Shown piece by piece: positions 1-64,000 of a DNA stretch of 64,000 nucleotides. Within the stretch, counting starts at the first letter, position 1. The number at the start of each line of letters is the position of its first letter. Below the pieces are notes generated by a model, which was not told where the DNA came from, ran no database searches, and worked only from the letters and a program-made list of their open reading frames with translations. The position numbers were made by a program, and so were the translations under genes. Origin of the DNA: Terriglobia bacterium (GTDB lineage: Bacteria > Acidobacteriota > Terriglobia > UBA7540); contig JASHON010000136.1 in the NCBI GenBank assembly GCA_030041095.1, positions 1 to 64,000 of the forward strand, in the 5' to 3' direction.

Positions 1-197
1 TCCTGAAGAAACAAAACGCGGATCTTCAGCAACAGGTTCACGGCTTGCGCTCTGACCCTGAAACCATTGGAAAATACGCGCGGGAATATCTTCACATGGC
101 TCGCCCGGGCGAGGTTATTTACGTCCTGCCCAAGCAGGGAGCCGTCACGCCGCCGGATCAATCTTCTTCCACTCCTCACGATCCTCGAAGCCATTGA
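1..197 (+). CDS. FtsB/DivIC-family septum formation initiator (3' end only)
   Basis: The gene enters from the left edge; codons are in register from base 3 and the stop is TGA at 195-197. The visible 64 residues begin with a heptad-like, coiled-coil segment (LKKQNADLQQQV), followed by the family's DPETIGKYAREYLHMARPGEVIYVLP block. FtsB/DivIC proteins carry the same arrangement: coiled coil, then DP..IE..ARE.LGM..PGEV.Y. Members are small bitopic membrane proteins that join FtsL and FtsQ in the divisome; the membrane segment lies outside the window. The tail is Ser/Pro/His rich and without recognisable features. The next gene is convergent, with 25 bp between the stops. The family assignment is good; FtsB and DivIC cannot be told apart here. 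Confidence 0.75.
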   Translation, partial: LKKQNADLQQQVHGLRSDPETIGKYAREYLHMARPGEVIYVLPKQGAVTPPDQSSSTPHDPRSH

Positions 198-229
198 ATT
201 GACGAATCCCGATTGACTGTCGTCAATTC
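196..229. repeat. Perfect 10-bp inverted repeat spanning two convergent stop codons
   Basis: GAATTGACGA (196-205) and TCGTCAATTC (220-229) are perfect inverted copies separated by 14 nt. The left arm overlaps the FtsB-like stop codon and the right arm overlaps the transglycosylase stop codon on the other strand. It could act as a bidirectional transcript 3' hairpin, but neither side has a T-tract, so it is not a canonical intrinsic terminator. Confidence 0.5.
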
Positions 230-2460
230 GCCACTTGCCCCAGCATTTTATGGTAAATAGCGGCATCGCGAAGCACAGCTTCTACGTAGACCCGCGTTGC
301 CTCAAACGGGATGCTCTCCACGAACTCATCAAGGGTAGGGAATTTTCCATTTTCCAGCCATTGCCTCACTCGATAGTCTCCGGCGTTGTAGGCGGCGACT
401 GCTTCTTCCGGATTGCCGAACATCGTAAATAGCGTATGCAGGAAACGCGTGCTCACCCGAATGTTATAACGGGGGTTGTAGAGCAGGCGCGCTAATTCGT
501 GGCGCTGCCAGCGGCTGCGGATTCGCCCGCCCGCGGCTTCAAGCGTCATCTGCATGAGGCCGCGCGCCCCGACGGACGACTCCGCCCGCGGATCGAACGC
601 AGACTCCTGACGGATCAGACCCATCACCAGATACGGACTCACATGATCCAACCTTGAGTAAATAAGGACGGTCGACCAGTATGAGTCAGGATAGAGCAAA
701 TCCCACACTTCTCTTGGCACTTCATTGAAGGTGTATGCTTCAAGGTCCGGAACGATGTGCTCGGCGGTGAACAGCGCGTCGGCGGCGTCGCCTTGTCCCG
801 CCCAAACCCGAGCGCAAGCGAAAAAGAGCCCGGGCTCGGCGCCCTCGCCCCGTTTCGCCCCGGCCAGTACGATCTCTGAGAGTTGACGCATTCCCAAAGC
901 TGCGAGCGTAGCTGCAGGATTGACGAGGTCGCTTGGATCGGGCAGCACCAACGGAGCAGGGCGGGGCAGAAAGAATGATGCAAGAGCAACACCCGGCACA
1001 AGCGCTGAATCGTCGCTTGAGTGTGTTGGGTCATCAAGCGCGCCGTGCGCGGCCGCCAACTCGGCGAGCCGCTCGCGCGCTTTCATGCCGTAATAGCTGC
1101 CAGGGAAATGCCGGGCAACGCTTTCGTAAAGCTCCACAGCCTGCGATGCGAGCCCTTGCTGCTCCTTCATGTAGCCCAGCCAATACAGGGCAACCGCTAA
1201 GCGGGCCGAGCGGGGATAGTCTCGTATGAAAGACTCGAGAGCGGACGCCGCGACCCCGTCATTGCCTGCCAGGACGCTATACCATGCCGTCCACCACGCC
1301 GCATTTGAAGCGAGCGGTGAGCGCGGGAAGTCTAGGGCAATGAGACGGTAATACTTGCCGGCCGTTTGCCAGAAACCTCGCCAGGCGAAGTAATGGCCTG
1401 AATAAAGCAACGCCTGCGCGTAGTACGGCGAGGTTGGATGCCCCTGGTAAAGCTCGTCGAGCGTGTCGAGCATGGAGATCGAATCGCCGGCTCGCTCGTA
1501 GACGTGGACGAGCAGCGCCAGTCGCTCGGCGTCGCCGCTCGTTCCTCCGCCTATCGGGCGCAAGAGCGCTTCGGCTGCGGCATCGTAGTGACCCAGGCGC
1601 AATAAGCAGCGTGCTCGCCCAAGTTTCCACTCGCCTGCGTCCTGGCTATCCGGCTTCGTCCAGAGGAGGTGTTCGAAATCACGGAGCGCTCGCTCGGTCT
1701 GGCCATCGGCGAACAGCAACGCTACGCGTTGGGTTCGGAGAGAGTCTGGCGTTTTCGGAAAGCTCGATCTCATCCGAAGACGAAGGTCATAGAGCGCGCG
1801 AGCAGCATCTTGAGCCTCGGGGCTCAATGGGAATTTGTAATAAATCCTCTGATAGGTTTTTGCCGCCCGTAAATCATCTCCGGCCGCTTCGTAAGCCCTT
1901 GCCAATACATTCAACGCCCAGGTATTGCGGGGAGCTTGAGGATCGTGAGCGAGCGCGGCAATAGCCAGTTCGGGACGCTTGGCCTCCACATCGAGCTCGG
2001 CGCGGAGAATGGCGGTCCGAAAATGCAATACACTGTCGGGATAGCGCGCTGCAAACTCTGTTAGAAGGTCGATGCCCTCTTCAGCTCGCTCCAACGACTC
2101 ATCCGTTGCCGCCTCGTAGTAATCCGCAACCTCGGTAAGGGAACAGTGCGTTTGAGCCGCCAGGCGAAGATCGGTAATGGCGAGGGAGAAATCATTGGCT
2201 TGGTATTCCCGATATCCGAGAACCAGATAGGCCAGCCCTCGATCCTCGCTTCTCCTCGCGGATCGGGCGTAACGGCGCAACGCGGGCCATCCGCGGCGGG
2301 ACCGGGCGGCCATGGCAAGCATGCTGAGACGAGGATTTATACCAAAGGCGGAGGTGACCGCCAACAACGTGAGGCATACCGCCAGGAGGCAGGCAAAGGT
2401 CTTTCGAGTGCCCAACATTCCTACTTCAACAGAATAAACGGACAGCCTCGCTTTGGCCAT
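223..2460 (-). CDS. Lytic murein transglycosylase, Slt70-like, with TPR-type superhelix
   Basis: This 745-residue protein cleaves peptidoglycan between MurNAc and GlcNAc with 1,6-anhydro product formation, as inferred from its family. Residues about 20-40 form a hydrophobic signal or anchor segment, so it acts in the periplasm. Residues about 50-480 are tandem helical TPR/tol-pal-like repeats (for example YPDSVLHFRTAIL and FPRSPLASNAAWW), matching the doughnut domain of Slt70. The C-terminal SLT domain shows the catalytic Glu in RQESAFDP (E619), the GARGLMQM motif and AVAAYNAG, all family hallmarks. The start at 2460 has GAGGA 11 nt upstream; a second Met at residue 15 would leave a cleaner signal peptide and is possible. 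It is divergent from the oxidoreductase gene at 2606. Confidence 0.9.
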   Translation of the reverse strand: MAKARLSVYSVEVGMLGTRKTFACLLAVCLTLLAVTSAFGINPRLSMLAMAARSRRGWPALRRYARSARRSEDRGLAYLVLGYREYQANDFSLAITDLRLAAQTHCSLTEVADYYEAATDESLERAEEGIDLLTEFAARYPDSVLHFRTAILRAELDVEAKRPELAIAALAHDPQAPRNTWALNVLARAYEAAGDDLRAAKTYQRIYYKFPLSPEAQDAARALYDLRLRMRSSFPKTPDSLRTQRVALLFADGQTERALRDFEHLLWTKPDSQDAGEWKLGRARCLLRLGHYDAAAEALLRPIGGGTSGDAERLALLVHVYERAGDSISMLDTLDELYQGHPTSPYYAQALLYSGHYFAWRGFWQTAGKYYRLIALDFPRSPLASNAAWWTAWYSVLAGNDGVAASALESFIRDYPRSARLAVALYWLGYMKEQQGLASQAVELYESVARHFPGSYYGMKARERLAELAAAHGALDDPTHSSDDSALVPGVALASFFLPRPAPLVLPDPSDLVNPAATLAALGMRQLSEIVLAGAKRGEGAEPGLFFACARVWAGQGDAADALFTAEHIVPDLEAYTFNEVPREVWDLLYPDSYWSTVLIYSRLDHVSPYLVMGLIRQESAFDPRAESSVGARGLMQMTLEAAGGRIRSRWQRHELARLLYNPRYNIRVSTRFLHTLFTMFGNPEEAVAAYNAGDYRVRQWLENGKFPTLDEFVESIPFEATRVYVEAVLRDAAIYHKMLGQVAN

Positions 2461-2605
2461 TGTTTTTTTGGTCCTCAGCGAGGGCGTCAGTCACCATTGC
2501 GCTTGCACGCCGCGAGTCCGTTTCCGCCTGCCAAGGTCCGTGTGGCGTGTAAAATAGAAGCGAGAGGCTCATCGTGATGATCCGTAGGGCTTCGGAGGAA
2601 TGGGC

Positions 2606-3265
2606 ATGGGGCTACTGAGCGAGCAAGATCTGGAAGGCGCGCGCGAACGGCTGCAGGGAATGGTTGACCCCGTCAAGCTGATCCATTTTACGCAGGAATT
2701 GAATGTTGAATACGGCCGGGAAACACGGCAGCTCCTCGAGGACCTCGCGACAGCCTCAGATAAGCTCTCGCTCGAGGTTTACAACGTGATTCTCGATAAA
2801 GAAAAAGCGTCGGAGTACGGCGTGGATAAAGTTCCAGCGACCATCGTTCGGAACGAACAAGATTATGGGATACGGTTCTACGGGTTGCCAGCCGGCTACG
2901 AGTTTGCGTCGCTGCTCGACGCCATTCTTCTGGTTTCCAGGAACAATTCGGGGGTCAGCGAGGAGGCCAGAAAAAGATTGGCAGAAGTGGACCAGCCGCT
3001 GCATCTGGAAGTTTTCGTCACACCCACTTGCCCGCATTGCCCTCGGGCCGTGCGCCTGGCTCTGGCTTTTGCCATGGAAAACACCCGGATAACGGCCGAC
3101 TGTATCGAGGCCACTGAGTTTCCGGATCTGACAAGTCTTTACGGTGTGACTGCCGTCCCGAAAACCGTGGTGAATGGGGAGGCATTCATCGATGGGGCGT
3201 TGCCTGAACAGGATTTTCTCGACCGGATTCTTGAGAGCCTGCAGCCCGAAGGTCCACCAGCCTGA
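2606..3265 (+). CDS. Double thioredoxin-fold protein disulfide oxidoreductase (PDO/glutaredoxin-like)
   Basis: This 219-residue cytosolic protein has two thioredoxin-like units. The C-terminal unit carries the active site C142-P-H-C145 followed by a cis-Pro loop (TAVPKTV). The N-terminal unit keeps its cis-Pro loop (DKVPATIV) and the PDO signature GIRFYGLPAGYEF, but the position of its CxxC reads FTQELNVEYG and has no cysteines. Family PDOs, best known from thermophiles, use both sites for thiol-disulfide exchange; here only one can be redox active. GGAGG lies 1 nt before an ATG at 2600 and 7 nt before the ATG at 2606, so 2606 is preferred. No partner gene such as thioredoxin reductase is adjacent. 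The fold is secure; the substrate is unknown. Confidence 0.85.
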   Translation: MGLLSEQDLEGARERLQGMVDPVKLIHFTQELNVEYGRETRQLLEDLATASDKLSLEVYNVILDKEKASEYGVDKVPATIVRNEQDYGIRFYGLPAGYEFASLLDAILLVSRNNSGVSEEARKRLAEVDQPLHLEVFVTPTCPHCPRAVRLALAFAMENTRITADCIEATEFPDLTSLYGVTAVPKTVVNGEAFIDGALPEQDFLDRILESLQPEGPPA

Positions 3266-3270
3266 GATTC

Positions 3271-3786
3271 TCAATACTTCAGCACCGTGTGAATTTCATA
3301 TTGGCCGATTTTCTCTTTCCCCTTCAGTCCTTCGAGCTCAATCAGAAAGCCCAGGCCGGCCACGCGCCCTCCAAGTTTTTCGACAAGGCCTGCAACGGCG
3401 GCGGCCGTCCCGCCTGTTGCCAATAAATCGTCAATGATGAGTACGCGCTGGCCCTGTTCCAGTGCGTCCCGGTGCATTTCGAGCGCGTCGGAGCCGTATT
3501 CGAGATGATAGCTGGCCCTGGCAACCTCCGCGGGAAGCTTGTGAGGCTTGCGAACCGGCACGAACCCAGCATTCAGCCGATAGGCGACCATAGGAGCGAA
3601 AATGAATCCTCGCGCTTCAATGCCGACGACGCGGTCAATTTGACGGCCCACGTAATGGTTGGCGAGCGCATCCACGGCGCCGTGAAGGCCGACAGGATCT
3701 TTCAGCAGGGTCGTGATGTCATAAAACAATATGCCCGGTTTGGGAAAGTCAGGCACCTCGCGAATCATGCGCTTTAGGTTTTCCAA
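3271..3786 (-). CDS. apt: Adenine phosphoribosyltransferase
   Basis: This enzyme converts adenine and PRPP to AMP and pyrophosphate in purine salvage (cytosolic). The 171-residue form starts at a TTG at 3786 with GGAGG 4 nt upstream and gives the typical N-terminus [19 protein letters not shown]. The type I PRTase PRPP loop is [14 protein letters not shown], and the N-terminal [11 protein letters not shown] block is diagnostic of Apt. Upstream alternatives at 3828 give an unusual extra stretch, and an internal ATG at 3768 would remove part of the conserved N-terminus. It is convergent with the oxidoreductase gene, with the stops only 5 bp apart. Downstream of acyP on the same strand, so both may share a transcript. 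Confidence 0.95.
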
Positions 3787-3864
3787 TTTTCCTCCATCAC
3801 TTTCGGTGGTGCGTTCCCGACCGCTCAAATAGCCGCACCGCGAGGCGCCGGAATGACGCGCACG

Positions 3865-4170
3865 CTACCCGCTCACTTCAATGACAAAGCGAGAATACCG
3901 ATGATCGATGTCTTCCTCGCTCTCTTCGATGCCAGTCACACGCGCTCCAAACGGGCCTTTCGCGAGCCGGGTCTTGAAACTCTCGAGGACGCGCGGATCG
4001 CCTACAGCGTACACTTCCACGTTGCCAGTCGAGAGATTGCGGACGTAGCCACGCACGCCAAGGCTGCTGGCCTCCTGCTCGGCGAAATAACGGTAACCCA
4101 CCCCTTGCACTCTTCCTGAAACCAAATACAAGCGAGCGACATCCGTACTTTCCTTCTGCCGCCGAGCCAT
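3865..4170 (-). CDS. acyP: Acylphosphatase
   Basis: A 101-residue enzyme that hydrolyses acyl phosphates. The core motif LYLVSGRVQGVGYRYFAEQEA contains the phosphate-binding loop and the catalytic Arg, and GYVRNLSTGNVEVYAVG contains the catalytic Asn. The length fits the family (about 90-100 residues). The ATG at 4170 was chosen because longer frames add about 32 residues unlike the family. No strong ribosome binding site is seen; the gene may be translated from an mRNA starting in the 94-bp divergent region shared with the phosphoesterase gene. Confidence 0.92.
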   Translation of the reverse strand: MARRQKESTDVARLYLVSGRVQGVGYRYFAEQEASSLGVRGYVRNLSTGNVEVYAVGDPRVLESFKTRLAKGPFGARVTGIEESEEDIDHRYSRFVIEVSG

Positions 4171-4264
4171 CGCAGACCCGAATATAACATGCCGGGTCTC
4201 GGCCCATAAAAAATACATCCGCGCTTCACGTTGTCCGATGTATACTGCCGGGTTGACGGAGGCC

Positions 4265-5950
4265 ATGAAACTGAGAAAAACGTTCGGGATCCTTGTCCTT
4301 TCGTTGGCGCTTTATGCCCCGCGCATCGGCGCCCAGTCTCGAGTCCGTCCAAGCGAAGATCCGTCTTTCCTCGCAAACCTTAGATCGCACGTCCGCCATG
4401 TGTTTGTGATTTACCAGGAAAACCGATCGTTCGATTCCTACTTTGGCACGTTTCCAGGCGCAGACAACTTGACTTCTCGCGAAGCCCGTGCGCACGGATT
4501 TCGGGAATACGATCCTATGGGCCACACGTGGATTACGCCCTTCGAGGTGCAGGCTCCCGATGAAGCGGATCCAGGCCATTCCCGTCTCGAGCTGATTGCA
4601 AAGTCCGACCATGGCAAGATGGATCGCTTCGTTGCTGTAGAAGAGCAAGGTTTGTCGGGTAAGCTCACCAGCCGGCCTCACAGCCGCCAGCTCGGCCTGC
4701 TCACAATGGCCTATCAAGACTGTCACACCATCCCTTTCCTTTGGCTCTACGCTCATCGGTTTGTGCTTTACGATCACATCTTCGACGGCATGTACGGACC
4801 TTCGACTCCGGGAAACATCGATTTAATCGCGGCGCAAACCGGGCAAACGCAGTGGGCGAGAAATCCGGGAGAAGCGGTTGGACCGGGCGACGCCGGGCCG
4901 GGAGAGCCGGTGGTAATGGATGCAGCGCCAGCCTTTGGCCCGTATCGTGACGGAGTTCCCCGAGTGCGCCAACTCGATCAACAGTACGCGACCGTGCTCC
5001 TTACCCTCCTCGGCCACAATGCTACAAAGGCGCGGAAAGACGACGGAGGCGTGAAGCAGGATATTACGGAACTCGCTAAGCTGGATCGGCGTGACGTGCC
5101 GTGGGCCTGGTATCAGGAAGGTTTTGGAAACGGAAAGGGAAACGATCATCCTGCCTACATTGCCCACCACAATGCGCCCCAGTATTTCGGCTACGTTCGG
5201 GAGAATCCGGCGCTTTGGAGCGGCGTTCATAGCTTGAAAGAATTCTTTGCGATGATGGCCGGGCGCCGGCTTCCTTCCCGTAGCGTTGTGTTCATCAAAG
5301 GAGGACTCCACAACCCTTTCGGTTGGAAACCTGCCAATCCCAGCACGCGCGTGCAGGAGGAGTTCCTCGGAGATGACGACCATCCGGGCTATTCGGACTC
5401 TCAACTTTCCGAATCGCTTGTCGCCAAGGTTGTCAATACTGTTGCCCGCAGTCCATACTGGTCACAATCTGCGATCTGGATTATTTGGGACGATCCCGGT
5501 GGATTCTACGATCACGTTTCGCCGCCGCAATTCGAGCCGTGCCCGGATAAACACCCGTGCGGCGACGGACCGCGCCTGCCGCTAATTCTGATCTCCCCGT
5601 TTGCCAGGTCCGGCGGCATCGTGTCGAATCCTGGAGATCATGCGTCGTTCGCCAAGTTTCTCGATTCGCTCTTCGGGCTTCCGCCTCTCGCGTCGTTGCC
5701 CGACGAAAAGCCCTATCTGCCTGAAGGACCCCGTGATACGAACCCGCGCCTCACGAATCTGCTCTCGGGCTTTGACCCTGCCCGGCTTGCCGGGAGCAAG
5801 CCGCCGATCCCGGCTGCAGATGCGGAGATTCCTGATGGTATCGTCAATCATTTCCCGCCAGCCATGACGTGCCGGTCAATCGGCGTCACTCCGGTCCGTG
5901 TGCCTGGAGGAGCATCCAAGCCTCCGGCCGGGTTCAATCCGTTGCCCTGA
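4265..5950 (+). CDS. Secreted phosphoesterase (phospholipase C / acid phosphatase AcpA-like family)
   Basis: This 561-residue protein has an N-terminal signal peptide (MKLRKTFGILVLSLALYAP...GAQ). The ATG at 4265 has GGAGG 2 nt upstream, while an earlier ATG at 4238 would spoil the signal peptide. Metal-binding and catalytic blocks of the PF04185 phosphoesterase family are visible: YQENRSFDSYFGTFPG near the start, IWDDPGGFYDHVSPP and GPRLPLILISPFAR late in the protein. These are conserved in bacterial non-haemolytic phospholipase C and in AcpA-type acid phosphatases. The exact substrate (phospholipid or phosphomonoester) cannot be decided. It acts outside the cytoplasm, and has no operon partner. 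Confidence 0.85.
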   Translation: MKLRKTFGILVLSLALYAPRIGAQSRVRPSEDPSFLANLRSHVRHVFVIYQENRSFDSYFGTFPGADNLTSREARAHGFREYDPMGHTWITPFEVQAPDEADPGHSRLELIAKSDHGKMDRFVAVEEQGLSGKLTSRPHSRQLGLLTMAYQDCHTIPFLWLYAHRFVLYDHIFDGMYGPSTPGNIDLIAAQTGQTQWARNPGEAVGPGDAGPGEPVVMDAAPAFGPYRDGVPRVRQLDQQYATVLLTLLGHNATKARKDDGGVKQDITELAKLDRRDVPWAWYQEGFGNGKGNDHPAYIAHHNAPQYFGYVRENPALWSGVHSLKEFFAMMAGRRLPSRSVVFIKGGLHNPFGWKPANPSTRVQEEFLGDDDHPGYSDSQLSESLVAKVVNTVARSPYWSQSAIWIIWDDPGGFYDHVSPPQFEPCPDKHPCGDGPRLPLILISPFARSGGIVSNPGDHASFAKFLDSLFGLPPLASLPDEKPYLPEGPRDTNPRLTNLLSGFDPARLAGSKPPIPAADAEIPDGIVNHFPPAMTCRSIGVTPVRVPGGASKPPAGFNPLP

Positions 5951-5987
5951 CGCCGCCGCGGCAGTGTGGGGCGATGTACAATAGCGC

Positions 5988-6083
5988 ATGCTTAAGCTGA
6001 AAGCGATTCTGACGGACAGTCAGTTCTGGGCGCCCGCCGTCGTGCTGGTCGTGGGTATCCTGCTGCTTGCCTTCCTGCGCTAA
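5988..6083 (+). CDS. 31-residue single-span membrane peptide
   Basis: The frame runs from ATG 5988 to TAA 6081-6083 and encodes MLKLKAILTDSQFWAPAVV followed by a hydrophobic stretch (VLVVGILLLAFLR). It has a short, positively charged and polar head (about 14 residues), then one membrane helix, then a terminal Arg. The stop codon overlaps the AAGGAG ribosome binding site of the next gene (6082-6087), which favours co-transcription and coupled translation with the sugar transporter. No strong ribosome binding site of its own is visible. The function is unknown; an accessory peptide of the transporter is a guess from position only. Confidence 0.55.
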   Translation: MLKLKAILTDSQFWAPAVVLVVGILLLAFLR

Positions 6084-6096
6084 GGAGCCGTCCGAA

Positions 6097-7371
6097 TTGC
6101 CCCATTCCTCTCCAGCTCGCGGCCGGTCGATGCACGGCTTGGGCGTGGTGTGTGGCCTCGCGGCGGGCGCGTGGCTGGGCGGAGCTGAAGCTCCTACCAA
6201 GCTGGTCGCCGCCGGCATTTCCCCGTTTGTGATCTCGCTATGCATGGTCATGGGTGTGTTTGCAGCGCGCTGGACCCTGCCCGCGGTGATCAAGGGCACG
6301 GGAACTATCGTCCGTGATTTTCGCGAGCGATCGCACTTGATCGTATGGGCCGTTCTTGCCGGTGCCCTTTGGGTTGTAGCCAACACGCTAACCGTATTCG
6401 CCATCCGTGATGTTGGCCTTTCCATTGCCTTTCCGATCTGGAACGCCAATAGCCTGGTCGGCGTGTTCTGGGGCTGGTTCTTCTTTCGGGAACTGCGAGG
6501 CGCCGGCCTTCGGATCTGGACCAGGGTGATTGCTGGCGCCGCAGCGATTGTTCTGGGCGGAATTCTTCTGGCATCCGTCTCAGCAAGCCAGTCGGCTTCC
6601 TCATCACACCGGGCCACGGCGGGAATTCTCGCGGCATTAGGCGCAAGCCTTCTTTGGGGAACGATGTATGTTCCGTATCGCAAGGCGTACCTAAGCGGTA
6701 TGAATCCTCTCTCGTTCGTGACCCTCTTCACGGTCGGTGAGGTTGGGACCATGGGGGCGCTCGCCGTGGCCTTCCTCGGCGGTCCATCTTCCCTGTCCGT
6801 TGCGCTCAAAGGTGCGCGCGCTGTTGCTTTCTGGCTCTTCCTGGGAGGCTTCTGCTGGGTTATCGGGGACCTTTTCCAGCAGTATGCCACCAAGTATATC
6901 GGCATTGGGCGGGCCATTCCACTTTCTAATACGAACCAGCTTTGGGGCTTGGCTTGGGGAGTCTTGGTCTTCGGGGAATTAAGCCATCTACCAATACGGG
7001 AGCGCTGGCTCGTGATCTTGGGCTCCGTCATCATGATTCTCGGGGCGCTTTCTATCAGTACGGCTACCGCGCCCGAAGCCGAGCACGCGTCCTGCGCAAG
7101 AGCGATCGCCCGGGAGTGCGAGCGGTACCGATTGAGCTTCGAACGAGCAATTTTGGCGCAACAAGGGGTGGCCGATCGGGACACGAGGCTTCAATGGTGG
7201 GACTTTTTAATTGCGGCGGCTGCGCTTGGAGTTTTTGTATGGCTCGCGCTGTGGATGAAACGTCCACCCGTTGCGATGGATGATTCCTGGGTGGCTTTGT
7301 TGTCTCTGGCGATGGCTGCCGCCCTCGTCGGGGGAGGGTGGTTGTTGGGGAAGCGGACCTGGTTTTCGTAA
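6097..7371 (+). CDS. DMT-superfamily sugar transporter (GRP / RhaT-like)
   Basis: This 424-residue integral membrane protein has about ten hydrophobic helices. It resembles glucose/ribose porters and L-rhamnose-proton symporters: GLAAGAWLGGAEAPTKL at the start, SIAFPIWNANSLVGVFWGWFFFRE in the middle, and IPLSNTNQLWGLAWGVLVFGE in the second half. These are internally repeated DMT signature blocks. The TTG at 6097 is chosen because AAGGAG lies 9 nt upstream; the ATG at 6130 is an alternative and would shorten the N-terminal tail. A charged cytoplasmic loop (about residues 315-360) separates the main bundle from a last pair of helices. The substrate is not evident from the neighbours. Confidence 0.8.
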   Translation: MPHSSPARGRSMHGLGVVCGLAAGAWLGGAEAPTKLVAAGISPFVISLCMVMGVFAARWTLPAVIKGTGTIVRDFRERSHLIVWAVLAGALWVVANTLTVFAIRDVGLSIAFPIWNANSLVGVFWGWFFFRELRGAGLRIWTRVIAGAAAIVLGGILLASVSASQSASSSHRATAGILAALGASLLWGTMYVPYRKAYLSGMNPLSFVTLFTVGEVGTMGALAVAFLGGPSSLSVALKGARAVAFWLFLGGFCWVIGDLFQQYATKYIGIGRAIPLSNTNQLWGLAWGVLVFGELSHLPIRERWLVILGSVIMILGALSISTATAPEAEHASCARAIARECERYRLSFERAILAQQGVADRDTRLQWWDFLIAAAALGVFVWLALWMKRPPVAMDDSWVALLSLAMAAALVGGGWLLGKRTWFS

Positions 7372-7518
7372 AGCGGCGCGCTAAGGAAATTTCAAGTAAT
7401 TCCGATATGACAATTATCAGGGTGATGATGCCTGACGTATACATATAAGTACGCGATGTACGCGTCGAGCACGCCTTAAATCGTTTTTGCTTTCGGGCTG
7501 GGCTGTGACCGGACATTG

Positions 7519-10500
7519 ATGAACATGCAGGATTCGCTCTTCCTCAACGCGCTGATGGAGGCAACGCCCGACCGGATCTTCATTAAAGACTGTAAGGGCT
7601 GTTTCCTCAGAATCAATCGGGCCCTTGCCTTGATGTTCGGCCTTGACGATCCCTCTCAAGCCATCGGAAAAACTGATTTCGATTTCTTTGACTCTGTGAC
7701 AGCCCGTGCGGCCTTTGAAGACGAACAGAGAATCATGCAAACGGGCAAGCTATTGATAGGAAAAGAAGAGAGAAAAACCTGGCCCAACGGCCTGGACACC
7801 TGGACTTCCGTTACGAAGGCGCCGCTTTGCAATGATACGGGCCAGATCGTGGGTACGTTCGGGATCGCTCGCGACATCACACCAGGTAAGACAGCCCAAC
7901 AGACGCTGCAAGCTGCACAGCACGAACTCGAAAGGCGGATCGAGGAGCGAACCGCTGAGCTAAAGGGTGCTAACGCTGCCCTACAAGAGGAGGTTGCGGC
8001 ACGTCGGCGCGCCGAGCAAGACTTACTTTGGGACAAAGCGCTATTGGATGCGCTGATGGATCATATTCCGGACGCGATTTACTTCAAAGACCTTGAAAGC
8101 CGGTTCGTGCGGGTCAGCCGGGGCCTGGCTGTTAAGCACGGAGTTAAGGACCCTTCAGAGGTCATCGGTAAGACGGACTTCGACTTCTTCACGGTCGAAA
8201 ACGCGCAAGAATCTTACGACGGCGAGCAGGAGATGATACGGACGGGCAAGCCGATTATTGGCCAGGTCGAGATAGAAACCTGGCCCGGCGGCCGCGTGAC
8301 CTGGGCTTCGACCACCAAGATGAGGCTTGTCGATGCCGAAGGCCACGTCATCGGCACGTTTGGAATCGGCCGCGACGTTACCGAAAGCAAGCGGGCAGAA
8401 GAAGAGCTGCGGTATCAGAAGTCACTGATGGACGCGCTCATGGATAACGTGCCCGGAGGTATCTACTTCAAGGACCTACAGGGCCGGTATCTGAGAATCA
8501 GCAGATGGTTTGCTCGGAAGTGCGGGCTCAGGGACCCGGACGAGGCGATTGGCAAAACGGATTTTGACATCTTTGGCGTCGAGCATGCCCAGGGCGCCTT
8601 CAACGACGAGCAGGAACTGATTCGAACGGGGAGACCCGTCATCAACAAAGAGGAGCGGGAAACGTTTCCCGACCGGCCCGATCGGTGGGTTTCTACTACC
8701 AAAATGCTCCTCCTTAATGCTGCAGGCGAGACGATCGGAACATTTGGAATCTCACGTGACATTACGAACCGCGTTCGCTCCGAAGAAGCCGTGCGCAAAT
8801 CCGAACAGCGCTATCGGCATCTGTTCGAGCGAAACCTTGCCGGCGTGTATCGTGCGACGCTGGAGGGAAAGTTTCTCGACTGCAACGAAGCTTGTGCGCG
8901 CATTCTGGGCTTTGATTCCCCCCAGGCGCTGATGACGGCGCCCGCCTCATCTCTTTACTTCACTGCGTCGGACCGCGAGTCCTTCCTGAACCAGATCCAG
9001 AAGACCAAAACCGTGACCAACCTTGAACGGCATCTTCGCCGTGAGGACGGCAGCGAAGCATGGGTGCTGGAAAACGCGTCGTTGTTTACCACCGATGAGA
9101 ATGGGGGCGCCGTGATTGAAGGCGTCCTGATCGACATCACGGACCGAAAGAAGATCGAGGCTGAGCTGCAACGGGCGAAAGAAGCGGCAGAGTCCGCGAA
9201 TCGGGCGAAAAGCGAGTTTTTGGCCAATATGAGCCATGAGATCCGGACGCCCATGAACGGCATCCTGGGAATGACGGATCTTGCCCTGTCTACGTCGTTG
9301 ACGGAGGAGCAGCGCGAATACCTCGAGATGGTCAAAACTTCGGCCGGCTCATTGTTAACGGTGATCAACGACGTGCTGGATTTTTCCAAAATCGAGGCGC
9401 GCAGACTCGATTTGGACCGTATCGAGTTCAAGCTTCGCGACTGCCTCGAAGAAACCATGAAAGCCCTTGGATTGCGAGCTTCGCAAAAAGGGTTGGAGCT
9501 GGTGTTTGACATGCATCCGGACGTGCCCGACGACGTGATCAACGACCCCACGCGGTTGCGTCAGATTTTCGTGAACCTGGTCAGCAACGCCATCAAATTC
9601 ACAGCCAGTGGAGAAGTCGTGGTTTCTGCCGCCTTGGATTCCCGGTCAAACGATGAATGCGTCGTGCATTTTAGTGTTTCCGACACCGGGATCGGAATTG
9701 CGCCGGAACATCAGCAAACTATCTTTGGAGCCTTTGTACAAGCGGATACGTCGATGACGCGCAAATACGGCGGCACGGGCTTAGGACTGACCATTTCGTC
9801 CCGTCTCATCCAGATGATGGGCGGGCGCCTATGGGTGGAAAGTGAATTAGGGAAAGGCAGCGTGTTCCATTTCACGGTGGTTTTTCGGATTCCGGCTCAA
9901 CCCACTGCCACCTGGACGCCAGCCGATCAAGGATTGTTGCTGGGCATGCCCGTTCTGATCGTAGACGACAACGCTACGAATCGCCGGGTGTTAGAAGAGT
10001 TGCTCAAGCGATGGGGAGCCAAGCCGTCCGTTGCCCACGATGCAGACTCTGCGCTGATCGCTTTGCGGCGGGGACGAGCGGGGAATCTGCCTTTCGAGCT
10101 CGTGTTGACTGACGCTCACATGCCGAAGACGGATGGCTTCTCGCTGGCCGAACAGATACTGAAGGGTTCCGGCCTCTTCCAGCCCACGCTGATCATGCTG
10201 ACCTCCGGCGGCCAGTGCGGCGATGCCGCACGCTGCCGGCAACTAGGCGTTGCGGCGTATCTCACGAAGCCCATTGGACAAACAGAGCTGCGCGAGACCA
10301 TCTTGCGCGTGATCAGTCACCCTCCAGTTGCCCGTCCGGACAGAGTTCTGTTCACTCGCCATACCCTGCGGCAAGCTCGATCGTCGGAACCCACTCTGCC
10401 TTCTGAACCGCAAAAGCCAGGCCTGCGAATACTCTTGGCTGAGGATAACAAGGTGAACCAGCTTCTTGCCATGCGGCTCCTTGAGAAAGAAGGGCACCAC

Positions 10501-10836
10501 ATTGAAGTGGTGGAAAACGGCCGTGAAGCGCTCGCCGCCGCTCAGAAGGCATCGTTCGACGTGATTCTGATGGACATTCAGATGCCGGAGATGGACGGTT
10601 TCGAGGCTACCGCAACATTGCGTGCGTGGGAGCGAGGGCGAGGCGCCCACGTTCCCATCATTGCCATGACGGCGCACGCGATGAAGGGTGACCGTGAGCG
10701 GTGCATCCAGGCAGGTATGGACGAGTACGTCTCGAAGCCGATTCGCGTGCCCGAGCTTCGCAAAGCACTGCAATCTGTTCAGGTCTTTTCAACTTCAGCT
10801 CCGTCAGGCGGCGAGATTGTCCCTGCCCGGCCGTAG
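7519..10836 (+). CDS. Hybrid sensor histidine kinase, four PAS domains, two receivers (BarA-type core)
   Basis: A 1105-residue soluble kinase. Order: PAS1 (about 5-120), coiled coil (125-170), PAS2 (170-290), PAS3 (295-415), PAS4 (about 425-545), HisKA with phospho-acceptor H573 in NMSHEIRTPMNGIL, HATPase_c with NLVSNAIKFT, DTGIGIAPEHQ and GTGLGLTIS, REC1 with D865 in LTDAHMPKTDG, and REC2 with D1019 in LMDIQMPEMDG. PAS1-3 share the motif GKTDFDFF or GKTDFDIF and a common length, so they arose by internal duplication. No membrane segment is visible, so the signal is probably cytoplasmic. ATG 7519 and ATG 7525 are both possible starts. The next gene, 10 nt downstream, is an HD-GYP response regulator and its likely output partner. 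Confidence 0.93.
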   Translation: MNMQDSLFLNALMEATPDRIFIKDCKGCFLRINRALALMFGLDDPSQAIGKTDFDFFDSVTARAAFEDEQRIMQTGKLLIGKEERKTWPNGLDTWTSVTKAPLCNDTGQIVGTFGIARDITPGKTAQQTLQAAQHELERRIEERTAELKGANAALQEEVAARRRAEQDLLWDKALLDALMDHIPDAIYFKDLESRFVRVSRGLAVKHGVKDPSEVIGKTDFDFFTVENAQESYDGEQEMIRTGKPIIGQVEIETWPGGRVTWASTTKMRLVDAEGHVIGTFGIGRDVTESKRAEEELRYQKSLMDALMDNVPGGIYFKDLQGRYLRISRWFARKCGLRDPDEAIGKTDFDIFGVEHAQGAFNDEQELIRTGRPVINKEERETFPDRPDRWVSTTKMLLLNAAGETIGTFGISRDITNRVRSEEAVRKSEQRYRHLFERNLAGVYRATLEGKFLDCNEACARILGFDSPQALMTAPASSLYFTASDRESFLNQIQKTKTVTNLERHLRREDGSEAWVLENASLFTTDENGGAVIEGVLIDITDRKKIEAELQRAKEAAESANRAKSEFLANMSHEIRTPMNGILGMTDLALSTSLTEEQREYLEMVKTSAGSLLTVINDVLDFSKIEARRLDLDRIEFKLRDCLEETMKALGLRASQKGLELVFDMHPDVPDDVINDPTRLRQIFVNLVSNAIKFTASGEVVVSAALDSRSNDECVVHFSVSDTGIGIAPEHQQTIFGAFVQADTSMTRKYGGTGLGLTISSRLIQMMGGRLWVESELGKGSVFHFTVVFRIPAQPTATWTPADQGLLLGMPVLIVDDNATNRRVLEELLKRWGAKPSVAHDADSALIALRRGRAGNLPFELVLTDAHMPKTDGFSLAEQILKGSGLFQPTLIMLTSGGQCGDAARCRQLGVAAYLTKPIGQTELRETILRVISHPPVARPDRVLFTRHTLRQARSSEPTLPSEPQKPGLRILLAEDNKVNQLLAMRLLEKEGHHIEVVENGREALAAAQKASFDVILMDIQMPEMDGFEATATLRAWERGRGAHVPIIAMTAHAMKGDRERCIQAGMDEYVSKPIRVPELRKALQSVQVFSTSAPSGGEIVPARP

Positions 10837-10846
10837 GCTGCGAACC

Positions 10847-11953
10847 ATGAAAAGCAAACTTCTTGCGCGAGTCCTGATTGTAGACGACGAACTTTCTGTT
10901 TGCGAGCTTTTGAGCGATAAATTAGCCGAGGAGGGCTACGACTGCCGCGCTTGTTCGAGCGGCGCGGAGGGGCTTGCTGTGCTTCGCCGCGAGGCTTTCG
11001 ACGTGATCCTTTCCGATCTTCACATGCCGCGCATGTCGGGACTGGATTTTCTGAGGGCGGCGCGTACGGAACGTCCGTCCGCCGCGTTCCTTCTGCTTAC
11101 CGGGGAACACGACGTCAACATCGGAATCGAGGCCATGCAGAACGGTGCTGCCGATTACGTCGTGAAGCCGTTCAGCACGGATTCCGTTCTTCGCAGGGTT
11201 GCGAACGCCCTGGAGAAGAAGCGACTGGAGAATCAAGTCGAGCAATACCGCCGGCGCCTCGAGGATATGGTGGACGAACGGACTCGCCAATTGCAACGCG
11301 CGCTGGCGCAGGTGGAGGAAACGTACGACCAGACTCTCGAAGCGCTGGGCGCGGCGCTCGACTTGCGGGACGGCTCGACCGCCGGCCACAGCGCTCGCGT
11401 CACCCGGTATGCCACAATGCTGGCCCGGGCCATGGGTTGCCCGCCAGCTTTGTTGCGCGAGCTGACCCGTGGCGCTTATCTTCACGATATCGGAAAAATA
11501 GCCATCCCTGATGCGATCCTGCTCAAGGATTCATGCCTGACGCCGCAGGAATTCGCGACTATGAAGACCCACTCCTCCATCGGATATGAATTAGTCCGGC
11601 GCATCAACTTTCTCGCGTCTGCTGCCGAGATCGTCTTGACCCATCAGGAACGTTATGATGGCAGCGGCTATCCTCTCGGGCTACAGGGAGATCAAATTCC
11701 CTTCGGAGCGCGCATCTTTTCGGTAGCGGACACGCTGGATGCCATGACTTCCGACCGGCCGTACCGCAGGGCATTGCCGCTCGATGACGCCGTGCACGAG
11801 ATCCGGCTGGAAGCCGGCCGGCAGTTCGATCCGGAAGTCGTTATCGCTTTTCTCGCCATTCCTGAGAACCTATGGCTGGAAGCGCGAGAGGCGAATGCCG
11901 GCTGGCTGCAGTCTGATGACGTGGCCCTTGGTTCACCGAAGAGTGTGAACTAG
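10847..11953 (+). CDS. Response regulator with HD-GYP domain (probable c-di-GMP phosphodiesterase)
   Basis: This 368-residue protein has a receiver domain (residues about 7-125, phospho-acceptor D57 in LSDLHMPRMSG, conserved Lys in VVKPF), a coiled-coil linker, and a C-terminal HD-GYP domain. The HD-GYP domain shows HSARVTRYA, YLHDIGKIAIPD, LTHQERYDGSGYPLGL and SVADTLDAMTSDRPYR, including the HD and GYP triads. Enzymes of this class hydrolyse cyclic di-GMP. The ATG at 10847 lies 10 nt after the kinase stop, so the two form an operon; an upstream in-frame extension would overlap the kinase and is rejected. Phosphorylation by the preceding hybrid kinase is inferred from gene order. Confidence 0.93.
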   Translation: MKSKLLARVLIVDDELSVCELLSDKLAEEGYDCRACSSGAEGLAVLRREAFDVILSDLHMPRMSGLDFLRAARTERPSAAFLLLTGEHDVNIGIEAMQNGAADYVVKPFSTDSVLRRVANALEKKRLENQVEQYRRRLEDMVDERTRQLQRALAQVEETYDQTLEALGAALDLRDGSTAGHSARVTRYATMLARAMGCPPALLRELTRGAYLHDIGKIAIPDAILLKDSCLTPQEFATMKTHSSIGYELVRRINFLASAAEIVLTHQERYDGSGYPLGLQGDQIPFGARIFSVADTLDAMTSDRPYRRALPLDDAVHEIRLEAGRQFDPEVVIAFLAIPENLWLEAREANAGWLQSDDVALGSPKSVN

Positions 11954-12126
11954 GCGATTCACCCGAGCGGGAGGTTTCCGGCCACTCCTTCAACCTTCAG
12001 TCCCAGGCGCTTTCAGCCACCGCCAAGACCTTCAAATAACCCCCCGCGAGATATGCGGTTTCTTGTGTTTTACTTGGACATCCTGGCGCGGACGGCCCGT
12101 TCCTGCAGAAACTCACGGTACCCTGG

Positions 12127-13044
12127 CTACGCGCTTAGTCCAGCGCGCACTTTTCGCAGCACTCCGGCAATTCTGCTGCGTACGCCTTCGTTAACAGGCG
12201 CAAGCGGACGACGCGGATAACCGCCGCAATAGCCGGACAATTCCATCGCGGCCTTCACCCCGGGAATACCATAAGGCATGGTGATTCTCTCGAACAACAA
12301 CCTCAGCCTCCGGTGCAGGTTCTCCACGGTTTTTTCGTCGCCCACTCGAAATGCCTCATAGATAGCCAGGCAGATTTGCGGCTCGAAGTTTGCCTGCGAG
12401 AGAATAGCCCCCGTTGCGCCCGCTTGAAGTGCGGAGGGGACGAGCAGCGCTGAGCCGGTCAGCAATCGAAAACCTTTGCGTGCCTTTCCGAGAATGGAAC
12501 GATCGAACTCAAGGTTGCCAGAGCTCTCTTTCATCCCGGGAATATTGGGATGCCGCGAAAGTGTGGCAAGCATTCGAACGTCCATCGGGAATCCAGTGCA
12601 TTGGGGAATGGAATAGATGAGGAGGGGCAGGCGAAGGCCGTCCGCAACTTCCCGGAAGTGAGCTTCGAGCACGGGCGGCCGCATGGCTGCCTTGAGGTAA
12701 GCCGGGGGAAGAACTACCACGGCATCCGCACCGCGCGCGATGGCTTCGCGGCTTAGCCGAAGAGTATGACCTGTACCTTCCAGGCCGGTACCTACCAGAA
12801 TCAGTTGCGGTGGCTTGATGATGGGACGGCACAAGTCGACCAAGCGCAGCCGCTCCTCGGGCGCCAGATAAGCTGCCTCGCCGGTCGTTCCGGAAACCAA
12901 AATGCCTGAGAGTCCACTGGACGCGTACCGCCGGGTGTTCTCTCGAAACCCTCCTTCGTCAATTCGGCCAAGGCGGTCGAAGGGAGTGACAACTGGGGAA
13001 AAGATCCCCTGCAAGCGCTCGATAATTTGGCTTCGTGTCATCAT
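12127..13044 (-). CDS. DapA/NanA-family lyase (dihydrodipicolinate synthase-like)
   Basis: A 305-residue class I aldolase. It shows GTTGEAAYL (carboxylate-binding loop), LLIYSIPQCTG (conserved Tyr in place of YNxP) and the Schiff-base Lys in GMKESSGN. It has the (beta/alpha)8 length typical of the family. Start is one of two adjacent ATGs at 13044/13041, 38 nt after carB. The family includes DapA, N-acetylneuraminate lyase, KDG aldolase and 4-hydroxy-2-oxoglutarate aldolase; the substrate cannot be fixed from these motifs. It ends the minus-strand run that begins with hrcA. A true DapA role would join lysine and cell-wall precursor synthesis to that operon, but this is not shown. Confidence 0.85.
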   Translation of the reverse strand: MMTRSQIIERLQGIFSPVVTPFDRLGRIDEGGFRENTRRYASSGLSGILVSGTTGEAAYLAPEERLRLVDLCRPIIKPPQLILVGTGLEGTGHTLRLSREAIARGADAVVVLPPAYLKAAMRPPVLEAHFREVADGLRLPLLIYSIPQCTGFPMDVRMLATLSRHPNIPGMKESSGNLEFDRSILGKARKGFRLLTGSALLVPSALQAGATGAILSQANFEPQICLAIYEAFRVGDEKTVENLHRRLRLLFERITMPYGIPGVKAAMELSGYCGGYPRRPLAPVNEGVRSRIAGVLRKVRAGLSA

Positions 13045-13082
13045 GAGACCGGCTGATAGCGAGTGGTTGGGAGCGGCCACCC

Positions 13083-16000
13083 TCAGGCTGACATTGCTCC
13101 TTTGGTTAGAAGCTGGAGGCTGAAAACCTTGAGATCCTTTCCCTGCTGTGCACGGATTCCGTTTACCACGGCCGCAGCCGCCGAAAGGGTCGTGATGCAC
13201 GGAACTCCGTGTTGGATCGCCGCGCGCCGGATGGCCTTCTCGTCGAAGCGTGAGGGTCCGCCGAGCGGCGTGTTCACAATTAATTGCAACTGCGCACTCT
13301 TGATCAAATCGACCACGTTGGGCCTTCCCTCATTCACCTTGAATACTCGTTTCACGGGTAAGCCCGCCGTTTGAAGTGATCGCGCGGTGCCTCGAGTCGC
13401 GATCAACTTGAAACCGAGGGAATGAAGCTGTCGCGCGACTTCTACGGCATGAGGTTTGTCATGGTTATTGACGGAGAGGAAGACTTGGCCGGCGTGCGGA
13501 ATGCGTTGGCTGGCGCCGAGCTGAGCCTTGGCAAACGCCAGCCCAAAGGTGTCCGCCACGCCCATCACTTCGCCCGTCGACTTCATTTCCGGACCGAGAA
13601 TGGTATCCACTCCCGGAAATTTCTGGAAAGGGAAAACGGGCGACTTGACGAAGAAGTGGAGCAAAGGCAACTCGTCCGGCAGATGAAAATCCTCAAGCTT
13701 TTCGCCCACCATCAGCCGCGCGGCAATCTTGGCGAGCGGCACTCCTGTGGCCTTGCTCACGTACGGTATGGTGCGCGAGGCGCGCGGGTTAACTTCCAGC
13801 ACGTAGACTTTTCCATTCTGGATGGCGTACTGCACGTTCATCAAGCCAATGACGTTCAGAGCGTGTGCGAGTTGCACCGTAATGTCCTTCAACGCCTGGC
13901 GCGCCGGCTGGGGAATTTGCACTGAAGGGAGAACGCAAGAGCTGTCACCCGAATGGATGCCGGCCTCTTCAATGTGCTCCATAACGCCCGCAATCACGAC
14001 GCGGCGCCCATCTGCCAGTGCGTCCACGTCCACTTCAGTCGCACTCTCGAGGAAGCGATCCACCAGGATAGGAAAGGCGCGTTGCAGCACCTCGGCGCGC
14101 GCCACATAATCGACCAGCGTGCGCTCGTCAAAGGCGATAACCATAGCACGGCCGCCCAATACGTAGGAAGGCCGCACGAGCACGGGATAGCCGATGCGCT
14201 GCGCGATGTGAACCGCTTCCTCCACATTCATGGCTGCGCCATTTTCGGGATGCGGAATCTCCAGTTCGGCGAGAAGCGTTCCAAAACGCTTTCGATCCTC
14301 GGCCAGCTCGATGGATTCCGGCGACGTGCCGATAATCGTGAGTCCGGCTTCCTTCAGTTCCCGCGCCAGGTTGAGCGGTGTCTGCCCGCCAAACTGCACG
14401 ATGGTCCCCGACGGCTTCTCTTTGTCGGCAATCGCCATGACGTCTTCGAAAGTGAGTGGCTCGAAATAGAGCCGGTCGGCCGTGTCGTAATCCGTGGAGA
14501 CGGTTTCCGGGTTGCAATTCACCATGATCGTCTCGTACCCGGCATCTTTCAGCGCGAACGCAGCGTGGCAACAGCAGTAGTCAAACTCGATCCCCTGCCC
14601 AATGCGATTGGGCCCGCTGCCCAGGATCATCACCTTCTTGCGGTCCGTCGGTGCGGCTTCATCTTCAGCTTCGTAGGTGGAATAGAGATAAGGCGTATAA
14701 GATTCGAACTCCGCGGCGCAAGTGTCAACGCGCTTATAGACTGGGTGGACGCCCAACTGCAGACGCCGGCTTCGGATCCGGGCGGCAGAGGAATGCCAGA
14801 GCTCCGCCAGGTCGGCATCGGAAAGGCCAAGTCGCTTGGCCTCGAGGTAGGCCGGCTGTGGCGCCGTTTCCACATCGAAACGCCCGAGCTCTTTCTGCAT
14901 TTCAACGATCTGCTGGATCTGGTTCAGGAACCATGGATCGATCCGCGTCATTTCCGCCACTTGCTCGACGCATTGTCCTGCGCGGAAGGCATAGAGGAGG
15001 TCCCAAAGCCGGTCGGGATGCGCCTGGCCCAGGCGGTGCGTCAGTTCCTCCGCGTCAGCGGGCGGCGGAGGATTCTTGCGGCCCGTCTCGAGCGACCGAA
15101 TGCCCTTCATCAGCGCTTCCTTGAACGTTCGTCCGATGGCCATTGCTTCGCCGACAGATTTCATCTGCGTACCGAGCGTGTGATCCGCATCTTCGAATTT
15201 CTCTTTGGCCCACTTGGGAATTTTGACGACCACGTAATCAAGGGTTGGCTCAAAGCAGGAGGGTGTCTTGAGGGTGATGTCGTTCGGGATCTCGTCCAAC
15301 CGGTAACCGACGGCCAGACGCGCCGCGATCTTGGCGATGGGAAATCCGGTGGCCTTCGACGCGAGCGCGGAGCTGCGCGAAACGCGGGGGTTCATCTCGA
15401 TGACCAGCATACGGCCCGATTGCGGCTCGACGGCAAATTGAATGTTTGAGCCGCCCGTTTCCACTCCAACCACGCGGATCACCTTGAACGCCGCGTCGCG
15501 CATTTGCTGATATTCCTTATCCGTCAGAGTCTGAGCGGGCGCAACGGTAATGGAATCGCCCGTGTGCACTCCCATGGGATCAACGTTTTCGATAGAACAG
15601 ACCACGACGGCATTGTCGGCGCGGTCCCGCATCATCTCCAGCTCGAACTCCTTCCAGCCGAGCACAGACTCTTCCACCAGCACTTCATGCACCGGGCTGA
15701 TTTCAATTCCGAATTCGACAGATTCCCGAAACTCTTCACGGTTGAAGGCGATAGCGGAGCCCGTGCCGCCCAGCGTGAACGAAGGGCGAATGATCGCCGG
15801 AAAGCCGATGCCATCCACAGCGGCGAGCGCAGCTTCGACATTGTTCACCAGCACGCTGTGCGGGACTTCGAGGCCGGCTTTGTGCATCGCGTCCTTGAAC
15901 CAGAGGCGGTCTTCCGCCATCTTGATGGCGTTGAGCGACGCGCCGATGAGCTGGACGTTCAGCTTTTCGAGGATGCCCCGCTCGGAGAGCTCGACGGCAA

Positions 16001-16292
16001 GGTTGAGCGCGGTTTGGCCACCCACGGTGGGCAGCAATGCGTCGGGTTTTTCTTCCCTGATGATAGCTTCCAGGTATTCCGCCACGAGCGGCTCGATGTA
16101 AGTGCGGTCGGCAAGCTCCGGATCGGTCATGATCGTGGCGGGATTGGAATTCACCAGCACCACCTCGTAGCCGTCCGCGCGCAATGCCTTGCAGGCCTGG
16201 CTGCCGGAGTAATCGAATTCACACGCCTGGCCAATGACGATGGGCCCCGAACCGATGATCAGAATTTTGTGAATGTCAGTGCGCTTGGGCAA
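13083..16292 (-). CDS. carB: Carbamoyl-phosphate synthase large subunit
   Basis: A 1069-residue enzyme that makes carbamoyl phosphate from bicarbonate, ATP and ammonia for arginine and pyrimidine synthesis. The N-terminus ([23 protein letters not shown]) and the duplicated ATP-grasp halves (second half from about 555: [20 protein letters not shown]) are diagnostic. [12 protein letters not shown] and [12 protein letters not shown] mark the two ATP sites. The C-terminal 130 residues form the allosteric MGS-like domain. It overlaps the end of carA by 17 nt, implying translational coupling. It is full length. Confidence 0.98.
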
Positions 16293-17406
16293 AGTTCTCC
16301 ATCATCTTGACGAAATTTCCGAACAAATAGCGTGAGTCGTGCGGGCCGGGCGAGGCTTCAGGGTGGTATTGGACGCTGAAAAGTGGAAGCGACCGATGCC
16401 GCAATCCTTCAAGCGTCTGGTCGTTCAGGTTCATATGAGTCAGCGCCACTTCACTGGCCTTCAGGCTGTCCGGATCAACAGCAAAGCCGTGATTCTGCGC
16501 CGTGATTTCCACTTTTTGGGTTTCGAGGTTAAGGACCGGATGGTTCCCGCCATGATGGCCGAAACGGAGCTTATAGGTCTTGCCGCCGAGAGCGAGGCCA
16601 ATAATCTGATGGCCCAGGCAAATGCCAAATACGGGCACACGACCGAGTAATTCGCGGACGCAGACCGCGGCGTATTGAAGCGGTTCGGGATCACCAGGAC
16701 CGTTTGATAGAAAAACTCCGTCTGGCTTAAGGTCCAGGGCGTCCTGGGCCGGCGTACCGGCTGGAACCACGGTCACGCGGCAGCCTGAATCCACGAGCTG
16801 GCGGAGAATATTCTGCTTGATGCCGTAATCGTACGCCACCACGTGAAATCGGGTCGCAGGCGTGGAGGCAGGCGTGCCATCAAGGCTCTTTGACGGCTCA
16901 GTCCAGGAATAGCGGCACGGCGCGGTCACGCGGCTGGCGAGATCGAGTCCAACCATGCTGGGAGCTGACTGTGCTTCAGCAACCAGGCGCGCCTCATCCA
17001 GACCAACAGACGAAAGTGCGCCTCGCATCGCGCCGTGCTGCCGCAGCCTCCGCACGAGCGCGCGTGTATCGATTTCCGAAATCGCCGGAATTCCGAACTG
17101 CTCGAGAAACTCCGGCGCGTCTTCCGCCGAGCGCCAATTGCTTGCCATCGCGCTCATTTCCCGCACGACGAGTCCCTCCGCGTGAGGCCGCGCGGATTCA
17201 CTGTCTGACGGATTTGTCCCGTAATTGCCGATGTGCGGATAAGTGAGAACGACGATCTGCCCCGCGTAGGAGGGATCGGTGAGGATTTCCTGATAACCCG
17301 AGAGCGAGGTATTAAAAACAACTTCACCCACGCGCGTGGCCCGTGCGCCATGGGCACGCCCGTGAAAAACCGTGCCGTCTTCCAAGGCAAGGATTGCCTC
17401 GATCAA
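16276..17406 (-). CDS. carA: Carbamoyl-phosphate synthase small subunit (glutaminase)
   Basis: A 376-residue glutamine amidotransferase subunit. The N-terminal domain starts [18 protein letters not shown]. The class I GATase triad is visible: Cys in [17 protein letters not shown], and His/Glu in [11 protein letters not shown]. The TTG at 17406 is preferred: GAGGAG lies 3 nt upstream and the gene then begins 8 nt after the lepB stop. A distant ATG at 17532 would overlap lepB by 119 nt. The short SD spacing leaves the exact start uncertain; another TTG at 17385 is possible. It supplies ammonia to CarB. Confidence 0.95.
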
Positions 17407-17413
17407 TCGCTCC

Positions 17414-17965
17414 TCAATTGAGAACGCCCATTTCTCTGAGCGGCCAGTAAACAAAAACAGCTTTTCCGTAAATATCGCGCCGGGGAACCGTTCCCCACAC
17501 GCGGCTATCGTTGGAATCGTCGCGGTGGTCACCGAGGACGAAATAATGATTCGCCGAGACGTAGACGAGCGGAGAGTTCTCGTGGTCCAGATATTCCTCG
17601 GGAATGAAAGGTTCCTTGAGCGGCTTCCCGTTAATGAAAACCACTCCGTCCTGAATGCTCACCCATTCGCCAGGCAGGCCCACGACACGCTTAATATAGG
17701 ACCTCGAAGGGTCCAGAGGATAACGGAAAACCACAATATCGAAACGATGGATCGGCTCAAATCTGTAAACCAGCTTGTTGATGAAGATGCGCTCGTGATT
17801 GTAAAGCTCGGGCATCATGCTTGTCCCTTCCACCTGCACGGGCTGATAAAGGAATACGATCACGACGAACGCAAGGAGCAGAGAAAGAATCAAATCACGC
17901 AGCCAGAACCGGCCGAAGAAAGGTTCCGAGCGATCTGCGGATTGTTTCGTTCCGCTCATGGCCAT
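17414..17965 (-). CDS. lepB: Signal peptidase I
   Basis: A 183-residue inner-membrane serine protease that removes signal peptides from secreted proteins. One N-terminal membrane helix (about residues 22-42) precedes the catalytic dyad: S49 in EGTSMMPEL and K92 in [11 protein letters not shown]. Box E is [14 protein letters not shown]. The ATG at 17965 overlaps the dnaJ TAA stop by one base (TAATG), so translation is probably coupled. A second in-frame ATG lies at 17959. The position between a chaperone operon and carAB is unusual but all spacing is tight. Confidence 0.96.
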
Positions 17966-19107
17966 TATCCGTAGCTATCTTTCGCGTTTCCAGAGACGCT
18001 TCGCTTGAGCGGGCTATTCTCGACCCGCACCGAAGGCGCCAGACTTTCCAGCAAATGCCGCTGCTCGCGCGAGAGGCGGTTGGGGACCACCACCTGCACT
18101 TTCACATAAAGGTCTCCGGTCCCGTGCCGGTCGAGCCTGGGAAAGCCGAAGCCGCGGAGCCGAAAGACCGTGTTTGGCTGAGTCGCTTCAGGAATACGCA
18201 GCTTTTCATGACCCTTGAGGGTGGGGACTTTGATTTCCGTTCCGAGCGTCGCCTGGGTAATGGAAACAGGAATCGTGCAATATAGATTGCTGCCCTGGCG
18301 CTCGAAAAACGGGTGCTCGCGAATGCGAAGGACCACGTAGAGATCGCCCGAAGGGCCGCCTTGAACTCCGGCCTCTCCGCCTCCCCTCACGCGGAGCCGG
18401 GTGCCGTCTTCGACGCCGGGCGGTATCTTGATCTCCACAATCCGTTCTTCGCGCCGCCGCCCTTCGCCGTGGCAATCCGGGCACAGTTCCCGAATGATGC
18501 GCCCCGTGCCGTGGCATTGCGGGCATGTTTGCGACAGCGTGAAAAAACCCTGCTGGCGCCGAATTTGCCCGCGCCCCCCGCAAGCCGGACAGACGACGGG
18601 TTCGCTGCCGCGCTTAGCTCCACGGCCGCCGCATTCCGGGCAGGTTTCCATCCGCGGAATTTTCACCTTAGTTTCGAGGCCGGAGGCCGCTTCTTCGAAG
18701 CCAATCTGCAGATCATACCTTAAATCCGCACCGCGCTCCGGAGCTTGCCTGCGCGCCCGGCTCTGGCCGAACACATCGCCGAAGCCGAAAAGATCGCCGA
18801 AGCCGAAGGCGTTCAGGATATCTTCGAACCCCGAGAACGCCCCGGAAGAAAAATCCGGCTGCCCGCCCGTTCCTCCATTGACGCCAGCAAAACCGTAATG
18901 ATCGTAAGCGGCGCGCTTCTGCGGATCCGCAAGCACGCTGTAAGCTTCGGTAATCTCCTTGAATTTTTCCGTGGCTTCTTCATGGTTGCTGGGGTTGCGG
19001 TCAGGATGGTACTGCAGCGCCTGTCTGCGATAGGCGCTCTTGATCTCCGGCTCGGAAGCGTCTCTCCCTACACCCAGAACTTCGTAATAGTCGCGTTTCT
19101 GATTCAA
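17965..19107 (-). CDS. dnaJ: Chaperone DnaJ (type A Hsp40)
   Basis: A 380-residue co-chaperone that stimulates the DnaK ATPase. Order: J domain (residues 4-70, HPD in YHPDRNPSN), Gly/Phe-rich region (about 75-130), zinc domain with four CxxCxGxG repeats ([32 protein letters not shown]), and the C-terminal substrate-binding domain. Full length. The gap to grpE is 44 nt. dnaK itself is not in the window. Confidence 0.97.
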
Positions 19108-19151
19108 GGCTGTGCCTCGTCAGCGGCCATGCCGGGCGCGCCGGCGGTAAC

Positions 19152-19829
19152 TCATGACTCCGAGGTTTCGCGGGGCGAAATCTCAGGCGGGTGCACGGCC
19201 ACTTTTACTACGGCGGGCCGCAGCAACCGATGCCGCAGGGTGTATCCTCGCTGCAACTCTTCCACCACTTCCTGATCGCGATGCTCCTTGGTTTCCATCT
19301 TTTCCGCCGCCTGGTGCAGCTCGGGGTCAAACAATTTTCCTTGGGCTTCGATGGGTGTCAGGCCGGCCCTGCTCAACGCTTCGGCCAATTGCCGGTGGAT
19401 CAGCTCAAGTCCCACGTAGTACTCCGAGGGAACATCGTGGTTACGATGCTTGAGCGCACGGTCAAAGCCATCCAGCACGGGCAGGAGCGACCGAACGAGT
19501 TCGGCGTTCGCATGCTGCAGGAACTCTTCTTTCTCCCGCTGCACGCGCTTGCGAAAATTCTCCAGTTCCGCTTGTTTCCGAAGCAGCCGGTCGAAAAGCT
19601 CCTGCTTCTCTGCCTGCAACTTATTAATGGCGGAGTCTTCAGCGCGCTGGAGCGAATCAGTCGGAGAATTCCCCACGGCCTCACCCGCTTCTTTCGGAAC
19701 GCCTGCTGGTGTTGTCACCTGTTCTTCGAGGCTCTCTTTCTGTTTCCCTGTATCCCCCCGCCCCGCGCCCGCAGATCGGTTATGCATGTTGTGTTCGCTT
19801 TTCATATGGCATTCATTCGCAGTCAGCAA
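19152..19829 (-). CDS. grpE: Nucleotide exchange factor GrpE
   Basis: A 225-residue partner of DnaK that releases ADP. A low-complexity, charged N-terminus (about 60 residues) precedes a long coiled coil (AINKLQAEKQELFDRLLRKQAELENFRKRVQ) and the beta domain ending in ...LRHRLLRPAVVKVA. The start is uncertain: a TTG at 19829 has GGAGG 10 nt upstream, while ATGs at 19805 and 19787 lack a clear ribosome binding site. It lies 66 nt after hrcA in the same run. Confidence 0.95.
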   Translation of the reverse strand: MLTANECHMKSEHNMHNRSAGAGRGDTGKQKESLEEQVTTPAGVPKEAGEAVGNSPTDSLQRAEDSAINKLQAEKQELFDRLLRKQAELENFRKRVQREKEEFLQHANAELVRSLLPVLDGFDRALKHRNHDVPSEYYVGLELIHRQLAEALSRAGLTPIEAQGKLFDPELHQAAEKMETKEHRDQEVVEELQRGYTLRHRLLRPAVVKVAVHPPEISPRETSES

Positions 19830-19895
19830 TCAGCTCTCAGCCTCCAGGCTTTGCTCAGATTGCTGTTGAAGGTTTTCTGGGACCTGGCAATGAGC

Positions 19896-20945
19896 TCAAT
19901 TTGCGCTCAGGAGCCGGCTGGTAACCCGCGCCACGTAGTCGACGGTCTGCATTGCACGGTCGTATTCCATGCGCGTCGGTCCGATGACGCCAAGCGCCCC
20001 GACAGCCCGGCGACGATAGTGGTAAGGGGCGAGAATGAACGAACACTGGCGCATCTCGGAATTGGGGTTTTCGCGGCCGATGACGACTCGTACGCCCCGG
20101 TCCGGCGCATCGAGACACGCGTTCAGAACCTGGATCACCTTGGCTTTCTCTTCGATGGCAACCATCAGCTTTTTCAGTTTTGACGCATCTACAAAGTCCG
20201 GCTGATCGAGCATTCGGGTGGCGCCCCCCACAAATAACGCGCCGGGCTCTTCCTGAGCTAACGCACCCTCAATGAACAGCCGCGCTGCGGTCGCCAGAAT
20301 CCGATCCGAGGCGTCCTTCATATCCTCGAGCCTCTTCGCCATTTCCAGCCGGATGGTTTTCAATGACCACCCGTGGAACTCTTCGTTCAAAAAATTCGCT
20401 GCGTGATCCAGCGCCGGTTGAAGCTGATCCTCTTCCACCTGAAAGACTTTATTGACCACCAGGTCGGGTTTGGAGACAATCACGGCCAGTACCCGGCGCT
20501 CCGATAACCTCACAAACTTAATCTGCTCCAACAACTTCTCCTCGAGCGGCGGGCCCAAGACCAGCCCAAGATTGTTGGACACCTTGGAGAGAAGAAGGGA
20601 TATCTTCTCCATCAGATCTTCAATTTGCGCGGGTTCGGCACTCAAAGAGTCCTCAATGAACTGCTCCGTAGCTGCTCCGAGCTTCGTAAGATGGGCCAGC
20701 CGGTCGACATAAAAACGGTAGGCTCTATCGGACGGAATTCTGCCCGCCGAGGCGTGCCGCTGAAGCAGAAATCCACGTGCCTCCAACTCGGCCATCACAT
20801 TGCGTACTGTGGCCGAACTGATAAGCTCAGAGGATCGCGCAGCCGCCGCCTTCGAGCCGACTGGAACGCCGGTTGCGACGTACAGGCGAACGACCGCCGC
20901 CAGGATGTCCTGATGTCTCTGACTAAGCTCGCCTTCGGCCCCCAT
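19896..20945 (-). CDS. hrcA: Heat-inducible transcription repressor HrcA
   Basis: A 349-residue repressor. The N-terminal winged helix (LSQRHQDILAAVVRLYVATG through SSATVRNVMAELEARGFL) binds CIRCE operators in known family members, and RHASAGRIPSDRAYRFYVD is the conserved wing and linker. The C-terminal GAF-like domain follows. ATG 20945 is preceded at once by TGGAG. A strong promoter lies 58-85 bp upstream, but no CIRCE copy (TTAGCACTC-N9-GAGTGCTAA) is visible there, so autoregulation would need another site. Confidence 0.96.
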   Translation of the reverse strand: MGAEGELSQRHQDILAAVVRLYVATGVPVGSKAAAARSSELISSATVRNVMAELEARGFLLQRHASAGRIPSDRAYRFYVDRLAHLTKLGAATEQFIEDSLSAEPAQIEDLMEKISLLLSKVSNNLGLVLGPPLEEKLLEQIKFVRLSERRVLAVIVSKPDLVVNKVFQVEEDQLQPALDHAANFLNEEFHGWSLKTIRLEMAKRLEDMKDASDRILATAARLFIEGALAQEEPGALFVGGATRMLDQPDFVDASKLKKLMVAIEEKAKVIQVLNACLDAPDRGVRVVIGRENPNSEMRQCSFILAPYHYRRRAVGALGVIGPTRMEYDRAMQTVDYVARVTSRLLSAN

Positions 20946-20959
20946 CTCCAGGTATAACC

Positions 20960-20976
20960 CCCTTGTCCTTCAAGGG
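20960..20976. repeat. Inverted repeat between the hrcA promoter and start codon
   Basis: CCCTTG-TCCTT-CAAGGG is a perfect 6-bp inverted repeat with a 5-nt centre, located within the predicted hrcA leader. It is not a CIRCE element. It could be an operator or a small mRNA hairpin; nothing else supports a function. Confidence 0.35.
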
Positions 20977-21001
20977 ATTACAGGTAAACACTCACAAGTC
21001 T

Positions 21002-21030
21002 ATTTTATGGGTAACCTGGCGGGCTGTCAA
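21002..21030 (-). promoter_or_regulatory. Near-consensus sigma70 promoter for the hrcA operon
   Basis: On the minus strand, TTGACA (21030-21025), a 17-nt spacer and TAAAAT (21007-21002) form a promoter matching the consensus at 11 of 12 positions. It points at hrcA, predicting a 5' untranslated region of about 50 nt. It would drive the whole hrcA-grpE-dnaJ-lepB-carAB-dapA-like run. Confidence 0.8.
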
Positions 21031-21143
21031 GAATCCGTAACCTGCCCTTCTTTTGCGTCTGCTCTCAGCCCACTTCTCCTGTGGGTGTTTTGCCCGCCCC
21101 ATGATAGAGTAAAGCGCTGTTGTTGCCCTGTGCGGAGGGAGCG

Positions 21144-23312
21144 ATGCGATTATTGCAAGCGCTTGTCATTGTTATTTTAATTCAGCCGATTTCATGGTCC
21201 GCCGGGGCGTCCTACGCGCGTCAGGCCGGCAAGGAGAGTAGCACTGACGCAACCAAGCCGCCTCTCCCGCTGCAACAGTTTTTCTCAGCGGTTTCTATCG
21301 GTCCACTCGCTGTCTCGCCCGATGGCCAACGAGTCGTCATTCAAACCACGAGAGCGGACTGGGCGAAGAGTATTTTTCGTAAGGATCTTTGGCTTTACCG
21401 CGAAGGCCAGGGTCTGATTCCCTTAACCCATTCGGAAGGTGATTTCAATCCGCAGTGGTCTCCGGACGGGCGCTGGATTGCCTTCCTTTCAACGCGCCGG
21501 CTGAGCCCGCCGGGAGCGAAACGCATAATGACCCAAGCGACGACGCCGGCCGACCAGAACCTTTATCCTTCGCATGTTCCGCAGGTCTATGCGATTCGCG
21601 CCGATGGAGGGGAAGCCGTCCGACTGACAAGAGGATCCGAAGGTGTTCATGCGTTCGCCTGGTCGTCTGACAGCCACGAGATTTTCTACGCGACGCGCAT
21701 TCCATGGACCAAGCAGCGTGAGGCTGTGTACAAGAAGGAATGGCACGATGTGATTCAATACCGTGAACACGAGCGGGGCGATCTAATCCAGCGTGTGCGC
21801 CTGCCCGCCGCACCGGCGTCGCCTGAACTTCACCGCGAGAATGCAAGCTCCGCGGTGATGAGTGTTGCGCGAACGCCTTTTCGAGTGGACCAAATGACAG
21901 TGTCGCCAGACGGGCACTGGCTTGCCCTGGTGACCGAGCCGCCGTCACTGCGCATTGACAGCATCAAGGATTATGGAATTGATCTTCTTGATCTCCGCAC
22001 GCTCGGGACGTCAGAAACCACCAGGGATGTCAAAGACCTTCCCCTGCCGCGAGTGCTGGTGCACCGGCAGTGCATTCCCGAACACATCCAGTGGTCGCCT
22101 GACAGCCAGCGACTTTTCTTTGCTGTGGAAATGGGTTCGGTTGAAGGGCGCTACCACGATGTGCAACCGCGCGTTTATAGCGTGCAAGTGACCACCGGCG
22201 CGATCGCGCGTTGGGCTGCGCACTTTGGCGGGGCGGTCAACGGCTATGCCGCCACGTCAACCGGAGGAGTGGTGGTAGCCGGACGGCTTGGAACTCAAGT
22301 GCAGATTTACTCCGAAACTGGCCCCGCCGCTCCTTTCACTCTGGAAAAAGGTTGGCCAGGGACTTATCAGGATGTTTCGGCTGCATCGCACTCGTCCCAA
22401 ATTGCATTCGTCTATTCAACGCTGACGAAACCCACAGAAGTGTACCTCGCTTCGGGTCCAGGCCACTTGGCACAAGCACGCCCAATCACATCTTTCAACG
22501 AATTTCTCAGCCACTTCGCCCTGCCGCGTGGCCGGCCGTTCCGGTGGAAAGCTGACGACGGAACCATGATCGAGGGCATGCTGGTCTTTCCTCCGGGCAA
22601 GTTCGGGAAGCGGCGCCTGCCGATGTTCACCTTCATTCACGGCGGTCCGGAAGATGCGGACGGCGACCATTTTGAAGCTGATTGGTACCAATGGGCGGCG
22701 CTGGCTGCAACGCAGGGCTGGCTGGTGTTTGAGCCGAACTATCGCGGATCGACAGGCTACGGCGACAAATTTGTTCTTCAGATAGTTCCGGATATCGTCT
22801 CGCGACCGGGAAAGGACATTCTTGAAGGCATCCGCGCCCTCATCCAGCAGGGCTATGCTGACCCGCAACACCTTGCTGTGGGTGGATACAGTTACGGCGG
22901 CTACATGACGGATTGGCTCATCACACAAAGCACTGAATTCAAAGCGGCCGTTACCGGCGCGGGCGCCATCGAGAATGCAGTGAACTGGGGTAACGATGAC
23001 ATGAGCTACGACGACGCATATATGCTCGAAGGAATGCCTTGGCAGGCGGAAGCGAATTACAATCGCGAAGCGGCGCTGTGGCAAATGAACGAAGTCACGA
23101 CGCCCACCCATATCGTCGCGGGCGCAGACGATATACGCGTCTATGTTGGGGAAGACTATCTGCTCGAGCGGTGCCTCTACGACCGCGGCATTCCTACCAC
23201 GCTCCTCGTTTTTCCCGGTGAGGGCCACTCGCTGAGCAATAACCCGTGGCACGGACGGATCAAAGTGAGAGAGGAACTGAAGTGGCTGAACAAATACGGC
23301 TTGGGTGAGTAA
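21144..23312 (+). CDS. Secreted S9-family prolyl oligopeptidase / acylaminoacyl-peptidase-like
   Basis: This 722-residue serine peptidase has a signal peptide (MRLLQALVIVILIQPISW...ASYA). Residues about 45-440 are WD40-like propeller repeats (WSPDGRWIAFLST, WSPDSQRLFFAVE). The C-terminal alpha/beta hydrolase domain has the nucleophile in GGYSYGGYMTDW, the acid Asp in AGADDIRVYVGED and the His in GEGHSLSN. The ATG at 21144 has GGAGG 5 nt upstream. Family members cleave short peptides in the periplasm. It is followed 32 nt later by an M61 peptidase, and the pair may form a peptide-use operon. Confidence 0.92.
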   Translation: MRLLQALVIVILIQPISWSAGASYARQAGKESSTDATKPPLPLQQFFSAVSIGPLAVSPDGQRVVIQTTRADWAKSIFRKDLWLYREGQGLIPLTHSEGDFNPQWSPDGRWIAFLSTRRLSPPGAKRIMTQATTPADQNLYPSHVPQVYAIRADGGEAVRLTRGSEGVHAFAWSSDSHEIFYATRIPWTKQREAVYKKEWHDVIQYREHERGDLIQRVRLPAAPASPELHRENASSAVMSVARTPFRVDQMTVSPDGHWLALVTEPPSLRIDSIKDYGIDLLDLRTLGTSETTRDVKDLPLPRVLVHRQCIPEHIQWSPDSQRLFFAVEMGSVEGRYHDVQPRVYSVQVTTGAIARWAAHFGGAVNGYAATSTGGVVVAGRLGTQVQIYSETGPAAPFTLEKGWPGTYQDVSAASHSSQIAFVYSTLTKPTEVYLASGPGHLAQARPITSFNEFLSHFALPRGRPFRWKADDGTMIEGMLVFPPGKFGKRRLPMFTFIHGGPEDADGDHFEADWYQWAALAATQGWLVFEPNYRGSTGYGDKFVLQIVPDIVSRPGKDILEGIRALIQQGYADPQHLAVGGYSYGGYMTDWLITQSTEFKAAVTGAGAIENAVNWGNDDMSYDDAYMLEGMPWQAEANYNREAALWQMNEVTTPTHIVAGADDIRVYVGEDYLLERCLYDRGIPTTLLVFPGEGHSLSNNPWHGRIKVREELKWLNKYGLGE

Positions 23313-23344
23313 CCGGGCAGCTAAGTATCCACGGAGGGTTGAAG

Positions 23345-25285
23345 ATGCAATGGATGAAACGTTTGCAGAGCGCCACGCTTCTGGCGGCTATTTGCCTGGC
23401 GCTTGCGTCGATGAGCTATTCCCAAAGCAGTCCCGGTCCCCAGCCGGCGCCTTTGCCACGGCCGATCCCGACGCCAGTGGATCAGCCGTGTCAGGGCACA
23501 ATCGGATTGACCGTCAATGCCACCGATGTTGTGCATCGGGTGATTTCCGCGGAGGAGACAATTTCTGTTCGTCAAGGCGAACTGACTCTGCTTTATCCGG
23601 CGTGGATTCCGGGCAATCACTCGCCGACAGGCCCAATTGCGGAGTTTGCGGGACTTGAGGTGAGCGCTGCGGGCAAGAGAATTCCGTGGGCGCGGGACCG
23701 GGTCAACATGTACGCCTTCCATATCCAGGTTCCGGAAGGCGTGCAGTCGCTCGACGTGAAGTATCAATACCTGGCGCCACTTCGTCCGGACGAAGGGCGC
23801 ATCTCCTTTTCGTCGAACATTCTCGACCTTGCGTGGAACACGGTTGCGCTCTATCCAGCCGGTTATTTCTCCCGCGATATTGAGTTTGCTCCGAGCATTC
23901 AACTGCCCCACGGCTGGCACTTTGCCACCGCACTCGCCGTCAGCTCCGAGAGCGGTTCGCTGATCCGATTCAAAGATGTGCCGTTTAATACCTTGGTTGA
24001 CTCGCCGCTCTACGCGGGCGTGAACTACAAGCGTGAAGATCTTTCCACGGGCCCCAACAATCAGGTTTCCCTCGATGTGTTTGCGGATTCGCCGAAAGAT
24101 CTGGAGATCACGCCGGAGGAGTTGAAGCTGCATCGCAATCTCGTGGAACAGGCGGCGAAGCTCTTTCACTCCCACCATTACCGTCATTACCATTTTCTGT
24201 TTTCCTTAAGCGATGTCGTAGGCGGCATGGGCCTGGAGCACCATCAGTCGAGCGAGGACGGCACGCGGGCGAATTATTTTACCGATTGGGCCGCTGGAGT
24301 TTTCGACCGCGATCTTCTGGCGCACGAATACACTCATTCCTGGAATGGCAAGTTCCGAAGGCCCGCCGATCTTTGGACCCCGAATTTTAACGTACCGATG
24401 CAGGACGATCTGCTCTGGGTTTACGAAGGACTGACGCAGTATTGGGGCTATGTCCTGACCGCACGCTCCGGCCTGCGCAGCGCGGCCGAGACTCGCGATC
24501 TTATCGCAATGATTGCTGCCAATTTCGAGGCCAGCCGCGGCAGAATCTGGCGGCCGCTGATCGATACGACGAATCAACCGGTCATCTCCCAGCGACGTCC
24601 GGTAACGTGGGTAAGCTGGCTGCGCGACGAAGACTACTACCAGCAAAGCCTGCTCGTTTGGCTCGATGTGGATACAAAAATCCGGCAGTTGAGCGGTGGC
24701 AAGAAGTCGCTGGATGATTTCGCCCGGCTTTTCTACGGAATGGATAACGGCAGCTATGTGACTCAGACTTACGATTTCAATGATCTCGTCGCTGCGCTCA
24801 ACTCGGTTCAACCGTACGGTTGGAGAGCTTTCCTGCGGGACCGCATTTATAAGCTCGCGCCGAATGTGCCGGAGGAGGGAATCACACAAGGAGGTTATCG
24901 CCTCACTTATAGTGACACGCCGCCTGCCTGGCTCAAACATTCCTATACTCCTGAATCCTACGTCAGTTTCGCAACCTCGCTTGGGTTTTCCGTGAAGGGT
25001 ACGGGCGAACTGGGAAGTGTTTGGTGGGATAGCCCCGCCTTTAGAGCGGGAATCACTCCAGACATGCGTCTGGAAGCTGTGAACGGCAAAGCCTTCACGC
25101 TCGATGTGCTCCGTAATGCGGTGATCAATGCCGAGAAGAGCGCATCGCCAATTCAATTGCTCGTGAGGCGCGGCAACGTCCTGAAGACCATTTCTGTCGA
25201 TTACCACGGCGGCTTGCGCTATCCAGGGCTTTCACGCGTGAACGCTGTCCCGGACCTTCTGGATGCGATCCTCGCGCCGAAGTGA
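23345..25285 (+). CDS. Secreted M61-family aminopeptidase with PDZ domain
   Basis: A 646-residue metallopeptidase. Signal peptide: MQWMKRLQSATLLAAICLALA. An N-terminal beta domain is followed by the zinc site HEYTHSWNGKFRRP (HExxH) with the downstream Glu in VYEGLTQYWG. A C-terminal PDZ domain (about residues 545-630) reads SVWWDSPAFRAGITPDMRLEAVNG. This matches glycyl-aminopeptidase type M61 enzymes. ATG 23345 has GGAGG 7 nt upstream. It probably works with the adjacent S9 peptidase in periplasmic peptide breakdown. Confidence 0.93.
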   Translation: MQWMKRLQSATLLAAICLALASMSYSQSSPGPQPAPLPRPIPTPVDQPCQGTIGLTVNATDVVHRVISAEETISVRQGELTLLYPAWIPGNHSPTGPIAEFAGLEVSAAGKRIPWARDRVNMYAFHIQVPEGVQSLDVKYQYLAPLRPDEGRISFSSNILDLAWNTVALYPAGYFSRDIEFAPSIQLPHGWHFATALAVSSESGSLIRFKDVPFNTLVDSPLYAGVNYKREDLSTGPNNQVSLDVFADSPKDLEITPEELKLHRNLVEQAAKLFHSHHYRHYHFLFSLSDVVGGMGLEHHQSSEDGTRANYFTDWAAGVFDRDLLAHEYTHSWNGKFRRPADLWTPNFNVPMQDDLLWVYEGLTQYWGYVLTARSGLRSAAETRDLIAMIAANFEASRGRIWRPLIDTTNQPVISQRRPVTWVSWLRDEDYYQQSLLVWLDVDTKIRQLSGGKKSLDDFARLFYGMDNGSYVTQTYDFNDLVAALNSVQPYGWRAFLRDRIYKLAPNVPEEGITQGGYRLTYSDTPPAWLKHSYTPESYVSFATSLGFSVKGTGELGSVWWDSPAFRAGITPDMRLEAVNGKAFTLDVLRNAVINAEKSASPIQLLVRRGNVLKTISVDYHGGLRYPGLSRVNAVPDLLDAILAPK

Positions 25286-25352
25286 GTGTGCCTTGTCAGA
25301 CTGGGAGCTGCGACTGAGAAAATCGTTTCACTTCGTCACCGATTCGGGGGCG

Positions 25353-26513
25353 ATGCTAGCCAGCCTTTGCCTGGCAATGGCCCTGGCAGCAGGAAGCCTG
25401 CGGGCGCAGAGTCTTGCAGCTACACCGCCCATGGGTTGGAACACATGGTATGCATTCGGCTGTCACGCCACTGATGCTGAAGTTCGTGCGGCGGCGGATG
25501 CCATGGCAACAAACGGAATGAGGGCCGCCGGATATCAATATGTGAACCTTGACGACTGCTGGCAGGGGAAGCGCGATGCGAAAGGTTTCATTCATCCTAA
25601 TGCGCGCTTTCCAGATATGAAAGCCCTTGCCGATTACCTGCATCGGATGGGCTTGAAGTTCGGAATCTATTCGTCGCCGGGCCCAAAAACCTGCGGCGGA
25701 TACCCCGGAAGTTACGGACACGAGCAACAGGATGCACAAACCTATGCCACTTGGGGGATCGATTTCGTCAAGTACGACTGGTGCAGCGCGGGTGAAGTGT
25801 ACAAGCCAGGCCAGCTCGAAGCGGCATACGAGAAGATGCACCGGGCGATCCTTCAGACGGGCCGGCCCATGGTTTACAGCCTCTGTGAATACGGAATGGA
25901 CGCGCCATGGCTCTGGGGTCAAAGCGTCGGGGCCAATCTCTGGCGGACGACGGATGACGTGAGCAATCGAATCGGCTTTCAGGAATACCAACGAATGATG
26001 TTTGTGGGCTTCGGCCAGGCGGGGCTCGGGCATTACGCTGGACCGGGCCATTGGAATGACCCGGACATGCTCCAGATCGGAAATCGCGGCCTTGATTTGA
26101 GCGAAGACCGAACGCAGATGACCCTGTGGTCCCTTGTGGCCGCTCCCCTCATTTCAAGCACTAACTTGGCCCAACTCACCCCGTCCGAACTGGCCATCCT
26201 GACGAACCGGGAAGTGATTGCGGTCGATCAGGATTCGCTGGGAGTCGAAGGCCATCGCCTGTCTCAGGCAGGGCCGATCGAAGTTTGGGCAAAGCCCTTG
26301 AGCGGGAAACGCGTTGCCGTCGGGCTCTTCAATTCGGGGGAATCCACGCTCCCTGCTTCCATCCGCTTTAGCGACGTTGGATATTCCGGCGCCGTCCGGC
26401 TGAGAGATCTTTGGAAAAGGGAGAATCTCGGTGTCTTCCGCGATCATTTTTCTGCGGAAATTCCCAGGCACGGCGTGGTTCTGATTGAAATTCAGCCAGC
26501 CATCGAGGAGTGA
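25353..26513 (+). CDS. Secreted alpha-galactosidase, glycoside hydrolase family 27
   Basis: A 386-residue enzyme with a signal peptide (MLASLCLAMALAAGSLRAQ). GH27 hallmarks are TPPMGWNTWYAFGC at the mature start, NLDDCWQ, the nucleophile Asp in DFVKYDWCSAG and the acid/base Asp in WRTTDDVS. The C-terminal beta-sandwich closes the protein (LFNSGESTLPASIRF). It removes terminal alpha-galactosyl residues from oligosaccharides or plant polysaccharides. The start at 25353 has only a G-rich, weak ribosome binding site; translation may be reinitiated after the M61 gene 67 bp upstream. Confidence 0.93.
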   Translation: MLASLCLAMALAAGSLRAQSLAATPPMGWNTWYAFGCHATDAEVRAAADAMATNGMRAAGYQYVNLDDCWQGKRDAKGFIHPNARFPDMKALADYLHRMGLKFGIYSSPGPKTCGGYPGSYGHEQQDAQTYATWGIDFVKYDWCSAGEVYKPGQLEAAYEKMHRAILQTGRPMVYSLCEYGMDAPWLWGQSVGANLWRTTDDVSNRIGFQEYQRMMFVGFGQAGLGHYAGPGHWNDPDMLQIGNRGLDLSEDRTQMTLWSLVAAPLISSTNLAQLTPSELAILTNREVIAVDQDSLGVEGHRLSQAGPIEVWAKPLSGKRVAVGLFNSGESTLPASIRFSDVGYSGAVRLRDLWKRENLGVFRDHFSAEIPRHGVVLIEIQPAIEE

Positions 26514-26548
26514 TTCTCTGGGGCTCTTCGGATGCGCAGCGGCCACAC

Positions 26549-27745
26549 TCATCCGCTTATTTCGGCAAGCAGGGGAATGACGGCGTCCTGGATTTCTCCG
26601 GTTACGCGGGCGTCTCGCTCGTCCACATAGAGGTTCACTTCGCTGCGCACGCCGAAATCATCCAGATAGATTCCCGGCTCGATGGTGAAACAGGTTCCCT
26701 GGACAATCCTGCGCGTATCGCGAGTTTCGTAATTGTCCATGTTGGCGCCGTTCCCGTGAACTTCCTCACCGAGAGAATGCCCTGTACGATGAATGAAATT
26801 GCTTTCGTAGCCGGCCTTGCGAATTACCTGGCGGGCGGCGTCATCCACTTCGTAGCCGTGCAGCTCACGGCCTGCGCGGATCGCCTGCTGCACGCAGCCT
26901 ATAGCTGCATCTCGCGCCTCGCGTACAACGTTGAAAATCGCGACATAGCGTGCGGGGACTTCCTCGCCTGCAAAGCCCGTCCAGGTGATGTCGAAATAAA
27001 CTGACCCGGGTTGCGCCAGCTTGCCGGAAACATCAAGCAGGACGAAATCGTTTAAGCGGATGGGCAGCGACGTGGCCTGTGTCGGGACGTAATGCGGATT
27101 GGCGCTGTTCGCGTTCACCGCAACGATAGCGTCCTCGCCTTCGGCCATGCCTTCGGCGGCGAAGTGGCTGGCGATGGCTTGCTGCACGTCGTATTCGCCA
27201 AGGGGGTTGCCGTTGCGCACAGCCTTGCCAATCATCTTGAACGCAGCGCGCACGGCAGCGTGGATGATCTTTCCGGCCTGGAGGTGCGAGGCCAGCGCTT
27301 CCTCAGTCCAACGCGCCTCAAAAAGCTGTACCAGATCGGCGGACGAAACAACCTCCAAACCGCAACCTCTGACAAGCTCTACCGTTCCTGCATCAACGAG
27401 GCCCACATACGGGATGTCATTGAGAGGCGAATATTGCATGGCTACCCGGCGCTTCCCTTGGAGCGCCTTTCCCAGGAGTTCGCGTTGCTCAGCCCAGGAG
27501 GAATAAAGACGCTGCGTCCCTGGGAGAGCGTCGAGGTTGTGGCGCTCAATCCGGTGCACAAGTTTGGCGGGCTCTCCTTCGGCTGGAATCAGGTAATACC
27601 ATCTCCGCGTACACAGGGGCGGCCGGATCTTAAGCACACGATACGCGATGGCATCGCGGTGATGGTGATCGTAAAAAAGCCAGCCGTCCAGCCGCGCGTC
27701 GCGCAGCGCGGCCTGGATTTTCTCCAAATCCATTGCCATGGCCAT
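26549..27745 (-). CDS. M24-family metallopeptidase (Xaa-Pro aminopeptidase-like)
   Basis: A 398-residue pita-bread-fold peptidase. The N-terminal creatinase-like domain is residues 1-150. The catalytic domain carries metal ligands in VLLDVSGKL (Asp), YFDITWTGF (Asp), FIHRTGHSLGEEVHGNG (His), FTIEPGIY (Glu) and RSEVNLYV (Glu). No signal peptide is present, so it is cytosolic. AAGGAGG lies 5 nt before ATG 27745. It is 25 nt downstream of the POT-like transporter gene, which suggests peptide import followed by cleavage of proline-containing peptides. Confidence 0.9.
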   Translation of the reverse strand: MAMAMDLEKIQAALRDARLDGWLFYDHHHRDAIAYRVLKIRPPLCTRRWYYLIPAEGEPAKLVHRIERHNLDALPGTQRLYSSWAEQRELLGKALQGKRRVAMQYSPLNDIPYVGLVDAGTVELVRGCGLEVVSSADLVQLFEARWTEEALASHLQAGKIIHAAVRAAFKMIGKAVRNGNPLGEYDVQQAIASHFAAEGMAEGEDAIVAVNANSANPHYVPTQATSLPIRLNDFVLLDVSGKLAQPGSVYFDITWTGFAGEEVPARYVAIFNVVREARDAAIGCVQQAIRAGRELHGYEVDDAARQVIRKAGYESNFIHRTGHSLGEEVHGNGANMDNYETRDTRRIVQGTCFTIEPGIYLDDFGVRSEVNLYVDERDARVTGEIQDAVIPLLAEISG

Positions 27746-27770
27746 GAGTTCCTCCTTAGATATAACGAAG

Positions 27771-29048
27771 TCATACGCTCACTGCCAGTTTCTTCCTCAA
27801 AACCCGCTCGTAGATCACCATCATAATCGCACCGGCAATTCCGACTCCGGTCACCACCCACCACATCCTCTCCGGGCGTCGTAAGACCTCGCCAAAATAG
27901 TGGAGGAGGTAACCGCCGAGCGGACCGGCTACAAAATATCCGATGGCAACGGGAAGGAACGCATAACCCATGTAGAGGCCCTCCTGCCCCGCGGGAGCGA
28001 GGCGCGAGATGTATTCATAATAGCGAGCCGACTGGGTAATCTCGCCAAGCGCCAGCACAACCAACGCTGCAGCGAGTCCTACCATGGTAGGGTGCAAAGC
28101 GACGATGAGCCACGAAAGGCTGGAAATGAGCAGCCCTAGCGTCATGGCCATCAGCGGAGGGATTTTCCGGGTGAGCGTGCTCACCAGAATCTGGAAGCAG
28201 ATAACAACTAACGGATCAATTGACAAAAGTAGCTCAACACTGGCGTGCGGATCGATGTAGCCGCGAATGAAAAGCGGCGCGGAGATGAACTCCTGCCAAA
28301 AAACGATGTAAAACGTCGAATAAATCAGGAGGAAAGCGACAAAACGCGCATTACCCAGAACGGTGATGACGTTTTTGAGCGCTCTGCCAACCGTGGCTGC
28401 ACGGGCCTCTCCAGCCTTATTCGGTTCGCGGAAGAAGACGAGTGTAGCGCAAAACATTGCAAATACGCTAAGAGCGGATACGCGGAAAACGTTCTCAATT
28501 CCAAGTCCCAGACGCTTTCGCACCAGCCAGGCAATGATCGGTCCGAGGAATCCGCCAACATTGACGAGCGTGTAATAGATGGAATAGCCGATAGACCGTA
28601 CGCTGTCTTCCGAAGCTCGCGCGGTGGTTCCGGCTACGCAAGGTTTCACTACTGACGGCCCCAGCGCCGGAATCATCAAAATGGCGAGCACCAACCCCTC
28701 CATACCGAGGGCTCGGGCGGCAGGCTTCATCCAAGCTGTGGAAAGAGAACCTAGCAGAAAATAGCCGACTGTCATCACCAGGTAGGCAAACAGGAGGGCG
28801 CGCCGGAAGCCGAAGCGGTCCGCCAAGGACCCTCCAAGGATGGGTAGAAACCACACCACAAATCCGAATATCCCCATCATCCATCCGGTGACGTCCGTCG
28901 AGAAATGGAGCTGTTCGTTCAGGTAGATGGCGAGTACGGCCGTAGCCGCGTAATACGCGAGGCGCTCGAACAGTTCAGTCGAGTTCGCCACCCAGAACGA
29001 AGGTTTGAAACCGCCTCGTATTTCGCTCATCTGCCGGGAAATAGCCAC
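27771..29048 (-). CDS. MFS peptide transporter, POT/PTR-like
   Basis: A 425-residue integral membrane protein with about twelve helices. The N-terminal ELFERLAYYAATAVLAIYL block is the POT-family counterpart of ELCERFSYYG and is used for proton-coupled peptide uptake. SLADRFGFRRALL is the MFS loop 2-3 motif. A GTG at 29048 has AGGAGG 5 nt upstream and fixes the start. Pairing with the M24 peptidase supports di- or tripeptide uptake; other MFS substrates remain possible. Confidence 0.85.
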   Translation of the reverse strand: MAISRQMSEIRGGFKPSFWVANSTELFERLAYYAATAVLAIYLNEQLHFSTDVTGWMMGIFGFVVWFLPILGGSLADRFGFRRALLFAYLVMTVGYFLLGSLSTAWMKPAARALGMEGLVLAILMIPALGPSVVKPCVAGTTARASEDSVRSIGYSIYYTLVNVGGFLGPIIAWLVRKRLGLGIENVFRVSALSVFAMFCATLVFFREPNKAGEARAATVGRALKNVITVLGNARFVAFLLIYSTFYIVFWQEFISAPLFIRGYIDPHASVELLLSIDPLVVICFQILVSTLTRKIPPLMAMTLGLLISSLSWLIVALHPTMVGLAAALVVLALGEITQSARYYEYISRLAPAGQEGLYMGYAFLPVAIGYFVAGPLGGYLLHYFGEVLRRPERMWWVVTGVGIAGAIMMVIYERVLRKKLAVSV

Positions 29049-29204
29049 GGAACCCTCCTGCCGAAATCTCTAAGCTTGCGGAAAGCCTCGCCAGGCATGA
29101 AGCTGACCTGACTCATCCCTCTAAATTCCGGCTGAATCAAGATCGCGTCGCCTTAGTGTGCCCTCTTGCACGACTGTTGGCAATCCCCTTTCCGATATCG
29201 TTTT

Positions 29205-29234
29205 TTGACAAACAAGCGCTGCGTTCGCTAGACT
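29205..29234 (+). promoter_or_regulatory. Sigma70 promoter for the aminotransferase-serA operon
   Basis: TTGACA (29205-29210) is followed after 18 nt by TAGACT (29229-29234). The predicted start of transcription is about 85 nt upstream of the aminotransferase ATG. The remainder of the 278-bp divergent region (29049-29326) shows no clear riboswitch or operator. Confidence 0.6.
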
Positions 29235-29326
29235 AGAAGCTTCGGCTCCTGAGATTTTGGACTAGCGTTTCGCTCGCCCGCTTACTCTTCCGAAGAAAAC
29301 CCATTCATTCCCAGGGAAGGAAAGCT

Positions 29327-30511
29327 ATGCGCGGTATCGTCAAAGAACGACTCTTCACTCCCGGCCCCACTCCGCTCCTCTTCGAAGCCCAGGTAAAGGC
29401 CGTCACTCGCGATCTTCACCATCGGACAGAAGACTTTCGCAAGCTGGTGCGGGAGACGGTGGAGCTGCTTCGCGGCTATTTCAACACGAAAAACGATGTT
29501 CTGCTATTCGCCAGCTCCGGCACGGGAGCGATGGAAGGCGCGGTCTCGAACCTGCTCTCGCCCGGCGACCGGATATTGGTGGGAACAGCGGGCAAGTTTG
29601 GAGAGCGCTGGCTAGGACTGGCGCAGGCTTACGGCATCGAAGCGGTGAAGGTGGAATCGCCGTACGGAAAGCCGCTGGACATGGACGAAATAAAGAAATG
29701 CCTCGATCGCTCGGGGCCGTTTCGTGCGGTGTTTGTCCAGGCGACCGAGACATCCACCGGCGTGAGCCATGACGTGAAGACGCTCGGCGCGCTCGTCAAG
29801 GAGCGGCCGGAAACGGTTCTGGTGGTCGACGCAATTACGGGGCTCGGCACAACGGTGCTACGACCGGATGAGTGGGGACTGGACGTGGTCATCGGTGGTT
29901 CGCAAAAGGCGACGATGATGCCTCCCGGCCTTTCGTTTGCAAGCGTTTCAGAGAAGGCCTGGAAAGCGGTGGAAAAAGCTAAGCTTCCGCGGTATTACTT
30001 TGACTTTGCCAAGGAGAGAAAGAACCTGGCAAAAGGCGAGACCAGCTATACGCCAGCCACATCGCTTGTGGTGAACCTTCACGGCGTGCTCACTTATATT
30101 CGCGAAACTGGTCTTGAACGCCTGATTGCGAACGCGGCGATGCTGGCCGACGGCACGCGGCAAGCGGCGCGCGCGCTTGGGATGAAGCCCTTTGCAGAAT
30201 CCTCGCCTGCCAACGCCGTCACAGCGATTTGCGCGCCGGAAGGGATGGATTCGGGCGCGATCATCAAGGAGATAAGATCGCAGTTCGGCGCTATTGTCGC
30301 CAACGGACAGGGGACGATGAAGGGTAAGATCTTCCGCGTCGCCCATCTTGGGTATTTCGACGCCGTCGATTTGTTCGCCCTCATCGCCGTCTTGGAAATC
30401 GCGCTCACCAAACTCGGCCGGAAGGTTGATTTGGGATCGGGCGTTCGGGCAGCGCAGGAAACATATCTCAAGCACTCGGACGAGGCGCAGCGAGCGGGCG
30501 AAGCTGCTTAA
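29327..30511 (+). CDS. Class V PLP aminotransferase (serine-glyoxylate / alanine-glyoxylate / phosphoserine type)
   Basis: A 394-residue fold-type I enzyme. LFTPGPTPLLFEAQ at the N-terminus, LLFASSGTGAMEGAV, VVDAITGLGTTVL and the Schiff-base Lys in IGGSQKATMMPPGLSF are hallmarks of the AGAT/SGAT group. The start has GGAAGGAAAG upstream. It is followed 16 nt later by serA. Since SerA makes 3-phosphohydroxypyruvate, this enzyme is a good candidate for the phosphoserine-forming step, a role taken by class V AGAT-like enzymes in some organisms in place of classical SerC. That role is inferred from the operon. Confidence 0.88.
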   Translation: MRGIVKERLFTPGPTPLLFEAQVKAVTRDLHHRTEDFRKLVRETVELLRGYFNTKNDVLLFASSGTGAMEGAVSNLLSPGDRILVGTAGKFGERWLGLAQAYGIEAVKVESPYGKPLDMDEIKKCLDRSGPFRAVFVQATETSTGVSHDVKTLGALVKERPETVLVVDAITGLGTTVLRPDEWGLDVVIGGSQKATMMPPGLSFASVSEKAWKAVEKAKLPRYYFDFAKERKNLAKGETSYTPATSLVVNLHGVLTYIRETGLERLIANAAMLADGTRQAARALGMKPFAESSPANAVTAICAPEGMDSGAIIKEIRSQFGAIVANGQGTMKGKIFRVAHLGYFDAVDLFALIAVLEIALTKLGRKVDLGSGVRAAQETYLKHSDEAQRAGEAA

Positions 30512-30527
30512 GTTACAAAGGGAGCTT

Positions 30528-32114
30528 ATGAAGATTCTGGTGTCAGATAAGGTTTCTGAAAAGCCGCTGGAGATTCTGAAGGCTGAGCCTTCTTTTGAAG
30601 TGGTCTATTTGCCGGGCCAGAAGGAAGCCGTGGCGGAGCAGATCCGCGATTCGGAAGCCTTGGTCATTCGCAGCGCAACCAAGGTGACTTCGGCCTTTCT
30701 GGCACACGCTGAGCGATTGCGAGTGATTGGCCGCGCCGGCGTGGGTGTGGATAACGTAGACTTGGAGGCCGCTACCGCCAAAGGCGTGGTGGTGATGAAC
30801 ACCCCGGGCGGCAACGCCGTCAGCGTGGCTGAGCAGACGATGGCCTTTTTGCTTGCCTTGGCGCGGAGAGTCCCGCAGGCCGATCACTCCATGAAGGGTG
30901 GGAAGTGGGAAAAGAGCAAATTCCTCGGAATCGAGCTGCGGGGCAAGCGTCTCGGCTTGATTGGCCTCGGCATGATTGGGATGGAGGTAGCACGGCTCGC
31001 CCAGCAATTCCAGATGGAGGTGATCGCCTACGATCCTTACGTTTCCTCTCTCGTAGCGGGGCAGCAAGATGTGAAGCTGGTGTCGCTCGAAAAGGCACTC
31101 GAGACGAGTGACTTCCTTAGCCTCCACTGCTCTGCAACCCCGGAAACCAAACATTTGCTCAACGCACACACCCTGGCGAAGGCCAAGGCAGGTATACGCA
31201 TTGTCAATTGCGCGCGCGGCGAGCTGATCGCGGAGAGCGACCTGTTAGAGGCGCTCGAGAGCGGGCACGTGGCCGGCGCCGCTCTCGATGTGTTCGAGAA
31301 AGAGCCGCCGGGTGATTCTCCCCTCGTCCGTCATCCGAACGTCATCACTACTCCGCATATCGCAGGATCGACGGAAGAAGCGCAGGAAATCGTGGGCATT
31401 CGCATCGCGGAGCAGGTGCGGGATTATCTGTTGCAGGGCGTCGCTCGTAACGCGGTGAACTTGCCCTCCGTTTCGCCCGAGGACCACAAGAAGCTCCATC
31501 CTTACATCCAATTGGGCGAAAAGCTGGGCTCTTTCCTCGCGCAATTGGCGGCCGGAGGACCGATCGAAGTTCGAATCAGCTACGACGGAGGATTGGCGGA
31601 GCTGAACACGCATCTCGTCAAAAATGCAGTTCTTAAAGGAGTCCTGAACCGAGCGCTTGCGGAAGAAACCCAGGCGAACTTAGTCAATGCAGGCGCACTG
31701 GCCCAGGCGCGCGGACTTGAAGTGGCGGAGCTGCACAGTTCGCGCCGTGCGACCTACTCGAATTCGCTCGGCGTGGCGCTGCGTACGGAAGGCGGGTCCG
31801 TCTCCGTCCTGGGCATGGTCGGAGTGCGAGATACCCTCCGAATTCTAGGTATCAACGACATCGATATCGACGCCCCGCTTCGAGGCGTGATTCTCTTCGT
31901 CCGCAACCAGGATGTGCCGGGCGTAATAGGCCGCGTGGGCACCGTTCTGGGAAGCCACAACGTCAACATCGCCAACTTCACGCTAGGCCGCAATCCTCAG
32001 GTGGGTGAAGCGATCGGCCTCGTCAGTGTGGATCAGCATGTTCCCTCCGAGGTGCTCAAAGCCATCCAGGCCATTCCTGCCATCCGGCTCGCCCGGCTCA
32101 TCCAGGTAGACTAA
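30528..32114 (+). CDS. serA: D-3-phosphoglycerate dehydrogenase
   Basis: A 528-residue NAD-dependent enzyme, first step of serine synthesis. The nucleotide fold shows GLIGLGMIGMEVARLA, the catalytic Arg in NCARGELIAE, and the Glu and His in FEKEPPG and TPHIAGST. After the catalytic domain come an intervening ASB domain (about 320-450) and a C-terminal ACT domain (PGVIGRVGTVLGSHNVNIANF), the long type regulated by serine in some bacteria. The ATG at 30528 has AAGGGAG 3-4 nt upstream. An in-frame upstream extension overlapping the aminotransferase was rejected. Confidence 0.97.
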   Translation: MKILVSDKVSEKPLEILKAEPSFEVVYLPGQKEAVAEQIRDSEALVIRSATKVTSAFLAHAERLRVIGRAGVGVDNVDLEAATAKGVVVMNTPGGNAVSVAEQTMAFLLALARRVPQADHSMKGGKWEKSKFLGIELRGKRLGLIGLGMIGMEVARLAQQFQMEVIAYDPYVSSLVAGQQDVKLVSLEKALETSDFLSLHCSATPETKHLLNAHTLAKAKAGIRIVNCARGELIAESDLLEALESGHVAGAALDVFEKEPPGDSPLVRHPNVITTPHIAGSTEEAQEIVGIRIAEQVRDYLLQGVARNAVNLPSVSPEDHKKLHPYIQLGEKLGSFLAQLAAGGPIEVRISYDGGLAELNTHLVKNAVLKGVLNRALAEETQANLVNAGALAQARGLEVAELHSSRRATYSNSLGVALRTEGGSVSVLGMVGVRDTLRILGINDIDIDAPLRGVILFVRNQDVPGVIGRVGTVLGSHNVNIANFTLGRNPQVGEAIGLVSVDQHVPSEVLKAIQAIPAIRLARLIQVD

Positions 32115-32127
32115 TGACGCCGCCGCA

Positions 32128-32604
32128 ATGAAGGTTTGGGTGTTCAAAATCAATACGCGGCGAGGCTGGCAATTCGACCAATATTTTAAGTCTCGCTCCC
32201 GCAGTCCTGTCGGCATGGGTGATGCTCGATGGATTCGCAGCGCCCTAAGCCTGCGCTTGTTGCGAGAAGAGGTGAGGCGAGGAGATCTCTTCTTGTGTTA
32301 CGAAGCGGATCGAAAGCATCTGCTTGGATTGGCAATCGCTGCCTCCGATGGGCGCGACGTTGGCGAAGGATCGTTGGTAGATTTTTGTTCTCCGCGCCGG
32401 GCCGTCCGGCTGAATTCTCCTCTCCTGCGCCACCCGGATTTGGATCACATTCTCGCGTTCACGCCGCAACGCGGCCGTGGCACCGTACAGAAGATTGCTG
32501 CGGATGAGTTTCGTGTGTTACGGCGGCGCATTCTCTCCAGGAATCCCCATCAGAAGCTGGCGCTCGAGCGTTTGTGGAGCGCGCGCGCTGTAGATTCTAT
32601 CTAA
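32128..32604 (+). CDS. Hypothetical protein with an EVE/PUA-like domain
   Basis: This 158-residue protein starts MKVWVFKINTRRGWQFDQY and contains WIRSALSLRLLREEVRRGDLFLCYEAD followed by LLGLAIA. That order (Trp-rich start, GDL.L.Y, GLA) resembles EVE domains, PUA-like folds that bind modified nucleobases and often accompany restriction or RNA-modification genes. The C-terminal third is basic. It lies 13 nt after serA but has no clear ribosome binding site. The EVE assignment is by pattern only; no restriction genes are nearby. Confidence 0.55.
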   Translation: MKVWVFKINTRRGWQFDQYFKSRSRSPVGMGDARWIRSALSLRLLREEVRRGDLFLCYEADRKHLLGLAIAASDGRDVGEGSLVDFCSPRRAVRLNSPLLRHPDLDHILAFTPQRGRGTVQKIAADEFRVLRRRILSRNPHQKLALERLWSARAVDSI

Positions 32605-32649
32605 CCGGCCATCGCTTGCCGTGAAGCTGGTCTCATAGGATCATCTTCC

Positions 32650-33492
32650 TTAGTGCCGGCGCAAGTGGAGGCAAGCGATTTCGGGTGGGCAGCTTACGCG
32701 CAGAGGCACCACCACTTTGCCGATGCCACGGCTGATGTAAATCTGAGTGTTTCCTAGCCGATGCCATCCGTCGATCAAGCGCGCTCGGGACTTGTTTCGC
32801 TGGGCAAAGAACGGTAGACGAATCTGCCCGCCATGGGTGTGGCCGGAAAGCATGAGGTCGATGCCGTGGCGCGCGGCCAAACGAATGGCCAGCGGATTGT
32901 GACACAGCAGGATCTTGGGATCGCGGGCAGGAATGGAGCCGACGGCTGCGTCGAAATCGTCAAAAGCTCCCCATACATCGTCCACTCCGGCCAGCCAGAG
33001 CGTACCGCCGTCCGCGCGTAAAGGATAGTGTGCGTTGCGGAGGACCCGAATGTGCTGGGCCTCGAGCGCGCGCGTTACTTCGTCCGCGTTCACCCGGAAA
33101 TCGTGGTTGCCGAGTACGGCAAAAACTCCGTGGCGCGACCGGAGGCGTCCGAGAGCCCGCGCCACGGGCCAGATGTAGCGCGGAGAGAGTGTAACGTAGT
33201 CGCCGGTGAGGCAGACGATATCCGGCCGCTCGATATTGGCCAAATCGACGGCACGACCTACTTCTTCAATCGGGGTGAAAAGGCTGAGGTGAATATCCGT
33301 AAGATGGACGATTTTCAATCCATCATGCGCGGATGAAAGGCGCTTGATGCGGATGACGGTCTTGGTAATCTCGGGATCGGCAGTATAAGTTCCCACCGGG
33401 GGGCTCGATTCCGGCTTGTTCAGGGCCAATACCGTCAACCGGCTTCGGTTCCATGGGTAGCGCGTAATCGCGCGGTGGGCAGGGGAGTTCAT
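32650..33492 (-). CDS. Calcineurin-like metallophosphoesterase (YaeI/YkuE-like)
   Basis: A 280-residue dimetal phosphoesterase. The motifs run HLTDIHLSLF, LTGDYVTLS, VLGNHDF, LLCHNP and SGHTHGGQIRLP, in the standard order. Known relatives act on UDP-2,3-diacylglucosamine or lipid substrates; no lipid anchor or membrane segment is visible here. The N-terminal 25 residues are basic. It lies 36 nt downstream of the inositol-phosphatase gene and may be the last gene of the moaX-suhB-phosphoesterase transcript. The substrate is unknown. Confidence 0.85.
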   Translation of the reverse strand: MNSPAHRAITRYPWNRSRLTVLALNKPESSPPVGTYTADPEITKTVIRIKRLSSAHDGLKIVHLTDIHLSLFTPIEEVGRAVDLANIERPDIVCLTGDYVTLSPRYIWPVARALGRLRSRHGVFAVLGNHDFRVNADEVTRALEAQHIRVLRNAHYPLRADGGTLWLAGVDDVWGAFDDFDAAVGSIPARDPKILLCHNPLAIRLAARHGIDLMLSGHTHGGQIRLPFFAQRNKSRARLIDGWHRLGNTQIYISRGIGKVVVPLRVSCPPEIACLHLRRH

Positions 33493-33528
33493 TTCTTCAG
33501 ACCCTACGACCAGGATGCAATTCGGCGC

Positions 33529-34329
33529 TTACTTCTTCGTGCCGTCCCTTGATCCTTCCGAAAAGATGCGCAGCATTGCATCGTGGATTAAGCCGTTAGA
33601 CGCAAACACTTCGTGCGCAAGCAGGTTGAATGGATTTCCTGCGAGATCCGTCACTTTTCCTCCGGCTTCCGCGACCATCAAAACACCCGCCGCTTTGTCC
33701 CAAGGGTTTAGCCGCTGTTCCCAAAAACCGTCGAAGCGTCCGGAGGCCACCGAACAGAGATCGAGCGCGGCCGAGCCGGGCCTCCGCACGCCATGGGAAG
33801 CCTGCGTGAAACGCGTGAAGTAGATGATATTCATGTGGTGGTCTGTCGTATAGGGCGGAAACCCGGTAGCCACCAAGCTTTCCGAAAGCTCTTGAATCTT
33901 GGAGACCGAAAGCCGTTTGCCATTCAGGAAAGCGCCAGCTCCGCTTTCCGCCGTGTAGAGCTCTTTTCGGATGGGATCGTAAACCACGCCGGCAACAGGA
34001 ACATCCTTATAGGCCAACCCTAGCGAGACGCAGAACATCGGAAATCCGTGCGCGAAGTTCGTGGTTCCGTCCAGCGGGTCCACGTACCAGCAATAGGCGG
34101 AAGAGGTTTTTCGGCCGCCGCCTTCCTCAGCCACGATCGCGTGATCGGGAAAGTGAAGCGTCAGCCGCTCGGTAATGAGCGCTTCCGACCGGCGATCGGC
34201 TTCTGTCACCAGATCTCTTGGGCGCTTGTAGGAGATTTCGTGTGGCCGCTCAAAAAGCTCAGCCAGCAGGGAACCGGCATCACGGGCGATTTCGGTCGCA
34301 ATCGGAAGAAAGGAAGGTGGCGCCATCAT
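33529..34329 (-). CDS. suhB: Inositol-1-monophosphatase family protein
   Basis: A 266-residue Mg-dependent, Li-sensitive type phosphatase. Metal ligands are seen in VAEEGGG (Glu), YVDPLDGTTNFAHG (Asp-Pro-Leu-Asp-Gly-Thr) and LNPWDKAAGVLMVAEAGG (Asp). The VDPLDGTTNF form is closer to SuhB/IMPase than to CysQ. It starts 12 nt after the moaD-moaE fusion, with no clear ribosome binding site, so translation is probably coupled. In E. coli SuhB also assists rRNA transcription; that role cannot be inferred here. Confidence 0.88.
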   Translation of the reverse strand: MMAPPSFLPIATEIARDAGSLLAELFERPHEISYKRPRDLVTEADRRSEALITERLTLHFPDHAIVAEEGGGRKTSSAYCWYVDPLDGTTNFAHGFPMFCVSLGLAYKDVPVAGVVYDPIRKELYTAESGAGAFLNGKRLSVSKIQELSESLVATGFPPYTTDHHMNIIYFTRFTQASHGVRRPGSAALDLCSVASGRFDGFWEQRLNPWDKAAGVLMVAEAGGKVTDLAGNPFNLLAHEVFASNGLIHDAMLRIFSEGSRDGTKK

Positions 34330-34341
34330 TTTTAGGGTGTG

Positions 34342-35040
34342 TCACGCGTTCTGGGGTTGCACGATCGTCGCTTTCTCCGCCTCCCCCGCCGCCCAAACTG
34401 AGCCGTCATCAAAGTGCTCCTTTTTCCAGATAGGAACTCGCAGCTTCAGTTGGTCGATCATGTAGCGGCAGGCCTCAAACGCCGCGGCGCGGTGGGGCGC
34501 GCTCACAACAATGGCCACGCTCGCTTCGCCCACATCGATGCGGCCAATCCGATGAATCAAGCCAACGCGATCGACTTCAAATCTCCTCCTGGCCTCCTTA
34601 CCGATGGCTTTCATCATTTGCAAGGCCATCGCTTCGTAAGCCTCGTAATTCAGGTAGAGTGTCTTCCTGCCGCCGGAGTGATTGCGGACGATGCCCTCGA
34701 AAACGACCACCGCTCCGTCAGAGGGAGCGCTCAACTGGCGGCTAATCTCTTGGGTTGGAATCGCGTCTCTCGTAATGCGGACTATGTCGCCACTCGCACC
34801 GCCGCTCACGGGTGGCAGGATAGCCACCTCGTCGCCCTCTTTCAAAGGCGTCAAGGGGTCTGCGGGAGTTTGATTCACCACGACGAGAATCGATGAGGCA
34901 AGCTCGGCGAACTGGGGAAACTGTTGCTTGTAATGATTCCACAGAGCGCCAAGTTTTTCACCTTCAGGGAATTCAGCCTCTTCTTGCTCGAATCCGGTCA
35001 CGTCGCGCGCGAGGCCGAAGAAAAGCACCTTGATTTTCAT
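34342..35040 (-). CDS. MoaD-MoaE fusion: molybdopterin synthase (MoaX type)
   Basis: A 232-residue single chain. Residues 1-83 form the ubiquitin-like sulfur carrier MoaD (MKIKVLFFGLARDVTG ... VAILPPVSGG). Residues about 88-232 form the catalytic MoaE subunit (DGAVVVFEGIVRNHSGG, YEAYEAMALQMM, HRIGRIDVGEASV, catalytic Lys in VPIWKKEHF). Together they convert cyclic pyranopterin monophosphate to molybdopterin. The MoaD Gly-Gly, which must be a free C-terminus to carry thiocarboxylate, is internal here, so processing is needed, as in mycobacterial MoaX. An upstream frame extension of 129 residues runs antisense to the next gene and is rejected. The promoter region holds a palindrome (35044-35059). 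No other moa gene is in the window. Confidence 0.9.
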   Translation of the reverse strand: MKIKVLFFGLARDVTGFEQEEAEFPEGEKLGALWNHYKQQFPQFAELASSILVVVNQTPADPLTPLKEGDEVAILPPVSGGASGDIVRITRDAIPTQEISRQLSAPSDGAVVVFEGIVRNHSGGRKTLYLNYEAYEAMALQMMKAIGKEARRRFEVDRVGLIHRIGRIDVGEASVAIVVSAPHRAAAFEACRYMIDQLKLRVPIWKKEHFDDGSVWAAGEAEKATIVQPQNA

Positions 35041-35043
35041 GCT

Positions 35044-35059
35044 GTGTATCAGTATACAC
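35044..35059. promoter_or_regulatory. Palindromic operator candidate in the moaX / receiver-protein divergent region
   Basis: GTGTAT-CAGT-ATACAC is a perfect 6-bp inverted repeat 4 bp before the moaX ATG. It contains TATACT on the minus strand, a likely -10 element for moaX (35056-35051). A factor bound here could occlude that promoter. Confidence 0.5.
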
Positions 35060-35071
35060 GGGCGGCGTGGA

Positions 35072-35077
35072 TATAAT
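35072..35077 (+). promoter_or_regulatory. Consensus -10 element for the receiver-like gene
   Basis: TATAAT at 35072-35077 is 9 nt before the ATG at 35087. Transcription would start about 3 nt before the start codon, giving a leaderless or near-leaderless mRNA. No convincing -35 element is seen 17 nt upstream. Confidence 0.5.
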
Positions 35078-35086
35078 AAAGATTGC

Positions 35087-35473
35087 ATGCCGTGCGTCCT
35101 GCTCACGGGAAAAGATTGGAAAGAGCGTGCGCTGCTGCGCGCACAACTCCTGAGCGAGGGAGTTGAGGTCGAAGCTCGCGAAACCGTTGAAGAGGCGCTG
35201 GACGGAGCGCCGTTTTCTTCTGGACTGCCCCTCCTTCTGGTGGCAGACCTCGGTCCGAGCGAGCGGCCGGAACAAGAGCTCGATCTGCTCTTGAAATGGG
35301 CGAAGCGAATTCCCGTTTGGATCGTTTTGTCCCGCACACGCACGATGACTGAGCTGCCGTCGGATAGCGGCGTCGAGCGAACGGTGCTGCGGCCCATCGA
35401 CGTTGGCGCCTTTGTCAGGGAAATCATCGAAAGAGTTAAGACTAACTTGTCCGGAGAGCCTGTCCAATGCTGA
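35087..35473 (+). CDS. Degenerate receiver-like protein
   Basis: A 128-residue protein with alternating strands and helices of CheY size. VLLTGKDWKERALLRAQL resembles the first receiver strand and helix, LLLVADLGPSE has an Asp at the phospho-acceptor strand, WIVLSRTRTM replaces the Ser/Thr strand, and LRPIDVGAFVREI matches the KPxxxxxL segment with Lys changed to Arg. The acidic pocket at the first strand is lost, so it is probably not phosphorylated normally. It overlaps the following phosphodiesterase gene by 7 nt, so the two are translationally coupled. ATG 35087 is favoured by the -10 box immediately upstream. The function is unknown. Confidence 0.6.
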   Translation: MPCVLLTGKDWKERALLRAQLLSEGVEVEARETVEEALDGAPFSSGLPLLLVADLGPSERPEQELDLLLKWAKRIPVWIVLSRTRTMTELPSDSGVERTVLRPIDVGAFVREIIERVKTNLSGEPVQC

Positions 35474-36915
35474 TGCCTTCACATCGCCGCTTTAGACCCG
35501 GTAAGGAATATCGCAAACGCCCGGCGTTGCGACGCGCAACCAGCATTGGCCGTACACTGGGGGTGCTGCTTGCCCTGGCACTTGCTGTGTCCCCTGCCGT
35601 TGCCGCGCTCCATGCCACGCGTGAGCGTGTTCTTCATTGCCACGTGGTTGTTATCTCTGTCGATGGAATGAGGGCGAGCGAGTATCTCTCGCCACCCCCG
35701 GGAGCGCACATTCCCAATTTGCTGCGTCTCAAGGACGAAGGAAGCTATGCGGAGGGGATGCAGGTTGTCTATCCTTCCGTCACTTACCCGTCGCATACGA
35801 CCATTGTCACCGGATGCCTTCCAGCGCAACACGGGATTTATACCAATCGGTCATCGCGCGTGCCAGGTAAAAATCCAAACGAGTGGTTTTGGTTCGCAAA
35901 GGCAATCCGGCGCACGACCTTATGGGACGAAGCCAGCCGCCACGGCTTGACGACCGCGACGGTTGGCTGGCCAGTCACGGCTGGAGCGCAAGTCGACTGG
36001 GACGTGCCCGAGATTTGGAATCCGGTCCTGCCACCGGCGCCGGAGCCGCTTTACGTGGCAAGATTCATGAATCCGGCATTTGCCGTGGAGTTGTTTACGG
36101 CTCTAGGAACACCCAAGGCCGGCGAAGATGACGATCTCATCCGCACCCGGATCGCAGAGTACGTTATTACGAAACACAAACCCGATCTCATCCTCATTCA
36201 CCTGATTGATCTTGATCAGGTTCAACACGCCCACGGGCCGGATACTCCGCAGGCCATTGCCACGCTCAACCACCTGGATAGCCTCATCGGCGGCATTCTG
36301 CGCGCGGTGCAGCAGGCTGGGCTTGCCGGCGATACGGACGTGTTTATCGTTTCCGACCACGGTTTTCTGCCCGTTCACCGTGTCGTTCATCCAAACACTT
36401 TGTTCGTAAAGGCGGGTTTGCTGACGGCGGGCCCCGACGGAGCGGTAACCGGCGGCAAAATCGACACCGTTTCTAATGGTGGCTCGTTTTTCATTTACTG
36501 GCCGCGCGGATCGAAGCTCGGTCCTGTGGTCGACCGTGCCCTCCTGCCGCTGCTGAATGGACACTTGGTGTGGGCAGTGCTTGGTCCGGACGCTCTGAAA
36601 GATCTGGGCGCTGACCCCAATGCGCGCCTGGCTCTAGATGCGCCGGCCGGCTCCATGTTTGACAGCCGCGCCAGCGGTCCCCTGGTTACGCCGGGCGCGG
36701 GAGGCGACCACGGTTACTTGCCGTTTCGCCGCGGGCTTGCCGCGTCGTTCATAGCTTGCGGACCTGACATCAAATCAGGGGTAAACCTTCACATAATCCC
36801 CGAAGTAGCCGCCGGTCCCACCATTTTGAAAGCGATGGGCATCTCAGACCCACACTTCGGAGATCATCCGCCACTCGGCGGAATCTGGAGGACGCACGGG
36901 CGGCGCCCTCAATAG
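35467..36915 (+). CDS. Secreted/anchored alkaline phosphatase-family phosphodiesterase (nucleotide pyrophosphatase-like)
   Basis: A 482-residue protein with a basic N-terminus and a hydrophobic signal segment (about residues 28-48, TLGVLLALALAVSPAVAAL). The alkaline-phosphatase superfamily core is clear: VVVISVDGMRASEYL (metal Asp), YPSVTYPSHTTIVTGCLPAQHGIYTN with the nucleophile Thr, LIHLIDLDQVQHAHGPDT, IVSDHGF, and GAGGDHGYLP. This pattern fits ENPP-type phosphodiesterase/nucleotide pyrophosphatases. It probably acts in the periplasm. GGAG lies 9 nt before the ATG at 35467; an ATG two codons on is an alternative. Confidence 0.88.
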   Translation: MLMPSHRRFRPGKEYRKRPALRRATSIGRTLGVLLALALAVSPAVAALHATRERVLHCHVVVISVDGMRASEYLSPPPGAHIPNLLRLKDEGSYAEGMQVVYPSVTYPSHTTIVTGCLPAQHGIYTNRSSRVPGKNPNEWFWFAKAIRRTTLWDEASRHGLTTATVGWPVTAGAQVDWDVPEIWNPVLPPAPEPLYVARFMNPAFAVELFTALGTPKAGEDDDLIRTRIAEYVITKHKPDLILIHLIDLDQVQHAHGPDTPQAIATLNHLDSLIGGILRAVQQAGLAGDTDVFIVSDHGFLPVHRVVHPNTLFVKAGLLTAGPDGAVTGGKIDTVSNGGSFFIYWPRGSKLGPVVDRALLPLLNGHLVWAVLGPDALKDLGADPNARLALDAPAGSMFDSRASGPLVTPGAGGDHGYLPFRRGLAASFIACGPDIKSGVNLHIIPEVAAGPTILKAMGISDPHFGDHPPLGGIWRTHGRRPQ

Positions 36916-37071
36916 CGCGAAGCTGGCTCCTTCGAGGATCGTGCAGCTTGTCTTCGATGCTTTCAGGAAGCATCTCAGGGGCCCGGCGCCTCCGTCGGAC
37001 GAGGTCCCCGTGAGCTTTCGACATCGCCAGCGTGGTCAATTCTTTCGATTGCCGTAGCAGCAAGGCAGGTT

Positions 37072-37088
37072 AGGTTGTTAAGCAACCT
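37072..37088. terminator. Small hairpin between convergent genes
   Basis: AGGTTG-TTAAG-CAACCT forms a 6-bp stem with a 5-nt loop in the 174-bp gap between the phosphodiesterase gene and the convergent hypothetical gene. The flanks are not T-rich, so termination would be weak; I see nothing else in the gap. Confidence 0.3.
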
Positions 37089-37089
37089 G

Positions 37090-37428
37090 TTATGCGTTTC
37101 CCTGGCGCGATTTGGCTTGCGCGGGATGGGCGAGAAGTTGCCGCAAGCACTCATTAGCTTGAGCCACGGAAAGCGGATTCGAGGCGAACAGGCTTCCGCA
37201 CTCTGTGTCCGGAAATCCCATGCGGGTCAACTTCGATGCGAGCAAGGCTTGCAGATTCTCGGGGAGCGTGGAGGGAAGCGCCATCAGAGCTTCAAAGATA
37301 GCCTGATGCAAAGCCTCCGTCCAAGAATATTCTCTGAGCCCCAAGCTGGCGCTTTCCCGGAACTTGACGCCACCCGTTCCGTGGCAGAGCGCGCAAAGCA
37401 GATTCCGCTCGAGCGTCGGAACATTCAT
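37090..37428 (-). CDS. Hypothetical 112-residue protein with a CxxCH motif, downstream of cysH
   Basis: I do not recognise this protein. It begins MNVPTLERNLLCALCHGTGG, with a CALCH sequence that could be a haem c attachment motif or a zinc/iron ligand pair. No signal peptide is seen, which argues against a cytochrome c. The rest is Ala/Leu rich and probably helical (ALHQAIFEALMALPSTLPENL), with one more Cys (TECGSLF). It starts 8 nt after the cysH stop on the same strand, so it is probably in the same transcript and may assist APS reduction. Confidence 0.5.
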   Translation of the reverse strand: MNVPTLERNLLCALCHGTGGVKFRESASLGLREYSWTEALHQAIFEALMALPSTLPENLQALLASKLTRMGFPDTECGSLFASNPLSVAQANECLRQLLAHPAQAKSRQGNA

Positions 37429-37436
37429 CCCGGGAT

Positions 37437-38186
37437 TTACCGCGCCGCCGCCAGCTCAGCCACATTTCCGGCGTGAAGTCCGCATTCCTTTTTGGTTGAA
37501 TCTTCCCACCACCAACGCCCCTCCCTTTCGTGCTGGCCCGGAAGGACGGGGCGGGTGCACGGCTCGCATCCGATCGAAACAAAGCCACGCTCGTGGAGAG
37601 GATTATAGGGCACGTCATTTTCTCGCATGTAGAACCAAAGCTGGGCGGAGCTCCAGTTGGCCAGGGGATTGAATTTTATCAACGGCCGATCCTCTGAGCC
37701 AAAAACGCTGTCGGCCTCTACGACAGGAACTCGGGCGCGGGTCTGAGGGCTCTGATCGCGCCGCTGGCCAGTAACCCAGGCATCGAGGCCGTCGAGGGCC
37801 CTCCGGAGTGGTTCCACTTTACGCACGCCGCAGCATTCCTTATGCCCGTCGCGGTAGAATGAGAACAGGCCCTTTTCCCGCACCAATGCCGCCACATCTT
37901 CGGCACGAGGAAAGAACAGTTCAATCGGGATGGAATAACGGTCGCGGACCGTTTCAATGAACTGGTAGGTTTCAGGATGTAACCGGCCCGTATCCAGCGA
38001 AAATACCCGAAAATCCGCACCCAACTTTGCCGCCATATCAATCAGAACCACGTCTTCCGCTCCGCTGAAGCTGATGCCGATCTTCGGAGAGAACTCGCGG
38101 AACGCGGCAGCTAGAATTTCACTTGGGTGAAGCTGTGCGTATTCGTGTGCCTGTAACTCGACAGTCGAAACCGTGAATTGGTTCAT
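37437..38186 (-). CDS. cysH: Adenylyl-sulfate reductase, 4Fe-4S type (CysH family)
   Basis: A 249-residue enzyme reducing activated sulfate to sulfite with thioredoxin-type donors. The PP-loop region reads ISFSGAEDVVLIDMAAKL. The cluster ligands appear as ECCGVRKVEPL and CEPCTRPVLPGQHERE; this CC...CxxC pattern marks the APS-specific class rather than E. coli-type PAPS reductase. The catalytic Cys is in KKECGLHAG. The ATG at 38186 matches the usual N-terminus; an upstream in-frame start at 38240 adds unrelated residues. Its leader contains a polycysteine ORF and a terminator (38263-38449), suggesting control by attenuation. Confidence 0.93.
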   Translation of the reverse strand: MNQFTVSTVELQAHEYAQLHPSEILAAAFREFSPKIGISFSGAEDVVLIDMAAKLGADFRVFSLDTGRLHPETYQFIETVRDRYSIPIELFFPRAEDVAALVREKGLFSFYRDGHKECCGVRKVEPLRRALDGLDAWVTGQRRDQSPQTRARVPVVEADSVFGSEDRPLIKFNPLANWSSAQLWFYMRENDVPYNPLHERGFVSIGCEPCTRPVLPGQHEREGRWWWEDSTKKECGLHAGNVAELAAAR

Positions 38187-38262
38187 GAGCCTAAGGTCGC
38201 CTCTCGTATAGAGTGTGGTGTTGCGGCTGGCGGCTTGCACTTTCCGCGGCCCAGCCTGAAAC

Positions 38263-38307
38263 GGCCAAAAACAAAAACGCCCGCTGCCGGTTTTCCGTCA
38301 GCGGGCG
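38263..38307 (-). terminator. Intrinsic terminator / attenuator hairpin upstream of cysH
   Basis: On the minus strand CGCCCGCTG (38307-38299) pairs with CAGCGGGCG (38286-38278) over 9 bp. An A-G mismatch and an inner CGG/CCG stem with an AAAA loop extend it. TTTTTGTTTTT follows (38277-38267). It lies 28 nt after the stop of the polycysteine leader ORF and 92 nt before the cysH start. The 5' arm can alternatively pair with the leader (38377-38367). It could also simply end the HMG-CoA lyase transcript. Confidence 0.85.
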
Positions 38308-38335
38308 CTTCGTCGAATCCGTTCAAAAACGAGGT

Positions 38336-38449
38336 CTAAAACCTGGTTACCGACGTCGAAGGGCAGCCGCTCACGGACGGGCGACAACAACAACACTGCC
38401 CCGAAAGCAACTGCAGACCACGGTCCAGATTGGAACCTCGCTTCCTCAT
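38336..38449 (-). CDS. Polycysteine leader peptide for cysH (37 residues)
   Basis: ATG 38449-38447 to TAG 38338-38336. AGGA (38460-38457) is 7 nt upstream, a good ribosome binding site. The peptide starts MRKRGSNLDRG and contains QCCCCRPSVSGCP: four consecutive Cys codons, all TGT (38395-38384), and a fifth Cys (TGC) downstream. The sequence just before the Cys codons (GGGCAG, 38401-38396) can pair with CTGCCC just after (38366-38361). Between them, TCCGTGAGCGG (38377-38367) is complementary to the terminator's 5' arm (38304-38294) with one mismatch. These are the elements of a ribosome-mediated attenuator sensing Cys-tRNA. The peptide itself probably has no other role. Mycobacterial polycysteine short ORFs are a functional precedent. 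Confidence 0.7.
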   Translation of the reverse strand: MRKRGSNLDRGLQLLSGQCCCCRPSVSGCPSTSVTRF

Positions 38450-38528
38450 TTTCAAATCCTGAGTTTAACGGATAACAGAGGTGGGGATCAAGACTTTTTT
38501 TTGGTTTTGTCTTTGGTCTGCTTCTCTG

Positions 38529-39428
38529 TCAGTTTTCCGTGTACTCCCGGCGCATTTCCTGCGTGGCTTCAACGGCGGCAAGCATCGCCCACGGCTCGAT
38601 CCCGGCGGATACGCCGCGGGCTGCGAGGGCGGAGGTGGCAACCTCCGTCGGAATGTTTCCCACCAGCTCATCTCCGGCAAAGGGACAACCGCCCATACCG
38701 GTGAGAGCACAGTCAAAACGCCGGCATCCTGCTTCGTACGCTGCGATCACTTTTTCCGCCGCCGCGTCCGGGCGGCTGTGTAAATGCACGCCAAGCTCGA
38801 CGCCTTCCGCGTTCCGCCGAACTTCACGATACAAATCCCCAATCTGCTGCGCCGTGGCCACTCCCACCGTATCAGCCAGCGACACGGTCTTAACTCCCAG
38901 GCCTTCCAGCCACGATAGCGCTTCCGCCGTCACGGCAGGGCCCCACGGCTCTCCAAATGGGTTTCCAAACGCCATGGAGATATAAACAACCACCTTCACG
39001 CCCGCGGCGCGCGTTGCCCTCAGAATTCTCTCGACCAAAGTACGGGATTCGGATTGGGACATATTGGCATTTTGGCGTCTGAAATTTGCAGAAACCGAAT
39101 AGGGGTAGCCCAGTGTCGTGACGCCGGGTGTGGACAAGGCGCGCTCCAACCCCTTCTCATTGAGAACGAGCCCGATCATCTCCACATTCTGCTGCCGGGC
39201 TGGGTGCTGCGCAGCCAAGACGCTCGTGGCGGAGAGAGATTCCATTACATGCTCGCTGTCCGCCATTTGCGCGACATGTTGAGGAGAAACAAAACTGACG
39301 GCGTCCAGATGCGTAAATCCCAACTCGATCAGCTTGTGAAGATAGCCGACCTTGGCGTTGGTTGGGATCAATTTCCGCAAGCCTTGCCACGCATCGCGTG
39401 GGCACTCGATCAGTTTGATGGTCTCCAT
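38529..39428 (-). CDS. Hydroxymethylglutaryl-CoA lyase
   Basis: A 299-residue HMGL-like TIM barrel. The N-terminus reads IKLIECPRDAWQGLRKLIPT (catalytic Arg-Asp in PRDAWQG), with a metal-site HLHSRPDAA and the signature GMGGCPFAGDELVGNIPTE bearing the catalytic Cys. It cleaves HMG-CoA to acetyl-CoA and acetoacetate, the last step of leucine breakdown. It lies 34 nt downstream of the acyl-CoA carboxylase gene on the same strand, fitting a leucine-degradation operon. The CPRDAWQ sequence differs from the usual GPRDGLQ of classical MvaB, so a related pyruvate-carboxylase-like lyase is a lesser possibility. Confidence 0.87.
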   Translation of the reverse strand: METIKLIECPRDAWQGLRKLIPTNAKVGYLHKLIELGFTHLDAVSFVSPQHVAQMADSEHVMESLSATSVLAAQHPARQQNVEMIGLVLNEKGLERALSTPGVTTLGYPYSVSANFRRQNANMSQSESRTLVERILRATRAAGVKVVVYISMAFGNPFGEPWGPAVTAEALSWLEGLGVKTVSLADTVGVATAQQIGDLYREVRRNAEGVELGVHLHSRPDAAAEKVIAAYEAGCRRFDCALTGMGGCPFAGDELVGNIPTEVATSALAARGVSAGIEPWAMLAAVEATQEMRREYTEN

Positions 39429-39462
39429 CTTGAGTCCGGAATCTGGAATTCGAAATCAGTCC

Positions 39463-41139
39463 TCACGTCTGCAGAACCCCCGTCTTGAACTCTGGAATTT
39501 CTGGATTCAGGGCCGCGGCGTCAAGCGCCCAGATCAGCGCTTCGCGCGTCTCCGCCGGATCGATGATGGCGTCCACCCATAAACGGGCCGCGGCGTAACG
39601 CGGATCTGCCTGGCGGTCGTAAGTATTGCGGACGGACTCATAAAGGTCCTTCCTCTCTTCTTCGGTGAGCTTACGCCCCTGCCGCTCGAGCTGCCGCAGG
39701 CGAATTTCCACCAGGGTTCCGGCAGCAGATTCGCCGCTCATGACGGCGTAACGGGCCGTGGGCCAGGCAAAAATGAATCGCGGGTCGTAAGCCTTGCCGC
39801 ACATGGCATAATGCCCGGCTCCAAAGCTGCCACCACAAATCACGACAACCTTCGGAACCACGCTGTTAGAAACCGCGTTGACCATCTTAGCCCCGGCTCT
39901 GATGATTCCGCTCCATTCCGCTTCCTTGCCGACCATAAAGCCATTGACGTCGTGCAGGAAGAGGAGCGGCACCCGGTTCTGATTGCAGTCCATGATGAAC
40001 CGAGCGGCCTTCTCTGCCGCTGCCGTATAAATGACGCCGCCGAATTCTATCCGCTTCTGCCCCGTTCCCGGAACCACGGTTCGAGCGTGCTTCTTTTGAT
40101 TCGCTACCACACCGACGGCCCATCCGCCGATTCGCGCGTAGCCGCAGAGCACCGTCTGCCCATATTCGGCGCGATATTCTTCAAACTCGGAAGCATCAAC
40201 GATGCGTGCGATGATTTCCCGCATGTCGTACTGACCCGTCGGGCCACCCTTGAAAATGCCATAAATCTCATCGCTCGGATAAGCAGGCGGCTGCGGCTCC
40301 CGAAAGTCGAAGACGGCTGCGGGCGCAGACCCCATCTTATCCACTAATGCGCGGATCCTTTGCAGACACGCTGCATCGTCGGGCTCGCGAAAGTCGACCG
40401 TGCCGCTGACTTGCGAGTGCATGCGCGCGCCACCGAGCTCCTCGGCGGAAGCTTGCTGGCCGATGGCCGCTTGCACCAGGGCTGGTCCGGCAAGAAAGAG
40501 ACCGCTCCCTTCCGTCATGAGAATATGGTCGCACATCACCGGCAGATACGCGCCGCCGGCCACGCACGTTCCCATGATGGCAGTGATTTGCGGGATTCCG
40601 CGAGCGCTCATCACGGCGTTATTACGGAAGACGCGTCCAAAATCGTCCGTATCCGGAAACACGTCTTCTTGTAGCGGAAGGAAAACCCCGGCGGAATCGA
40701 CCAGATAAAGTGTAGGCGCGCGGTTTTCGAGGGCAATATTCTGTGCCCGGATCACCTTCTTTGCGGTCATCGGGAAAAATGCGCCGGCCTTGACCGTAGC
40801 ATCGTTCGCAACAATCATCGTCAACCGGCCACAAACGCGAGCGAGTCCTGTGATGACACCTGCGGCCGGCGCTCCTCCCCACTCTTCGTACATGCCGTGC
40901 GCTGCAAAGAGGCTGAGCTCGAAGAAGGTCGAATCCCGGTCGATCACCCGCCCAATGCGCTCGCGCGCGGTCATGCGCCCTTTCTTGTGCTGAGCGTCTG
41001 CGGCGTTCTTCCCTCCGCCCTCGCGCAGCACTTCCTCCTCCGTCTTGATTCGGTGCATCAGATCCGCCATTTCGCGCGCATTCTTTTGAAAAATCTCCGA
41101 GCGTGGATCCACGTGCGTCTTGATCAAAGCGCGAGACAA
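39463..41139 (-). CDS. Acyl-CoA carboxylase carboxyltransferase subunit (methylcrotonyl-CoA type)
   Basis: A 558-residue crotonase-fold carboxyltransferase. Key blocks are KGRMTARERIGRVIDRDSTFFEL, YLVDSAGVFLPLQEDVFPD, GTCVAGGAYLPVMCD, FLHDVNGFMVGKEAEWSGIIRAGAKM, and GSFGAGHYAMCGKAYDPRF. The SAGV and VNGFMVG sequences resemble methylcrotonyl-CoA carboxylase MccB. The TTG at 41139 is preceded by GGAGG at 7 nt; longer upstream frames have no ribosome binding site and diverge from the family. The biotin carboxylase subunit is not in the window and must be elsewhere. The HMG-CoA lyase gene follows, supporting a role in leucine catabolism. Confidence 0.92.
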   Translation of the reverse strand: MSRALIKTHVDPRSEIFQKNAREMADLMHRIKTEEEVLREGGGKNAADAQHKKGRMTARERIGRVIDRDSTFFELSLFAAHGMYEEWGGAPAAGVITGLARVCGRLTMIVANDATVKAGAFFPMTAKKVIRAQNIALENRAPTLYLVDSAGVFLPLQEDVFPDTDDFGRVFRNNAVMSARGIPQITAIMGTCVAGGAYLPVMCDHILMTEGSGLFLAGPALVQAAIGQQASAEELGGARMHSQVSGTVDFREPDDAACLQRIRALVDKMGSAPAAVFDFREPQPPAYPSDEIYGIFKGGPTGQYDMREIIARIVDASEFEEYRAEYGQTVLCGYARIGGWAVGVVANQKKHARTVVPGTGQKRIEFGGVIYTAAAEKAARFIMDCNQNRVPLLFLHDVNGFMVGKEAEWSGIIRAGAKMVNAVSNSVVPKVVVICGGSFGAGHYAMCGKAYDPRFIFAWPTARYAVMSGESAAGTLVEIRLRQLERQGRKLTEEERKDLYESVRNTYDRQADPRYAAARLWVDAIIDPAETREALIWALDAAALNPEIPEFKTGVLQT

Positions 41140-41369
41140 AGCCGAACCTCCGGATGAGCCTTGATTTATTGATGGGCCATCAGCGCACGATGAGGCCAAC
41201 ATACCCCAGCAACCCCGGTGGGGGCGGATCGGCGTGCCTGAAACCGTCTGGTGTTGCCCTTCTGCAATCTGAAAGAATAGGTGATTGGCGCACTGCATTC
41301 AACGGATATTCGATAGGAGCCGTCGGCTGCCTGGCCGCGTTATACTTAATAACTGAATTGTGACTGGTG

Positions 41370-42959
41370 ATGCGCGCGAAAAACCCAGCGATATTCCTTC
41401 CGATTGTTGCTGCTCTCTTGCTTGTCCCGATCTCCCCGCTGTTCTCGCAAAGCAATGTCCCGACGGATCCGTTGACGCAGAATAGCCTGAAGTTTGCCCG
41501 CGTGCTTCAAGACGTTGAAGCAAACTATATGACTGCGGTCAAACCGAGCTCAGCCATTCTCGAAGGCGCCATCCGGGGAATGCTGGCTACGCTCGACCCC
41601 TTTTCCTCCTTTTTCGACCAGGATCAGTTCAAAATGCTTCAGGAGGAAACGCGAGGGAAAGCGCTTGGCTTTGGTTCGATTGTATATGTTGAGCCGGGTC
41701 GCGTGACCATCATCCAAACTGAGCAGGGAACGCCCTCGTGGCGCGCGGGTCTGGGTCCCGGCGATGAGATTCTGGCGGTGAATGGTACTGCGATCTCAGG
41801 CTTGGGAGTGAGGGAACTGGTGGAGTTGCTGCAAAGGTCCAAGTCGCATCCGGTCGAACTGCGCGTGATGCGGCCCGGCCAGCCGGCCCCGGAGAATATT
41901 TCCATGAATCCGGCTGAAGTGAATCTGCCCACGGTGGAGAGCTCTTTTCTTTTTCCCAATGGCGTTGGCTATGTCCGCATTGATTCCTTTGAATCGCAAA
42001 CTCCGGCCGAATTAGCGAAGGCGATTGAGAAGCTGGGGCCGGCCCGCCTAAGAGGGCTGATTCTCGATTTACGCAACAATCCCGGCGGTTTGTTAGCCGC
42101 GGCCGTAGGAGTAACCAGCGTCTTTTTGAAGCCCGATTCGGTCGTGCTCACCCTGCAAGGGCGGACCGTGGCGCGCAAGACGTACCAAACAATTCCTGTT
42201 CCGCTCCGCCTGACGGTTCCTATGATTGTGCTGGTGGGCCGGTCTACAGCCAGCGCAGCGGAGGTGGTGACGGCTGCGCTGCAGGACCACGATCGCGCCC
42301 TGATTGTGGGAGAGCCTACTTTCGGCAAGGGTGTTGTCGAAAGCATCATGCCGCTTCCGGATCAGATGGGCCTGGCGCTGCTGACCGCCGAATACTTCAC
42401 TCCAAGCGGTCGCTGCATTCAAAAACCTCTCCCAGGGACGGCTCTGCAAGATCCAGTCCGCGGTATTCCCCGGCCCGGCTCGAGCTCACATGCGGAGCGT
42501 GACCCGTTGTTCCGAACGGATGATGGCCGGCCGGTGCAGGCGAGCGGCGGCGTCACGCCCGACGTGCGCGTGCCCGGATGGCAACTTGATCCGTGGCTGG
42601 TTTTCCTGAACCAAACCGGTGAGTTTGCGACTTTCGCCACGCAATACGTGAACCTTCACAAGCCTGTGAGCAGATCTTTCGAGCCGAACTCGACGACGCT
42701 CGACTCGTTTCAGGACTTCCTCGCCGGACAAGAGGTACGCACGCCATCCCGGTACTGGTCACGGGATCAGGACTACTTGAAGGCGCGGCTTCGCTCGGAA
42801 GTGCTTACCATGGCTTTCGGTCTCAACTATGGAAATCGGGCAACTGCGCAAAGCGATCCGCAGGTTCAAAAAGCGATTTCCCTTTTCCCTGAGATTGCGA
42901 AGCTTTTGAGGGGACCGTCCGGGAGTGCGGGCGCTGTGGCGGCCGTGTCTTCACGTTGA
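41370..42959 (+). CDS. S41-family C-terminal processing peptidase (Ctp-like)
   Basis: A 529-residue periplasmic protease with a signal peptide (MRAKNPAIFLPIVAALLLVPI). A PDZ domain (about residues 90-175) reads GTPSWRAGLGPGDEILAVNGT. The S41 core follows: LRGLILDLRNNPGG, VLVGRSTASAAEVVTAAL with the nucleophile Ser, and IVGEPTFGKGVVES with the general-base Lys. The C-terminal 130 residues are an extension. A TATACT element at 41341-41346 could be the -10 box, giving a short leader. ATG 41370 (or GTG 41367) lacks a strong ribosome binding site. Confidence 0.92.
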   Translation: MRAKNPAIFLPIVAALLLVPISPLFSQSNVPTDPLTQNSLKFARVLQDVEANYMTAVKPSSAILEGAIRGMLATLDPFSSFFDQDQFKMLQEETRGKALGFGSIVYVEPGRVTIIQTEQGTPSWRAGLGPGDEILAVNGTAISGLGVRELVELLQRSKSHPVELRVMRPGQPAPENISMNPAEVNLPTVESSFLFPNGVGYVRIDSFESQTPAELAKAIEKLGPARLRGLILDLRNNPGGLLAAAVGVTSVFLKPDSVVLTLQGRTVARKTYQTIPVPLRLTVPMIVLVGRSTASAAEVVTAALQDHDRALIVGEPTFGKGVVESIMPLPDQMGLALLTAEYFTPSGRCIQKPLPGTALQDPVRGIPRPGSSSHAERDPLFRTDDGRPVQASGGVTPDVRVPGWQLDPWLVFLNQTGEFATFATQYVNLHKPVSRSFEPNSTTLDSFQDFLAGQEVRTPSRYWSRDQDYLKARLRSEVLTMAFGLNYGNRATAQSDPQVQKAISLFPEIAKLLRGPSGSAGAVAAVSSR

Positions 42960-43148
42960 GTTGCTCTAATCTGCTACACAACACCCCTGGCGGCCGATGT
43001 TGGGCCTATGAACAGAACCTAAAGCTGGGATGGGTGCTCTATTGCTTCCGGGGCATGGCCTTCAGTAGTCGAAGGGTGATCTATTTTGACCGATCATTCG
43101 GCGAGGGAGGGGAGAGCCCCCTCCCCCTGCCAAGGCGTATTGGCGCCA

Positions 43149-43218
43149 AGGTCATCGCCGGCCCTTACTAGGCTCTACCTCCACGTAAAGTTCTTAATAA
43201 GGGTGCTTGGCTCTCTTG
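43149..43218. repeat. 70-bp direct repeat, copy 1
   Basis: This copy matches 43250-43319 at 67 of 70 positions at an offset of exactly 101 bp. It starts AGGTCATCGCCGGCCCTTAC and includes CTCCACGTAAAGTT. Differences are C/G after the AAAGTT stretch and two changes near the right end. The 31 bp between the copies is unrelated. It could be a duplicated regulatory or mobile remnant. Confidence 0.85.
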
Positions 43219-43249
43219 GTCCAATACATCATTGCACACCATTACTGCG

Positions 43250-43319
43250 AGGTCATCGCCGGCCCTTACTAGGCTCTACCTCCACGTAAAGTTGTTAATA
43301 AGGGTACTCGGCTCTCTTG
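43250..43319. repeat. 70-bp direct repeat, copy 2
   Basis: The second copy of the 70-bp repeat, with three substitutions relative to 43149-43218. Only two copies were found here, and the spacing does not suit a CRISPR array. Confidence 0.85.
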
Positions 43320-43746
43320 CTGTAATGCCGTGCAAAAACCGTTCTGTGTCAACCTGCGAGCTACGTGGCGATCTCGTGTTCCCGCCGAACCAACCAGCTC
43401 ACGGGTTAACAAATGCGTTCCCAGTCAGCGGGTTTGTTGATCCTGCCCCTGTGGCCGCGCAGTAATACATCACAGCGAGCAAGCAGAATTCCAAATCCGC
43501 ACTGCAAAGGAATGTGGGGGTTTCGTTTAAGCCTGAGACCTTCGGGAGCGAAAATCGGGCGACAAAAAGGGAACGAGGTGTATAAACTTGAGAGTGTTCG
43601 TGCTAAGTCCCCTCGCATGCGATCCCCCACCCCCAGGGCGTAGTATACTACAAGTTAATAGCAAATCAAATAAACAACTGGCACGTTAACGAGTATATCA
43701 CCCAAATTAGCCCGCAGTGAATCGCAAATTCTAATTCTGGCGCTCT

Positions 43747-44544
43747 TCATGCAGCGCTGGCAGGAAATGCGATCAGCCGGCCTATTGCCTCGCCAAGATG
43801 CGGCCCGCAGGCCATCAGGCCAGGAAGAAGTGGCGACTCGCGATTAAACGCCAGCGGTCCACCACGAGGTTCCCGCGCTTCTCCGTTTCCTGCTTCCACC
43901 AGCGCCACTCCTGCAGCTACGTCCCATTCATGCTTGGGTGTAAGCGTCCATGTTGCGTCGGCGAGGCCGGCTGCGACACGTGCCAGCTTGTAAGCGACGG
44001 AACCCATGGGCTGAACGGTGTAGACTCCTCCCTTGAACTGCTCCCATTCCCCTCGATTCACTTCACTGCGGCTCGCCAGGATCAACGCGCCGTCAAGGGA
44101 GCTCGTAGCGGTTGCCTCCGCCGTCTTCCCGTTACAGGTGAGTCCCGTTTGAGACGAGCCCATGAACCTTTCACCCGTCGTCGGGTTCAAGATGCCGCCC
44201 GCGAACGCCTTTCCATTGACGGTCCAGCCGATAGATACGCACCATTCGGGTATTCCCGCCACGAACTCTCGCGTTCCGTCCAGTGGATCGACAATCCACA
44301 CGTATTGCGAGCGAAGCCTGGAAAAATTGTCTGCGCTTTCCTCGGATAGCCAGCCTTCGCCGGGGCGAAGCAGGGACTTGTGCAGCGCGGCATTCACAGC
44401 CCGGTCGGCTTCCGTTACGGGATCGCCGGCGGATTTGAATTCCGGTTCGATTGCACCGGCCGTGTAAGGTTCAAGCGCACGAGCCGCGGCATCCAGCGCC
44501 TCATGAATTCGCTCAAGAATTTCTTCCGCTTCGCGATTGGTCAT
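43747..44544 (-). CDS. cysQ: Inositol-phosphatase-family protein, probable 3'(2'),5'-bisphosphate nucleotidase
   Basis: A 265-residue Mg-dependent phosphatase. Metal-binding motifs are LSEESADN, WIVDPLDGTREFVAGIPEWCVSIG and HEWDVAAGVALVEAGNG. The DPLDGTREF form (Arg-Glu-Phe after Thr) is typical of CysQ rather than IMPase. CysQ removes PAP, the toxic product of PAPS-using reactions. It starts 45 nt after the sat-cysC gene, which makes PAPS, so gene order supports the assignment. The start lacks a clear ribosome binding site. Confidence 0.85.
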   Translation of the reverse strand: MTNREAEEILERIHEALDAAARALEPYTAGAIEPEFKSAGDPVTEADRAVNAALHKSLLRPGEGWLSEESADNFSRLRSQYVWIVDPLDGTREFVAGIPEWCVSIGWTVNGKAFAGGILNPTTGERFMGSSQTGLTCNGKTAEATATSSLDGALILASRSEVNRGEWEQFKGGVYTVQPMGSVAYKLARVAAGLADATWTLTPKHEWDVAAGVALVEAGNGEAREPRGGPLAFNRESPLLPGLMACGPHLGEAIGRLIAFPASAA

Positions 44545-44589
44545 CGGTTCAGCTCGAAAAAGCTGGCGCTCGCACAGCTCCGTGGCGGA

Positions 44590-46332
44590 TCAAGACCCAT
44601 TGCCGCTTCCATTTCCCGGTCCTATGTAGCCCTCCCGTTCGAGGTGAAGGAAAACTTCCTGCGCCGCCTCTTCCGGTGTAAGCTGGCCGGTGTCGATCAC
44701 CACGGAAGCGTCAGCCGGCGGCTCGTAAGGATCACTGATGCCTGTAAACTGGGGGATCAATCCCGCACGGGCCTTCGCGTAGAGTCCCTTACGGTCACGC
44801 GCCTCACACGTTTCGAGCGGCGTGGCCAGATGCACCAGGATGAAGCCTCCAAGCGGTTGAATCATACTGCGCACCTCTTTCCGTATCGAATCATAGGGCG
44901 CAATGGGAGCGCAGATGGCGATGCCTCCATTCTTGGTGATTTCGGATGCCACAAAGCCGATGCGCCGGATGTTGATGTCGCGGTGCTCCTTGGAGAAGCC
45001 GAGCTCGGAAGAGAGGTGCTTTCTGACGACATCGCCATCAAGAAGGGTGACGGGGCGGCCGCCCATCTCCAGAAACTTAACGCGCAGCACATTCGCGATC
45101 GTTGATTTGCCCGAACCTGACAAGCCGGTGAAAAAGACTGTGAATCCCTGAAGGTGCCGCGGCAGATAACTCTTCTGGAGTTCGCGTGCCACTTCCGGAA
45201 ACGTAAACCAGGCCGGAAGCTCGCGGCCTTCGGCAAGGCGCGCTCGAAGCTCCGTGCCCGAGAGGGAGAGCACTCGCGCGCCCGCTGGAACTTCATCGTC
45301 TGCCACATAGGTGTTCCGGTCTTCCAGATAAACGAGCGTGCGAAAAGGAATGCTGGTGACACCCAGCTCCTTCTCGTGGGTGCGAAGGAGCTCCTGGGCG
45401 GCGTAAGGGCCATAGAACGGTTGGCCCCGGCCGTCTTTTCCCGGACCTGCATGGTCGCGCCCAACGATGAAGTGCGTGCAACCATAATTCCTGCGGATGA
45501 TCGCGTGCCATAGTGCTTCGCGCGGACCGGCCATACGCATGGCCAGGGGAAGCAGAGACAGCCGGACGGTATCTTTCGGGTAGCGTTTGAGCAATTCCTG
45601 GTAGCACCGAACGCGAACGTAATACTCAACGTCGCCGGGCTTGCTCATGCCGACCACCGGATGAATCAGGAGGTTGGCTTCCACGGCTTTCGCGGCTCTC
45701 AGCGTGAGCTCCTGGTGGGCGCGGTGCATTGGATTGCGGGTTTGGAAAGCGACGACGCGGCGCCAGCCCAGCCTGGCAAACTCACCGCGCACCTCTGCCG
45801 GAGTCAGACGAAGCGAGCGGAAATCGTAGTGTGCGTGCGGCTCGATGCCCTCGATCCGCCCGCCAATGTACCATGGATGCGCCCGGCGGAAGAGGTAAGC
45901 GACGCCGGGATGCGCCGAGTCCTTCGTTCCAAAGACAGCTTCGGCCTCCATGTTCTTATCCGCCTGCCATATCTCCTCGACATGTAGCGCCGCGAGCATG
46001 ACGCCCTCTGCATCGCGCAGCGCGATACTTGCGCCTTCTTTGAGTGACTTGGCAAAAGTCTCCGGCACATCCAGCGTGATGGGAATCGGCCACAGCGTGC
46101 CTTTCTTGAGCCGCATGTTCTGGCAGACGGTGTCGTAGTCTGCGCGGGACATGAATCCCGCGAGCGGAGAGAAGGCGCCGCACATCAATAGCTCCAGGTC
46201 ACAGAGTTGACGAGGCGAGAGGTCCCAGGATGGCCAATGTTTGGATTGCGCTTGGAGCTCGGCGGCCCGGTCGGGCGGGGCCATTACGTGAACAAGCTCG
46301 CCATTGTACGGCGAAATCAAGTGATCGTGCAT
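44590..46332 (-). CDS. Bifunctional sulfate adenylyltransferase / adenylylsulfate kinase
   Basis: A 580-residue fusion. Residues about 1-390 form ATP sulfurylase: FQTRNPMHRAHQELTLRA (HxxH-type active site) and HFIVGRDHAGPGKDGRG. Residues about 400-570 form APS kinase: VFFTGLSGSGKSTIANVL (Walker A), LLDGDVVRKHLSSELGF, and IAPYDSIRKEVR. The first half makes APS from sulfate and ATP, the second phosphorylates it to PAPS. GGAG lies 9 nt before the ATG. The fusion order (Sat-CysC) is seen in several bacteria. It is co-directional with cysQ. Confidence 0.95.
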   Translation of the reverse strand: MHDHLISPYNGELVHVMAPPDRAAELQAQSKHWPSWDLSPRQLCDLELLMCGAFSPLAGFMSRADYDTVCQNMRLKKGTLWPIPITLDVPETFAKSLKEGASIALRDAEGVMLAALHVEEIWQADKNMEAEAVFGTKDSAHPGVAYLFRRAHPWYIGGRIEGIEPHAHYDFRSLRLTPAEVRGEFARLGWRRVVAFQTRNPMHRAHQELTLRAAKAVEANLLIHPVVGMSKPGDVEYYVRVRCYQELLKRYPKDTVRLSLLPLAMRMAGPREALWHAIIRRNYGCTHFIVGRDHAGPGKDGRGQPFYGPYAAQELLRTHEKELGVTSIPFRTLVYLEDRNTYVADDEVPAGARVLSLSGTELRARLAEGRELPAWFTFPEVARELQKSYLPRHLQGFTVFFTGLSGSGKSTIANVLRVKFLEMGGRPVTLLDGDVVRKHLSSELGFSKEHRDINIRRIGFVASEITKNGGIAICAPIAPYDSIRKEVRSMIQPLGGFILVHLATPLETCEARDRKGLYAKARAGLIPQFTGISDPYEPPADASVVIDTGQLTPEEAAQEVFLHLEREGYIGPGNGSGNGS

Positions 46333-46368
46333 TATTTTGTCTCCGCGGAATAGAGAACTGAAAGTTTA

Positions 46369-47418
46369 TCACATTCGCCAATCCAGCCGTTGCTGCGCTC
46401 TTGAGCGAGGAAGGAATTGTGGGACGCCGCAGAGCCAAGCCTCGAATTCCTCAATAGTACAGGAACATGTGTCGACGAAACGGGGCAAGAGCAGCCGTGG
46501 GCTGCGCGCGCTGGCTAACCCTGGATCGCAGGTGACGGCGCTTTCGATGTCCGCTCCCGGCAGCCAATCGAGCTTGAGATGATGATAGTTCCCGGAAGGG
46601 TAGCAGAAATGGCGAGGATAGGGAGCGCCGGCACGCAGAATGGCCAGCCGGTTGTCTTCGAATTCGCGCCGCAGCAGATTGGGATTGGCGGGCGTCCGAT
46701 GGCGATGCGTATGAAGCTGAAGATCCACCCCGGCACGCACTAATTCGGCGGCATCGTTGAGGTTCATAATCTGCAAGATGCGCTTCCGGCAGAAGGTGTC
46801 GTAGTCGAAGTGCAACCGGTCCGAGAGCTCCGCAAGCGCGGCATCTTTTTGTCGCGCGTCAAAGCGGCGTGCTTCCATGCCCTTCAGGATTTGGGCGCGT
46901 GCCGCGCGCCGGCCTGGCGGTTCCAGCATCACGGGCACAGGCAGAAACTCCGGCCATTCCAGACGTTGCCCTCGCGCCTTCCAAAGGATGTAGGAAAGAG
47001 CGACGTTGGGAACCGGTTTTTGAAATGCGGCATAGTAGGTGGTCCAGTAGACGGTGACAGGGTAGCCAAACTCGCGGATCAGGGGATGAGCCCGTACGTA
47101 GAAATCCGCCGTTCCGTCGTCAAACGTGATGGCCACGCTGCGCGGCGGCAGCGTACGAGCGTACAGACGGTCGAGCCCGTCCGCCAGGGAAACAACGTTG
47201 CACTCAAGCTTGCGCAGTGAGAGGAAGCGTTCGCGCAATCGCTCGCGCGGCATGAATAAAGATGCATCCCATTCATGTTCGTCTTCGAACGAAATGCCGT
47301 GATAGCCGAGGATCAGCAGTCGATTGGAGCGCCACGCGCTGCCACGGAGAGCTTCCGTGATGCCGCATACCCTGGAAGCGGCGTACAACCGTCTCCTGAG
47401 CGAACGAAAACCTGGCAT
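46369..47418 (-). CDS. Polysaccharide deacetylase family protein
   Basis: A 349-residue NodB-homology protein. LLILGYHGISFEDEHEW and VAITFDDGTADFYVRAHPLIREF give the conserved His and the TFDDG metal/catalytic motif, and LQLHTHRHRTPANP carries the H-x-x-x-H metal ligands. It removes N- or O-acetyl groups from polysaccharides; no signal peptide is seen, so it may be cytoplasmic or act in O-antigen/exopolysaccharide assembly. It ends 36 bp before the sat-cysC start, on the same strand. The preceding gene (secreted protein) stops 36 bp upstream, so co-transcription is possible. Confidence 0.85.
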   Translation of the reverse strand: MPGFRSLRRRLYAASRVCGITEALRGSAWRSNRLLILGYHGISFEDEHEWDASLFMPRERLRERFLSLRKLECNVVSLADGLDRLYARTLPPRSVAITFDDGTADFYVRAHPLIREFGYPVTVYWTTYYAAFQKPVPNVALSYILWKARGQRLEWPEFLPVPVMLEPPGRRAARAQILKGMEARRFDARQKDAALAELSDRLHFDYDTFCRKRILQIMNLNDAAELVRAGVDLQLHTHRHRTPANPNLLRREFEDNRLAILRAGAPYPRHFCYPSGNYHHLKLDWLPGADIESAVTCDPGLASARSPRLLLPRFVDTCSCTIEEFEAWLCGVPQFLPRSRAQQRLDWRM

Positions 47419-47454
47419 TGAGCTGGACTTTACCCGCGCGTTGGTGCGCCAAAA

Positions 47455-49392
47455 TCAGTGAAGCTTAACGATAAATACATCCGTCCGGCAAGCGCCCGAA
47501 TAGGGACAGCCCGAGCTGCCTTTTTCGCTGCCCAAGCTCCAGTCCCAGTCCGAGCCGAACAGGAGATACTTGCCGTCTTGCGAAATCTGGCTGATCGCCT
47601 CCGCCGCGAAGTTCGAGCCCGGCTTAGCGTTGGCGTTCCGGGTTGCTGTTGCCCGATCGTGAGCAAAGCGCCAGACGATGGAAGGGCCGTGGGTAGCCGC
47701 ACAGATCACCTCCCGGTCCCATGGCCGGCGGATTTGCAAAACCGGATTCGTAAGAGCATTCTGCGTTCCACTTCCATGCGGGCCTTCGTCTCTCACGGTG
47801 GTTCCGCAAACGGGCATCGTATCGGACGCGTTCGTATCGTTCCAAGTCCAGTGCGTATCCATAGTCCAGTCGATGGGCATGGCGGCGGGAGTTATCAGGT
47901 TCCTCCAGTCGCTCAGGTTCGAAATAGGCCTGAGGAACAGGTCCGTGTCTGACATGAAGCCAGCCGAGTTAATCATGTGCGAACTGCCCAAAACGAAATG
48001 GCCGCCGCAGTGGTCATTCACCTCGCCCGCCGGCGGATGAAAAAGACAGTCGGTGACTGTCCGAGTTCCCGGAACCCAAAAATAAATCGATCCTGATGCA
48101 GCCGCATTCACGTCAACGGCATCTCCGCTCTTCGTCATGCGCGAGTCGTGGAGCGTATAGCCGGCCGTGCTTTTCGCCGGCGGAACTTTCGATTTGGTGC
48201 TCAGACGCGACGACTGCGTATAACTTGCGCCACCCACCCCACCCTTTGTCTGCAGCGTTTCCCGGCCTGGCTCCCGGCCAATGTAAACATTGAAAGGCCG
48301 GCAACGATTGACGTTCTTGAAGCGGCAACCATTGACCGGAGCCAGAAGGATGTTATAGGGATTCCGCACCTTTGGGAAAACAACGGTGAGGCTGCCGGGC
48401 GAGGACAAGTGAATGGGCCCGACTTCGGGCGACGGTGTGGTCTCGCCTAAGCCGCCGGGAATTTGGGTAAGGGCTGTGATTTTAACGAAGTAGTTCCCGG
48501 CAGGTAAATCTCCGACGCCCGGCGTGGCGGTGACCTCCGGCTTGTCCGGCGGAGGCAATAAGCCCACTCCTCCTTCGATCGGTTCGGGCTGCATGTTGGT
48601 GCCGCCCGTCATGCCGGTTTTTGTGTCGTACCAATAGCACGCTCCGGCGCCTCCATTGGCGACGCGATTGTAAAAGAGGGTAAGCTGGGTGTTATCCTGC
48701 TCTGACCCGCCCATCAGGTAAGAGAACCGGTTGTCATCGTCGCTGCTGGTAAATCCTCCCACATGAAGGTAGGGCTGCGACACGTAGCTCGGGAGGTACG
48801 GACAGTGGGCAAAATTATAGATCGGTGTGATGCGATCCGTGGCGAAATTATACACCTCAATCTCGGTGCCGTGGGCGCCGAACAGCAGGTCCGGGTTTTT
48901 GTAACTGAAACTCATGCCTCCGTTGAACGGCAAAAACCACCGGGTACCCACGACTCCTCCGGGCCGGCCCGTCACACGTCGCGTCTTCATCGTAGCCACA
49001 TCGAGCTCAAAGGAGAGAAAAAAGCCGTACGTGCTGCCCACGATAAAGCGGTACCCTCCTTTCGTTCCGATTGTGGGATCGAAGACGCTCCACCAGTTCG
49101 CCTGTCCGGAAGGACTTCCCGTGTAGCTCACGCCGACCAGCGCATCGCCGCTTCCGGGGTGCGCGGCGGCTGTGACTGCGTCCGTTACTCTGACCATGAG
49201 TGAGTGGAAATCCGGGTCGTGGAAAGGTTCGTTGATTGGCGGAGGGGGCATGGGCGTTTCCAGCACGATATTTCGAGCGGTTGTGGCGCAAAAGCTCGGC
49301 GGGCCGCCGCAAGGCCTCTTGGCAGCGAGCAAGGGGAGAGGAAGTGCCAGAAGAAGAACAATCAGCGTGAGTTGCTTGCGGTGTACCCCCAT
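47455..49392 (-). CDS. Secreted beta-propeller-like protein with an inserted Fn3-like segment
   Basis: I do not recognise a named family. The 645-residue protein has a signal peptide (MGVHRKQLTLIVLLLALPLPLLA) and many aromatic, strand-rich repeats (WWSVFDPTIGTKGGYRF, ISQDGKYLLFGSDWDWSLGS) reminiscent of WD40-like propellers. At about 270-330 there is PEVTATPGVGDLPAGNYFVKITA, resembling an Fn3-type module or a phage/lectin strand repeat. Many Cys pairs suggest disulfides. AAGGAG lies before an ATG at 49392 and a GTG at 49395. Expected to be periplasmic, outer-membrane associated or extracellular. Confidence 0.7.
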   Translation of the reverse strand: MGVHRKQLTLIVLLLALPLPLLAAKRPCGGPPSFCATTARNIVLETPMPPPPINEPFHDPDFHSLMVRVTDAVTAAAHPGSGDALVGVSYTGSPSGQANWWSVFDPTIGTKGGYRFIVGSTYGFFLSFELDVATMKTRRVTGRPGGVVGTRWFLPFNGGMSFSYKNPDLLFGAHGTEIEVYNFATDRITPIYNFAHCPYLPSYVSQPYLHVGGFTSSDDDNRFSYLMGGSEQDNTQLTLFYNRVANGGAGACYWYDTKTGMTGGTNMQPEPIEGGVGLLPPPDKPEVTATPGVGDLPAGNYFVKITALTQIPGGLGETTPSPEVGPIHLSSPGSLTVVFPKVRNPYNILLAPVNGCRFKNVNRCRPFNVYIGREPGRETLQTKGGVGGASYTQSSRLSTKSKVPPAKSTAGYTLHDSRMTKSGDAVDVNAAASGSIYFWVPGTRTVTDCLFHPPAGEVNDHCGGHFVLGSSHMINSAGFMSDTDLFLRPISNLSDWRNLITPAAMPIDWTMDTHWTWNDTNASDTMPVCGTTVRDEGPHGSGTQNALTNPVLQIRRPWDREVICAATHGPSIVWRFAHDRATATRNANAKPGSNFAAEAISQISQDGKYLLFGSDWDWSLGSEKGSSGCPYSGACRTDVFIVKLH

Positions 49393-49487
49393 CACCAAAT
49401 TCTCCTTTCGTTTGCGTTGATTTGACTGGACTTGAGAGTCCTCACGTCGGAGGTGAAGGAGGTCATGCTGTGGAAAGATAACCTGTT

Positions 49488-49516
49488 AGTATAACGTCAA
49501 GCCCCGTTTCGAGCAA
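49488..49516 (-). promoter_or_regulatory. Probable sigma70 promoter for the secreted propeller-like protein
   Basis: On the minus strand TTGCTC (49516-49511) and TATACT (49493-49488) are separated by 17 nt. The -10 box matches 5 of 6 positions, the -35 box 3 of 6. The leader would be about 90 nt. Confidence 0.4.
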
Positions 49517-49595
49517 ATTCTTGCAAGAACCGGTAGTGGCACAGTCTCGACTTTACAATTCTTGACCTTCTTCCCGGACCTGTCATGCTGAGGGC

Positions 49596-49727
49596 ATGCC
49601 AAAGAAACCCGTCAAGCAAGCCCCGAAGCGCAAGCCAGCAAATAAAGCGGAGCGACAGCCGAAAGAGAACTTCAACCAAAGTGCATTTCGGGCCGTACGG
49701 GAGACGATCCGTCGGGGTGGAGGCTAA
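49596..49727 (+). CDS. Small basic protein of 43 residues
   Basis: ATG 49596 to TAA 49725-49727. The product starts MPKKPVKQAPKRKPANKAER and ends ENFNQSAFRAVRETIRRGGG. The N-terminal half is lysine/proline rich and likely disordered; the C-terminal half could form a basic amphipathic helix. The stop overlaps the fic stop codon on the other strand. GAGGG lies immediately before the ATG, which is too close to be a good ribosome binding site. Small proteins with a similar NQxAFR ending occur widely in environmental bacteria, as far as I recall, but no function is known to me. Confidence 0.5.
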   Translation: MPKKPVKQAPKRKPANKAERQPKENFNQSAFRAVRETIRRGGG

Positions 49728-50890
49728 GGAGCAAAACCGAAACTCTTAAGTACCTCTGGTTCTACGAAGGGGTCCGGTATGTCCCTTGGCTCCTGGTTGC
49801 GAAGTTCGAGCCATGTCTGGCCAAGCGAAGGCGCTGCTGTGTAGAACCTTCCTCGCTTCTCGCCGCTTCCCACCAACAATCCCGCGTCAACAAGAGACTT
49901 CAAATCCCGACTGCTGACAACCGCGCTCACGTCGGCAAGCGTTCGGTAGTGCGTACTTCTGATCTTATAGCCCATTGCCGCGTCGGACAGAGCATAGATG
50001 GAGCGCTCGGGAAGGCTCTTTTCCCTTATTACTTTTTCTAGGTGATCCCACAGCTTGGCAATCATGCTCATTCGACCCTTGATGGTGGCCGCTTGGCGGT
50101 AGTGCGCTGTGATATTGAAACGAATCCATGGGCGCGTATCGTTGCCTGGATTCCATGAACCTTGTCCCACTTTTTCCAGAACGTCGTAATACTGCCTCGT
50201 GTTCGCTCTTCGGCCCAAGTACTCTTCAACGGACGAAAACACTGGGTCCACAATGCCACGCTTGGCAAGCATCAAAGTATGCAGGCAGCGTCCCATTCTT
50301 CCGTTTCCGTCGGAGAACGGATGAATCATCACCAAGTTCAAGTGAGCCATTGCGCCTTTTACCAAGGCGTGATTGTTATCTGCGTTGCTTAGCATGTAAG
50401 AGATGAGTTCACCCATGAGCCCTGGGACGAGGTCAGCCGGTGGCCCCTCGTAAACATTCATCTTTCGTTCCTCGTCGTGCACGAAGATTGGTCCGGGCCT
50501 CCATTTGCCGGGATTCTTCGAGAGATCGTGTTGAAGCATCATGAAGTGAAGCGCACGAATATATCCGTCTGCAATGGTAAAATTTTGGTCCTTCGCAAGC
50601 TGCAAAACGAAGGTCATCGCGTCCCTATAACCCTTAATCGCCAGCGCGGTTTCGCGATCCGCATCCAATGGCTCTTCGCCCTCGGCAACGGCCAAGGCAT
50701 CTTCTTTGGAGGCAATGTAACCTTCAATACTGTTAGAACCACGGATGCCCCTTGCGAATTGGATGCGCCGCAACGAACCCTCCCATCTGGCTGGGCTGCT
50801 CATTGCGTATCGCATCTCCTGGTACATCTTGCCGATGGCACGTATGACCATAAGCTCCTCGTCGCTAAGTCGAGCGCTTCTGAAGATCAT
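49724..50890 (-). CDS. Fic-family protein with N-terminal inhibitory motif and C-terminal winged helix
   Basis: A 388-residue protein. The Fic active site is IHPFSDGNGRMGRCLH (H190), the complete HPFxDGNGRxxR used for AMP transfer to target hydroxyls. The inhibitory helix motif (S/T)xxxE(G/N) appears as SNSIEG with E56, marking a class II self-inhibited enzyme. The C-terminal 90 residues (YALSDAAMGYKIRSTHYRTLADVSAVV, then DLKSLVDAGLLVGSGEKRGRFY) resemble a winged helix with HTH and beta wing. Its promoter carries a palindrome, so autoregulation is plausible. No separate antitoxin gene is adjacent, consistent with the built-in inhibitor. Confidence 0.88.
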   Translation of the reverse strand: MIFRSARLSDEELMVIRAIGKMYQEMRYAMSSPARWEGSLRRIQFARGIRGSNSIEGYIASKEDALAVAEGEEPLDADRETALAIKGYRDAMTFVLQLAKDQNFTIADGYIRALHFMMLQHDLSKNPGKWRPGPIFVHDEERKMNVYEGPPADLVPGLMGELISYMLSNADNNHALVKGAMAHLNLVMIHPFSDGNGRMGRCLHTLMLAKRGIVDPVFSSVEEYLGRRANTRQYYDVLEKVGQGSWNPGNDTRPWIRFNITAHYRQAATIKGRMSMIAKLWDHLEKVIREKSLPERSIYALSDAAMGYKIRSTHYRTLADVSAVVSSRDLKSLVDAGLLVGSGEKRGRFYTAAPSLGQTWLELRNQEPRDIPDPFVEPEVLKSFGFAP

Positions 50891-50919
50891 TTCGACACCC
50901 CGATAATATATAAAAACTT

Positions 50920-50964
50920 TACATCTCGTGTATAAATAATAATGTACTCTAAGTCGGTTGTCAA
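50920..50964 (-). promoter_or_regulatory. fic promoter with palindromic operator candidate
   Basis: On the minus strand TTGACA (50964-50959), a 17-nt spacer and TATTAT (50941-50936) match the sigma70 consensus at 11 of 12 positions. Just downstream lies TACA-TCTCG-TGTA (50920-50932), a small inverted repeat covering the expected start of transcription. The surrounding DNA is much more A+T rich than its neighbours. Confidence 0.7.
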
Positions 50965-50995
50965 TATACTATTTTCATGCGAAGGGGAGACAGGA

Positions 50996-51818
50996 ACGAA
51001 CAGACTGAGCCGGGAAAAACAAGCACAGGCCGTAGCGGTCTTGGGGGGGCAACCCGATTAACTCCGTTGCTCGAATGACTGGAGTATCCAGGGTCACAAT
51101 CCTGAAGCTGAAACAAGACCTTGGGAACGCCTGTGCTGGATATCACAACCGGACGATGTGGAACCTGAAGTGTCGCCATATTCAGGGCGACGAAATCTGG
51201 CAGTTCTGCTACGCCAAGGAAAAGAATGCCGCTGAGGAGAAGCACGGAACGTTCGGATACGGAGATGTGTGGACGTGGGTTGCTACCGACGCGGATACGA
51301 AACTTGTCCCGTCTTTCATGGTTGGGAACCGTGACGTGGCAACAGCACGGCATTTCATTGATGATTTGGCATCACGTTTGGCTTTCCGCATTCAGCTCAT
51401 AACAGACGGCCACGACGCCTATCTTGAAGCGATCGAGAATGCCTTCGGATGCGACGTCGATTACGCCATGCTGATCAAGATTTATGGTTCAACACAAGAG
51501 GAAACCCGGTACAGTCCGGCAGAGTGCATCGATTGCGTGGTCAAGCCGATCGCTGGAGATCCTGATTTTGATCGAATTGCAACAAGCCACATCGAGCGCC
51601 AAAATCTCACGATGCGGATGTCGATGCGCCGATTTACGCGGTTGACAAATGGCTTCTCAAAGAAAATCCAGAATCACGCCTACGCCTTGGCGATTCACTA
51701 CATGCATTACAATTTCTGCCGGATTCACAAGACCCTACGTGTGACGCCAGCGATGGAAGCTGATCTGACGGATCACGTCTGGACAATCGAGGAAATGCTT
51801 GATAAGGTCGGCCTGTAA
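50996..51818 (+). pseudogene. IS1-family transposase, start codon and frame disrupted
   Basis: The reading frame from ATG 51075 gives 247 residues with a DDE-type core: GDEIWQFCYAKEKN, VATDADTKLVPSF, LITDGHDAYLEAIENAF and HIERQNLTMRMSMRRFTRLTNGFSKK. This is close to IS1-family InsB-like transposases. The missing N-terminus is visible in another frame from 50996: (T)NRLSREKQAQAVAVL, preceded by GGAGACAGGA. There the expected ATG reads ACG, and a shift near the run of seven G (51043-51049) is needed to join GNPINSVARMTG. Both lesions argue for a dead gene rather than programmed frameshifting. Confidence 0.85.
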
Positions 51819-51835
51819 GTGGAGTTAACCAATCT

Positions 51836-52216
51836 ATGGCCGAGTCAGAAAAGTGGGAAGTTGCGACGAATGACCACTACCTAAGAATCGTTAGCGCCGT
51901 TGTGTCGTTGGCAACCGGAGCGCTCGCATTGCCGATATTGTTCATTCGGGAATTTCTCGGTGTGCCTGCTGGCAAGCCGATCAAGCCCTTTCTTACATGC
52001 TCGGTGTGGCTGGCATGGACATGTTTAACCTTCGCAATTCTTCTTGGGCTTGGGTACTCTTGGTTTTCCATCAAGTGGGTAAAGGCCGCATTCGATCAGC
52101 CAACATTCATTTCCAGGCGCTGGCTGGAGTTTTGGGCTGATGCGTTCTTTGTGTTGATGGGGGCTGCGTTTGTGGCCGGTATAGCGGCTATGTTCCGGTT
52201 TTTGGTGAACACGTAG
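51836..52216 (+). CDS. Hypothetical 126-residue membrane protein, possible IS passenger
   Basis: It starts 17 nt after the transposase stop, with GGAG 11 nt before ATG 51836. Three hydrophobic segments are seen: about residues 17-38, 50-75 and 93-120 (FFVLMGAAFVAGIAAMF). The N-terminus is acidic. It falls before the proposed right IS end, so it may be a passenger gene of the element. No family was recognised. Confidence 0.55.
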   Translation: MAESEKWEVATNDHYLRIVSAVVSLATGALALPILFIREFLGVPAGKPIKPFLTCSVWLAWTCLTFAILLGLGYSWFSIKWVKAAFDQPTFISRRWLEFWADAFFVLMGAAFVAGIAAMFRFLVNT

Positions 52217-52272
52217 CGCAGCACGTTCACTGCCACTTGTGCAAGCCCAGATTTTCAAACTGTACCACTACC

Positions 52273-52528
52273 CAAGCGCCGCAAGCACCTAAGCGTCGCC
52301 ATTGGGCGATCGGGCCATCCGCTGCTCACCATTGTTGCCGTTTCCAGTTGACCGCGCCGGCTAACGGGTCAAAGATCACCAGACGTGCCTTTTTGGCACC
52401 CGCCGTAGTAGCATTGTTTCTCAGCCGCGGGGTGGCGGCGTCGCTATTCCGGGCGTTGCCTGGGATCGTCCAGGTGTCCGCAAGCGTGGAATTTCACGAG
52501 CAGCACGGCGCAACCACGGAGTGTTGAC
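52273..52528. other. Upstream region of the PPK2 gene without a recognised gene
   Basis: It contains a small hairpin GTGCC-TTTTT-GGCAC (52385-52399). A short antisense sequence on the minus strand spells VIFDPLAGAVNWKRQQW, vaguely like a quinoprotein repeat, but has no supporting frame. No clear sigma70 promoter was found. Confidence 0.4.
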
Positions 52529-53419
52529 ATGGCCAAGAAAGACAGAAAGCCCCCCAAGCCTCACCAAACAGACTTCAAAAATGGAACCGACGCGACGGGC
52601 GTCGAGCAATATTGGCACGTGTTGGGACGTGCGAAGCTCCACAGGGTGCCGAAGGATTATAAGTACGCGGAAGAACTGGCCTATCTTCAACTCGAACTGA
52701 TTAAACTCCAGGAATGGGTGCGCATGAAACGTCTGCGCGTTTGCGTGTTGTTCGAGGGACGTGATGCGGCAGGGAAGGGCGGAGTGATTAAGCGCGTCAC
52801 GCAAAGCCTGAATCCTCGCGTGTGCCGCGTGGTGGCTTTGGGAACCCCGACTGAGAAGGAGCGGAGCCAGTGGTACTTTCAGCGTTACGTCGCGGAACTG
52901 CCATCCAGGGGGGAGCTTGTGCTGTTTGACCGGAGTTGGTATAACCGCGCCGGCGTGGAACGCGTGATGGGATTCTGCACGGAAGAAGAGTACCGGGAGT
53001 TCCTGTGGGCTTGCCCTCTATTCGAAGAGATGCTGGTTCGCTCCGGGACCATTCTGATCAAATACTGGTTCTCCGTAAGCGACGAAGAACAGGAGCGCCG
53101 CTTCCAGGAGCGGATGGGAAATCCGGCCAAGCGCTGGAAGCTGAGCCCTATGGATCTCGAGTCCCGGCGCCACTGGGTGGATTATTCGCGGGCAAAGGAC
53201 GAAATGTTCTCCCACACGGACACCCGGTTGAGCCCGTGGCATGTGGTGAATGCGGACGATAAGAAGCGCGCCCGCTTGAACTGCATTGCACACCTGCTGT
53301 CCCAAATTGCATACCACGATATGGCCCCGATGGAATTTCCGCTGCCTATGCGTCAGTCCGATTTGGGCTACAAACGTCCCAAAATGTCGAGCCAGGAATT
53401 CGTGCCTGAGATTTACTGA
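52529..53419 (+). CDS. ppk2: Polyphosphate kinase 2
   Basis: A 296-residue P-loop kinase transferring phosphate between polyphosphate and nucleotides. Walker A is VLFEGRDAAGKGGVIKRV, the lid and Walker B region FDRSWYNRAGVERVMGF, and the C-terminal block RAKDEMFSHTDTRLSPWHVV is characteristic of PPK2. The single-domain length matches ADP- or GDP-type enzymes; which nucleotide is used cannot be read from the sequence. The first 30 residues are basic. GGAG lies 8-9 nt before the ATG. Confidence 0.93.
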   Translation: MAKKDRKPPKPHQTDFKNGTDATGVEQYWHVLGRAKLHRVPKDYKYAEELAYLQLELIKLQEWVRMKRLRVCVLFEGRDAAGKGGVIKRVTQSLNPRVCRVVALGTPTEKERSQWYFQRYVAELPSRGELVLFDRSWYNRAGVERVMGFCTEEEYREFLWACPLFEEMLVRSGTILIKYWFSVSDEEQERRFQERMGNPAKRWKLSPMDLESRRHWVDYSRAKDEMFSHTDTRLSPWHVVNADDKKRARLNCIAHLLSQIAYHDMAPMEFPLPMRQSDLGYKRPKMSSQEFVPEIY

Positions 53420-53621
53420 ATCTCTTGGCCGCGCACTTTCATTTCTTCAAACCCGCATGCACGGCTCTGCGAGACTCCACGCAAACGCCTTCCAAATATG
53501 AGGCCGGCGGCGTGACGCCGCATGATATTGCAAAGTAAATATTGCGTTTCGAATGCATTTTTGACCCCACTTACAATTCCTCCAGGACGATAAGTGCATG
53601 CGCTTGTACCCGTTTCCAGGT
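53420..53621. other. Region upstream of the sigma54 promoter, possible enhancer sites
   Basis: No gene is supported. Two direct ATATTGC copies (53525-53531 and 53539-53545) are spaced 14 bp apart, centred about 110 bp before the predicted transcription start. This suits an enhancer-binding protein site for the sigma54 promoter, but only position supports that. Confidence 0.35.
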
Positions 53622-53637
53622 TGGCACAGTATTTGCA
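53622..53637 (+). promoter_or_regulatory. Consensus sigma54 (RpoN) promoter
   Basis: TGGCAC-AGTAT-TTGCA matches the -24/-12 consensus, with GG at 53623-53624 and GC at 53635-53636, separated by the required 10 nt. Transcription would start near 53648, 23 nt before a small ORF. A bacterial enhancer-binding protein would be needed. Confidence 0.8.
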
Positions 53638-53670
53638 TGAGCAGATTGCGAAAGGGACGGTTCGTGAAGC

Positions 53671-53844
53671 ATGGGACGCTGGTTGTTTGTGTTCCTTCTA
53701 TTCGGGTTAATACTCGCAGGAACGTGCGGCGTTGAATCCGTCAGCCGGCTCTCCGCGCAAGTGGAACAGGTTTCGTTTCTGGTTGTACCGTCGGTCTTCG
53801 CACTGGCAGCGGTTGTCGGCCTGGGAATGCGGAGGCACGGTTGA
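53671..53844 (+). CDS. 57-residue membrane peptide behind a sigma54 promoter
   Basis: The frame from ATG 53671 to TGA 53842-53844 encodes MGRWLFVFLLFGLILAGTCG (signal peptide or first helix), a short polar stretch (VESVSRLSAQVEQ), then a second hydrophobic stretch VSFLVVPSVFALAAVVGLGM ending RRHG. The tail, Val-Pro then a helix then Arg-Arg, resembles PEP-CTERM sorting signals, although the Pro-Glu-Pro box reads Pro-Ser-Val. A weak AAAGGGA lies 13 nt upstream. It sits alone between a sigma54 promoter and an intrinsic terminator. Function unknown. Confidence 0.6.
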   Translation: MGRWLFVFLLFGLILAGTCGVESVSRLSAQVEQVSFLVVPSVFALAAVVGLGMRRHG

Positions 53845-53908
53845 CTTAAAGGGTTCCGGGGAAGGGGCCGTCTGGCGTTCGCCGGTAACAATTGGAGTTT
53901 GTTCGGAT

Positions 53909-53940
53909 AGCCAGCGAGAAGGTTTTCGCTGGCTTTTTTT
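53909..53940 (+). terminator. Intrinsic terminator of the sigma54 transcript
   Basis: AGCCAGCGA (53909-53917) pairs perfectly with TCGCTGGCT (53926-53934) over 9 bp, with an 8-nt loop and a run of seven T (53934-53940). It ends the transcript begun near 53648, which would be about 290 nt. The 64 nt before the hairpin are G-rich and could be structured (GGCGTTCGCC, among others). Confidence 0.9.
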
Positions 53941-54025
53941 GTCTCCAACAGGTTGCGCCGGTCTGACGATTGACTGAAAAACTTCCTGCCGGCCTTGGAA
54001 ATGCCGTTCGGGCTACGCCACTTAA

Positions 54026-55855
54026 ATGCACACAGAGCCAAAAGAAAAAAATCAGGGCTGGCGAGCCTGGAAAGAGCGGCTCCAGGCCCTGAAGAATATT
54101 CCGCCTTTGCTCGGGTTGATGTGGAAATCAGGGCCGGGCACGGTTGTCATGGGCGCTGGCTCGAGGTTGGCTGCTGGCATTGTGCCTATCGCAACCCTCG
54201 ACATCAGCCGTCTGATCATCAAATACCTCGTCGGGCTAAGCCACAAACATCCACTGCCTCACGATTTCTGGTGGCTGGTGGCGCTGGAGTTTGCGTTTGC
54301 GGCCGGTGGAGCATTGTGCGGCCGCCTCATCGACTATTCCGATACGGTCCTCGCAGACCGCTACACGCGCTACATCAGCGTTCGCGTGATGGAGCACGCT
54401 TCGCATCTCGATTTGGTTCATTACGAAGATCCCGGCTTTTACGACAAGCTCGAGCGGGCGCGCGTGCAGGCGACCGACCGTCTGGCGACCATACGGATGA
54501 CGGGCCAGCTGCTGCAGCAGGTGGTAACCACTGCGAGTTTTATCGTCGGCATCGCTTTCTATGCGCCGTGGTTGTTGATGATTCTCGTGCTTTCCATCGT
54601 GCCTGCTTTCCTGGGCGAAAGCCATTTTGCGTTCCTGAACTACGCGCTCAAATTCCGGCAAACGTCCGAGCGTCGGCAGCTCGATTACCTGCGCGTTCTC
54701 GGCGCGAGCAAGGATAGCGCGAAGGAGCTGAAGCTTTTTGGCCTCGGCTCGTTCCTCAGCGGTGAATACGGGCGCATCTCCGATCGCCTTTTGAAACAGG
54801 ACCTCGCGCTCGCGCGGCAGCGAGGTTGGGTGACGTCGTTACTTTCTGTTGTCACCACTGCCGGATACTACAGCACCTATGGCATCGTGATTTACAGGAC
54901 GATTACGGGCCAATACAGCATCAGCGATCTCTATTTTCTGATCGGTGCAATCGGCGGCGCCAGCTCCAACATTCAGACGATTTTTTCCACGTTCTCAGGC
55001 ATTGCAGACCAGGCGGTTTTTCTCACTGATCTTCTGGAGTTCTTTGAGGTTCGGCCGGCCGTTAAATCCTCGCCGAACGCCATTCCCGCGCCGCGCCCGA
55101 TTCGCGACGGTTTTGAGTTTCAAAACGTTTCCTTCGCCTATCCCGGAACCACGAGACTTATTCTAAGAAACCTGAGCTTTCGATTGGAGCCGGGGCGACG
55201 GATCGCGCTGATCGGCGAAAACGGGCAGGGCAAGACGACTATCGTCAAGCTCATCACCCGGCTCTACGATCCCACGGCCGGTGAAATCCTCCTGGATGGG
55301 GTTAATTTGCGGGAATACAACCTTGAAGACCTCTCACGGGAGATCGGCGTGGTCTTCCAGGACTTCATGCGTTACGAGATGACGGCAGGGGATAACATCG
55401 CCGCTGGCCGGATCGAAGAGCGCCGGAACGTCGCCAGAATACAGGGAGCTGCGCAGCAAAGTGGCGCCCACGACCTCATCGACCGGCTTCCCGCCGGATA
55501 CCAGCAGATGCTGGGACGCAGATTTGAAGGCGGCGTAGACCTCTCGGGCGGTCAATGGCAGAAAATCGCGCTGGCGCGCGCTTACCTGCGGGACGCCCAA
55601 CTTCTGATTTTGGATGAGCCAACGGCGTCGCTCGACGCCCCCTCCGAGCATGAAGTCTTCAACCGGTTCGCAGACTTGACGAGCGGCAAGATGGCTTTGC
55701 TCATCTCTCACCGGTTTTCAACGGTGAGAATGGCGGACAGCATTATGGTTCTCGAGAACGGCAGAATCTCTGAAGCTGGAAGCCATGGCGAATTAATGAT
55801 GTCCGGCGGCCGATACAGCGAAATGTTCGAGCTGCAGGCTTCAAGCTACCGATAG
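54026..55855 (+). CDS. ABC exporter, fused membrane and ATPase domains (MsbA/NdvA-like)
   Basis: A 609-residue half transporter. About six membrane helices occupy residues 40-330. The ATPase domain has Walker A IALIGENGQGKTTIVKL, Q-loop VVFQDFMRYEMT, signature DLSGGQWQKIALARAY, Walker B LLILDEPTASLDAP and the switch His in LISHRF. NBD spacing fits lipid or glucan exporters. It is followed 24 nt later by an NdvB-like glucan synthase gene. NdvA/ChvA exporters of cyclic glucan belong to the same class, so a cooperative role is inferred from gene order. Confidence 0.9.
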   Translation: MHTEPKEKNQGWRAWKERLQALKNIPPLLGLMWKSGPGTVVMGAGSRLAAGIVPIATLDISRLIIKYLVGLSHKHPLPHDFWWLVALEFAFAAGGALCGRLIDYSDTVLADRYTRYISVRVMEHASHLDLVHYEDPGFYDKLERARVQATDRLATIRMTGQLLQQVVTTASFIVGIAFYAPWLLMILVLSIVPAFLGESHFAFLNYALKFRQTSERRQLDYLRVLGASKDSAKELKLFGLGSFLSGEYGRISDRLLKQDLALARQRGWVTSLLSVVTTAGYYSTYGIVIYRTITGQYSISDLYFLIGAIGGASSNIQTIFSTFSGIADQAVFLTDLLEFFEVRPAVKSSPNAIPAPRPIRDGFEFQNVSFAYPGTTRLILRNLSFRLEPGRRIALIGENGQGKTTIVKLITRLYDPTAGEILLDGVNLREYNLEDLSREIGVVFQDFMRYEMTAGDNIAAGRIEERRNVARIQGAAQQSGAHDLIDRLPAGYQQMLGRRFEGGVDLSGGQWQKIALARAYLRDAQLLILDEPTASLDAPSEHEVFNRFADLTSGKMALLISHRFSTVRMADSIMVLENGRISEAGSHGELMMSGGRYSEMFELQASSYR

Positions 55856-55879
55856 CGTGCCGGGTAGATCATTTAAGAA

Positions 55880-58800
55880 ATGAAACACGCAAATCAAGCC
55901 GCTCGTGAACCCTGCTCGACATCTACTTTTGGTCTCAGCGGCCCCGGTCCGGCAGCTTCAGGTGAGGTTCCATTCGACGCCTCGGAGGCGGAAAATGAGC
56001 TTGCCAAGTTGTGGTCGGCGGCGCGTCATGAAATAGCGCAATGGACTGCGGAGCCATGCGAGGAGGGCCGCCGCAATCTCCGGGCGCGCTGGCGGAAGGC
56101 CTTTCTCTCCTTCCAGCGAGCGAAAAAATGGATACGCGATCGAGCACGGAACGGACAGAAACTCCCGGAGGGTGTGTATCCCGCGGCCGAGCACGCTCCG
56201 CGAGTGAGGCTGGCTCTGCGCGAAACGCGCGACGCACTGAAGCATCAAACGCCCCCGCCGCTTCCCCTGGTCCAGCGCGGCCAATCTGAAATCGTCCCGC
56301 GTGTCTATGCTTTGGTCCGCAGTTTCCTTCAATCTTCACAATTTCTTCTGAAGGAGCACAGTCTGTTGCACTATCTCAATGCGGCCCAGGAAGACTTGTT
56401 CTTAGAGCTGAACGAGCTTTGGGCGCTGAAGCCGATGTTGCAGTTGGTGGCGCTTGAGGAAATTGCAGCGGCGCTCGATCTGCTTTGCCGGGATTCGCAC
56501 GGCGGAGGCGAAGCTACAGAAACAAGGGAACGGTTTCTGTGCTGGCCGCTCGCAACGCTCTTGTCCTTGCTTCAATCGATCGAGCATACCGATTGGATAT
56601 GGATTTTCGAGCAAGCCAGCCGTACGGAGGCGATTCTTAAAGAAGACGCTGTCTACGCTCAGATGGACTCCGAGAGCCGTGATGGTTATCGGGAAGTTAT
56701 CCGGGAACTCAGCGCCTCATCGGAAAGCTCCGAGACGGAAATTGCCAAGGCAGCCATTGCGCTTGCCATGCAGGCGCCAAGCTGCAGCAAGACAGAAGCG
56801 AGCGGTAAGAATTCCCCGGCCGCCGGACGCAGGCGCCATGTTGGCTACTACCTGGTCGACGACGGGAGAATGCGCCTCGAAAGGCGGATTGACTATCGGC
56901 CGCCGTTTCACCGCAAACTCGAGCGGGCGATCCTTCGCGCACCTGAAGGGTTTTACGTGATCGGAATCGAGATGATGACAGCAGGCATCATCGCGTTCCT
57001 GCTGAGTGGGCTTAATAGGTTCATGCCGCCGCTGAGCGCGCTGGCGCTACTGTTGCTGCCGGCAACCGAATCCGCTGTGAGGATCATGAACCAACTCGTC
57101 AACTTTCTCATCCGGCCACGGTGGCTACCGAAGTTAGACTTTTCAAGTGGAATACCGGCTGGATGCGCAACGATGGTTGTGGTTCCCACTCTCCTGCTTT
57201 CAGAGAGCCAGGTGCGGAAGACTGTGGACGATCTTGAAGTGCGGTATCTCGCGAACCCGGATCCGAACCTGCACTTCGCTCTGCTGACGGATTCGCGCGA
57301 TGTAGCTCATCCCTCAGAGGAGAAGAAAAAACTCGTCCGTCTTTGTGTGAGCCTGGTTGAGCGTCTCAATAGGAAATACCGTACCGAGCGCGCCGGCACG
57401 TTCTTCCTCTTTCACCGCGATCTTGTTTACAACTCCACTGAAGGCGCCTGGATGGGTTGGGAGCGAAAACGTGGCAAACTGCTGGATTTGAACAATCTGC
57501 TCCGTGGAGGCCCTGATAGTTTTCCCACCAAGGTCGGTGATCTCTCCATTCTGCCGCGCATTCGTTACATCATTACGCTAGACGCGGATACCCAGCTTCC
57601 TCGCGACGTTGGCCGGAAGCTGGTGGGCACGCTGGCTCATCCCTTAAATCGCGCCATTGTGGACCCGCAAACGAATACGGTCACGAAGGGTTACGGAATC
57701 CTCCAGCCTCGCGTGGGCATCAGCATCTCCTCCGCCTCCCGGTCGCGGCTGGCAAGAATTTATTCAGGGCAGACCGGCTTCGACCTCTATACGCGCGCAA
57801 CCTCCGACGTCTATCAGGACCTCTTTGGTGAAGGCAGTTTCACCGGAAAAGGCATATACGAAGTGGATGTCTATCAGCAAGTGTTGGGACGGCGCTTTCC
57901 CGCAAACGCTCTGCTGAGTCACGATCTGATTGAAGGCTCGTACGCAAGGACCGGCCTGGTTTCCGATATTGAGGTGATTGACGAATATCCTTCGCACTTT
58001 AGCGCGTATAGCCGGCGCAAACACCGTTGGGTACGCGGCGATTGGCAAATCCTGCGCTGGCTTTTCTCGCACGTGCCAGGCTGCTCCGGAGAGCGGGCGC
58101 TGAATCCACTGTCGTTCATCTCGCGCTGGAAAATCCTCGACAATCTGAGACGCAGCCTGATTGAGGCGGCCACGCTTGCCCTCCTGGTCGCTGGCTGGTT
58201 CTTTCTTCCCGGCGGTCCGGTCTATTGGACGATTGCCACACTCGTGCTCATCGTATTGCCTTCATACCTGCAGTTTTTCATTTCTTTGACGTTGGTGATG
58301 GACTCAGAGAATTGGAGTGGCGCGGTCAAGCAAGCGGTCAATGGTCTCGTCGTCGAACAAGTGAACGTCCTCTTCACCATTGCGTTTCTGCTGCATCAAG
58401 CCCTGATGACACTCGATGCAATCGTGCGCACGCTCGTTCGCCTGGTCCTGACCCACAAACGGCTGCTGGAGTGGGAGACAGCCGCAGAAACGGAGCTCGG
58501 AGAGGAGAGGAGAACTCCAGTGGAGTTTTGTCTGGACCTCACTCCGTGGGTCTCATTGGGTTTGGCCATCAGCCTGGCGTCGGTCTGCCCGCACTCGCTC
58601 CCGGAGGCGCTGCCGTTCCTCTTCGCGTGGGCGTGCTCGGGAGCGATGCGTCATTGGATTGATAGCCCGTTGCCGCCTTTGCGTTATCGGTTGTCCGCTG
58701 AGGACACTCAATTTCTGCGCAAATCGGCTCTCTGCACCTGGCGATTCTTTCGCGAATGGGGCGGAAGAGCGGCGAACGGGCTCGTTCCAGACAACGTGCA

Positions 58801-60499
58801 GGAGACGCCGCTTGCTTCCGCAAATATCATCTCACCTACCAACCTCGGCATGCTGCTCGCGGCCCGGCTTGCGGCTTTTGATCTGGGCTACTTGACGGCC
58901 GAAGATTTCGCGGAGGAAACCGAACTTACTTTGACGGCAGCGCTTCGCCTTCCCCGATTCAAAGGCCACTTTTACAACTGGAATGACATCCAGACGCTCC
59001 AGCCCCTCCCTCCGCTATTCGTTTCCACAGTCGATAGCGGAAATCTCGCCGCATGTCTCTGGATTCTGAAGCAAGGCTGTGCGGAGCTGGAAGGACAGCC
59101 GCTCTTTCGCAAAGCGTATTGGAATGCATTGCGCGATCTTTTAGCTCTGCTGAGAGAATTGGCCGGAAAGCAACCGTCTTCCGCGGCGATTGCGACGCTC
59201 GAAGAGCTGCATGGCATATTCGACGCGTGCGGTGACGAGCCTGGCTTGTGGATACTCTCTCTTCCGGAGCTGGAAGAGAAGGCGGCGGAAGTCTTGAAAA
59301 GTCTTCCGCAGGATAATGGCCTGCCAGAGCGCTGCGCCCTGGTTTGGTGGTCGGCGGAGCTGCGTGCCCGCCTCGCTGCGATTCGAGCCACAGCCGAAAA
59401 CTTCACGCCGTGGCTGCTTCCCAAATACCGGGCCTTCTTTCTGCGTCCCGGCACGCGGCCCATCGTAGACGCGGCAGACATTACTCTGGGCACGCTTCCA
59501 GGAATTTTAGGCGGACTCGCGGATCGGCTGCATGGACTGAGCGAGAGCGACGACATCAGTCCCAGAGTGCGCTCGGACGCACGCATGACGTTGGGCGTCA
59601 CTCAAGCCTGCTCGGATCGTCTTCGTCGCTTGCTCGATTCCCTTCGCCAATCAGCGTCAATTGCCGACGCGCTGGTGGCAGGTATGGACTTTCGCTTTTT
59701 GTATAACTCTGCGCGGCGTGTTCTATCCGTCGGATATAGCGTCGCGGCCGACCGCCTGGAAAAGTCCTGTTATGATTTCCTGGCGTCGGAGGCGCGAACG
59801 GCGAGCTTTGTGGCGATCGCCAAGGGCGATATCGGGCAGAGAAGCTGGTTTCAGCTTGGGAGAAGGCATACCGTGTTTCACGGGCAGCGAACGCTGATGT
59901 CCTGGTCCGGAACGATGTTCGAATACCTGATGCCGGCGCTGTGGATGAAATCGTATGGAGATACGATCCTCGGCCAAAGCCAGAATACGGCCGTTCGCTG
60001 CCAGAAAATCCTGGCTTCGAAAGCGCGAAGACCGTGGGGCGTATCGGAAGCTGCATATGCGCTGCGTGACGCCACCGGCCGCTATCAATATAAATCCTTC
60101 GGCCTTCCTCCGCTTGCCCTGAAACAGGATATAACACCCGACGTAGTCTCGCCCTATGCCACGTTCCTCGCCTTGCCGATCGATCCCCACGCAGCAATGA
60201 GAAATCTGAAGCGAATGCAGCGGAAGGGCTGGTTCGGTGTTTATGGGTTCTACGAGTCCGCGGACTACAATCCTCCGGGCGGGCACAAAGGTTCGGAACA
60301 CGAGTTGGTACGCGCGTGGATGGCTCATCACCAGGGTATGATTCTGTTGGCGCTGAGCAATCAGCTTTCGGCATCGGCGATGCAACGGCGCTTCCACGCC
60401 GAGCCACGAGTGCAAGCCACGGAATTCATCCTTCACGAACACGTTCCGGATTCCATGCCCGTTGTCCCCGCCGAAGCGCCGCTGCTTTCTGTCGGGTAG
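55880..60499 (+). CDS. NdvB-like glucan synthase: GT84 plus glucoamylase-like domain, no phosphorylase domain
   Basis: A 1539-residue membrane protein. The N-terminal 350 residues are helical and soluble. Membrane segments lie near 356-405, 760-805, 825-855 and 885-925. Between them is the GT84-type glycosyltransferase: ALLTDSRDV, TLDADTQLPRDVG (D568, D570), GEGSFTGKGIYEVD, LLSHDLIEGSYAR and RKHRWVRGDWQ. After the membrane region comes a glycoamylase-like domain (about 1310-1525: MSWSGTMFEYLMPALWM, WGVSEAAYALRD, ARAWMAHHQGMILLAL-like). Typical NdvB/Cgs proteins are about 2800 residues and add a C-terminal GH94 phosphorylase domain that limits chain length; this one stops after HEHVPDSMPV. The stop region shows no obvious frameshift continuation. 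Confidence 0.88.
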   Translation: MKHANQAAREPCSTSTFGLSGPGPAASGEVPFDASEAENELAKLWSAARHEIAQWTAEPCEEGRRNLRARWRKAFLSFQRAKKWIRDRARNGQKLPEGVYPAAEHAPRVRLALRETRDALKHQTPPPLPLVQRGQSEIVPRVYALVRSFLQSSQFLLKEHSLLHYLNAAQEDLFLELNELWALKPMLQLVALEEIAAALDLLCRDSHGGGEATETRERFLCWPLATLLSLLQSIEHTDWIWIFEQASRTEAILKEDAVYAQMDSESRDGYREVIRELSASSESSETEIAKAAIALAMQAPSCSKTEASGKNSPAAGRRRHVGYYLVDDGRMRLERRIDYRPPFHRKLERAILRAPEGFYVIGIEMMTAGIIAFLLSGLNRFMPPLSALALLLLPATESAVRIMNQLVNFLIRPRWLPKLDFSSGIPAGCATMVVVPTLLLSESQVRKTVDDLEVRYLANPDPNLHFALLTDSRDVAHPSEEKKKLVRLCVSLVERLNRKYRTERAGTFFLFHRDLVYNSTEGAWMGWERKRGKLLDLNNLLRGGPDSFPTKVGDLSILPRIRYIITLDADTQLPRDVGRKLVGTLAHPLNRAIVDPQTNTVTKGYGILQPRVGISISSASRSRLARIYSGQTGFDLYTRATSDVYQDLFGEGSFTGKGIYEVDVYQQVLGRRFPANALLSHDLIEGSYARTGLVSDIEVIDEYPSHFSAYSRRKHRWVRGDWQILRWLFSHVPGCSGERALNPLSFISRWKILDNLRRSLIEAATLALLVAGWFFLPGGPVYWTIATLVLIVLPSYLQFFISLTLVMDSENWSGAVKQAVNGLVVEQVNVLFTIAFLLHQALMTLDAIVRTLVRLVLTHKRLLEWETAAETELGEERRTPVEFCLDLTPWVSLGLAISLASVCPHSLPEALPFLFAWACSGAMRHWIDSPLPPLRYRLSAEDTQFLRKSALCTWRFFREWGGRAANGLVPDNVQETPLASANIISPTNLGMLLAARLAAFDLGYLTAEDFAEETELTLTAALRLPRFKGHFYNWNDIQTLQPLPPLFVSTVDSGNLAACLWILKQGCAELEGQPLFRKAYWNALRDLLALLRELAGKQPSSAAIATLEELHGIFDACGDEPGLWILSLPELEEKAAEVLKSLPQDNGLPERCALVWWSAELRARLAAIRATAENFTPWLLPKYRAFFLRPGTRPIVDAADITLGTLPGILGGLADRLHGLSESDDISPRVRSDARMTLGVTQACSDRLRRLLDSLRQSASIADALVAGMDFRFLYNSARRVLSVGYSVAADRLEKSCYDFLASEARTASFVAIAKGDIGQRSWFQLGRRHTVFHGQRTLMSWSGTMFEYLMPALWMKSYGDTILGQSQNTAVRCQKILASKARRPWGVSEAAYALRDATGRYQYKSFGLPPLALKQDITPDVVSPYATFLALPIDPHAAMRNLKRMQRKGWFGVYGFYESADYNPPGGHKGSEHELVRAWMAHHQGMILLALSNQLSASAMQRRFHAEPRVQATEFILHEHVPDSMPVVPAEAPLLSVG

Positions 60500-60616
60500 C
60501 ACGCCTCCGTGGTTGAAGCCCGAAGTAAACGCGAGGCGCAGAGGCCGGTATCAAACGCACCCCATCTCCCGGCGGGCGGAGGGTACTGCCTTGCGTGCTC
60601 AACTGCTGCAAATGTA

Positions 60617-60632
60617 GGGTATTTGAGTACCC
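60617..60632. repeat. Inverted repeat in the convergent gap before the MscS gene
   Basis: GGGTA-TTTGAG-TACCC forms a 5-bp stem with a 6-nt loop, in the 169-bp gap between the convergent glucan synthase and MscS genes. There is no T-tract. It might be a weak convergent hairpin or a protein site. I see no gene in this gap. Confidence 0.35.
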
Positions 60633-60668
60633 CGTTCGAAGGGCTCCTGCTTTGGTTGCAGCTTGGCG

Positions 60669-61775
60669 CTATGCGCCACTGTTCGTGGTCTGCACCGCGT
60701 CGGCGGACCGTTGCAGGGCGCGGCTGCCCCCCACCTCGACCCGCGTCCTGGGCAAGCATTGCGGGTATCGCTCCTGGAGGAATTTGACGAGCCCTTCCCG
60801 CACATAGCAGCGCAGATTCCAAAGCTGTGGCGAGTTCGGAGAATCCATCAGCGCCCGCAATGTGATCGCGTGCTCGTCCGCGTCAGTTACCTGCAGGACG
60901 CAGCACTGGCCCAGCCAATCGGGAGAAGACTCAACGAGGCGACGAAATTCCGCGCGGACGGCATCGACGGGAACCGTGTAGTCCGTATAGATCAGAACGT
61001 ATCCGAGCAGGTTTGAGGTCGTGCGTGTCCAATTCTGGAACGGCTGCTCGATGAAGTAGGTGAGCGGAACGACAAGCCGGATGAGATCCCACACGCGCAC
61101 CACAACATAGGTGGTCCCGATCTCTTCAATCCATCCCCACTGTCCGTCTACGATCACCACGTCATCGATCCGAATGGGTTGCGTCAGCGCAATTTGAAAG
61201 CCGGCAATCAGGTTGCCCAACGTTGATTTGGCCGCCATGCCCAACACCAGGCCTGCGATCCCGGCAGAGGCTAGGAGACTGGCGCCCACTTCCCGTATTT
61301 GGGGAATCGTCATGAGCATGATGGCCAGGGTGATGATCGCAATCACGATGATGACGATCCGGCGGAGCACGCGGACTTGAGTGTGGATTTTTCGCGCGAC
61401 AAGATTATCCTGAACGTCGGTGCGATAGCGGGCTGCGACCAGATCGCCAAGCACGGTGGTGACTAAAATCGCGAACCAGGCCACCACGGCTATCTGCCCC
61501 AGGCCCAGGACGTGCGCCAGCACCGTTCTTGCTGTGTGGGGAATCGGAACCAGGGACACCACGACCAGCAGAGCGAGGAAGATGAGAAGCCATTTCGCCG
61601 GTGCGCGGCCATGATGGATGAGAGAAGCTTCAAGCGCATGACGCTCCGGATGACGCACAACGCGCTTCAAAAGAGCAAACACCACGCGGTGGGCGGCCAA
61701 GGCGATCACAATGGCCGCCACGACGATGCCCGCGGAGATCAACAGCCCCTCTCCATGTCTCATCAGGACTGCCAT
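60669..61775 (-). CDS. MscS-family mechanosensitive ion channel
   Basis: A 368-residue inner-membrane channel. Four helices precede the pore helix (ASLLASAGIAGLVLGMAAKSTLGNLIAGFQIALTQPIRIDD begins at about 170), which has the Gly/Ala pattern of TM3 in MscS. The cytoplasmic beta domain follows (DVVIVDGQWGWIEEIGTTYVVVRVWD; then LTYFIEQPFQNWTRT). The C-terminal 80 residues are alpha/beta. ATG 61775 is preceded by AAGGAGG at 8 nt; an in-frame ATG at 61799 lacks one. It probably protects against osmotic down-shock; its proximity to a glucan synthase, also osmotic-stress related, may be coincidental. Confidence 0.93.
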   Translation of the reverse strand: MAVLMRHGEGLLISAGIVVAAIVIALAAHRVVFALLKRVVRHPERHALEASLIHHGRAPAKWLLIFLALLVVVSLVPIPHTARTVLAHVLGLGQIAVVAWFAILVTTVLGDLVAARYRTDVQDNLVARKIHTQVRVLRRIVIIVIAIITLAIMLMTIPQIREVGASLLASAGIAGLVLGMAAKSTLGNLIAGFQIALTQPIRIDDVVIVDGQWGWIEEIGTTYVVVRVWDLIRLVVPLTYFIEQPFQNWTRTTSNLLGYVLIYTDYTVPVDAVRAEFRRLVESSPDWLGQCCVLQVTDADEHAITLRALMDSPNSPQLWNLRCYVREGLVKFLQERYPQCLPRTRVEVGGSRALQRSADAVQTTNSGA

Positions 61776-61845
61776 GAATCGAACCTCCTTGGCCCGCATT
61801 ATTCATGAATTGCTACCTGCGCATCAACCCAGGAAGGAGTTGACA

Positions 61846-61980
61846 ATGGCCCGCCGGCCTGCCGCACGCAACATCCAGCCCTCTTTTCCATTTTGGGACG
61901 CGTTCGCTGAAATTTCCAGACCGGCAAGGGAGCGGTGCAACAGCGCAAAATTGAGTAATCTAGATTCATGCAGGGAATGA
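61846..61980 (+). CDS. 44-residue ORF coupled to the helicase gene
   Basis: ATG 61846 has AAGGAG 6 nt upstream, a textbook ribosome binding site. The product begins MARRPAARNIQPSFPFWDAF and continues through AEISRPARERCNSAKLSNL. The TGA at 61978-61980 overlaps the helicase ATG at 61977 as ATGA, so translation is probably coupled. It is basic, without membrane segments. I recognise no family. It may be a genuine small protein or a leader that sets helicase translation. Confidence 0.5.
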   Translation: MARRPAARNIQPSFPFWDAFAEISRPARERCNSAKLSNLDSCRE

Positions 61981-64000
61981 ATCCTGAGCAGACGGAAGCA
62001 ATCGAGCACGGGGCGGGGCCGCTGCTTGTAGTGGCAGGCCCGGGGGCCGGCAAAACGCGCGTCATCACGGAGCGAATTGTCCACCTGCTTCGCTCGCATC
62101 CGTCGCCCATCGGAAGTGAGGCGTTATCTCCGGAGAATATCCTCGGACTGACGTTTACGGATAAGGCGGCCAACGAAATGAAGGAGCGCGTCCACCGAGC
62201 CCTGCCCGAACTCGAAACCGCTCCCACGCTTTGTACGTTCCACTCTTTCTGCTACCAAACTCTGCGCAGGCAAAGCATGGACCGGCTGCTGCTGGACAAG
62301 GTTGACGTCTGGATTTTTCTGCGGCGACGCATGGCGCAGTTGGGCCTGCGGTTTTACCAAAAGCTGGCAGAGCCTGGCGCCTTCCTGCACGATCTCAACG
62401 AATTCTTCTCACGCTGTCAGGACGAGCTGATCGAGCCTCAAGACTTCGAGAAATACGCAGGCACTTGCCGAGACCGGTTGCTTGCCGGTGACGTCAAGAG
62501 CGCCGTCGCGCCTTCATCCACGGGACATTCAAGAGGAGATTTGACTCCACCAAACGCCGGCGAGAATGCCGCAGCCGTTGGAGCGCCCGGCGCCGGCCCT
62601 GAATGGGACGAGGTCGTGAAGAAACTGGAGCTGGCGCAGGTCTTCACCGCAAGCAGGCGCTTGCTGGAGGAAGCGGGCGCTTCAAGTCTCGGCAGCCTGA
62701 TTGGCGAAACCGTGGCGCTTTGGAGACAACATCCGGACGTTCTCGAAGAGGCACGGGCCCACTATCGGGTGCTGCTGGTTGACGAATTTCAGGATACGAA
62801 TTACGGACAGGTAGAATTGCTCAAGCTTCTGGCTGGACCGGCCCGCAACATCACCGTTGTTGGCGACGACGATCAGGCCATTTACCGGTTTCGGGGCGCG
62901 TCGCATGGCGCCTTTGAGATGTTCGATCAGGCGTTTCCCGGCCATCCAACCGTCTTCCTGTCTCGCAACTATCGCTCGACGCGCAACATTCTTCGCGTGG
63001 CCATGAGCGTGATCGCCCACAACCAACGCTATGCTCGAAAGCCGGCTCTCATCGCACAAAAGCCGGAAGGCTCTCCGGTTCATTTGTTGAAGTCGAAGGA
63101 TTCGCAAAGCGAAGCCTTGTGGATTGCGGATGAAATCGAGCGGCTGGCGCAGCAAGGAACAAGATACGGCCAGATGGCCGTGCTCTACCGCGCGCACAGC
63201 TACCGCGATTTGCTGGTTAAGGAGCTCGAGCGGCGCGAAGTGCCTTTCTCAGTTCGCGGGCTTTCGCTGCTTTCCCTGCCGCTTTTTCGCGATCTCCTGG
63301 CTTATCTCAAAGTCATCCATTCGCCGCATGAGAACATCAGCCTCACCCGCATTCTTCTGGCGCCCCGATGGCGCATGGAGGAGGCCGTGCTTCAGGCCGT
63401 TCGCAATGCCGCCGCTCGCGAGCGACGTTCTCTCTATCGGATCCTCACCGGATCGGATGCGGAGTTGGCTGGAAGGCTTGCCGCAACAGGCTGGCCGGAA
63501 TTTGAGAAGCTGCGAAGGCGGTTCCAACGGCTGGCGCAATCGTCGCCGGTTACAGCTCTGTCCGATGCGCTCACGGATGAGCTGGGATGGCGCTTTCTGC
63601 CAGGCAGTCGAGACGAGTTTCACCTCCGAGCGTTCAGAAAGTTTCTGGAGGGCTGGGAATTGAAGAGCCGGACGCGGCGCTTGAATGAGTTTGTGGAGTA
63701 TTTCGACTATTTCGTGGAGGCGGGCGGCAAAATTGAGGCTCCCGAGCCTGAAACGTCCCGGGACGCCGTACAAATGATGACCGTCCATGCGGCCAAAGGT
63801 CTCGAATTTCCCATCGTGTTCATCCTCAGCGTGGCGCCTCGGCGTTTTCCGTCCACCGAACGCCGCCCCGTGATCGAGTTTCCTCCGGAGCTGCGCAAGG
63901 GTCCACGGCCACCGCATGACATCCATTTACAGGAAGAGCGCCGGCTGTTCTTCGTGGCGATGACGCGCGCCCAGGAACGAGTGTATGTTTCAAGCGTCGC
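61977..64000 (+). CDS. UvrD/PcrA-like superfamily 1 DNA helicase (3' end beyond window)
   Basis: At least 674 residues are visible before the window ends. Motifs in order: Q-like MNPEQTEAI, motif I LLVVAGPGAGKTRVITERI, Ia TFTDKAANEMKERV, CTFHSFCYQTLR, motif II LLVDEFQDTN, motif III GDDDQAIYRFRGAS, motif IV NYRSTRNI, motif V VHAAKGLEFPIVFI and motif VI EERRLFFVAMTRAQERVYV. This is the SF1A arrangement used for 3'-5' unwinding in repair and replication-fork processing. ATG 61977 is coupled to the preceding small ORF; ATG 61968 is an alternative. A likely non-conserved insert rich in Pro/Gly/Ala sits at about residues 170-205. Confidence 0.92.
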   Translation, partial: MNPEQTEAIEHGAGPLLVVAGPGAGKTRVITERIVHLLRSHPSPIGSEALSPENILGLTFTDKAANEMKERVHRALPELETAPTLCTFHSFCYQTLRRQSMDRLLLDKVDVWIFLRRRMAQLGLRFYQKLAEPGAFLHDLNEFFSRCQDELIEPQDFEKYAGTCRDRLLAGDVKSAVAPSSTGHSRGDLTPPNAGENAAAVGAPGAGPEWDEVVKKLELAQVFTASRRLLEEAGASSLGSLIGETVALWRQHPDVLEEARAHYRVLLVDEFQDTNYGQVELLKLLAGPARNITVVGDDDQAIYRFRGASHGAFEMFDQAFPGHPTVFLSRNYRSTRNILRVAMSVIAHNQRYARKPALIAQKPEGSPVHLLKSKDSQSEALWIADEIERLAQQGTRYGQMAVLYRAHSYRDLLVKELERREVPFSVRGLSLLSLPLFRDLLAYLKVIHSPHENISLTRILLAPRWRMEEAVLQAVRNAAARERRSLYRILTGSDAELAGRLAATGWPEFEKLRRRFQRLAQSSPVTALSDALTDELGWRFLPGSRDEFHLRAFRKFLEGWELKSRTRRLNEFVEYFDYFVEAGGKIEAPEPETSRDAVQMMTVHAAKGLEFPIVFILSVAPRRFPSTERRPVIEFPPELRKGPRPPHDIHLQEERRLFFVAMTRAQERVYVSSV

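Follow-up and report, generated by a model that had tools for sequence, protein, structure and literature searches.

The element described here lies on the minus strand of the window (by which we mean the whole 64,000-nucleotide stretch that was analysed), between an HMG-CoA-lyase-like gene (38529-39428) and cysH. Reading towards cysH, it comprises a predicted promoter, a 37-codon leader ORF and an intrinsic terminator (Table 1). The product of cysH is a thioredoxin-dependent APS reductase (TIGR02055 match of 270.8 bits against a cut-off of 235.3); an in-frame GTG is found at 38240, upstream of the ATG of the gene. A search of the 64 kb window against Rfam at gathering thresholds matched zero families, and a general promoter and terminator scan listed neither the promoter nor the terminator of the element.

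Table 1. Features of the cysH leader region in the window
Feature	Position	Strand	Basis or remarks
Predicted -35 box, TTGATC	38486..38491	-	Consensus match, 18 nt from -10
Predicted -10 box, TAAACT	38462..38467	-	Consensus match, by itself no proof of use
Predicted leader ORF	38336..38449	-	37 codons + TAG; MRKRGSNLDRGLQLLSGQCCCCRPSVSGCPSTSVTRF; 29 homologous leaders
Segment 1, 5' side of sequestering hairpin	38396..38415	-	Folds; 1:2 partner-swap (chimera) test
Four consecutive TGT Cys codons (putative sensor)	38384..38395	-	Cys run in all 29
Segment 2a, antiterminator strand TCCGTGAGCGG	38367..38377	-	Pairing in all 29 and covariation
Segment 2b, CTGCCC	38361..38366	-	Pairs with GGGCAG in the local fold of the window
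Intrinsic terminator hairpin	38278..38307	-	Folds; kept in all 29
Segment 3, core of terminator 5' arm CCGCTGACGGA	38294..38304	-	Common to terminator and antiterminator
Terminator T-tract TTTTTGTTTTT	38267..38277	-	Conserved
cysH	37437..38186	-	249 aa, ATG start; TIGR02055 and PF01507 matches

An earlier note on this DNA had proposed a cysteine-sensing attenuator for cysH; the ORF, the four TGT codons, the terminator and the T-tract that it described are all present, every base that it listed being where it was placed. The run of four TGY codons begins at codon 19, in the middle of the ORF, and is unique in the window, where 0.13 such runs are expected by chance. Among the Cys codons of the homologous leader runs described below, TGT occurs 89 times and TGC three times, whereas in the long ORFs of the window TGC outnumbers TGT threefold; the near-exclusive use of TGT may make decoding slower through wobble or prevent the loop from pairing.

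Conservation of the leader, its promoter and its start

Inspection of upstream regions together with pattern searches turned up two close copies of the element, one before cysH in G032 and one before sat-cysH in G022. A covariance model built from these two sequences and that of the window gave a match in 29 of the 40 genomes searched from the order (Terriglobia, Acidobacteriota), with E values of 1e-9 to 1e-33, the next matches being at 4e-6 or weaker. It precedes either cysH or a sat/TauE-cysH operon, and reading only directly upstream of cysH missed most elements because sat or TauE comes first in relatives; the covariance model recovered these. Relatives with a conserved cysH that lack the Cys run or the alternative stems, which the earlier note had named as evidence against its proposal, were looked for: 25 of the 26 genomes with a close cysH (about 65% identity or more) carry the Cys run and the stems, and in the remaining one, G016, the covariance search found no element. 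Four further genomes have the element in an assembly without an intact cysH. A first pattern search and a two-gap pattern run over the class returned mostly chance hits, as many being obtained with a reversed control, and one candidate (L037) was dropped as it lies inside a dehydrogenase gene.

All 29 leaders, which come from many genera, contain a Cys run and a terminator. CCC and CCCC are the usual forms of the run, most leaders continue with S.SG, and several have extra cysteines (C.CCC, CCC..C); outside the cysteines and the S.SG stretch, which base pairing dictates, peptide sequence varies freely. The ATG usually stands 16-19 codons before the run, the stop codon follows 30-51 nt after it (mostly 42-48) and the terminator 72-84 nt after it in 29 of 29. 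Of 80 CysH loci taken from named genomes, all five labelled Acidobacteria or Terriglobia have the element and the remaining 75 (cyanobacteria, Acinetobacter, Methanoperedens and others) lack it, from which we conclude that it did not travel with the gene. Two loci with the element stand apart. L087 (G034:C464:7185-7311) carries no more than two Cys codons; its antiterminator is weak, what follows is a decayed cysH-like stretch, and the locus looks like an attenuator losing its gene. At L088 (G020:C202), the gene after the Cys attenuator is carbonic-anhydrase-like, and no cysH was found in that genome.

Promoter-like hexamers are found at a near-constant distance before the leaders. The end of the -10 box is 66 nt from the Cys run in the window, where it is 12 nt from the ATG, and 62-72 nt from the run in most relatives; the position of the -35 box matches that of TTGACA-like boxes in relatives, the consensus match of the window promoter being only fair (8/12). 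If transcription starts about 7 nt after the -10 box, the predicted 5' UTR measures about 5 nt in the window and at most some 15 nt in most relatives. The earlier note had taken an AGGA (38460-38457) as the ribosome-binding site of the leader; it begins 2 nt after the predicted -10 box and so probably lies at or upstream of the transcript start. Across the family, moreover, pairing to the anti-Shine-Dalgarno sequence before the leaders is no better than in shuffled sequence (-1.33 versus -1.60), and before the downstream genes, whose starts were picked by script and are in some cases wrong, it averages -6.13. Given the position of the -10 box and the lack of a family-average Shine-Dalgarno signal, the AGGA is doubtful as a ribosome site and the leader is probably near-leaderless, without a Shine-Dalgarno sequence.

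Mutually exclusive helices and the modelled switch

The fold of the window leader is more stable than that of 200 out of 200 dinucleotide shuffles (z -4.46), and the leader of G032 gives z -5.43 against its shuffles. Folded alone, 38308-38277 reaches -25.1 kcal/mol and the duplex of segments 2a and 3 -17.6 kcal/mol. The 10 of 11 base pairs between 2a (38377-38367) and the terminator 5' arm (38304-38294) claimed for the window were confirmed, and in relatives the same pairing comprises 8-11 of 11 pairs in 29 of 29. In a MAFFT alignment built without structure (A4), the antiterminator helix of the 29 sequences shows compensatory changes, involving both sides, at 6 of its 11 pairs, and 85.4% of its cells are paired, a value that none of 500 shuffles reached and that compares with 27-58% for slid controls. 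The comparison of leaders suggested earlier thus found both the Cys run and covariation. Since these shuffles leave relatedness in place, we applied a second test in which partners were swapped between genomes. Native partners pair better than swapped ones for the sequestering hairpin 1:2 (-20.0 versus -17.8 kcal/mol; 1 of 20,000 permutations as good), for the antiterminator 2:3 (-19.6 versus -18.0 kcal/mol; 0 of 20,000) and for the terminator 3:4 (0 of 20,000), figures that relatedness can still inflate. By this sequence comparison, the sequestering hairpin is co-adapted as well.

Most sequences place the Cys codons in the apical loop of hairpin 1:2, the 3' strand of which is the start of the antiterminator (in G017, for example, GCGGATGT...ACATCCGC). 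The pairing of GGGCAG (38401-38396) with CTGCCC (38366-38361) proposed for segment 1 is present in the window, where 2a is buried both by GGGGCAG:CTGCCCT and by a longer alternative; its exact form differs in relatives, in which CTGCCC itself is not conserved and in many of which a CGGATG:CATCCG hairpin takes its place and pairs directly with the antiterminator's first half. A consensus fold computed over all aligned sequences shows the terminator alone, as the alternative helices cancel out, and 1:2 and 2:3 were therefore tested separately.

A stalled ribosome was modelled by leaving RNA free from 13 nt past the second Cys codon, with the 3' arm of the terminator still absent. Under these conditions 28 of 29 sequences fold best as the antiterminator, compared with 6 of 29 for the free leader, in agreement with the proposal that a stalled ribosome frees 2a; the exception is G034, with its two Cys codons and decayed gene. 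When the ribosome is shifted along the leader, 7-10 antiterminator pairs form for most placements on Cys codons one to three, and the antiterminator is essentially lost, in the model, once the ribosome is at least four codons past the run; stalling some codons upstream of the run also antiterminates. Full-length free RNA folds with the terminator in 29 of 29. When full-length RNA is folded with the ribosome stalled, the terminator is still favoured over the antiterminator at equilibrium in 28 of 29 and, being the more stable end state, it leaves readthrough to a kinetic route in which 2:3 would have to form first.

From the parts, their conservation, the co-adaptation of partners and the modelled folds, we infer with a probability of about 0.88 that the element is a ribosome-mediated transcription attenuator sensing the supply of Cys-tRNA. 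Transcription would start just 5' of the near-leaderless ORF. With Cys-tRNA scarce, the ribosome would stall on the Cys codons and disrupt the 1:2 hairpin that loops them out, freeing 2a to capture the 5' arm of the terminator (2:3) before the 3' arm is made; no terminator would then form and cysH would be transcribed. With Cys-tRNA ample, the ribosome would run on, first covering 2a, after which 1:2 would refold, the terminator (3:4) would form and transcription would stop before cysH.

Alternatives and known systems

The leader might instead regulate cysH at the level of translation or by way of Rho, as proposed for mycobacteria, with the terminator merely ending the upstream operon. The near-leaderless leaders without a Shine-Dalgarno sequence do resemble those of mycobacteria; however, a strong terminator with a T-tract occurs at the same spacing from the Cys run in 29 of 29, covaries with segment 2a and lies downstream of the leader's own promoter, a position 3' of that promoter from which an operon-end terminator would block cysH. 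We consider this alternative improbable. Somewhat less probable still is that the Cys-rich peptide itself works, by metal binding, thiol redox sensing or a specific nascent-chain arrest: the conserved run and the extra cysteines would fit, but the peptides are otherwise free to vary outside the S.SG stretch while layout and RNA pairing are kept. Riboswitches, the S-box among them, and T-boxes control sulfur genes in other phyla, and either could in principle operate here with the ORF incidental; this we regard as very unlikely, given that the window has no Rfam match at gathering thresholds and that no conserved aptamer-like core is seen outside the alternative helices. Accidental complementarity between a Cys run and an ordinary terminator, although four TGY codons in a row arose in 12 of 100 shuffles of the window, is refuted for practical purposes by the 29 homologues, the covariation and a second locus described below.

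A ribosome-mediated attenuator of this kind appears to work like the trp and his attenuators of Proteobacteria, judging from sequence and folding models. They share a leader ORF with regulatory codons, helices 1:2, 2:3 and 3:4 and a terminator before a biosynthetic gene; the window element differs in sensing, as we propose, cysteine, in being apparently near-leaderless without a Shine-Dalgarno sequence, in its phylum and in having its codons in the apical loop of 1:2, with some 14-15 more codons before the stop. As in amino-acid leaders generally, a pathway-matched codon run in a predicted ORF, an intrinsic terminator and a covarying, exclusive antiterminator occur together. The polycysteine short ORFs of mycobacteria likewise have runs of Cys codons in a short, leaderless or nearly leaderless upstream ORF before cys genes. 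Cys leaders in Actinobacteria have been described without a conserved terminator hairpin (Seliverstov 2005, PMC1262725), and the mycobacterial leaders are reported to have been shown to be translational (Canestrari 2020, as cited in PMC13236596 and PMC9031893). Whereas those ORFs use translational attenuation and carry the run near their end, the window element has it mid-ORF, together with an intrinsic terminator and a covarying antiterminator, which places it outside that class; it is plausible that it is independent of the mycobacterial leaders. Ribosome-mediated attenuation has also been predicted for uORFC-8-2 before cysS in Rhodobacterales (PMC8632094), in which tandem Cys codons lie inside the first stem of a uORF followed by an intrinsic terminator. 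That alphaproteobacterial element has two Cys codons at positions 14-15 and targets cysS, while the run before cysH begins at codon 19; the window element is set apart from it by this description, and the window has no Rfam match. Leader-peptide systems had been known from Proteobacteria and Actinobacteria alone when a 2010 survey extended them to Firmicutes; it found almost no predicted attenuator of Acidobacteria with an associated function (PMC2965389). Our literature search, which covered mainly open-access papers, found no paper on Cys leaders in Acidobacteria. The kind is therefore known and its acidobacterial member new, in a phylum where leader-peptide switches are essentially undescribed.

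A wider set of cysteine leaders

Although the interpretation as an attenuator of cysH is supported, the element belongs to a regulon and does not serve cysH alone. Within the family of the window, sulfite reductase genes are preceded by a second type of Cys leader in 25 of 25 readable upstream regions, a count that leaves out L211, L215, L216, L224 and L225, where the upstream region is unreadable. The genome to which the window belongs has one of these attenuators, preceding an assimilatory sulfite reductase gene (L205:1359-1485; G000:C2:4963-5089), with the leader MIADTHIGRMRCCCNRAPVCGSCV, refound by model R3 at 1e-20, and the terminator AACCCACCATCGG...AGATGGTGGGTTTTTT. Model R3, which was built for the sulfite reductase leaders, failed to extend across the phylum, which indicates that these leaders have a form of sequence specific to the family. 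Cys leaders with terminators, judged by individual reading, are also seen in other families of the class, where they stand before sulfite reductase, sat, cysH and cysD, as well as before a TauE-like gene and a pyridine nucleotide-disulphide oxidoreductase gene. The targets cysH, sat, TauE and sulfite reductase fit the amino acid, as genes of the path from sulfate to cysteine.

Other leaders were seen in passing. At L105 (G044:C41:6046-6162), a Cys-rich leader and terminator precede a pyridine nucleotide-disulphide oxidoreductase, perhaps a sulfide:quinone oxidoreductase. His-rich leader ORFs with terminators occur in the class at L103, L109, L112, L113 and L114, of which L112-L114 belong to the window's family and L112 to its genus; hisI-like genes follow at L109, L112, L113 and L114. 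At L115 (G019:C358:49282-49353), a leader rich in aromatic codons (GRFFYYFSFW) and a terminator stand before a DAHP synthase gene.

We think it somewhat likely that Terriglobia control sulfate assimilation mainly through a cysteine-attenuation regulon that shares some features with the leaderless polycysteine ORFs of mycobacteria and others with classical trp and his attenuation; it would consist of near-leaderless Cys leaders with intrinsic terminators before cysH/sat/TauE, before sulfite reductase and, in other families, before cysD. The roughly 50 natural variants across the family (29 before cysH operons, 24 before sulfite reductase) are ready-made compensatory variants with which the model can be tested in reporters. 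They offer a clean comparison with the mycobacterial polycysteine ORFs, in which the same sensor would be coupled to a different output, and the proposed attenuator would give a major phylum of soil bacteria both a sensor and a mechanism for its cysteine control.

What the first reader, a model, noticed from the sequence alone, without database searches (positions are those of the whole stretch)
53525..53940. Stand-alone sigma54 transcription unit encoding a 57-residue peptide with a sorting-signal-like tail
A textbook -24/-12 promoter (TGGCAC-N5-TTGCA), a 57-codon ORF and a perfect terminator define a transcript of about 290 nt. The peptide has a signal-like first helix, a short polar middle, then Val-Pro, a helix and Arg-Arg, resembling a minimal PEP-CTERM protein. 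PEP-CTERM genes of floc-forming bacteria are known to use RpoN with PrsK/PrsR, so the promoter type fits. Upstream ATATTGC direct repeats could bind the activator. The G-rich 3' region may also make it a dual-function RNA.
Basis: partly seen in the sequence, partly recalled or inferred. Interest (0 to 1): 0.78.

Follow-up and report, generated by a model that had tools for sequence, protein, structure and literature searches.

The report
Sigma54 glucan-export operon's small membrane protein
A tiny two-helix membrane protein behind a conserved sigma54-type promoter is the first gene of an apparent operon for making and exporting a cyclic glucan in one family of Acidobacteria; it is not a stand-alone surface-sorting peptide.

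Summary
The promoter, 57-codon ORF and terminator are real, but the unit is not stand-alone. Homologues of the ORF occur in 11 genomes of one acidobacterial family, always directly upstream of the same ABC exporter gene, which is followed by a cyclic beta-1,2-glucan synthase (NdvB/Cgs) homologue in all 8 loci that can be judged (3 contigs end). TGG-N8-TTGCW (the -24/-12 core) lies once within 300 nt upstream of the ORF in 11 of 11 loci, never on the other strand there or between ORF and exporter; shuffles hold it in 0.85-2.1% per locus. Codon-position patterns show selection on the protein. The terminator is confined to the window's clade (3 of 11 loci), so it looks like a late-added attenuator inside the operon. 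The peptide is predicted as two helices; no PEP-CTERM or other sorting model hits it, although the genome has exosortases and 20 PEP-CTERM matches; no PrsR passes its cut-off in 15 genomes. Best reading: a lineage-specific small membrane subunit or modulator of a sigma54-controlled glucan export system. Gene order, promoter and coding status are well supported; what the protein does is inferred. Similarity to DUF1328 is weak and unproven.

The parts
53525..53545 (+). ATATTGC direct repeat (53525-53531, 53539-53545), possible activator site
   Evidence: read directly; not conserved as a repeat in the 10 relatives
53622..53637 (+). sigma54-type -24/-12 element TGGCACAGTATTTGCA
   Evidence: core TGG-N8-TTGCW present upstream of the ORF in 11 of 11 loci
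53671..53844 (+). 57-aa small two-helix membrane protein, first gene of the proposed operon
53909..53941 (+). intrinsic terminator-like hairpin and T run between small ORF and exporter gene; proposed attenuator
   Evidence: similar hairpins in G001 and G014 only (3 of 11 loci with the window)
54026..55855 (+). ABC exporter of the ABCB/MsbA type (609 aa), proposed cyclic glucan exporter
55880..60499 (+). cyclic beta-1,2-glucan synthase homologue (1539 aa), starts 25 nt after the exporter gene
   Evidence: adjacency conserved

Best explanation
The ORF encodes a small inner-membrane hairpin protein that is the first gene of a sigma54-dependent operon: small protein, ABC exporter, cyclic beta-glucan synthase. 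An unknown NtrC-type activator opens the promoter; the small protein is made with, or in excess over, the exporter and synthase, and most likely sits with one of them in the membrane as an accessory or modulating subunit. In the window's clade a hairpin with a T run between the small gene and the exporter gene stops part of the transcripts, so that more small protein than exporter is made. Shown by sequence: gene order, conserved promoter element, selection on the protein, clade-restricted hairpin. Inferred: co-transcription, read-through, glucan as the cargo, and the accessory role.
For: Strong profile matches (E 2.2e-17 or better) in 11 of 299 class genomes, all in the window's family and all just before the exporter orthologue; of 15 family genomes with an exporter orthologue whose upstream side can be read, 11 have it. 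Promoter core in 11 of 11, with differing spacers and distances from -49 to -256. Substitutions at codon positions 1/2/3: 19/2/32 (G011-G024), 4/2/14 (G031-G019), 3/2/11 (G031-G036). Shine-Dalgarno-like stretches before the ORF in most loci. 8 of 11 loci have no such terminator, and the space from stop codon to exporter match is as short as 59 nt. Synthase hits NdvB/Cgs at 7e-222. In the exporter tree the 11 carriers need 2 label changes against 6.4 in shuffles. Helices 2-22 and 28-56 (mean pLDDT 68.7).
Against: No expression or interaction data. The exporter scores below the curated cut-offs of the glucan exporter models (226 of 733 and 182.1 of 585.4 bits), so the cargo rests on its neighbour. 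Four family genomes have exporter and synthase without the small gene (G009, G010, G023, G029), so it is dispensable there. The motif pattern was fixed after seeing several loci, and the loci are related (three clades).
Confidence: 0.62

Rival explanations
1. Leader peptide with transcription attenuation: translation of the ORF, not its product, decides whether the hairpin forms and whether the exporter gene is transcribed.
For: In the window, G001 and G014 a hairpin with a T run lies between ORF and exporter gene; in G001 the T run abuts the putative exporter start. No promoter-like site was found between them.
Against: The hairpin is missing in 8 of 11 loci while the protein is kept; selection acts along the whole ORF; in the window the hairpin starts 64 nt after the stop codon, far for ribosome-coupled control.
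Confidence: 0.15
2. Minimal PEP-CTERM-like or other exosortase substrate cut to a short peptide.
For: Val-Pro before the second helix and Arg-Arg after it in the window peptide; the Pro is invariant in 11 of 11; the genome has an XrtA-type exosortase (213.4 bits, cut-off 208), PrsT and 20 PEP-CTERM matches.
Against: No Pro-Glu-Pro; TIGR02595 and all other NCBIfam CTERM models miss it; two carriers lack a detected exosortase (incomplete genomes).
Confidence: 0.06
3. Far-diverged member of the DUF1328/UPF0391 small membrane protein family recruited to this operon. This is about descent and can hold together with the best explanation.
For: Weak matches to PRK13682 models (best E 0.0025), which match genuine DUF1328 proteins strongly; profile comparison with DUF1328 gives probability 66.8% over 40 columns; similar length and hydrophobic pattern.
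Against: Pfam DUF1328 does not hit; 18.1 bits against a cut-off of 85; genuine DUF1328 genes exist separately in relatives; hydrophobic composition alone can give such scores.
Confidence: 0.25
4. Dual-function or purely regulatory small RNA; the ORF is incidental.
For: Stable fold of the 3' part (z -3.01), to which the terminator contributes much.
Against: ORF conserved with coding-type substitutions; 3' part not conserved outside the clade; no Rfam match in the window.
Confidence: 0.04

Closest known systems
NdvA/NdvB (ChvA/ChvB, Cgt/Cgs) cyclic beta-1,2-glucan export and synthesis
   Same: ABC exporter gene next to a synthase gene; synthase hits solved NdvB and Cgs (8rf0, 8rf9) over residues 226-1102 at 7e-222
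   Different: synthase about 1540 aa instead of about 2800; sigma54-type promoter; an additional small membrane protein gene; exporter below the ChvA/NdvA model cut-offs
RpoN-dependent PEP-CTERM gene pepA of Aquincola tertiaricarbonis (PMC9850573, passages seen)
   Same: -24/-12 promoter mapped upstream, and a putative stem-loop terminator between it and the next gene, prsT
   Different: pepA has a PEP-CTERM domain; the window peptide has none, and its neighbour is an exporter, not prsT
DUF1328/UPF0391 (YtjA) small membrane proteins
   Same: similar length, two hydrophobic helices, basic C-terminal end; weak profile similarity
   Different: not hit by Pfam PF07043; different gene context
FeuP/FeuN control of ndvA in Sinorhizobium meliloti (PMC3616915, passages seen)
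   Same: cyclic glucan exporter gene under a dedicated response regulator, with a modulator (FeuN) in the circuit
   Different: feuN is predicted there to be co-transcribed with feuPQ, not with ndvA; that FeuP does not work through sigma54 is recalled, not tested

Membership tests
PEP-CTERM proteins | C-terminal Pro-Glu-Pro motif, helix, basic end, matched by TIGR02595 | tested here: not met
   no hit at E up to 10; none on contig C123 among 20 in the genome; no PEP in 11 of 11
PEP-CTERM proteins | exosortase in the genome | tested here: met
   3 places over cut-off in G000; none found in carriers G018 and G031, 80-84% complete
PrsK/PrsR control | PrsR (TIGR02915) over the curated cut-off | tested here: not met
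   0 of 15 genomes; best 453.6 against 502.6 bits; that protein scores higher with AtoC
PrsK/PrsR control | PrsK (TIGR02916) in the genome | not tested
sigma54 promoters | GG and GC ten bases apart within the TGGCAC / TTGCA consensus | tested here: met
   53622-53637; core conserved in 11 of 11
sigma54 promoters | RpoN in the genome | tested here: met
   one match in G000, 7.1e-56; 38 of 41 genomes
sigma54 promoters | RpoN-dependent start mapped | not testable with these tools
   needs RNA
DUF1328/UPF0391 | match to PF07043 or PRK13682 models over cut-off | tested here: not met
DUF1328/UPF0391 | profile-profile similarity | tested here: inconclusive
   66.8% probability, 40 columns
Cyclic beta-1,2-glucan synthase (downstream gene) | homology to NdvB/Cgs and a Glycoamylase domain | tested here: met
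Cyclic beta-1,2-glucan synthase (downstream gene) | C-terminal phosphorylase-like part (recalled feature of NdvB) | tested here: inconclusive
   1539 aa and no such Pfam hit against about 2800 aa in 8rf0/8rf9; not aligned further
NdvA/ChvA glucan exporter (ABC gene) | score over the NF010178 or TIGR01192 cut-off | tested here: not met
   226 of 733 and 182.1 of 585.4 bits

The most novel reading that the evidence does not exclude
A previously unnamed small membrane protein family acts as a dedicated third component of cyclic glucan export in Acidobacteria: it gates or assembles the exporter-synthase pair, and its supply relative to the exporter is set by sigma54 activation plus, in one clade, a newly gained attenuator. 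That would put envelope glucan export in these bacteria under an enhancer-driven environmental switch.
Probability: 0.35. Interest if true: 0.6.

Novelty: new variant of a known kind. Interest (0 to 1): 0.42.

Why it matters
It turns an apparent orphan peptide into a testable part of a glucan synthesis and export system in a little-studied phylum, names the promoter class likely to control it, and offers a small membrane protein family that no Pfam or NCBIfam model reaches at its cut-off. It also warns against calling a small ORF stand-alone because a terminator follows it.

Tried and rejected
PEP-CTERM membership, control by a curated PrsR, a stand-alone unit and an RNA-only function were tested and rejected or disfavoured, as told in the other fields. 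A genome-wide sigma54 regulon by pattern gave no enrichment (18 sites against 17 for the reversed control). The ATATTGC repeats as a conserved activator site failed. A PDB profile search with the 11 small proteins gave nothing below E 0.22. The named-genome scan found one exporter relative, in a record titled Edaphobacter aggregans, so phylum and class are inferred from that name and the family is not named. Phylum-wide search: 1 of 396 genomes matched, the window's own. Eight weak class matches (E 0.001-0.0075) were not examined further and are counted as misses. Paper searches; none showed in its listing a sigma54-driven small protein with a cyclic glucan exporter, but only open-licence papers are held, and I read passages of two papers only.

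Rows dropped: the exporter tree used 19 of 22 orthologues; G016 (match at a contig start), G055 and G058 were left out, because I did not fetch their surroundings. The promoter count used all 11 loci. Codon counts were printed only for pairs of equal length with under 70 differences (5 pairs). Exosortase was sought with PF09721 in 41 genomes and with TIGR02602 in 4.

Full report
What is there. The window holds TGGCACAGTATTTGCA at 53622-53637, a 57-codon ORF at 53671-53844 and an 11-pair hairpin with a T run at 53909-53941. The expected transcript from about 53648 to 53940 is about 293 nt.

It is not alone. The ORF is followed on the same strand by an ABC exporter gene (54026-55855) and, 25 nt later, by a 1539-aa gene (55880-60499) whose product hits the solved cyclic beta-1,2-glucan synthases 8rf0 (NdvB) and 8rf9 at 7e-222 and carries a Glycoamylase domain. 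Searching 61 genomes with the exporter gave orthologues at E up to 1e-100 in 22 of 61. In the 18 stretches that I fetched around them, the synthase homologue follows the exporter in 14 of 18; in three the contig ends within about 400 nt (L072, L076, L077) and in one another gene follows (L084). Among the 11 carriers of the small gene, counting the window, the synthase follows in 8, and 3 cannot be judged (G018, G019, G036).

The small gene is a family. A single-sequence search found clear relatives in G014 (55% identity) and G001 (42%). Looking upstream of the exporter orthologues gave eleven small proteins. A profile of them, searched over 299 class genomes, found strong matches (E 2.2e-17 or better) in exactly these 11, all in the window's family, all at the place before the exporter gene; since the profile was built from them, the news is that no other genome searched has one. 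Eight further matches at E 0.001-0.0075 are scattered and mostly lie in longer frames. Of 396 genomes of the phylum only the own one matched. Of the 16 family genomes with the exporter, G016 cannot be judged (the match begins at a contig end), 11 have the small gene, and G009, G010, G023 and G029 do not. None of the 6 orthologues outside the family has a strong match.

The protein is under selection. In close pairs, differences at codon positions 1, 2 and 3 are 19, 2, 32 (G011-G024), 3, 2, 11 (G031-G036), 4, 2, 14 (G031-G019), 7, 2, 11 (G036-G019) and 19, 13, 31 (G004-G018). Length stays at 54-58 residues; Met1, a Pro at the start of helix 2 and a Gly near its end are invariant. AlphaFold gives helices 2-22 and 28-56 at mean pLDDT 68.7, pTM 0.37, so two helices are plausible and their packing is not resolved.

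The promoter is conserved. TGG-N8-TTGCW occurs once in the 300 nt before the ORF in 11 of 11 loci, 0 times on the opposite strand there, 0 times between ORF start and exporter; dinucleotide shuffles hold it in 0.85-2.1%. Spacer letters and distance to the ORF (-49 to -256) differ between lineages while the core stays. The pattern was fixed after I had seen several loci, and the loci fall into three clades, so the 11 are not independent. A bare match means little: 18 in the genome against 17 for the reversed pattern, and 8 matches of the looser core on both strands of the window. RpoN is present.

The terminator looks young. Hairpins with a T run lie between ORF and exporter in G000, G001 and G014 only, which form one fully supported clade of the exporter tree. 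In the other eight loci my hairpin scan found none with such a tail, and the space from stop codon to exporter match can be 59-64 nt (G036, G019). In G001 the T run ends where the putative exporter ATG begins. Neither a sigma70-type site (window only) nor the sigma54 core was seen in the gap, so I infer read-through with partial termination. The start codon of the exporter is not established.

Sorting signal. The peptide itself is not matched by any CTERM model and lacks Pro-Glu-Pro. A PrsR over its cut-off was found in 0 of 15 genomes; PrsK was not tested.

DUF1328. Weak matches to PRK13682 models appear for some of the 11 members, and the same models match genuine DUF1328 proteins. Profile comparison gives 66.8% over 40 columns. 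Pfam does not agree. I treat common descent as possible, not shown.

Mechanism. The best-supported account is a sigma54-controlled operon of small membrane protein, exporter and glucan synthase, in which the small protein modulates or stabilises its membrane partners. In Sinorhizobium meliloti the cyclic glucan exporter gene ndvA is under the response regulator FeuP, with FeuN as a modulator (PMC3616915, passages seen). A mechanosensitive channel gene lies next to the synthase gene in the window (60669-61799, minus strand), which fits an osmotic theme but is one locus only. RpoN-driven transcription with a stem-loop before the next gene has been described for pepA-prsT in Aquincola (PMC9850573, passages seen), so the layout has a parallel.

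Limits. All is comparative sequence evidence. The taxon is inferred from one named relative. The exporter's cargo, the activator, the read-through and the small protein's role are inferences.

Noticed in passing
55880-60499: The glucan synthase homologue is about 1540 aa here and mostly about 1450-1600 aa in relatives with complete copies, against about 2800 aa in NdvB/Cgs; the C-terminal part appears to be missing throughout this group.
   Followed up: partly
upstream of the exporter gene in L032, L036, L037, L038 (111-159 nt before the match): The four family genomes without the small gene share AGGCAA...ATTGCC sites upstream of the exporter, which are near-palindromic and also have GG and GC ten bases apart.
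   Followed up: no
L084:8221: In G048, outside the family and without the small gene, TGGCCAACTGATTGCT lies 85 nt before the exporter ORF, so sigma54 control of the exporter may be older than the small gene.
   Followed up: no
L023, reverse strand, about 34-75 nt before the promoter element: G001 has an inverted repeat CTTTATGTGAA / TTCACATAAAG before its -24/-12 element, a possible activator site.
   Followed up: no
L135:8955 (minus): TGGTGGTAAGATTGCA lies about 108 nt before the XrtA-type exosortase ORF of the own genome, which sits beside a PrsT gene and a polysaccharide chain-length gene.
   Followed up: no
60669-61799: Mechanosensitive channel gene (MS_channel domain) convergent with the synthase gene.
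   Followed up: no
51075-51818: IS1-type transposase gene between a Fic gene and a hypothetical gene, upstream of the PPK2 gene.
   Followed up: no
53571-54041 (minus): A 156-codon open frame runs antisense across the whole unit; probably a by-product of composition.
   Followed up: no
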